Source of the DNA: a virus
IMG/VR virus record: IMGVR_UViG_3300035698_014406
Coordinates: 1-23,051 of that record
Length of the DNA: 23,051 nt
Strand: one strand, 5' to 3'
Numbering within the stretch: the stretch's first letter is position 1; every line of letters begins with the position of its first letter. A program made the position numbers and the translations under genes. This document shows positions 1 to 23,051 of this stretch, piece by piece. The notes beneath the pieces are model-generated. The model was not told the DNA's origin, made no database searches, and saw nothing but the letters and a program-made list of their open reading frames with translations.

Positions 1-22
1 ATTCACAATATTTATAGTTGAA

Positions 23-625
23 ATGATTATTTACAAGGCAACAAACAAATCCACCGGAATGGTTTACATCGGGCAAACTATCCTCTCCCTTAAGCAGAGG
101 AAGTCTAACCATATGAAATCCATACGTTCTGGCTCCACGACGTACTTCCATAATGCTCTCCGTAAGGGTAAGTTCGATTGGGATATTGTATGTGAAGTAG
201 CAAATAAAACTTGCCTAGATAATTACGAAGTATATTACATACAGGAATTTGGGTCACAGTGGCCTGGTGGTTACAACCTAACTTCGGGTGGAGGAACATT
301 TACGTTTAATGATGAAGTTAAACAGAGGATGAGTGATGCTCATAAGGATGTTCCACTGTCGGAAGAACATAAGAAAAGTATTAGTAAAAGTTTGATTGGA
401 AATACGAGATCCCTAGGGGTTTACCCTTCTGATGAGACTAAACAGAAGATGAGCGATGCTAAATTAGGTGACAAAAATCACTTTTACGGTAAGACTCACA
501 CTGCCAAAGTAAAAGAGCAATGCCGCGCTGCTCAGTTGGGTCACAAAGACTCTGCCGAAACTAAGCGCAAGAAGAGTGAAGCTATAAAACTTTGGTGGGC
601 AAATAGAAAAGAAAAGAGAATATAA
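23..625 (+). CDS. GIY-YIG homing endonuclease with NUMOD3 repeats
   Basis: This 200-aa protein is a GIY-YIG nuclease of the phage homing type, which cuts DNA lacking the gene so that repair copies the gene in. The N-terminus carries the GIY-like strand (IYKAT, residues 3-7), the YIG strand (VYIGQT, 14-19), the catalytic Arg26 with His30 in the following helix, the metal-binding Glu69 in NYEVYYIQEFGS, and Asn85 in GYNLTSGG. The C-terminal half has three or four NUMOD3-type DNA-binding repeats (SDAH/SDAK/SEAI segments with conserved Lys, residues about 97-195). The frame is open to the window edge, but the ATG at 23 gives the standard start of the domain. No clear Shine-Dalgarno is visible. Its stop overlaps the tail tube start by one base, so it sits directly against an essential late gene, a common homing position. 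Confidence 0.93.
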   Translation: MIIYKATNKSTGMVYIGQTILSLKQRKSNHMKSIRSGSTTYFHNALRKGKFDWDIVCEVANKTCLDNYEVYYIQEFGSQWPGGYNLTSGGGTFTFNDEVKQRMSDAHKDVPLSEEHKKSISKSLIGNTRSLGVYPSDETKQKMSDAKLGDKNHFYGKTHTAKVKEQCRAAQLGHKDSAETKRKKSEAIKLWWANRKEKRI

Positions 626-1116
626 TGGCTGAAATGTTGGCCCCCATCCCAGTAGACTTGGAGCCTAAGCGTAAGAATCGCTTTATCTTAGAGTTCCCCG
701 CAGACCTTGACTTCGCAGAATGGATGGTCCAGACAGCTGGTCGTCCAAAAATGACAATTACAGAAAAAGAAATCCCATACATGAACACTCAGACCTGGGT
801 TGCTGGTAAATACCAATTTGAAACAATGGACGTTAAATTCCTGGACGTTATTGGCCCATCAACCTCACAGAAGGTTATGGAATGGGTCCGTATGCACGTT
901 GAACCAGCAACTGGTCGCATGGGCTATGCAACAAACTATAAAAAGAACCTTACTTTGAAGATGCTTGGACCTGACGGTGCCGAAGAAGTTGAAAAGTGGG
1001 TAATTTATGGTGCGTTCATTACTAATGTTGACTTTGGTGACCTTGATCACTCGGTTGACGACCTGGCTGATATTAGTCTGACCTTGCGTTATGACAGAGC
1101 AGTATTGAGCTACTAA
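625..1116 (+). CDS. 19: Tail tube protein, T4 gp19-like
   Basis: This 163-aa protein should form the inner tube of the contractile tail, through which DNA passes. The length equals that of T4 gp19, and the layout is typical of the Phage_T4_gp19 family: a short N-terminal arm, then KNRFILEFP, a beta-rich core with VAGKYQFETMDVKF (near residues 59-72), an EWVRMHV helix region, and a C-terminal strand pair ending DISLTLRYD. The start at 625 overlaps the stop of the nuclease gene (TAATG), and the stop overlaps the next start in the same way, so all three + strand genes look translationally coupled. The sheath gene, normally its neighbour in T4-like phages, is on the opposite strand about 2.2 kb away. 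The family call is from residue pattern and context, not from a database search. Confidence 0.88.
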   Translation: MAEMLAPIPVDLEPKRKNRFILEFPADLDFAEWMVQTAGRPKMTITEKEIPYMNTQTWVAGKYQFETMDVKFLDVIGPSTSQKVMEWVRMHVEPATGRMGYATNYKKNLTLKMLGPDGAEEVEKWVIYGAFITNVDFGDLDHSVDDLADISLTLRYDRAVLSY

Positions 1117-1391
1117 TGAAAAAATCAGAACTTAAATTAATTATTAGAGAGTGTATTGTTGAAGAGGGTCGACTAGATGGAAAATCTAATCCATTTTATG
1201 TTACTGTTGATAATTGGAACAGTTCCAAAAATGGGTCGGGTGGTGGAAGTGGTGGACCATTTAATTCTAGCAAACTAAAAAAACATTTAGAATGGCTAGA
1301 AGCTCAAAATATAGAACATAAAAATGTAATATTGTGGCAATCGGTTGGGGTTCTTCCTGAAAAATATTGGCCAAAGAACAAAGACAAATAA
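1116..1391 (+). CDS. Small protein with KKSELK N-terminus, candidate internal head protein
   Basis: This 91-aa protein is of unknown function. Its first 18 residues (MKKSELKLIIRECIVEEG) belong to a leader shared with four other proteins in the window, starting at 6671, 12526, 12837 and 13430. The leader is an amphipathic helix ending in an Glu-Glu-Gly step that resembles a gp21 protease site. The body is unrelated to the other four: a polar stretch, a Gly/Ser linker (GSGGGSGG, residues about 41-48), then a helical, Trp-containing C-terminus with a Lys-rich end. The start overlaps the tail tube stop (TAATG). A strong terminator follows directly. By analogy with T4 internal proteins, the leader could be a capsid-targeting sequence; that is inference. 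The placement beside a tail gene rather than a head gene is odd. Confidence 0.75.
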   Translation: MKKSELKLIIRECIVEEGRLDGKSNPFYVTVDNWNSSKNGSGGGSGGPFNSSKLKKHLEWLEAQNIEHKNVILWQSVGVLPEKYWPKNKDK

Positions 1392-1413
1392 GTCAATTAT
1401 ATCACAATCTAAG

Positions 1414-1468
1414 CGCCCCAAGTTCATTCTCATGGTAACACATGTATAAATGATTTGGGGCGTTTTTT
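1414..1468 (+). terminator. Intrinsic terminator after the tail tube pair
   Basis: CGCCCCAA (1414-1421) pairs with TTGGGGCG (1455-1462), and the stem extends inward by a G-T, a T-A and a T-G pair. Six T follow (1463-1468). The loop is long, about 27-33 nt, and contains TATAAATG (1445-1452), one base off the T4 late-promoter box TATAAATA. The hairpin explains the end of the + strand operon. It also argues against starting the next gene at the TTG at 1455, which lies inside the stem. Confidence 0.8.
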
Positions 1469-1499
1469 CATTACAGAACGCATCCTAAGGTATGGTTTT

Positions 1500-1916
1500 A
1501 TGAAGAAGAAAAGGTTCAGCAGGAAGTACAAACGAGGATCGCTCCTTAGACACTCACAAACACGCTTAAATGGATTAGAAAAACAGTTCGCAGGAATACT
1601 GAATAGACTTGGTATCAAATTCAAGGCGCAATATGTTCTCAAGGATAAGATCTACGATTTCTATTTGCCAGAATATGAAACACTGGTTGAGGTTGATGGA
1701 GACTATTGGCATTGCAATCCTAGGAAATATCCAAGGGGCCCAATCAATGAGGCACAAAAGAAGAACATCAGAAATGATCGTTACAAAGATTCACTCGCTA
1801 AGGTGTGGGGGTTTAGATTGTTACGGGTGTGGGAGTATGACATTAAGAATAGAACATCATATGTAAGTAGCAACCTAGTGATTGCACTTGTGGAAATGAA
1901 AAGGGGTGGGAAATAA
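1500..1916 (+). CDS. Vsr-like / DUF559-type endonuclease, probable homing enzyme
   Basis: This 138-aa protein has the fold signature of the very-short-patch-repair-like PD-(D/E)XK nucleases used as free-standing homing endonucleases in phages (the EDxHD group). Visible residues are Glu27 in GLEKQF, Asp53 in YDFYLP, the core strand VEVDGDYWH (63-71) with Asp66 and His71, Asp93 in IRNDRYKD, and the closing strand FRLLRVWEYDI. The N-terminus is very basic. I chose the ATG at 1500 because AAGG lies nine bases upstream; the longer frame from TTG 1455 begins inside the terminator stem. It is a single gene after a terminator and converges on the - strand genes. A DNA-repair role is possible, but the position next to a rearranged structural block favours mobility. 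Confidence 0.8.
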   Translation: MKKKRFSRKYKRGSLLRHSQTRLNGLEKQFAGILNRLGIKFKAQYVLKDKIYDFYLPEYETLVEVDGDYWHCNPRKYPRGPINEAQKKNIRNDRYKDSLAKVWGFRLLRVWEYDIKNRTSYVSSNLVIALVEMKRGGK

Positions 1917-1924
1917 TCCCACCC
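1904..1924. terminator. Bidirectional terminator between convergent genes
   Basis: GGGTGGGA (1904-1911) and TCCCACCC (1917-1924) form an 8-bp stem with a 5-nt loop. It overlaps the stop of the nuclease gene and lies seven bases from the end of the - strand cluster. On the - strand it is followed by CTTTTCATTT, a moderate U-run; on the + strand the U-run is weak. Confidence 0.6.
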
Positions 1925-1930
1925 AATCTC

Positions 1931-2233
1931 TTACTTCTTGCCGTTCTTAGATTTCTTCTTAGATTTATTAGAATCATCCTCGACAGCTTTTTCAATTTTG
2001 GAAGCAGCTTTAGCAGCCTCTACAAAGTCTACTTCTTCATCAGCCAAGTCTGGACCGAAATCCACTTCTACAACTGGTTCGAATACTTCTGCAGCCTGTT
2101 CAGCAATTTCTTTGTCCTGTTTTGGAAGGACTTGTTTCTTCAGATCTGCAACTTCACCATGGCCTGCGTTGTCCTGTCTGAGTCCTTGGTGATGGCGTTG
2201 CCATGCACTTTTTCTTGAATCGTAAATACCCAT
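1931..2233 (-). CDS. Unknown charged protein, end of the late cluster
   Basis: This 100-aa protein is not recognised. The first 30 residues are basic and His/Gln-rich (KSAWQRHHQG), the middle (about 38-84) is acidic and Ala-rich with probable helix, and the C-terminus is a Lys/Ser/Asn tail ending SKKKSKNGKK. Its ATG overlaps the stop of the preceding frame (TAATG), with AAGGG eight bases upstream, so it is coupled to the gp26-extension frame. It is the last gene of the leftward structural cluster. In tail operons a tape-measure gene normally follows the assembly chaperones, but this short protein stands there instead and the strand then switches. Function unknown. Confidence 0.7.
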   Translation of the reverse strand: MGIYDSRKSAWQRHHQGLRQDNAGHGEVADLKKQVLPKQDKEIAEQAAEVFEPVVEVDFGPDLADEEVDFVEAAKAASKIEKAVEDDSNKSKKKSKNGKK

Positions 2234-2451
2234 TACTTTTTCCCTTTCGTGGATGCTTGTTCTTGTTTCTTTTTAATTTCTTCCATCTCTTTGATTGTTC
2301 TTTGTATCATCCATTTCCTTTGGTAAATCGGTAAACGTTGTGCGTCTCCCAAACTTAACTTACAATGAAATGTCAACTGAAACAACTCTTCAAGGATGTA
2401 TTGTTTATGACTCGGAGTCAGGCCAAAAAAAGTTCGCCTGGATGGGAACAA
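2233..2451 (-). CDS. Out-of-frame extension of the gp26-like protein (probable +1 frameshift product)
   Basis: This open frame runs from 2451 to the stop at 2233. Its only upstream start is a TTG at 2451 that directly abuts GAGGAGG with no proper spacing, and no ATG occurs until residue 48. It most likely is translated by a ribosome shift from the gp26-like gene at the T run 2431-2425, contributing the 63 codons from 2424. The fused product would be about 326 aa. The encoded segment (YILEELFQLTFHCKLSLGDA, then LPIYQRKWMIQRTIKEM) resembles the short helical extensions of myovirus tail-assembly proteins, where a Trp-Met/Phe-Ile-Arg motif follows a hydrophobic helix. It ends in a Lys/Gln tail. 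The stop overlaps the next start. The role as the T part of a tape-measure chaperone pair is inferred. Confidence 0.65.
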   Translation of the reverse strand: MFPSRRTFFGLTPSHKQYILEELFQLTFHCKLSLGDAQRLPIYQRKWMIQRTIKEMEEIKKKQEQASTKGKK

Positions 2452-3214
2452 CCTCCTCGGCTACATTCCCACAAGATGTACATGTTGCATCTTGTTTCAT
2501 AATCATTCCGGGTTCAATTGATTGCATATAATTTCTAAATGCACGTGAATCCTTTGCGATCATGGTAGAGACGAACTGTCGGACCTGATTTTGATCTTCC
2601 ATTCCGTTAACCTCTTTAATAACTTTAAACATTCTCAGTGATAGAGAATTGTCTACCTGAGATTGTAATTTCTTTTTTCTTGAATTTGTTGTCTTCAAGA
2701 TGTCCAATTCATCTTCACCATTCAGAAACTTGAACTTCACAATCTTCTTAGACACTGGAAGAGTAAATGTAAATAAACCATTTTCGTCTGGTTCTACCTC
2801 TAGCTCTTTAATGTCAAGTTCAGCCAAATTAAATTCATGTTCGAATGTTGCGTTACATTCTGAGCATTGAAGTCTGACTGGATATTCCCCACCGTATCCT
2901 GTTGTTCTCAACCACACTAGAAGTGTATTTCTGTCACCCAAAATTAATTCATCAACGTTGACTGAACGATCTTTGATTACACTCTTTAGAAGTGCACTGA
3001 TCATTTTACCAGTTTGAATTAGATTAGGAGACGTAATAATGTCTTCTTGTATTGCTGTCAAGTACTGTAATTGTAAATTTTCCTTACCAAATAGTGGTGA
3101 ACCTTTTGGGTACACTAAACCTTTAGATGGAAGCGTTACAACGTCTGATGGAATTTCAAATTCTGTAGAAGAACCTGCCGGTTTAATTGACGCCGGATTT
3201 TGCATATCACTCAT
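2405..3214 (-). CDS. 26: gp26-like baseplate hub / tail assembly protein
   Basis: This 269-aa protein matches the T4 gp26-type baseplate or tail-assembly family. It has the characteristic opening IPSDVVTLPSKGLVYPKG (residues 21-38), followed by QYLTAIQEDIITSPNLIQTGK (50-70), the IKDRSVNVDELILGDRNTLL block (80-99), and two CxxC knuckles (C117/C120 and C245/C248) that probably bind one zinc. It ends at a conserved-looking NFFWP motif (261-265). The start at 3214 has AAGGAG upstream with good spacing. The FFW codons are the slippery run described separately. By position between sheath and the end of the tail cluster, and with the frameshift, it would act as an assembly factor for tape measure or hub rather than a bulk structural part; that is inference. 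Confidence 0.82.
   Translation of the reverse strand: MSDMQNPASIKPAGSSTEFEIPSDVVTLPSKGLVYPKGSPLFGKENLQLQYLTAIQEDIITSPNLIQTGKMISALLKSVIKDRSVNVDELILGDRNTLLVWLRTTGYGGEYPVRLQCSECNATFEHEFNLAELDIKELEVEPDENGLFTFTLPVSKKIVKFKFLNGEDELDILKTTNSRKKKLQSQVDNSLSLRMFKVIKEVNGMEDQNQVRQFVSTMIAKDSRAFRNYMQSIEPGMIMKQDATCTSCGNVAEEVVPIQANFFWPDSES
2408..2431 (-). promoter_or_regulatory. Candidate programmed frameshift site
   Basis: On the - strand the gp26-like frame reads AAC TTT TTT TGG. The seven-T run (2431-2425) lets a P-site Phe tRNA on the second TTT re-pair perfectly after a +1 step, after which GGC is read in the extension frame. A small hairpin, TGACT-CCG-AGTCA (2420-2408), begins a few bases downstream and abuts the zero-frame TAA (2407-2405). 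A -2 slip on the same run would reach the same frame. No experiment is available from sequence. Confidence 0.6.
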
Positions 3215-3233
3215 TTATATAACTCCTTGTAAT

Positions 3234-3320
3234 TTATTTCTTTGCGGCTTTAATAAGGTCTGAAACCTTAGTTTTACCATCAAATGCAACCCTGATTGTG
3301 GCATCAGTCTTGTCACTCAT
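3234..3320 (-). CDS. 28-residue microprotein between sheath and gp26
   Basis: A 28-codon frame, MSDKTDATIRVAFDGKTKVS followed by DLIKAAKK, fills the gap between the sheath terminator and the gp26-like gene. AAAGGA lies six bases before the ATG, as good a ribosome site as those of the neighbouring structural genes, and the frame ends 19 bases before the next start. The peptide has a short beta-like stretch (IRVAFDGKTKV) followed by a basic amphipathic helix (DLIKAAKK), which reads as a designed small domain rather than random sequence. No family is recognised. It could be a virion component, an assembly factor, or a leader peptide coupling translation of the next gene. Confidence 0.6.
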   Translation of the reverse strand: MSDKTDATIRVAFDGKTKVSDLIKAAKK

Positions 3321-3335
3321 ATTATTCCTTTATTT

Positions 3336-3357
3336 GGGGTGAGCCGAAGCTCACCCC
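3336..3357 (-). terminator. UUCG-loop hairpin after the sheath gene
   Basis: On the - strand GGGGTGAGC, loop TTCG, GCTCACCCC form a perfect 9-bp stem directly after the sheath stop. No T run follows (AAATAAAGG), so it may stabilise the sheath mRNA 3' end or attenuate transcription rather than fully terminate it. The stem core GAGC-TTCG-GCTC recurs in the hairpin at 18421-18438. Confidence 0.6.
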
Positions 3358-3364
3358 ATTATGT

Positions 3365-5620
3365 TTACACACCTTCGTCGAAGGATGCTCCACTACCCAT
3401 AATGTTGAAGTTAATCAAGATTGCTTCGGCAGTTTTTGTAGGCTTGACATAAATCTGTCCAACCAATTGTCCGCGATCAATCATATCAGCGGTATTTGTT
3501 GTTTCATCCATGATGATTCTGAAATCATATAGGCCCTGTTTGATCTTCACACGATCAAGAATAGGCTGAACCATGTTCTTGAAGCGGTCCCATGTTTTCG
3601 AATCATTCTGCTCGAACACAAGATATTGACTTGCTCCAGCGATAACCTTCTCGATATACAGCATCATACGTCTGACGTTGATACGATCAAGAGCGGTTTC
3701 TCTGGTCTGCAATGTCTTCTGACCCCAAATTGCATATCCCTGTCCAGGCAATGTAGCAATAGGATTAATCCTGGCACCGTAAATAATGTCACGATCGTCC
3801 TGTGTCAGTTTGTATTGTGTGCGAAGCACATCAGTCAACAACCCACGATTCATTCCCGCAGGAGCGAACCAAGGATATGCAACCTGATCGGTATAAGCAA
3901 TTGCTTCCATCACTTGAGGTGTAGGTGGAATCAATACTTCCTGATTTGTGTCGGAATCGAAGATCTTAACATATGGCCAGTAAGTGGCAGCATAGTTAGA
4001 ATCCAGTCCAGCCGTCAGTGCAGCAGCACCAGTAGCAGTTGTGACATTATCGGGGAAATCCCCAACATAGAAACAGTCAGCACGTTCTTCAACCAAGTCA
4101 ATAGCGTTTCCACCGATTGTACTTGTGATTGCAACACCAGGAACTGCAAGCAGGTTGATGTCATATTCCTCAGCAGAGCGAATGGTGTCAAATGCCAACA
4201 GGTACTGAGCGACTTCTCCAGATGTAGGAGTCACGGACAAGAAGTTTCCTGTTCCACGATCAGCAGCCCATCCATCATTACCACCAGAAACTGGCACAAC
4301 AAACTTTGCATTGAAAATAGTATAATCAGTGATTCCCGAAGGACCAGGGACATAACTAGCAACTGGCGCACCGGAGTCCAAGTGGAATCCCTTAAGTGGG
4401 GCCTCATCTTCACCAACAGTCGCAGCAAGATTTCTCTGCGCTCCAGCACCAACCATCAAAACATCTTGATCTGTAAGTGCAGTATCAATTCCTAAACTCT
4501 GACGCTTGGTTGACACTGTTGTTGCATATGTAGTATTCATTGCGAACTCTGGAAGATCACCAATCAGTGTCGTACTACCAACAGTTGGATTGAATCCCAG
4601 TGGAATTCCACCGTCCAAGTTATCACCAGCAACTTCAATATAGATGTACTTAGAAATAAGTGCATAATCTGAAGTTGTTTCATCTTCACCGTCACCAATT
4701 GCACGGGCGATATAATTGTTTTCTGATTTTGTCATTGAAAGTTTGGTGAACTTTTCAAGCAACACAACGTGGTCGTTTGTATCAGAGAAATCACGCACAC
4801 TTAAAGAGAACGTTCTGTTTGTTTGATCAATATCTGAAATTTCAACCTTGATCGAACTGTTTGCAGCAGCACCATCTGAAATAGTGTGAACAGTAAACAA
4901 TGATCTACCAAGATCGGTTCCATTTGTTTCTCCAACAATTACTGGGGAAACTGATTCACTATATCCTGAAACTTCCCATGAGGTTCCTGCTACAACAGCA
5001 GCTGCTGTGAACGTAGTGGCTGAATTAATGTTTGTTCCAACCTTTGCACAGTGCTTAGGAAACACACATTGAGTTGCCATTCCATTAGTGGTTGCAGAAA
5101 CAGTATTATCTCTTGGGAAAACCGTTTCAATGTACACTGGTGAATTGGAATTTGTAAAGTTTACCCAACCTGAATAAATTGACGTTGCACCAGATGCAGC
5201 AACAAGGAATGTGTCAGCATTGGTAGGTGCAAACTCAACATCTGCAACAGCCTTGTTTGAAACGTCAACCGTAGTTCCAACGGGAGCCATAAGAACGGCA
5301 CAAGTTGTTCCACCTGAATCTTGAATAGAAATCATTCCATCTGTTCCACGTAGGGAATCAGATCCAAGTACTCTAACGATCCAAGCTTGGTTTGCATATT
5401 TGAAATAGTTCTTTGCAACATAGCCAGACAGTTGTGTTGGGCTAAGTGCACCGAAAATTTCTTTAAATTCAGCAATATTAGAAATCAGCGTTGGCTTGAA
5501 CGCTGGTCCCATTGGCATTTCGCCAACAATTGCAAGTGATGAGTCATTTACGCTTGATACGTAATATGAGAAGTCATGTTCGCGGGTGTAAACTCCCGGC
5601 GAAACGAAGATTTCGCTCAT
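3365..5620 (-). CDS. 18: Contractile tail sheath protein, gp18-like
   Basis: This 751-aa protein is the tail sheath, whose contraction drives the tube into the cell. The N-terminus (VSPGVYTREHDFSYYVSSVN, residues 6-25) is the classical sheath opening, followed by LAIVGEMPMGPAFKP and the EFKEIFGALS segment of the first domain. The middle (about 110-430) is Thr/Ser/Val-rich and beta-like, probably the exposed variable domains. The conserved C-terminal part has PWFAPAGMNRGLLTDV (near 587-602), a DRDIIYGARINPI loop, INVRRMMLYIEK, FEQNDSKTWDRF and a final strand set before IMGSGASFDEGV. It is about 90 residues longer than T4 gp18 (659 aa), with the extra length in the middle. It follows the gp15-like gene by 21 bases and is followed by a UUCG hairpin. 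Confidence 0.96.
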   Translation of the reverse strand: MSEIFVSPGVYTREHDFSYYVSSVNDSSLAIVGEMPMGPAFKPTLISNIAEFKEIFGALSPTQLSGYVAKNYFKYANQAWIVRVLGSDSLRGTDGMISIQDSGGTTCAVLMAPVGTTVDVSNKAVADVEFAPTNADTFLVAASGATSIYSGWVNFTNSNSPVYIETVFPRDNTVSATTNGMATQCVFPKHCAKVGTNINSATTFTAAAVVAGTSWEVSGYSESVSPVIVGETNGTDLGRSLFTVHTISDGAAANSSIKVEISDIDQTNRTFSLSVRDFSDTNDHVVLLEKFTKLSMTKSENNYIARAIGDGEDETTSDYALISKYIYIEVAGDNLDGGIPLGFNPTVGSTTLIGDLPEFAMNTTYATTVSTKRQSLGIDTALTDQDVLMVGAGAQRNLAATVGEDEAPLKGFHLDSGAPVASYVPGPSGITDYTIFNAKFVVPVSGGNDGWAADRGTGNFLSVTPTSGEVAQYLLAFDTIRSAEEYDINLLAVPGVAITSTIGGNAIDLVEERADCFYVGDFPDNVTTATGAAALTAGLDSNYAATYWPYVKIFDSDTNQEVLIPPTPQVMEAIAYTDQVAYPWFAPAGMNRGLLTDVLRTQYKLTQDDRDIIYGARINPIATLPGQGYAIWGQKTLQTRETALDRINVRRMMLYIEKVIAGASQYLVFEQNDSKTWDRFKNMVQPILDRVKIKQGLYDFRIIMDETTNTADMIDRGQLVGQIYVKPTKTAEAILINFNIMGSGASFDEGV

Positions 5621-5641
5621 AAGTTATCTCTTTCTTTCTTG

Positions 5642-6370
5642 TTAAGTGGTATCTTCTGTTACAGTTACGACTATATCCTTGATACCGATTTTCTGCTCAA
5701 ATTCGTCTTCATTAATTATATAGCCGTGCACAATGATTGAATACAGAGTATGCATTACTCGTTCTTCATCCAAATTGTCAAAATCAGATTCGTCACTGAT
5801 GTTGTCAATTACCATGGGCATGAAATGATGATCTATATCTAAATATGAGTGTAGAGAAGCGAAATGCCGCAAAAGTACCTCGTTGATGATATTTATATCA
5901 GTAATATAGTGTGTCAATGCACGGACTTCATATTCCAAGTCAACCTTAATTGGTTGTGGAACCTTATAATGCATATACGACACCTTATCATTATCATATA
6001 CCGGCACTCGATATGTTTCAAAAGTTTTGCCGGGAATCCTACCCCTTACAGGTTCACCTAATCTTGGTGCCTGACTTCTCCTGATCGTAATATATGGATA
6101 TTTCATATTGCTATTACCATCAGTAAAAGACCACTTACCCTTAAATTCTGCCCACTTTTCTGGAGTCAAATATATTGACGGAACTTGTTTACCATCTACC
6201 AACATTTTTCTTGTTTGAAACCAATCAAAAACAGCCCTGTCTATATCTTCAAACGAAATAGAACGAGGAAAGAACGTCTTCTGCGTTCCTTTCAATTGGT
6301 TAGGTTCTTTAAACCAAGGCTCTGGTTCGCCTAATGAAGATGGCTGATAGCCTGGTGGAAATCTTTTCAT
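5642..6370 (-). CDS. Tail completion / sheath stabiliser protein, gp15-like (putative)
   Basis: This 242-aa protein lies immediately before the sheath gene, where T4-like phages often place tail-terminator or completion genes. The N-terminus is Pro-rich and polar (FPPGYQPSSLGEPEPWF). The core has a DIDRAVFDWFQTR segment, YPYITIRRSQAPRLGEPVRG, and then the feature that supports the call: YKVPQPIKVDLEYEVRALTH followed by a long helical stretch (DINIINEVLLRHFASLHSYL). A polar strand that leads into a helix spanning ring subunits is the usual tail-terminator (gp15/gpU-like) layout. The C-terminus is acidic. The ATG at 6370 has only a weak AGGT upstream. The role (capping tube and sheath at the neck) is inferred from position and pattern; a neck protein is the alternative. 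Confidence 0.6.
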   Translation of the reverse strand: MKRFPPGYQPSSLGEPEPWFKEPNQLKGTQKTFFPRSISFEDIDRAVFDWFQTRKMLVDGKQVPSIYLTPEKWAEFKGKWSFTDGNSNMKYPYITIRRSQAPRLGEPVRGRIPGKTFETYRVPVYDNDKVSYMHYKVPQPIKVDLEYEVRALTHYITDINIINEVLLRHFASLHSYLDIDHHFMPMVIDNISDESDFDNLDEERVMHTLYSIIVHGYIINEDEFEQKIGIKDIVVTVTEDTT

Positions 6371-6377
6371 ATTTTAC

Positions 6378-6671
6378 CTATTTGTAGTATTCTCTGAGTC
6401 TGTTTATCGCTTCACCTAATGAAAATTTAACCCCTTTAGTGTATTGTCTATCTCCACCCACCCTGATTGAATCTTTAAATGCAACAAAAAGTCCTGGTTT
6501 GTTTGCACTGCTTAATTCTTTGTCAATCAGTTTGTAAGCGTTTGCCAATTCCTTGAGTGCTTTCTCTAGAGCCGGTTGGATCTTCTTTGCTGCCTTCTTA
6601 TCTTCTTCAGCAATGGTTCCTTCTTTGAGAAGTTCTTCTATGATTATTGCTTTTAGTTCACTCTTTTTCAT
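6378..6671 (-). CDS. Small protein with KKSELK N-terminus, candidate internal head protein
   Basis: This 97-aa protein begins MKKSELKAIIIEELLKEGT, the shared leader, and reaches the leader's end at LKE|G, a near-ideal match to the (L/I)xE preference of T4-type prohead protease. The body is unlike its relatives: a Lys/Ala-rich helix (DKKAAKKIQPALEKALKELA), then KLIDKELSSANKPGLFVAFK and a basic segment RVGGDRQYTKGVKF, ending in a helix LGEAINRLREYYK. Its ATG overlaps the preceding stop by four bases (ATGA), so it is coupled to the neck gene upstream. Small, basic and placed among virion genes, it fits a DNA-associated internal protein. Function otherwise unknown. Confidence 0.75.
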   Translation of the reverse strand: MKKSELKAIIIEELLKEGTIAEEDKKAAKKIQPALEKALKELANAYKLIDKELSSANKPGLFVAFKDSIRVGGDRQYTKGVKFSLGEAINRLREYYK

Positions 6672-7150
6672 TCAAAATTTCCTTCCATTGATTTGAATAT
6701 ATCCTCAGAAACTGCCTTTGCCAACACCTCTGTGAAATATTCTCTGTCCCCTGCGAACTTACGATCGAGGGCGTCTTTATTGATTCCTGCGTCATACACT
6801 TCATAAAATTTACCAGCATATCCAACGTAGTCTCCAACATTAATGACCAATCCTTCTTCTGTAAGGTGTTCATTATATGCCCATAGGTTCATATCACCCT
6901 TGGCTACACGTCTAACTCCACCCTCAGAAACAACATCTACATCGGCAATCTGGATGCGACCTATGATTTCTGTCATCTTGTTGTATATCTTATTCTTGGA
7001 TTCACCATAAAAATTAGATTCAGTTTTATCCACACTGATTGAATAGACTACACAGTGCTGATTGATTAAGCCCTCAGTCAACTCTCGTCCCAGTGCTATC
7101 ATCAGTTTCTCTTCGGCATCCCTGAAGAAAATTGGTAGTCCATCAGCCAT
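6668..7150 (-). CDS. Neck / head-completion protein, gp14-like position (putative)
   Basis: This 160-aa protein sits between the C2H2 protein and the next small gene, in the place where T4-like phages encode the second neck protein. Visible elements are DAEEKLMIALGRELTEGLIN (helix, 11-30), the YSISVDKTESNFYGESKNK segment (35-53), which recalls the short DPLYGE/FYGE turns of neck proteins, a run of beta strands, and GLVINVGDYVGYAGKFYEVY (100-119), a common strand pattern of connector proteins, then DRKFAGDREYFTEVLAK. The start overlaps the preceding stop by one base (TAATG). I infer a role in closing the DNA-filled head or joining it to the tail; the sequence alone does not prove it. Confidence 0.55.
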   Translation of the reverse strand: MADGLPIFFRDAEEKLMIALGRELTEGLINQHCVVYSISVDKTESNFYGESKNKIYNKMTEIIGRIQIADVDVVSEGGVRRVAKGDMNLWAYNEHLTEEGLVINVGDYVGYAGKFYEVYDAGINKDALDRKFAGDREYFTEVLAKAVSEDIFKSMEGNFE

Positions 7151-7476
7151 TATTTATCCTTTATGAAATTAAACTGTAGCAGCGCTGCCAAGTCGGTCTT
7201 TATGGCTTCTTCATTTCCAGCCGCTATAGCTTTCTTTTTCTTCTCTTTTTCAGCTTTTTTATCTTGTCTGCGCTTGTGATGTTCCACAGCTTTCTGGGCC
7301 CTATGAGCAGAATATTCTGACTCAATTTTTTCATTCTCTTCTAGAACTTCTGCTGGGACTTCAATGTCCTTTGTTTGTTCGTAATAATCATCTAAACCCT
7401 TTAGTCCATGCTTCTTAACGACATGTGTCACTGTGAGTTGTTTAAATGTCTTCATACATAATTTGCAAACTGCCAT
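7150..7476 (-). CDS. Small C2H2 zinc-finger protein in the neck cluster
   Basis: This 108-aa protein has a single N-terminal zinc finger of the phage MucR-like type: C4, C7, H18, H23 in VCKLCMKTFKQLTVTHVVKK, followed by the usual HGLKGLDDYYEQ helix. From residue about 50 to 95 it is extremely charged (Glu then Lys/Arg runs, KRRQDKKAEKEKKKK), likely a helix or coiled coil, and it ends with a hydrophobic LAALLQFNFI segment. Such fingers are frequent in phage DNA-binding and homing-related proteins, but this one is wedged between two neck genes, transcribed with them and coupled by TAATG to the next. It might be a virion DNA-contacting piece or a regulator. Function not known. Confidence 0.7.
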   Translation of the reverse strand: MAVCKLCMKTFKQLTVTHVVKKHGLKGLDDYYEQTKDIEVPAEVLEENEKIESEYSAHRAQKAVEHHKRRQDKKAEKEKKKKAIAAGNEEAIKTDLAALLQFNFIKDK

Positions 7477-7495
7477 AATTCAATAACCTTTCTTA

Positions 7496-8626
7496 CTATA
7501 ATCCTACTGGAATTAAGATAAGCGCCAATATTCCGAGCATAATTCCGCCCGGATTGAAACTTAGAGACTTGTTAATATTTTCAGCCGCATTAGCGTCATC
7601 CTCGATCAGCTTTCCAACATCCATAGCTTCTAATTCATTGAGCAAATACTCTTTCAGTTCATCTTGTTTTGTCTGTGCTTCAGAAATCAATGCCTCACCA
7701 TCAAGTGTTACAGTGTGATCTGGCATATTCAGTTCTGAAAACTTTGATCTAATTCTACCCAATATTTCTTTACATGAAGCAAACGTGTATTGTTTAACCC
7801 AACGTTTTGAATTTGCATTAAAATCAGAATATGGAATTTCATCAATTCTTAATGTTCCTGGGTTTGAAACCAAGTCACCTTTTCCTTGTGCGGCGTACGC
7901 ATTAAGGTCTTCTTTCAATTTATAAAAATACCAAACCCTATTACCTGAATATTTTCCAGTTGGAACAGGATATATGGATATTGCATTTTCAGTTCTACCT
8001 GTAAAATCCGTTGCATCCCTAGTTACATCTTCACCAGCAGGCCTAACAGCATATGTAAAATCGCCCTGAAATAATCTGCCACGCAACTCTGTTGCATTGG
8101 CCAGTTGAATTCTGAATGATGTTGGTACAACATATTGAAATGACGCACCCATATAGCCCCAGCCGAACTCATGGTTTACCCAGGCTGGATTATTGTTTGG
8201 GTCCATTAGGAACCTATCAATAGCTGGTGGTTCTTGCCACATGACGTCGATGATTTCAATGTTGTTATTTAAGTAGTATGTTTGCTTTTTATCAATAAGT
8301 GTAATGTAATCTTTATATACTGGAACCTCTCCACCAACGTTGACCTGTTCGGAATACGCTTTTGAAAAAGATTTTGCAAATTCGAAATTCTGTGAGACCC
8401 AACGCTGAGTGAAATCTTGTGTTGATGGGAGCCCAAGCGCGTTTGCGATGTGGGACTTAACAGCCCATTGGTTGATGTAATTGCTATATTCTTCGATAGC
8501 ATTATTGAATGCAACTGTGTAACTCATGTCATCAAGTTCAACTGACACAACAGGTGCGCCCAACATGGTATCCACATATTGTTTTATTGCAATTACTTCA
8601 GCGTCATTTATTGTATATTCGGCCAT
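7496..8626 (-). CDS. Neck protein, gp13-like (putative head closure)
   Basis: This 376-aa protein is the first gene after the capsid-gene terminator. The opening EYTINDAEVIAIKQYVDTML (3-22) and VELDDMSYTVAFNNAIEEYS (29-48) is typical of head-closure or neck proteins of T4-like phages, in which a short strand leads to a helix that packs on the portal. Further recognisable blocks are YYLNNNIEIIDVMW, IYPVPTGKYSGNRVWYFY, YSDFNANSKRWVKQYTFASC and KEILGRIRSKF, followed by VTLDGEALISEAQTKQDELK. This layout is also seen in other phage neck proteins about 300-380 aa long. The last 20 residues (GIMLGILALILIPVGL) are unusually hydrophobic. The ATG has GGAG six bases upstream. T4 gp13 is shorter (309 aa). 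The call rests on pattern plus position between capsid and tail genes. Confidence 0.65.
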   Translation of the reverse strand: MAEYTINDAEVIAIKQYVDTMLGAPVVSVELDDMSYTVAFNNAIEEYSNYINQWAVKSHIANALGLPSTQDFTQRWVSQNFEFAKSFSKAYSEQVNVGGEVPVYKDYITLIDKKQTYYLNNNIEIIDVMWQEPPAIDRFLMDPNNNPAWVNHEFGWGYMGASFQYVVPTSFRIQLANATELRGRLFQGDFTYAVRPAGEDVTRDATDFTGRTENAISIYPVPTGKYSGNRVWYFYKLKEDLNAYAAQGKGDLVSNPGTLRIDEIPYSDFNANSKRWVKQYTFASCKEILGRIRSKFSELNMPDHTVTLDGEALISEAQTKQDELKEYLLNELEAMDVGKLIEDDANAAENINKSLSFNPGGIMLGILALILIPVGL

Positions 8627-8743
8627 GTATTCTCCAATCTAGTGTATAGATAAATATCAGACCTTCCTAGTTTAAGAAAGTCTTCTTTGTGTTTGGATAG
8701 TGACACGTTATGGGAAGAAGGTAAATTATTTAACAAAAAGATT

Positions 8744-8771
8744 AAAAAAATGGGGAACCCGAAGGCTCCCC
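8744..8771 (-). terminator. Intrinsic terminator of the major capsid gene
   Basis: On the - strand GGGGAGCC, loop TTCG, GGTTCCCC form an 8-bp stem with one G-T pair (8771-8752), followed by ATTTTTTT (8751-8744). This is the best intrinsic terminator in the window and would uncouple the abundant capsid message from the neck genes. The 120 bases between it and the next start at 8626 show no ORF and no convincing promoter. Confidence 0.85.
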
Positions 8772-8800
8772 ATCTCTCTCAAGTTATTACTAACTTAAGC

Positions 8801-10318
8801 TTATGCTACGTAAGGTGTTGACTGACCAACAACATCATATTCCGATGGGAATACAACATTAATCTTACCGTAGTATCTATTGTTGACAACTTTTTTCGCG
8901 TATCTGGTCATAATGCCCTTACGAGGTGTGAAGTCGTTAGGATCAAGAACAACAGGAGTCAGCTGGAATGGAATGTATGGCGCGTAAACGTAGCCAGTAT
9001 CCATGAAGCTTGTTCCCTTGTGTCCCATAAGCAGCACGTGAGAAGGCAGGTACGGATCTTTGTACACGGTGTAACGTGAACCAAGACTACCGATTTGCTC
9101 GATACCCATATTGAACTGCTCTGCTTCTGCATCATTTACAGCGTGGAACTTCTCCAAGTCCTCAAGCACGGATCCAACTTCGGTCGAACAAACGATCCAG
9201 TTGGCTCCACCACGGAGGGTCGCCTTATGGATTGCAGCCGAAACCTTGTTGACCTTAGTGATAAGAGTCTGGTTCCATTCCTTCTGAGTCACATAGCCAG
9301 ATGCAGTGTCTGGAGTAACACTGACACCATCAACACGGGTTGAAGTTGCGTTGCGAGCATAGTTCCACTGGTCCTGGAACGCAGCAACTTGAACAAGGTC
9401 GCGAATAATTTCACGATCAATTTCAACAGCCAGTTCTTCGGACAGAAGTCCAGTCAACTCTGCTTCAGCATCAACGCTATGGTAAGCAGCAAGATCCTGA
9501 GCAAGCTCTGGAGTCCAATGCGCCTTCATTTTGCGTGAGCTAACCTGCACAGTTGTGCTGGTCACAACCAACTTGACTTCAGTCATTGCTGACTTAGCTT
9601 CAAGAGTTGCATACTCGACCCATTCTGCTTCAACAGCAGTAAAACCGGTACCATTAACCGCAACGGCTGGGATTGTAACTGAAATCAGATTAACATTGCT
9701 GTTTGATCCGAAGAAGTCATCAGTCCAGTTTTGCTTGTTAATTGCAAAGTCTACTTCTTCACCAACGGCGCCAACTCCAGCTTGAACCTTAACCTTCAAT
9801 GAGGATAGTCCAACTTCTCCACCAGAATACTGCAGTGAAACCGAGGCTCCCCCGGTTGTAGTGGTAGGAGTTGTTCCAGATGTAAGAGTCTGAGCACCAC
9901 GCGACAGGTCAAAGGCACCGTTGTCATAGTGAGCATCATATACACTCTTGAAGGCACCATTAGTATTGTCTGTAGATGTTCCAACCTGGTGATCCATATA
10001 GAACAACAGTCCGGAAGGCAGGTTCAACGGCTGAACTGATACAATTTCATTGGCCAGTAAGCGCGAGAACACACGACGAACCATAGGGAACGCAGCGATA
10101 TCGAAACCAGCGATGTTGTCCAACTGGTTGTTTACTGCTTCAGACAGCAGGTGTCCAGCTTCATTTTCCATAAGCTGTGCGATCATATTTTTCTTGGATC
10201 CGGACAGTCCTTCAAGAAGGCCAGTCTGTTCCCAACGGTCAATAACGGTCTGACGTTGCTCTTGCAACTGACGGACCTGAATATTACCAACTTTACCACT
10301 TCTCAGTAGTTCACTCAT
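8801..10318 (-). CDS. 23: Major capsid protein precursor, gp23-like
   Basis: This 505-aa protein is the HK97-fold head shell subunit. It follows the T4 gp23 plan: a helical N-terminal delta domain, a protease site, and a core with VRRVFSRLLANEIVSVQPLN, LPSGLLFYMD, KMKAHWTPELAQDLAAYHSV (T4: LKAAYSIELAQDL), DAEAELTGLLSEELAVEIDR, WIVCSTEVGSVLEDL, YTVYKDPYLPSHVLLMGHKG, YVYAPYIPFQLTPVV, and FTPRKGIMTRYAKKVVNNRY. The likely cleavage is LLSE60|A61, matching LTE65|A66 of T4 in both sequence and distance from the start. A Thr/Gly-rich stretch (about 142-165) probably marks the inserted domain. It has AGGAG upstream, its own terminator downstream, and lies just after protease and scaffold. The length is close to T4 gp23 (521 aa). 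Confidence 0.97.
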   Translation of the reverse strand: MSELLRSGKVGNIQVRQLQEQRQTVIDRWEQTGLLEGLSGSKKNMIAQLMENEAGHLLSEAVNNQLDNIAGFDIAAFPMVRRVFSRLLANEIVSVQPLNLPSGLLFYMDHQVGTSTDNTNGAFKSVYDAHYDNGAFDLSRGAQTLTSGTTPTTTTGGASVSLQYSGGEVGLSSLKVKVQAGVGAVGEEVDFAINKQNWTDDFFGSNSNVNLISVTIPAVAVNGTGFTAVEAEWVEYATLEAKSAMTEVKLVVTSTTVQVSSRKMKAHWTPELAQDLAAYHSVDAEAELTGLLSEELAVEIDREIIRDLVQVAAFQDQWNYARNATSTRVDGVSVTPDTASGYVTQKEWNQTLITKVNKVSAAIHKATLRGGANWIVCSTEVGSVLEDLEKFHAVNDAEAEQFNMGIEQIGSLGSRYTVYKDPYLPSHVLLMGHKGTSFMDTGYVYAPYIPFQLTPVVLDPNDFTPRKGIMTRYAKKVVNNRYYGKINVVFPSEYDVVGQSTPYVA

Positions 10319-10329
10319 AATTTTTTCTC

Positions 10330-11556
10330 CTAAGAATCGATTCCAGCCATACGCTTCATTCTGCGCATTTCATCTGACTGGAAAACGTTCTTCGATTTTG
10401 GTTTGTTTCTGTGCTCTGAAAGAAGCTCCGAGAATTCATTTAGTGGGTTATATGTTTCACTAATGTCTTTCATCGTTGTATCATACAAAGCTTTAACTTC
10501 ATCAATTGATTCACATTCGTCAATCTTACCAACAAAATTAGTTTTTTCTTGTTTTGTAAATTGTCCAGATTCGAACAACTTATTAACATTTGCTAGTTTT
10601 GCGTTGAAGAGATTTGTTTCCTCAAGCTGACCACTTAAGGCCGTAATTGCTTGACTCAATTTTTCATTCTCTTCTTCGAGTTCACTTTTGCGGACGTTCA
10701 GATACTCCTCAGGAGTAGTCTTCGTGAATTCGCCTTCTTTGCGAACATAGAGACCTTCTTCGATCTCATCGTCTTCAACCGCATCGAACTCATCAGAATC
10801 AGCGCTATCCACCTCTTCGGTGTCATCTTCAATATCAAGATCGAGTTCTTCATCGTCCTCGTCTAAATCATCGCTTAATTCAATTCCATCGTCTGAATCC
10901 TCAGCATCATCTTCTGCTGCTTCGTCTTCATCATCGAACAGTTCCTCAGGAACGTCGAATTCTTCTTCGCCACCATCTTCATCAGCACCATCTTCATCAG
11001 CACCATCTTCATCAGCACCATCTTCATCAGCACCATCTTCATCAGCTTCTGGCTCACCGGCATCTTCTGCTTTTTCCTCGGCGGCTTCTTCATCAGGAGA
11101 CTCTGCATCTTCATGAGCTTCGTCTTCCTCTGCATCTTCTTCTGAAATACTAACATTCAAAGCTTCTTTTCTTAAATCTGCAAGATCATCGGCTTCAATG
11201 TCTCCGTCCCCATCAGCGTCCAGTTCATCCTGATCACCAACAAGTTCGTCTTCTTCTTTCAATTCGTCTTGAGCTTCTTCTGAAGGATCCGTTGATCCAC
11301 GGCCGGTATCCGGTTCTTTACCCATATCGTGTTCATTACCTTCTTCAATTTCTTCTTCTGGTTCATCATCAACTTCAAACTCAGAATCCATATCGTCTTC
11401 ATCTTCTTCTTCACCCTCGGTCAAGATATCCTTGAAAAATCTGGTTAATTCAGGAGAGAAGGCTTCAAGCATAACATCTTTGGCGTTATCCATTGCAGCT
11501 TCCTCAAGCTCGTTGGCGGTGATCAATGCGTCCTCTATAATTTTTCTCTTAGCCAC
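10330..11556 (-). CDS. 22: Acidic prohead scaffold / core protein, gp22-like
   Basis: This 408-aa protein lies between protease and capsid genes, the gp22 position. The N-terminus (1-45) is helical and contains MLE|A and LTE|G, both plausible protease sites. Residues about 46-275 are extraordinarily acidic, including five DEDGA-type units encoded by a 15-bp tandem repeat. The C-terminal part is a coiled-coil-like scaffold (KSELEEENEKLSQAITALSG, then NAKLANVNKLFESGQF) and ends basic (SDEMRRMKRMAGIDS), as expected for a capsid-binding tail. It is longer than T4 gp22 (269 aa); the acidic half may stand in for the acidic core protein gp67, which is not found separately here (inference). The start is a GTG with AGGAG upstream. 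Confidence 0.85.
   Translation of the reverse strand: MAKRKIIEDALITANELEEAAMDNAKDVMLEAFSPELTRFFKDILTEGEEEDEDDMDSEFEVDDEPEEEIEEGNEHDMGKEPDTGRGSTDPSEEAQDELKEEDELVGDQDELDADGDGDIEADDLADLRKEALNVSISEEDAEEDEAHEDAESPDEEAAEEKAEDAGEPEADEDGADEDGADEDGADEDGADEDGGEEEFDVPEELFDDEDEAAEDDAEDSDDGIELSDDLDEDDEELDLDIEDDTEEVDSADSDEFDAVEDDEIEEGLYVRKEGEFTKTTPEEYLNVRKSELEEENEKLSQAITALSGQLEETNLFNAKLANVNKLFESGQFTKQEKTNFVGKIDECESIDEVKALYDTTMKDISETYNPLNEFSELLSEHRNKPKSKNVFQSDEMRRMKRMAGIDS
10971..11045. repeat. Five tandem copies of a 15-bp unit in the scaffold gene
   Basis: The unit CACCATCTTCATCAG repeats exactly five times without a single mismatch. It encodes Ala/Gly-Asp-Glu-Asp repeats on the - strand and keeps the frame. 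The perfect identity suggests recent copy-number change by slippage. Confidence 0.95.
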
Positions 11557-11566
11557 TATTTTCTCC

Positions 11567-12172
11567 TTATCTAAAATATGAATCCTGCAAAATATCGTGA
11601 AGGATGCTTCTTAGATTATTGTGTTTATCAATATTATACTGTAGGCCTTCAACCAGATACGCACCTGGTGTAGAAGGAGAACTAACAGCATCAAATGCAA
11701 TCAGTTCGAAATCGTCTTGTACAATATTTTCTCCGCCTTCGTTTTGAAGTGAACCGATTCCTCTAGAACTAATTCCGATTTTTACACCTTGTTGAATTAG
11801 TGCCTTGAGGATCTGTCCTGGCGGTGTGTTTAGGATTTCGAGATTACCTCTAACCTCATCACCTTGCATATAAATATCAGTTATCAAATGCGAAACATTT
11901 TTTAACTCTACTACTGGAGAGTCTGGATGGTCCAGTTCTCCCATTGCCATGCGAAGTGAAACCTTTTCTTTATATCGTCCAGCTTCACGTTGCAAAACGC
12001 TCTTAGGATAAATACGTCCATTAGCATTTTTTGTATTCGCCTTTTGCAATAACTTATCCTGAAGAACAAACGCAGCTGATGGATTCTTCGCCACCTCTTC
12101 TATAATTTCAGGATCAACTTCCATTATGTAGTATTCACTGATCACTACTTTTTTGTTTAGGATGTCACTCAT
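11567..12172 (-). CDS. 21: Prohead core protease, gp21-like
   Basis: This 201-aa protein is a serine protease of the T4 gp21 (S77) type that degrades the scaffold and trims the capsid protein before DNA packaging. The early motif NTKNANGRIYPKSVL (46-60) is the family signature; the catalytic His is His82 in GELDHPD and the nucleophile is in GISSRGIGS (Ser135 or Ser136); FELIAFDAVSSPSTPGAY forms the rear of the active site. T4 gp21 is 212 aa, so this is full length. It follows three small genes carrying leader peptides that match its expected cleavage preference, and precedes scaffold and capsid, so enzyme and candidate substrates are in one transcript. Ribosome binding is weak (TTGGGG), possibly limiting enzyme made per head. 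Confidence 0.95.
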   Translation of the reverse strand: MSDILNKKVVISEYYIMEVDPEIIEEVAKNPSAAFVLQDKLLQKANTKNANGRIYPKSVLQREAGRYKEKVSLRMAMGELDHPDSPVVELKNVSHLITDIYMQGDEVRGNLEILNTPPGQILKALIQQGVKIGISSRGIGSLQNEGGENIVQDDFELIAFDAVSSPSTPGAYLVEGLQYNIDKHNNLRSILHDILQDSYFR

Positions 12173-12175
12173 AGT

Positions 12176-12526
12176 TTAGCCCCAACCATTTACAATTAAT
12201 GTTTCTTCAGCTTCTTTTGGTGCATATTTAACCAACTTCCAAGTGAAGTTTTTAAATTTAGATTGAAGTTTTTTGACTGCTTTTTTAGCAGAAACAACTG
12301 ACTCATCATATGGATCGAGTCCAAAAGTAATGTAAATTGTATGGTCATCATAATATGCTCCATTCCAAATTATCTCATCATCTTTGGAAAATTCTACATC
12401 AATTGCCTTAGCAACTTTTTGGACTTCTTTATCATATTGTTTTATTTGACCCGGAAGATTTCCTTCATTCAAGAGTTCTTCTTTGATACACTCTAAAATA
12501 ATTGCTTTCAATTCTGATTTCTTCAT
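12176..12526 (-). CDS. Small protein with KKSELK N-terminus, candidate internal head protein
   Basis: This 116-aa protein begins with the shared leader, here slightly longer (MKKSELKAIILECIKEELLN, then EG), ending in LNE|G. The body contains GQIKQYDKEVQKVAKAIDVE and IWNGAYYDDHTIYITFGLDP, an alternation of helix and strand that suggests a small alpha/beta domain, then a Lys-rich helix KKAVKKLQSKFKNFTWKLVK and a final strand ETLIVNGWG. No family is recognised. It directly precedes the protease gene, three bases apart, and its start overlaps the previous stop (TAATG). If processed, the mature product would be about 94 aa. Packaging into the head is inferred only from the leader and position. Confidence 0.78.
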   Translation of the reverse strand: MKKSELKAIILECIKEELLNEGNLPGQIKQYDKEVQKVAKAIDVEFSKDDEIIWNGAYYDDHTIYITFGLDPYDESVVSAKKAVKKLQSKFKNFTWKLVKYAPKEAEETLIVNGWG

Positions 12527-12837
12527 TACTTTTTGCTCCTATTTTGAAATTTTCCTCTTTGTAATAATTTTATTGTTTCGTCAAACTTTTTATTGAACAT
12601 AAATTCATCATGTAATGTTAGAAGTTGTTTACGAGCTTTGGTCCAATCTTCCCCGTCTATGTCTGTAAAATCATCATCCTCTGTTTCTTTCCATAAATTG
12701 AAAATTTTGTCAGACAAATCTTTTCTAAGTTTCAATATTTCTTTTATTTTTTTGTCTACTTTTTTACGGCCATCGCCTTCTTCAAGCATACACTCTAAAA
12801 TAATTGCTTTAAATTCTGATTTCTTAATTGTTGCCAT
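12526..12837 (-). CDS. Small protein with KKSEFK N-terminus, candidate internal head protein
   Basis: This 103-aa protein starts MATIKKSEFKAIILECMLEEG, the shared leader with three extra N-terminal residues. Within the first 60 bases its coding DNA is nearly identical to that of the next gene at 12526 (TCAGAATTTAAAGCAATTAT against a close variant), which suggests duplication or recombination of the leader. The body is all helical and highly charged (DKKIKEILKLRKDLSDKIFN, then DWTKARKQLLTLHDEFMFNK) and ends basic (GKFQNRSKK). No family is recognised. It is coupled on both sides by one-base overlaps. Presumed cleavage is after LEE. The basic, helical, processed character resembles internal proteins of T4-like heads, though homology cannot be shown from here. 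Confidence 0.76.
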   Translation of the reverse strand: MATIKKSEFKAIILECMLEEGDGRKKVDKKIKEILKLRKDLSDKIFNLWKETEDDDFTDIDGEDWTKARKQLLTLHDEFMFNKKFDETIKLLQRGKFQNRSKK

Positions 12838-13430
12838 TATTTTCCACCTTTGGTTTTTGCAAAATCGACTGGCGATTTCTTAATGTTTAATGCGTCGAAT
12901 TGTAATATCTTGTCTATAGCTTGTTCAGCTGGTTTTATGAAGTCTTTGAATGGAATTTCATTCATCTTGCCGTTGCGATCTACAGTAGCTTCACCATTCA
13001 TATCAATATCATTCACCGTATCAATGTTGATTTCAAATTCAATGAACTGACGCTTACCAGGTTTTGCCTGGCCGGCAGCAATGTCATATGTGAAGATGAT
13101 GCTAGACGTGTCGAAGAAATCCGGATCAAATGCAGATGCTATCTTGCGTTTCATTAGATCAACATTGTGCATGAACTCTACAATAATAGAGACCGCCAAT
13201 GCTTCTGGCTCGCTTGTTGAATTTGCCTTGGCCGCTACAACACTCAGCTTGGGCTTAACCCATGACGAGAATGTAACATACAGAGCTTCAGGGCGTTTCT
13301 TATTTTCAATTGCCCCAATTTCCGCCTTCCAATTTTTATCTTTGATCTTGGCATTGACCTTTGTTCCTGGACCATACTGACCCTCTTGGATCATTTCATT
13401 GATCATCTCTCTCAATTCTGAATTGTTCAT
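12837..13430 (-). CDS. Head-cluster protein with a diverged SELK-type N-terminus
   Basis: This 197-aa protein carries a diverged leader, MNNSELREMINEMIQEG, ending in IQE|G. It is the largest of the five such proteins. The body shows a basic beta-rich start (GPGTKVNAKIKDKNWKAEIG), a strand with YVTFSSWVKPKLSVVAAK, a helix VSIIVEFMHNVDLMKRKIAS, and strands IIFTYDI and RQFIEFEINIDTVNDI, then a Lys-containing C-terminus. It looks like a folded alpha/beta domain rather than a simple DNA-binding peptide. Its ATG overlaps the preceding stop by four bases and its stop overlaps the next start by one. Function unknown; the leader suggests capsid targeting. Confidence 0.72.
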   Translation of the reverse strand: MNNSELREMINEMIQEGQYGPGTKVNAKIKDKNWKAEIGAIENKKRPEALYVTFSSWVKPKLSVVAAKANSTSEPEALAVSIIVEFMHNVDLMKRKIASAFDPDFFDTSSIIFTYDIAAGQAKPGKRQFIEFEINIDTVNDIDMNGEATVDRNGKMNEIPFKDFIKPAEQAIDKILQFDALNIKKSPVDFAKTKGGK

Positions 13431-14218
13431 TTGTTTAATTCCCTTAGTTCTTCCAATAGTTCATACCCATTCAGTATGTTTGTTTGTGTGCATCCACTTC
13501 GAAGTACATCTAAACCCTCATTAAGTTTGTCAAACAGTTCTTGATCCTGATATGACTTACGAAACATGGAGGCCATAGAGTCTAATTCACCAATTTGCCC
13601 AATATACAATGCCTGAACTTTCTCTTCGTCGTTTTCCTTTAGAATATTAAACACCTGTCTGTCTCTATCATTCAATGAAGAGGCGAACTGAGCGTTAAAC
13701 TTCTTAATCGCAATGCGCACAACATGTTTTGGCTCAAGGAATTTCAATGAACCGTTTGCAGCAATACTATTTACTTCCTTAATAACTGATTTTTCTTCTC
13801 TAATAGTTGTAACATGTTCAATTAGAGCATTAAGTGAATTTACATACGCTTGAACATCATCATCTTTAGATGTTGCAAATTTAATCAACGTTCCAATGTG
13901 TGAATTTATAGCTGTAGATTTACTTTTTGGAGGATTGAACCTTGTTTCTAACAAAGCGTTGTATGTCTTAATGTCACTGAATGTGTAGCCCTTTAATGTG
14001 TTGATTGTTTCAGACACAAATAACCTTGCATCGTCTCTATCTTTTACATAAGACGAATTAAGACTATGATAGACTCTAAATTGAGTCTTCAAAATTGGCT
14101 TCACATTGATATAGCGAATGAAATCCTTGGCCTGAGTTTTTGACTCAGAATCCTTACCTTCCATTACACATTTGACACAATGCTTAGTCATTGAATTTAA
14201 AATTGTTCCAAAGTTCAC
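13427..14218 (-). CDS. Unknown 263-aa head-cluster protein
   Basis: This protein of 263 aa is not recognised. It is almost wholly helical by residue pattern, with an N-terminal CVKCVMEGK segment, repeated charged amphipathic stretches (IRYINVKPILKTQFRVYH; IGTLIKFATSKDDDVQAYVN; KHVVRIAIKKFNAQFASSLN), and a Leu/Glu C-terminus YELLEELRELNK. The start is GTG at 14218 with AAGGAG nine bases upstream, a strong site, 39 bases after portal. It lies between portal and the leader-peptide genes; in T4 the small prohead core genes 67 and 68 occupy this interval, so a prohead core or assembly role is reasonable, but the sequence does not resemble them visibly. The VME|G at residues 18-21 could be a protease site, though no leader motif is present. 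Confidence 0.7.
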   Translation of the reverse strand: MNFGTILNSMTKHCVKCVMEGKDSESKTQAKDFIRYINVKPILKTQFRVYHSLNSSYVKDRDDARLFVSETINTLKGYTFSDIKTYNALLETRFNPPKSKSTAINSHIGTLIKFATSKDDDVQAYVNSLNALIEHVTTIREEKSVIKEVNSIAANGSLKFLEPKHVVRIAIKKFNAQFASSLNDRDRQVFNILKENDEEKVQALYIGQIGELDSMASMFRKSYQDQELFDKLNEGLDVLRSGCTQTNILNGYELLEELRELNK

Positions 14219-14257
14219 TCTTATATACTCCTTGATAATTCTATCTATATTAAAATA

Positions 14258-16066
14258 TTAGCGGTTTTCACTTAAAACCGATAAACTGATACCTTTTGTT
14301 AGTGCAGCATCAAATTCGTTTAAATAGTTTAGGGGATTCATTGGGTCCAATTTGTCTAAACTATTTAGTGATGGTTTGAATTGTTTTTTCTTTTCTACGC
14401 GAGAATCCTTAGAATCATTTTCATTTAACATTCTAAGTAGTCCCTCTGCAACAGTTTCGCCTGTTTCTGCATCCTGGTATTCGTAACCTTCTGGTGCTTG
14501 ATCTGGAAGATCTTGACCATCGGCCGATTCAAATCCCCCACCACCCTCTTCACCAGGTGCAGCCTCTTCTTCTGCTGTGCTTGCCTGTTCAATTTGTAAT
14601 TTCATTTTGCCTTCTAAGAATTGTTGCTCGAGAATTTGCTTCATTTCCTCATTAGAGAATCCAAAGATGTTTTTCATACCCCATGCCCAAGAGATTGGTG
14701 ACAGGGAAGCTTCATCCCAAAGGTTGCTAAACACCGAAGCCTTTTCAGAAAGCACTTCCATTTTCTGTAAATCATTCTGAGATGATGGGTTAGCCAACTT
14801 TAGATTGAATCCCATTAATTGCTCTTTATCTCTCATTCCAAGTGAAAAGAGATGAATTATTGCCATCTGTGTTAGTGTTACAATTGCAGACTGTTGTATA
14901 CGATTAATAGTTCGTGCAAACCGCGCGTCTTCATTTGCAAGTGTCGCCTTCGCATTGATATCTTCATCATATGTCAAGAATGCCTTAGGCACCTTCAACG
15001 CTGCAAACAGTTTCTTTTGCAAGTATTCAATATCGGCGATTTCGTCTAGATTTGATGCTCCAGCAAGTGTATCGATCTGAGAGTTCTTATCATTACGGCG
15101 GGGGATAAAGAAGTCTTCATCAATGGCCATCGTGTTATAACGCTGGTTGATACTACCAGTGGCCTGATCAACTTGTGGAGCACGTTTAATTGAATTTTTA
15201 ATTTTATTGATATACTCAGCAACATCACCGGGATTAATATTACCAACGTCAATATAGAAAACCCTACGTTCTGGTGCCCTGGAAATACGATAAATCATCA
15301 TTGCATCTTCGCCGAGTGTAAGTTGTTTCCAAATTATTCTAGCACTCTCAAGAGACGAGGTGCCATAAGGTAGGCGTTTTTGGTCTGAAGTTAAACGAAA
15401 ATGACCGATTTGCCATGCTGCAAATTCGGTATCATAATTGTCCCATGGAAATTTTACTGATTTGATATTTCCATCATATGACTCTTCTCTGCGGATTTCT
15501 TCAGGATCTAAATCTATAAAGCCAACAATGCCTTTACCTGGTTGAACATCAAGTAGTGTGAAGTGGTCACCAAATTTACACATTGAACGAATCCAATGCC
15601 AAAGGTTGTGATCAATGTGCAAAACATCTTCAAATAGATTTTCTAAAATTTTCTTTACTCTAACATTATCAGATGTGATTTGAAGAATTTGACCATATTC
15701 ATTTTCAACTGTAGATTCATCAGCAAAGATGTCTAATGCTGAAGAAATTTCAGGTGTATATTCCATTGCCGTAAAATCAAGCATCGATTTCTTACGATCA
15801 ATGTCAATATTAAGTGTTTTAATATACTTGTCGTATGAAACTTTTTCAAACTGTGTTGTTAGATAACTTTGATGCTTCGCAGCTGTTGGTGCATCAAGTC
15901 TTTCGGGCTCACTCTGATATCGTCTGCCCAAGCCCTTCTTTAAAAAGACAGTTAACTTTCCAGGCAGGTCAAGATTTGTATCACTTATCTTACCACTTCC
16001 AGTGTTAAAAATCTCTTTTGACGCAAGCGCGCTATTGTTGTGTCGGAATCCCCTATTAAACGCCAT
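14258..16066 (-). CDS. 20: Portal vertex protein, gp20-like
   Basis: This 602-aa protein forms the dodecameric portal through which DNA enters the head. T4-type portal features include YTPEISSALDIFADES (residues 92-107), the FEDVLHIDHNLWHWIRSMCK segment, FTLLDVQPGKGIVGFIDLDP, FRLTSDQKRLPYGTSSLESA, IWKQLTLGEDAMMIYRISRA, PERRVFYIDVGNI, and the late stem/crown run LKVPKAFLTYDEDINAKATL and RFARTINRIQQSAIVTLTQM. The C-terminal 100 residues are Glu/Gly-rich (AAPGEEGGGGFES), then a basic end, and are longer than in T4 (gp20 is 524 aa). The start has AGGGA upstream and lies ten bases after the terminase stop. Order terminase-portal-protease-scaffold-capsid matches T4. Confidence 0.96.
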   Translation of the reverse strand: MAFNRGFRHNNSALASKEIFNTGSGKISDTNLDLPGKLTVFLKKGLGRRYQSEPERLDAPTAAKHQSYLTTQFEKVSYDKYIKTLNIDIDRKKSMLDFTAMEYTPEISSALDIFADESTVENEYGQILQITSDNVRVKKILENLFEDVLHIDHNLWHWIRSMCKFGDHFTLLDVQPGKGIVGFIDLDPEEIRREESYDGNIKSVKFPWDNYDTEFAAWQIGHFRLTSDQKRLPYGTSSLESARIIWKQLTLGEDAMMIYRISRAPERRVFYIDVGNINPGDVAEYINKIKNSIKRAPQVDQATGSINQRYNTMAIDEDFFIPRRNDKNSQIDTLAGASNLDEIADIEYLQKKLFAALKVPKAFLTYDEDINAKATLANEDARFARTINRIQQSAIVTLTQMAIIHLFSLGMRDKEQLMGFNLKLANPSSQNDLQKMEVLSEKASVFSNLWDEASLSPISWAWGMKNIFGFSNEEMKQILEQQFLEGKMKLQIEQASTAEEEAAPGEEGGGGFESADGQDLPDQAPEGYEYQDAETGETVAEGLLRMLNENDSKDSRVEKKKQFKPSLNSLDKLDPMNPLNYLNEFDAALTKGISLSVLSENR

Positions 16067-16075
16067 AATTGTTCC

Positions 16076-17818
16076 CTATCTATTGATTAGCCATGTTAAA
16101 TCTTCATCTCGACCATACAGATTGGTCATGATCCATGGATTTGCAGAGCTTCCTACTATTCCATGTACATTTTCATTTAGTTGTGGAATTTCATCAATCG
16201 CATCTGTATATGTGTTTGATATTCCCTTAAGTGTTTCCTCGAGCATAAGTTTGGAGTTTACAATATCTTTCAAGGTTGTCGCGATAATTAAAAGTCCAAT
16301 CCCAAGTGACATACTAAGATCATCATTGTATCCAGCAGTTGCTTCTGGTCTTCCATTTCTATAAATGAGCGTTCGCAACTCATTAGTAGTGCGTGAAGAA
16401 TGAATCTTCACGGTGGAATTCCTAATGTCTTCTTCTAATTGGTAAATCACTAATGGTCGACTTGCAGAAGTCGTTTGGAATCCTGGAACCATTGCATCCT
16501 TGTTTTTGAATGCATTTTCTAATTTCCTCTTATCGCGAGAGTTGTATGAACCCTTCATGGAGTAAAAGATATTTGGATATTCTAATTCCACAATCTTCAA
16601 ACATGTTGCCCAGCCAATACTGTTCGCCTCTGTTGCCAACAACGCTTCGTTGTACTTCATTCCAAGTGAATATAAAAACTTCCCATACATATCTGCAGGA
16701 AGTTTACCTTTATATTCTGCGACTTGTTCCTTGTTGGAGAGCTTTATGACGTGACATGCCGAATAATCACCACCGTCACCTCTGGCAACATCTGCTGACA
16801 ATAAATACTCTTCACCTGGAATTGGATCCTCCCAAACCCACAAATTGTTGTCAAAGCCGTCTGCTCTTATTGGCAAGCGTACATGGTCGTTCTCCATCTT
16901 CAGGATATATTCCTCTAGGACTACATTGTCTCCTGATCCCAGGAAATCCATATCAAACTCTTGAGCCACCTTGCGAGGGTCCCCTAGTTGTTTGCATTGT
17001 TCTCTATACCATGGTGATGTTGGCTTAACTGCAGAACCACAGAAATCACAATGTGACCCCCATACGTGTGGCAGCAATTGCTTCTTTTTACATTCTTTGG
17101 AAGAGCAAAACCACTCAACATCAGCACCATAAATTGGATTCTGTGTCCAGTGGATTTTAATTGGATGGAATTTTGATTCTTTATTTACAGCAGATAGCCA
17201 CTGACGGTGATAGAAGTTTCCAACACCCTTAGGTGTTGAGATGATAATAGCCGATCCACCCATAGAAAGGGTTGGATATGCAGCTGCCCATAGATCATCA
17301 ACCTTAGATGAATCAATAATTGCAGCTTCGTCAATAACAAGCAATGAAAGTGATTCTGATCTGGCAGCGTTTCGTGTTGTGGCTTGAGCTGATACACGAG
17401 ACCCATTTGCAAATTCTAAACTCTTTTTATTATCTGACGTGATTGTTGGAACCATCCAGCGAGGAGATTTGTTGATGAATGTTTTCACCTTACGAATAAA
17501 TCCCTGAGCGTTGTCTTGCTTATCGGCGACAATGACAATTTCTTTTGCCTGAAAAAAGCAAACCAACCATGCAATATATCCAGCCGATAATGTAGACAAT
17601 CCTGTCTGGCGGGATTTCAGAGTGATTGTAAAGCGCTCATTTTGGAAATCATATAGTGCACTTTTTTGATATTCATATAACGTGAATGGTACATAACCTT
17701 TTTTAGCATTGTAAACTTTCCCATAGTTCATTAGGTAGTATTCACAAGATTGTGTACACCTAAAGATCTCATGGATCATTTGCTGTTTGGTTATTCTACT
17801 TCTCTTTTTGATGGCCAT
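16076..17818 (-). CDS. 17: Terminase large subunit, gp17-like
   Basis: This 580-aa protein is the packaging motor and nuclease. ATPase motifs: Walker A KSRQTGLST (68-76), Walker B LLVIDE (159-164) with catalytic Glu164, and coupling motif ISTPKG (193-198). The RNase H-like nuclease domain has Asp343 in SADVARGDGGDYS, Glu397 in TEANSIGW, and Asp499/Asp500 in AGYNDDLSMS. Between the two domains is a Cys4 insert (C238, C243, C257, C260) that probably binds zinc; T4 gp17 is not known to carry one. Length is close to T4 gp17 (610 aa). AGGAGT lies eight bases before the ATG. No small terminase gene was found next to it: the upstream 250 bases are non-coding, and the adjacent 18073-18399 gene looks secreted. 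Confidence 0.97.
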   Translation of the reverse strand: MAIKKRSRITKQQMIHEIFRCTQSCEYYLMNYGKVYNAKKGYVPFTLYEYQKSALYDFQNERFTITLKSRQTGLSTLSAGYIAWLVCFFQAKEIVIVADKQDNAQGFIRKVKTFINKSPRWMVPTITSDNKKSLEFANGSRVSAQATTRNAARSESLSLLVIDEAAIIDSSKVDDLWAAAYPTLSMGGSAIIISTPKGVGNFYHRQWLSAVNKESKFHPIKIHWTQNPIYGADVEWFCSSKECKKKQLLPHVWGSHCDFCGSAVKPTSPWYREQCKQLGDPRKVAQEFDMDFLGSGDNVVLEEYILKMENDHVRLPIRADGFDNNLWVWEDPIPGEEYLLSADVARGDGGDYSACHVIKLSNKEQVAEYKGKLPADMYGKFLYSLGMKYNEALLATEANSIGWATCLKIVELEYPNIFYSMKGSYNSRDKRKLENAFKNKDAMVPGFQTTSASRPLVIYQLEEDIRNSTVKIHSSRTTNELRTLIYRNGRPEATAGYNDDLSMSLGIGLLIIATTLKDIVNSKLMLEETLKGISNTYTDAIDEIPQLNENVHGIVGSSANPWIMTNLYGRDEDLTWLINR

Positions 17819-17836
17819 TGATTAAACTCCTCATGG

Positions 17837-17844
17837 TATAAATA
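17837..17844 (+). promoter_or_regulatory. TATAAATA late-promoter box pointing rightward (doubtful)
   Basis: An exact T4 late-promoter box lies in the intergenic region on the + strand, 19 bases upstream of the terminase start but in the opposite sense. No + strand gene follows within 5 kb, so if used it would make antisense or non-coding RNA. The 8-mer may be chance. Confidence 0.25.
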
Positions 17845-17881
17845 TCACTACATGTTAAATCAATGCTGAAACATATACTAA

Positions 17882-17965
17882 TAGGCCCTCTAGCGCTCAC
17901 TGTGAGCTCCAAAGGGCCTAGGCCATAGGCTACTATGTATTTCAGGACGCGCGCTTAGAACGCGC
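17882..17965. other. GC-rich non-coding hairpin cluster upstream of terminase
   Basis: Within the 254-base gene-free stretch 17819-18072 lie several strong inverted repeats: TAGGCCCT (17882-17889) with AGGGCCTA (17913-17920), enclosing GCTCA-CTG-TGAGC; the palindrome GGCCTAGGCC; and GCGCG (17949-17953) with CGCGC (17961-17965). A PmeI-type palindrome GTTTAAAC follows. The GC content stands out from the AT-rich surroundings. No ORF with a ribosome site was seen. Possible meanings are a structured leader of the terminase mRNA, a small RNA, or a packaging-related DNA site. Confidence 0.6.
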
Positions 17966-18018
17966 TCTAGGAGACGTTTAAACTCTTGTGTTTACATAGA
18001 TTATGAGTAAATACAAGA

Positions 18019-18051
18019 ATGGGTCCTCCCAAGTTGCCAAAGAGGACCCAT
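18019..18051 (-). terminator. Hairpin terminator after the glycine-tail gene
   Basis: ATGGGTCCTC (18019-18028) and GAGGACCCAT (18042-18051) form a perfect 10-bp stem with a 13-nt loop. On the - strand the following bases are TCTTGTATTT, a weak U-run. It sits 21 bases after the stop of the gene at 18073. Confidence 0.6.
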
Positions 18052-18059
18052 AAACTGTT

Positions 18060-18067
18060 TATTTATA
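18060..18067 (-). promoter_or_regulatory. TATAAATA late-promoter box upstream of terminase
   Basis: An exact T4 late-promoter box on the - strand lies 240 bases before the terminase gene and could start the late structural transcript. Against this, the 18019-18051 hairpin lies only about ten bases downstream, so RNA polymerase would meet it at once. Confidence 0.35.
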
Positions 18068-18072
18068 TGTGT

Positions 18073-18399
18073 TTAGCCGGCTCCTCCGCCGCCTCCTCCG
18101 GCTCCTCCACCGCCCGAGCCGGTGTATGGAGGTCGGATATCCCAATCAATATCAAGCCCATTCTCAATGACATACTTGATATCCTGATAGATAATCCAGG
18201 CCCTTTCAATCCAGTGGTCGAACTCTGAAATTTCTGGAGCTGAAACATATCCAACAGCTTCGCCATCGCTATTTCTTAGAATCACAACATCTGTTGTCTG
18301 TTTATTTGTTGGAAGTTCTTCACAGTTTGCAACCGTAACAATCAAACACATTCCCAAAAACGTTAAGAAAATAAGTAGCCATTGTTCTTTTCTAGTCAT
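18073..18399 (-). CDS. Secreted or membrane-anchored protein with glycine-rich tail
   Basis: This 108-aa protein has a basic N-terminus, a hydrophobic segment (WLLIFLTFLGMCLIVTVA, 7-24) and Asn25-Cys26, so it is probably exported or held in the inner membrane; the Cys lies where a lipobox Cys would, but Asn at -1 is not canonical. The middle (DVVILRNSDGEAVGYVSAPE) is a small beta-like segment, followed by an acidic helix with Trp63, Trp68 and Trp86. Residues 94-108 are Gly/Ala with one Ser, encoded by GC-rich DNA. The ATG at 18399 has AGGAGG upstream and is preferred to a longer frame reaching 18522, which would overlap the DUF932 gene and its hairpin. No family is recognised. A cell-envelope, lysis or superinfection role is possible. 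Confidence 0.7.
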   Translation of the reverse strand: MTRKEQWLLIFLTFLGMCLIVTVANCEELPTNKQTTDVVILRNSDGEAVGYVSAPEISEFDHWIERAWIIYQDIKYVIENGLDIDWDIRPPYTGSGGGGAGGGGGGAG

Positions 18400-18420
18400 A
18401 CAGGGCCCTCCTAAAGGTTT

Positions 18421-18438
18421 GGGGAGCCGAAGCTCCCC
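18421..18438 (-). terminator. UUCG-loop hairpin after the DUF932 gene
   Basis: GGGGAGC, loop TTCG (- strand), GCTCCCC form a 7-bp stem eight bases after the stop at 18446. There is no T run (AAACCTTTAGG follows), and the strong ribosome site of the next gene starts eight bases later, so it may separate the two messages or protect the 3' end. Confidence 0.55.
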
Positions 18439-18445
18439 GTTTAAT

Positions 18446-19321
18446 TTATGCGTAGGACTTGGCGAAGTACTTGAACAGATCTTCTTCCAAAACGCGGCCT
18501 CGGGAAATCTTACCCTTGTCACGAATCAAGTGGTGTTCAATCACAGACTGGAACGCATTGTAGATGTCCCAAGCAGTAATCGTGTTGAACGAGTATGAAC
18601 CCATCTGGATTTCAGCCATGACACGATCCTTGTAACGCTTAGGGAAACTGAACTTCTTGTCGGCCAGCATTTTGTCAATAGTTGACTCAACACCATCAAG
18701 CTTGATGCCAGCATTGGCCATCTTCTGGAAAGTGTTGAACTGTGAACCATCAGCAACAAAGTCGAGGATATGTTCAACCATAGAATCGAAGTTGTTGTTC
18801 TTGGAATGCATGGCAGTGAAAGCCGCCATTTTGGTAGGAACGCGCATGCCATTTGTACAGGCAAGGCGATAAAGAGTGGCTTCAGCAAGATATTTCAACG
18901 AGCCGTCGAGGGAATTCACAACCGTGATTCCGGGCCAGACGTTGTCTTTCTGATTGCCAATTGACATTTCATTTCCTGGAAAATAAACGTTTGCATACAT
19001 CTTCGCGCCATTATCAATCAGGTTGATACGCTTAAATGTCTTGACACCTTTACTGTCAAGGCGACTCAAGATGGGATCAAGAGCTGCAGAGTGTGTCAAA
19101 ACCTTGTAATGCGAACCAACGGAACCCACCACAGTATTTGTATCTTCACGGATGATTGTGCGAACACCAGGCATTTCAATACCCGACGTAGTTTGTGCAC
19201 CTTCTTCTCGAACGTCAAACTGATATAGTTCGTTGTATTCGGTAGGATCACCACGGGTGCCCATGTCAATAGCGGGTACCATAACTTCAGCTTCGATTGT
19301 TTCAACTTGCGTGTTACTCAT
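18446..19321 (-). CDS. DUF932 family protein, early expressed
   Basis: This 291-aa protein matches the DUF932 (phage/plasmid-like TIGR03299) pattern: a VVGSVGSHYKVLTHSAALDP block (64-83) equivalent to the family's 'vvgivsdrYkivqn' segment, and the signature LACTNGMRVPTK (153-164), where the CTNGM motif is diagnostic. The C-terminal half is helical (MVEHILDFVADGSQFNTFQK; ITAWDIYNAFQSVIEHHLIR). The biochemical role of the family is not established; members are common on phages and plasmids. It has its own strong early promoter 40 bases upstream, a GGAGG ribosome site with six-base spacing, and a UUCG hairpin behind it, so it is a monocistronic, probably abundant early product. The length is near the usual 270-330 aa of the family. 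Confidence 0.85.
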   Translation of the reverse strand: MSNTQVETIEAEVMVPAIDMGTRGDPTEYNELYQFDVREEGAQTTSGIEMPGVRTIIREDTNTVVGSVGSHYKVLTHSAALDPILSRLDSKGVKTFKRINLIDNGAKMYANVYFPGNEMSIGNQKDNVWPGITVVNSLDGSLKYLAEATLYRLACTNGMRVPTKMAAFTAMHSKNNNFDSMVEHILDFVADGSQFNTFQKMANAGIKLDGVESTIDKMLADKKFSFPKRYKDRVMAEIQMGSYSFNTITAWDIYNAFQSVIEHHLIRDKGKISRGRVLEEDLFKYFAKSYA

Positions 19322-19362
19322 TTGTAACCTCCAATTTTAAGTAAAATTCCTCTGACTTCTTA

Positions 19363-19391
19363 ATTATACAGTATTTCTCACGAAAAGTAAA
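19363..19391 (-). promoter_or_regulatory. Early sigma70-type promoter of the DUF932 gene
   Basis: On the - strand TTTACT (19391-19386, within GTTTAC), a 17-bp spacer, then TATAAT (19368-19363). T4 early promoters have the same GTTTAC and TATAAT elements. It lies 42 bases before the ATG. Confidence 0.88.
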
Positions 19392-19402
19392 CAAAAAACG
19401 AA

Positions 19403-19945
19403 TTATTCTTCATCTTCTTTTCTGGCGTACCGGAAATACGATCGATTGCCCCCAGCTTTCAAACCTTTCCCAGATTTTATATCTGCCAACAGTTTAAGTG
19501 CTTCCGTCACATGTTTCTTGTTTCCATAGAACCAATGATCCTTAGCATTCTTCTTTTCACCAGGTTCAAATGGTATTCCATATCTTGATTGCAGTGCTAT
19601 TTTCTTGGTTGGATTATAATAACAACCCTGACATTCTCTGGGAGATTTACACTTGAAGAATGCCATGTGTTCACAATTCTCAGCCCACTGTGGCTTAACC
19701 CTTGTGGACTTTTTGACTACTTTTTTGACCGGTTTCTTTTTTGCTTTTTTGATTGCTGATTTTATTTTCCGACTACAAGATCCACAATGGAATTTTTTTG
19801 TGATGTGATCATTTGTAAGTTTCTTGATTTCTACCCAATCACCACAATCAAAACACTGAATGCCTATCTCAGAATAGTCATTTGTAAACATGGCCTTTGA
19901 TTTTCGATCACGGACTTGGCCATCGATTTTAATTGTGTTTAGCAT
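19403..19945 (-). CDS. Zinc-ribbon protein with lysine-rich linker
   Basis: This 180-aa protein has two cysteine clusters. The first is a classical zinc ribbon, C31-x2-C34 and C54-x2-C57 (CFDC...CGSC). The second is C91, C99, C105, C108 in NCEHMAFFKCKSPRECQGCY. Between them is a linker of about 25 residues with over half Lys (AIKKAKKKPVKKVVKKSTRV), histone H1-like, suggesting nucleic-acid contact. The C-terminus has a helix HVTEALKLLADIKS and a basic end. I chose the ATG at 19945 because GAGGAG lies five bases upstream, inside the previous stop region; a longer frame from 19981 has no ribosome site. It closes an operon of small early genes. No family is recognised; a transcription or nucleoid factor is plausible. 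Confidence 0.72.
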   Translation of the reverse strand: MLNTIKIDGQVRDRKSKAMFTNDYSEIGIQCFDCGDWVEIKKLTNDHITKKFHCGSCSRKIKSAIKKAKKKPVKKVVKKSTRVKPQWAENCEHMAFFKCKSPRECQGCYYNPTKKIALQSRYGIPFEPGEKKNAKDHWFYGNKKHVTEALKLLADIKSGKGLKAGGNRSYFRYARKEDEE

Positions 19946-19947
19946 CT

Positions 19948-20256
19948 CTACTCCTCTGCAGATTCGTCGTCCAATGGCCAAATCAATCCGGGGCCAGGTT
20001 GCTCATCCTCAACAAGTACCATTTTTTGACCCTTTCCAACTAGAAAAAACAATTCATTGCCATATGTATTTACAGCCTTTGATTTAAAATCAACACTCAA
20101 AATATCATCCAAGACAACATTGTCTCCAGCTTTCAATTCACCATAATCATTAATAAGACAACCTTGAATATATGCTGGCATATTAAAAAGTTCATCATAT
20201 TTTATTGTCCATTTTGCCAAGATTGGCGGGGAGTTTTTCAAGTTTAGCTTTTCCAT
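19948..20256 (-). CDS. Unknown early protein, 102 aa
   Basis: Not recognised. The protein is neutral to acidic and mostly beta-like: LAKWTIKYDELFNMPAYIQG (14-33), then GDNVVLDDILSVDFKSKAVN and GNELFFLVGKGQKMVLVEDE, an arrangement of strands around short turns that may form a small barrel (SH3 or OB-like; inference only). It ends acidic (DDESAEE). AAGGAG lies at good spacing before the ATG. It overlaps nothing and is followed within three bases by the zinc-ribbon gene, so the two are likely cotranslated. Confidence 0.72.
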   Translation of the reverse strand: MEKLNLKNSPPILAKWTIKYDELFNMPAYIQGCLINDYGELKAGDNVVLDDILSVDFKSKAVNTYGNELFFLVGKGQKMVLVEDEQPGPGLIWPLDDESAEE

Positions 20257-20280
20257 GTGATAGTCTCCTTTGTTGTGTAA

Positions 20281-20445
20281 CTAAATATCATCACACGTGC
20301 GAGACAGTGCATTCCAAATCCAAGACCACATTTTCCACAAACCCAAAAAACAAAGTGCAATAATCCATAAAAAAATCCAAATCACAGACACAACAAGCAA
20401 TCCAAATGCCAATATTAATCTAACAAGGCCTTCTAAGATGAACAT
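20281..20445 (-). CDS. Small membrane protein, 54 aa
   Basis: A 54-aa hydrophobic protein with one long or two short membrane segments (LEGLVRLILAFGLLVVSVIW, residues 5-24, and IFLWIIALCFLGLW, 24-37), then a Trp-rich interface stretch KMWSWIWNAL and a polar end. I chose ATG 20445, which has GGGAG nine bases upstream and overlaps the end of the previous gene by 13 bases; an in-frame ATG at 20460 or a longer frame to 20508 would overlap more and lacks a better site. No family is recognised. Small membrane proteins in phage early regions often act on the host envelope or on superinfection; here that is only a suggestion. Confidence 0.62.
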   Translation of the reverse strand: MFILEGLVRLILAFGLLVVSVIWIFLWIIALCFLGLWKMWSWIWNALSRTCDDI

Positions 20446-20669
20446 GATTTGTGCTCCCATTCGAAAACAAAGTTCCCTGAGTTTCCCTGAAAATAGCGTC
20501 TGTTCCAATCTGGATCATAATCCGCAAGACCATTTTTAACAATCATTGGGCAACCATACTCGTTGAATCTATTCTTCAACGCTTGTTCCAATGTTGGACC
20601 TTGAGCATTTGCTATCATTATATCCATGATGCCAAGTTCTACGTGTGTGCATATCAATTTTTCATTCAT
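20433..20669 (-). CDS. Unknown early protein, 78 aa
   Basis: Not recognised. It begins MNEKLICTHVELGIMDIMIA, beta-like, continues with a helix GPTLEQALKNRFNEYGCPMI and ends with an aromatic, Trp-containing segment DPDWNRRYFQGNSGNFVFEW. Three Cys (7, 40, 76) and several His are present but no clear metal motif. The ATG overlaps the previous stop by one base (TAATG), and the 3' end overlaps the small membrane gene. The tight packing indicates coordinated translation in the early operon driven from 21167. Confidence 0.7.
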   Translation of the reverse strand: MNEKLICTHVELGIMDIMIANAQGPTLEQALKNRFNEYGCPMIVKNGLADYDPDWNRRYFQGNSGNFVFEWEHKSCSS

Positions 20670-20908
20670 TAGTACACCTGACGATAGCCGAGGAACTGCA
20701 GAACTTCGGGATTGATAACCAAGCGTGAGCGATGCAAAACATCACACACAAAAACATGTGAGATGTGTCCTTGAAACTGGTCATGATAAACTTCCGTACC
20801 ATTTTCAATGAAAATTCCATCTTCAGTTTCGAAGTCTTTCAAGAGGAAAAATACACAAACCACACGAGGGCGATTCTTAACTGTGGTTGCAAATTCTGAG
20901 TTCTTCAT
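20669..20908 (-). CDS. Unknown early protein, 79 aa
   Basis: Not recognised. The sequence is strand-rich: NRPRVVCVFFLLKDFETEDG (12-31), IFIENGTEVYHDQFQGHISH, and VFVCDVLHRSRLVINPEVLQ, ending LGYRQVY. The pattern suggests a small beta-barrel or sandwich. The first six residues (MKNSEF) look like the leader of the candidate internal proteins, but the rest of the leader is absent, so I do not count it among them. The start lies three bases after the previous stop, with AAGGTTGGTT overlapping that stop as a weak ribosome site. Confidence 0.7.
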   Translation of the reverse strand: MKNSEFATTVKNRPRVVCVFFLLKDFETEDGIFIENGTEVYHDQFQGHISHVFVCDVLHRSRLVINPEVLQFLGYRQVY

Positions 20909-20911
20909 TTT

Positions 20912-21097
20912 CTAACCAACCTTCAACGCATCAACGTCATTGATGTGCATGTCAAATTCAATGCCACATTCATCCATCACCCAGAAAAATCCATCGTGAT
21001 CAATCTTGGTTTCAACCGCAAGTTCCTCACCAGCGGCAAGCACAAATGCGCCAGCCTTTACTTCGGAAAGCACAAATTCATTTTCCCACTTCATCAT
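20912..21097 (-). CDS. Unknown early protein, 61 aa
   Basis: Not recognised. It is acidic and beta-like: NEFVLSEVKAGAFVLAAGEE (6-25), LAVETKIDHDGFFWVMDECG (26-45), then IEFDMHINDVDALKV. It reads like a small folded domain. Two ATG codons begin the frame; AGAGG precedes them at suitable distance, and either may be used. It is the first gene of the early operon that runs to 19403, driven by the promoter at 21139-21167, with a 40-base leader that carries the conserved 20-bp element. Confidence 0.7.
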   Translation of the reverse strand: MMKWENEFVLSEVKAGAFVLAAGEELAVETKIDHDGFFWVMDECGIEFDMHINDVDALKVG

Positions 21098-21117
21098 ATC
21101 AACCTCTCAACTCGAGT

Positions 21118-21137
21118 TTCGTTTCTTAACTTAGATC
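21118..21137 (-). repeat. Conserved 20-bp early leader, copy 1
   Basis: TTCGTTTCTTAACTTAGATC (+ strand text) lies immediately after the -10 box and is identical to 21514-21533. In transcripts it is the extreme 5' end of the leader. Confidence 0.85.
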
Positions 21138-21138
21138 A

Positions 21139-21167
21139 ATTATACCATATTCTGTCTACAAAGTAAA
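21139..21167 (-). promoter_or_regulatory. Early sigma70-type promoter of the small-gene operon
   Basis: TTTACT (21167-21162, within GTTTAC), a 17-bp spacer, then TATAAT (21144-21139) on the - strand. It lies 42 bases before the start at 21097 and shares the downstream leader with the promoter at 21535. Confidence 0.88.
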
Positions 21168-21183
21168 CAAAAAGTAGATAATT

Positions 21184-21492
21184 TTACCACGTGTAGCGAT
21201 CGTAAATGTAAAGATCCACAGCACCGGCATTTGCCATGCCACCGATAACGTCTCCACTCCATGTGAATCCAATGTAATTGCCAGTGTCCGGATTCAAAAA
21301 CTTCTCGCGGGGCGACCGAGGTTTCAAGCAAACGCGCTTCAATTTCGCGGGCTTACCGGTCAATTCTTCGCGTTGGCGTTCGAGACGATTCGAATCGGAA
21401 ACATTTTGCTTAATCATGGCGATGGTCTGCTCGTGACAATAGTCACCAACGGTGAACCGCGCGATGAAGCTTGAAGAAGTGCGATTGGACAT
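21184..21492 (-). CDS. Unknown early protein, 102 aa
   Basis: Not recognised. The protein is strongly basic, with SSSFIARFTVGDYCHEQTIA at the start, a charged helix NRLERQREELTGKPAKLKRV (35-54), then RSPREKFLNPDTGNYIGFTW and a Gly/Ala-rich segment GDVIGGMANAGAVDLYIYDR. The C-terminal part resembles a small beta domain. GAGGAG lies seven bases upstream of the ATG. It is expressed from its own early promoter 43 bases upstream and has no visible terminator, so transcription may continue into the next operon. Being basic, it could contact nucleic acid. Confidence 0.72.
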   Translation of the reverse strand: MSNRTSSSFIARFTVGDYCHEQTIAMIKQNVSDSNRLERQREELTGKPAKLKRVCLKPRSPREKFLNPDTGNYIGFTWSGDVIGGMANAGAVDLYIYDRYTW

Positions 21493-21513
21493 TTTGTCTC
21501 CTCAGACTGTGTG

Positions 21514-21533
21514 TTCGTTTCTTAACTTAGATC
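21514..21533 (-). repeat. Conserved 20-bp early leader, copy 2
   Basis: Identical to 21118-21137, again one base downstream of the -10 box of an early promoter. Flanking bases differ, so the identity is limited to this element and the promoter boxes. Confidence 0.85.
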
Positions 21534-21534
21534 T

Positions 21535-21563
21535 ATTATATCATTTTCTAGATAGAATGTAAA
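21535..21563 (-). promoter_or_regulatory. Early sigma70-type promoter of the 102-aa basic protein
   Basis: TTTACA (21563-21558, within GTTTAC), a 17-bp spacer, then TATAAT (21540-21535) on the - strand, 43 bases before the ATG at 21492. Confidence 0.88.
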
Positions 21564-21750
21564 CAAAATCCATAAAATAAAGCCAAAAAGAATGACTATT
21601 TTGGACAATACCTAAGCTGTTTGTTTACATACATTTAAACTGGCTCTCTGTCGCGCTCTAACGATCCCGATTTTTCCTAGTAGTATAGCTCAGGTAAGCT
21701 CAGAAAGTGGCATACGGATCATCCTCTGGATCATTCTAGAGATATATGGG
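21564..21750. other. Gene-free stretch between early operons
   Basis: No ORF with a ribosome site was seen on either strand. It holds a short inverted repeat CCAAAA/TTTTGG near 21583-21605, a GTTTACAT on the + strand (21623-21630) without a matching -10, a direct repeat of GGATCAT (near 21716 and 21728), and CTCAGGTAAGCTCAG. No tRNA fold could be built. Confidence 0.5.
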
Positions 21751-21773
21751 AAAAGGGACACTTACAGCATCCC
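21751..21773 (-). terminator. Probable terminator after the DUF3310 gene
   Basis: On the - strand GGGATGCT-GTA-AGTGTCCC forms an 8-bp stem with two G-T pairs, followed by TTTT. It lies 28 bases after the stop at 21801 and would end the rtcB operon. Confidence 0.55.
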
Positions 21774-21800
21774 AAATCTCTAATTGATAGTGAGTGTCAA

Positions 21801-22109
21801 CTACCAGGGAGATTCCCAGGGAACTTCTTCCTCACCAACATGGTTGATTGCACGCTCAAGATACCATTTTGCCTTCTTTAGATCCTCATATGATTTCCCC
21901 TTTGTGCGAAATCTCAAAAGATATTTCAACACGTTTGACACGTTATAGGCAACAGCTGGATTTGTTTCGCCTTGAATGAAAATTTCTATGAGGTCAATTG
22001 CTTCAATAAGTTCTCCGCGGTAGGTTCTATTGTTGTAATGTGACGGTGAATTAACCATGTCCTCTTTGTTTATAACTGTCCTTCTTTCAGGGCAATTTGT
22101 CGGATCCAT
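21801..22109 (-). CDS. DUF3310 family protein
   Basis: This 102-aa protein has the DUF3310 pattern: VNSPSHYNN (19-27), then ELIEAIDLIEIFI, AYNVSNVLKYLLRFRTKGKS (54-73), and YEDLKKAKWYLERAINH (74-90). The same domain occurs in T7 gp1.7, a nucleotide kinase, and in many phage proteins of unproven function; this short form contains little outside the domain, so enzymatic activity cannot be assumed. AGGAG lies nine bases before the ATG. It follows rtcB by 36 bases without a terminator, so the two are one operon. Confidence 0.85.
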   Translation of the reverse strand: MDPTNCPERRTVINKEDMVNSPSHYNNRTYRGELIEAIDLIEIFIQGETNPAVAYNVSNVLKYLLRFRTKGKSYEDLKKAKWYLERAINHVGEEEVPWESPW

Positions 22110-22145
22110 TATTTTAATCTCCTGGTTATTGTTGTTATTGAAACA

Positions 22146-23051
22146 TTAAGACTTAATGTTGATCAATGGTTTGATATGGTGAACGATTTCCACCAGGTCT
22201 TCCTGTGCATCCATAACATCGAAGATGTTCTTGTAGGCGAAAGGAGATTCATCTAAGGTTGTGTTTTCAACCTTAGCCTTAACACCGATCATTGTTTCCT
22301 GGAAGTCCTTCAATTCCAAAACACGTTTTGCTTCCTTGCGTCCTAAGACACGTCCAGCCCCATGTGAACTTGACCATAAGGAATCTGGGCTTCCTTTACC
22401 CTTGACGATGAAAGATCCATCTCTCATGTTTCCTGGAATCACACCCATCATTCCCTCGTCAGCATGTGTTGCACCCTTACGGTGAATCCACATACCATGT
22501 GCATATTCTGCATGGTTGTGATTACTGTTGATGAATGACATTTCATCAACAGTTGAACCAATAGCTTCAGCCACCTGAAACAACATTTCCTTACGATTTG
22601 TCAAAGCGAATTTCAAAGCGATGTTCATGTCATTGATATACTTCAATCCATTTTCTGACTTTACATGAAAGCCAAAATGTCCATCCTTTGCCTTACCTTC
22701 TGGATGAGCTAGCTTCATATATTCAGTTGCAATCTGGTGACCGAAATGGCGAGATCCCGAATGCAAAACTACCCACACGTTGTCGTCTTCGTCATGACCG
22801 ATTTCGATGAAGTGGTTTCCTCCACCTAAGGTTCCCAACTGCAAACGTGGATCCTTAGCCTTTGCAACTTCAAATCCAATATCAGTCAAGTTCCAAGGAA
22901 TTATCCATCCCTCTTGTGGGTGTTCAAAGCGGTTAACCCCGACTGGAATTCTGTGGTAGATTTCCTTGAAGATTTGTTCCTTAGCATCTGAGTCCAAGTC
23001 AGAACCTTTTACACCTTGAATTTTAGCTGCACACATACCACAGCCAATGTC
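22146..23051 (-). CDS. rtcB: RtcB RNA ligase, partial (N-terminus outside the window)
   Basis: The last 301 codons of an RtcB-type 3'-phosphate RNA ligase, which joins 2',3'-cyclic or 3'-phosphate ends to 5'-OH ends using GTP and manganese. The window edge falls inside the hallmark DIGCGMCAAK, whose Cys binds metal. Other motifs are LGTLGGGNHFIEIG, VLHSGSRHFG, FINSNHNHAEY, the HRKGATHADEGMMGVIPGNM loop, and SSSHGAGRVLGRKEA, whose His is the guanylated nucleophile in the family. It ends EIVHHIKPLINIKS, matching the usual C-terminus. No catalytic residue is missing. About 100 N-terminal residues should lie to the right. In phages RtcB probably repairs tRNA or other RNA cut by host nucleases during infection (inference). 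Confidence 0.96.
   Translation of the reverse strand, partial: DIGCGMCAAKIQGVKGSDLDSDAKEQIFKEIYHRIPVGVNRFEHPQEGWIIPWNLTDIGFEVAKAKDPRLQLGTLGGGNHFIEIGHDEDDNVWVVLHSGSRHFGHQIATEYMKLAHPEGKAKDGHFGFHVKSENGLKYINDMNIALKFALTNRKEMLFQVAEAIGSTVDEMSFINSNHNHAEYAHGMWIHRKGATHADEGMMGVIPGNMRDGSFIVKGKGSPDSLWSSSHGAGRVLGRKEAKRVLELKDFQETMIGVKAKVENTTLDESPFAYKNIFDVMDAQEDLVEIVHHIKPLINIKS

What the first reader, a model, noticed from the sequence alone, without database searches (positions are those of the whole stretch)
2233..3214. Probable +1 programmed frameshift joining the gp26-like protein to an orphan frame
The frame 2233-2451 has no ATG before codon 48 and its only near start lacks spacing to a ribosome site, yet it encodes a plausible folded helical segment and ends in a coupled TAATG. 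It lies in +1 relative to the gp26-like gene. At the overlap the sequence reads AAC TTT TTT TGG, where the Phe tRNA can shift +1 with full re-pairing; a small hairpin sits downstream and overlaps the zero-frame stop. Tail-assembly chaperones of many phages use frameshifts, usually -1; +1 would be the less common kind.
Basis: partly seen in the sequence, partly recalled or inferred. Interest (0 to 1): 0.72.

Follow-up and report, generated by a model that had tools for sequence, protein, structure and literature searches.

The report
+1 frameshift makes phage tail chaperone
In a T4-like phage and about ninety relatives, ribosomes very probably skip one base near the end of a tail-assembly chaperone gene and so make a second, longer chaperone; related phages reach the same extension by shifting the opposite way at the same two codons.

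Summary
The gp26-like gene (PF12322; 3214-2405, minus strand) ends in AAC TTT TTT TGG. Skipping one T gives a 63-aa +1 extension (2424-2236) with no usable start of its own. In 91 of 103 relatives examined, a homologous extension lies in +1 directly behind the same two codons, mostly at TTT_TGG or CTT_TGG. It is under purifying selection (pN<pS in 60 of 60 pairs); 26 of 87 members have no start codon there at all. Seventeen UGG-class sites have T-runs of four or fewer, against transcriptional slippage. The other 12 relatives (P-SSM2, Syn9, HTVC008M, PA5oct, 121Q and others) have an extension in -1 behind a canonical X_XXY_YYZ heptamer (3 of 91 in the +1 set). The modelled N domain's best structural match is the HK97 tail assembly chaperone, and relatives show tube - this gene - tape measure. 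So it is a tail assembly chaperone (TAC-N/TAC-NC). T4-like TACs and their frameshifting are published (Vladimirov 2022, full text not available here). The +1 [C/U]UU_UGG class and the direction switch appear to be the new variant.

The parts
2405..3214 (-). TAC-N: gp26-like short tail assembly chaperone, 269 aa, zero-frame product
   Evidence: PF12322 E 3.8e-13 and phrog_150 'baseplate hub'; AF2 model pLDDT 92.4, best VIA-align match HK97 tail assembly chaperone 2ob9
2426..2431 (-). slippery codons TTT TTT (Phe-Phe); P-site codon 2428-2426 re-pairs +1 on TTT
   Evidence: the last two shared codons in about 90 relatives; TTT or CTT with a following T is invariant in the +1 UGG class
2423..2425 (-). 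A-site TGG (Trp) codon; T2425 is the base skipped in the shift
   Evidence: TGG is invariant in the main class; the 12-nt block TTYYTTTGGCCT is near-invariant in 82 sequences while the flanks vary
2233..2424 (-). TAC-C: +1-frame extension GLTPSHKQ...KGKK, 63 aa (2424-2236) with TAA stop 2235-2233
   Evidence: homologous in +1 in about 90 relatives and in -1 in others; purifying selection; AF2 three helices, pLDDT 92
2405..2407 (-). zero-frame stop TAA; six sense codons lie between it and the P-site codon
   Evidence: 3-6 sense codons in 86 of 87 +1 members
1931..2233 (-). next ORF (100 aa), start overlaps the TAC-C stop as TAATG; function unknown
   Evidence: relative with the same position in L008, 3979-4323
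3365..5620 (-). tail sheath (gp18-like), directly upstream: tail-gene context
   Evidence: PF04984 and PF17482
625..1116 (+). tail tube (gp19-like), nearby on the other strand
   Evidence: PF06841

Best explanation
This is the tail assembly chaperone (TAC) gene of a T4-like phage. Most ribosomes read to the zero-frame stop and make TAC-N. A fraction pause with peptidyl-tRNA-Phe on UUU and the Trp codon UGG waiting in the A site. The tRNA slips one base forward and re-pairs with UUU. Translation then goes on in +1 (GGC CUG ACU ...) and makes TAC-NC, that is TAC-N plus a 63-residue three-helix C domain. By analogy with lambda gpG/gpGT, TAC-N would coat the tape measure protein and the C domain of the rarer TAC-NC would recruit tail-tube subunits; neither would be in the virion. 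Shown here from sequence: homology, frame, site conservation, selection on the extension, gene neighbourhood in relatives, predicted folds. Inferred: that the shift happens, its efficiency, the P-site slip mechanism, and the chaperone role.
For: +1 extension homologous in 87 of 90 first-set members and in four more loci. A profile built only from +1 extensions, without the Bacillus, Listeria, Streptococcus and -1 members, still finds theirs: E 1e-8 to 3e-9 for the former, 2e-21 to 3e-8 for L082, L090 and L004, in a small test set. pN<pS in 60 of 60 pairs; window against L008 dN 0.24, dS 2.6. TTYYTTTGGCCT block near-invariant with variable flanks. In the +1 set Phe at the P site is TTT in 75 of 75 against 554 of 817 elsewhere in the gene, and Leu is CTT in 11 of 11 against 577 of 2131 elsewhere (minus the -1 members; not corrected for phylogeny). 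No start codon in 26 of 87 and no SD-preceded start in 79 of 87. The extension is read in -1 in 12 relatives, all with a canonical heptamer (Fisher 3e-13). TAC-N model: best PDB match HK97 tail assembly chaperone 2ob9_A, Z 5.7, rmsd 4.6, 83 residues, next entry 3.8. Gene order sheath-tube-this gene-extension-large tape-measure-like ORF in L009 and L010, tube-this gene-extension-large ORF in L013, and tape measure downstream in annotated immuto, LIS04 and (as 'putative tail protein') SP-15.
Against: No protein or ribosome-profiling evidence. No conserved stimulator was found: no Shine-Dalgarno-like element 3 nt upstream as in prfB, and no downstream structure. In this window the tape measure gene is not next to the chaperone. 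The structural match to HK97 gp13 is modest (Z under 8, Foldseek E 1.4). The counts treat related sequences as independent.
Confidence: 0.91

Rival explanations
1. Transcriptional slippage: RNA polymerase drops one U on the T7 run, so that part of the mRNA encodes the fusion and ribosomes read it normally.
For: The window and 64 relatives have a run of seven T, and deletion of one U gives the same junction.
Against: Seventeen UGG-class relatives have TTT CTT TGG or TTC TTT TGG, with no T-run over four, and distant ones have TTC TTT CGT, TTT CTA TTC or CTG TTT CGC, yet they keep the same +1 extension. Slippage does not explain why TGG is invariant.
Confidence: 0.05
2. Separate gene: the extension is translated on its own from TTG 2451 or from another start, by coupling to the upstream gene.
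For: A TTG exists at 2451 behind GAGGAGG; DUF6760 proteins that resemble the extension follow a TAC-like gene in some bacterial sheath-tube clusters, in one case with an ATG of their own.
Against: 26 of 87 relatives have no ATG, GTG or TTG there, 79 of 87 have none with a Shine-Dalgarno-like site; conservation begins exactly at the shift codons; the frame of the extension is -1 only where a -1 heptamer exists.
Confidence: 0.03
3. A -1 or -2 shift: the T-run is used for the usual -1 shift, or for a -2 slip into the same frame.
For: Homologous genes use -1 at these codons; homopolymer runs allow -2 re-pairing.
Against: In the window the -1 frame ends after two codons (LA*), as in 63 of 82 members. 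A -2 slip cannot re-pair at TTT CTT TGG or TTC TTT TGG (reasoning from codon-anticodon pairing).
Confidence: 0.02
4. Artefact: an extra T from sequencing, or a decayed gene.
For: Homopolymer of seven T in a metagenomic contig.
Against: Independent isolates and about 90 contigs show the same arrangement, many without a long run, and the extension is under purifying selection.
Confidence: 0.005

Closest known systems
Tail assembly chaperones of T4-like phages (T4 gp26/gp51; Vladimirov, Gautam and Davidson 2022, Virology 566:9-15)
   Same: Same protein family (PF12322); short and long forms. Here the P-SSM2, Syn9, HTVC008M and PhiW-14 homologues have the C domain in -1 behind U_UUU_UUY at the same Phe-Phe codons. 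T4 gp51 aligns collinearly with N plus C (hhalign E 0.009 for a single pair), and three extensions match phrog_634, 'baseplate hub assembly catalyst', E 0.002.
   Different: The window clade shifts +1 at [C/U]UU_UGG. T4 has two genes and no shift. The paper's full text was not available, so whether it mentions +1 members is unknown; a later paper cites it for -1 poly-T signals (PMC12846349).
Phage lambda gpG/gpGT and relatives (-1; Levin 1993, Xu 2004)
   Same: Overlapping two-frame chaperone gene between tube and tape measure, low-level extension product.
   Different: +1 instead of -1; sequence similarity to gpG/gpT was not tested. A 2016 review says the GT shift is widely conserved 'except T4' (PMC5009743).
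prfB (RF2) autoregulatory +1 site CUU_UGA
   Same: P-site CUU or UUU re-pairing +1 on UUU, with an A-site codon beginning in UG.
   Different: A sense codon UGG replaces the stop; no Shine-Dalgarno-like element three bases upstream is conserved; no autoregulation. Comparison rests partly on general knowledge of prfB.
+1 proposals in haloarchaeal TACs: HSTV-2, HF1 group at TTT-CGC
   Same: +1 shift proposed in a TAC between tube and tape measure; TTT_CGN as in the distant members L005, L013, L107 (PMC5009743, PMC7230728).
   Different: Archaeal viruses; relationship of the proteins to PF12322 not tested; the UGG class is distinct.
Listeria phages PSA, A118, A500: +1 at CCC_UGA in tsh, and at CCC in PSA cps
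   Same: +1 in phage structural genes; direction differs between related genes.
   Different: Different genes and a Pro codon; extended capsid and major tail proteins instead of a chaperone (PMC5009743).

Membership tests
PF12322 / T4 gp26 family | significant match to the curated profile | tested here: met
   50.1 bits against cut-off 24.5
Long-tailed phage tail assembly chaperone (G/GT type) | short product plus rarer C-terminally extended product from an overlapping frame | tested here: inconclusive
   overlapping conserved coding frame and shift site are there; the protein products themselves are not testable here
Long-tailed phage tail assembly chaperone (G/GT type) | gene lies between tail tube and tape measure | tested here: inconclusive
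   so in L009, L010, L013, immuto, LIS04, SP-15; in the window the sheath is adjacent but no tape measure follows
Long-tailed phage tail assembly chaperone (G/GT type) | N domain has the TAC fold | tested here: inconclusive
   best VIA-align match is HK97 TAC 2ob9_A, Z 5.7, rmsd 4.6, 83 residues; next 3.8; Foldseek E 1.4
Long-tailed phage tail assembly chaperone (G/GT type) | N binds tape measure, C binds tube, neither in virion | not testable with these tools
   needs biochemistry and virion proteomics
Canonical -1 TAC frameshift | X_XXY_YYZ heptamer and open -1 frame | tested here: not met
   C_TTT_TTT; -1 frame stops after two codons
prfB-type +1 site | P-site CUU (or UUU) followed by U | tested here: met
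   TTT_T in the window; CTT_T in 11 relatives
prfB-type +1 site | stop codon in the A site | tested here: not met
   TGG, invariant in the class
prfB-type +1 site | Shine-Dalgarno-like element 3 nt upstream | tested here: not met
   no conserved purine block there in 82 sequences

The most novel reading that the evidence does not exclude
[C/U]UU_UGG is a distinct, previously unreported class of +1 programmed frameshift site on a sense codon, used by a large branch of T4-like phages. The family has switched between +1 and -1 at the same two Phe codons several times, through one or two base changes (TTT_TTT_TGG to T_TTT_TTC_TGG), keeping the same C domain.
Probability: 0.5. Interest if true: 0.72.

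Novelty: new variant of a known kind. Interest (0 to 1): 0.6.

Why it matters
T4-type tails were long the exception to the rule that tail chaperones are made in two forms by frameshifting. This branch of T4-like phages keeps the two-form system but reads it with a +1 shift at a sense codon. It offers a simple natural site ([C/U]UU_UGG, no visible stimulators) in which to study bacterial +1 frameshifting, and a family in which direction has flipped at the same codons while the protein stayed the same. It also explains orphan or unannotated small frames in T4-like genomes (for example WWT39326.1 in Mel-JY01), and ties Pfam DUF6760 to a likely chaperone C domain.

Tried and rejected
Downstream hairpin as stimulator: not conserved; mean z -0.6 over 82 members, window +0.4, 101-nt fold z -0.85. 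Shine-Dalgarno-like stimulator: no conserved block. Pfam and PHROGs on the window's extension alone: nothing significant. tblastn of the extension alone in phages: no match. Fold search of the extension: no meaningful match. The -1 extensions of L102, L103 and L119 are not significant by profile on their own (E 2.8, 0.026 and 0.08); L104 and L105 are marginal (0.006 and 0.004); they rest on position, heptamer and pattern. No tRNA gene in the window. Full text of Vladimirov 2022 is not held. No paper in the library mentions DUF6760. One search used a hand-made consensus only as a search probe.

Full report
Observation. The gp26-like ORF (3214-2405, minus strand) and the overlapping +1 frame (2451-2233) are as described. 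The gene ends GCG AAC TTT TTT TGG CCT GAC TCC GAG TCA TAA. If one T is skipped, the reading goes on as GGC CTG ACT CCG AGT CAT AAA ... for 63 codons to TAA 2235-2233. The +1 frame has only a badly spaced TTG upstream and no ATG before codon 48.

Identity. The zero-frame protein is PF12322 (T4 gp26 family, E 3.8e-13) and phrog_150 'baseplate hub'. The window is a T4-like contig with sheath, tube, Gp23, portal and terminase.

Conservation. tblastn found distant isolates (Microcystis Mel-JY01, Flavobacterium immuto, Bacillus SP-15, Listeria LIS04, Streptococcus GXN1) and two jumbo metagenomic genomes. A scan of IMG/VR gave 597 confirmed candidates, of which 80 loci were kept, after seven from a first scan. 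In 90 members with a readable end, the last shared codons are Phe-Phe or Phe-Leu, followed by Trp in 84. The sites are TTTTTTTGG 65, TTTCTTTGG 11, TTCTTTTGG 7, TTTTTCTGG 1, and single distant forms TTTCTATTC, TTTTTCTTC, TTCTTTCGT, TTTTTTAGT, TTTTTTCAC, TTTTTTCGT. In the 87 +1 members the zero-frame stop comes after 3-6 more sense codons in 86, and the +1 frame stays open for 57-122 codons (32 in one truncated contig) and mostly encodes G[LPQ]...E..F.L.Y..G.s..e.ynlPv..R.wf..rl. Around the site the 12 bases TTYYTTTGGCCT are nearly invariant in 82 sequences while most bases on either side vary. The P-site Phe is TTT in 75 of 75 +1 members (68% elsewhere in the gene), and where it is Leu it is CTT in 11 of 11 (27% elsewhere). 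These figures treat relatives as independent.

Coding. In 60 of 60 close pairs the extension has pN<pS, at the same level as the N part; window against L008: dN 0.24, dS 2.6. Twenty-six of 87 members have no possible start codon in the +1 frame from the last stop to codon 10 of the extension, and 79 have none with a Shine-Dalgarno-like site. AlphaFold2 predicts the extension as three helices with pLDDT 92.

Direction. Three members of the first set (L004, L082, L090) and, among isolates, PA5oct, XacN1, RAS14, Atu_ph07, 121Q, P-SSM2, Syn9, HTVC008M and PhiW-14 have the extension in the -1 frame. All 12 carry a canonical X_XXY_YYZ heptamer at the same codons, against 3 of 91 in the +1 set. L082 and L090 extensions match the +1 profile at E 2e-21 and 1e-19 in a small set; those of PA5oct, XacN1 and PhiW-14 are not significant on their own. 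On the tree of the N part, L082 and L090 lie inside +1 groups and the labels need five changes, at least three forced by well supported branches (the last four isolates were not in the tree, and long branches make its depth unsure). L090 differs from the main +1 site by TTT to TTC, which ends the U that the +1 slip needs and completes a -1 heptamer. Streptomyces pSt2308 appears to use +1 at UUU_CGC.

Function. AlphaFold2 models the N domain with pLDDT 92.4. Its best match among solved structures is the HK97 tail assembly chaperone (2ob9_A, Z 5.7, rmsd 4.6, 83 residues; the next entry has 3.8); Foldseek alone gives E 1.4, so this is support, not proof. In relatives the order is tube, this gene, extension, then a 690-860-residue ORF or an annotated tape measure gene, the classical place of tail assembly chaperones. 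T4 gp51 aligns collinearly with N plus C and some extensions match the gp51 family phrog_634, in line with the published view that some T4-like phages carry the short and long forms as separate genes (Vladimirov 2022, as described in PMC10885494).

Mechanism. Peptidyl-tRNA on UUU or CUU slips to the overlapping UUU while UGG waits; at UUU the re-pairing is perfect, at CUU it is the RF2-type re-pairing. The pause at UGG, the slip and its efficiency are inferred. Transcriptional slippage is unlikely because 17 UGG-class members lack a T-run over four. Downstream structure and Shine-Dalgarno-like stimulators are not supported.

Novelty. Frameshifting in T4-like tail chaperones is known in principle, apparently as -1; +1 has been proposed for haloarchaeal chaperones. 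The +1 UGG class and the repeated direction switch were not found in the papers that could be searched, but the key paper could not be read. The annotated GenBank records examined do not show the fusion.

Noticed in passing
L122 (1145-1677, +) and L123 (1456-2009, -); TAC-C alignment A7: Nineteen of 42 extensions match Pfam DUF6760 (best E 1.7e-4). In bacterial sheath-tube clusters DUF6760 lies in an overlapping frame behind a ~120-aa TAC-like protein ('LPLGYRDGDGNLHKNGVMRLATAGDEI'), so DUF6760 is probably a chaperone C domain of contractile systems.
   Followed up: partly
window 1116-1391 (+), 6378-6671 (-), 12176-12526 (-), 12526-12837 (-), 12837-13430 (-): Five small ORFs share an N-terminus like M(K)KSELKxIIxExxxEE, which recalls cleavable head-targeting leaders of T4 internal proteins; they may be a set of internal head proteins.
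   Followed up: no
L008 412-1992 and 2014-2709 (+): The sheath homologue of the closest relative is split into two ORFs, whereas the window has one ORF of 751 aa; sequencing error or a real break.
   Followed up: no
window 23-625 (+) and 1455-1916 (+): A GIY-YIG/NUMOD3 homing-endonuclease-like ORF and a Vsr/DUF559-like endonuclease ORF lie on either side of the tail tube gene.
   Followed up: no
window 22146-23036 (-): RtcB-type RNA ligase (PF01139) at the contig end.
   Followed up: no
-1 frame behind the shift site in +1 members (window 2427-2419, -): In 63 of 82 members the -1 frame ends after two codons (LA*); this could guard against the opposite slip on the T run, or simply follow from the protein sequence.
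   Followed up: partly
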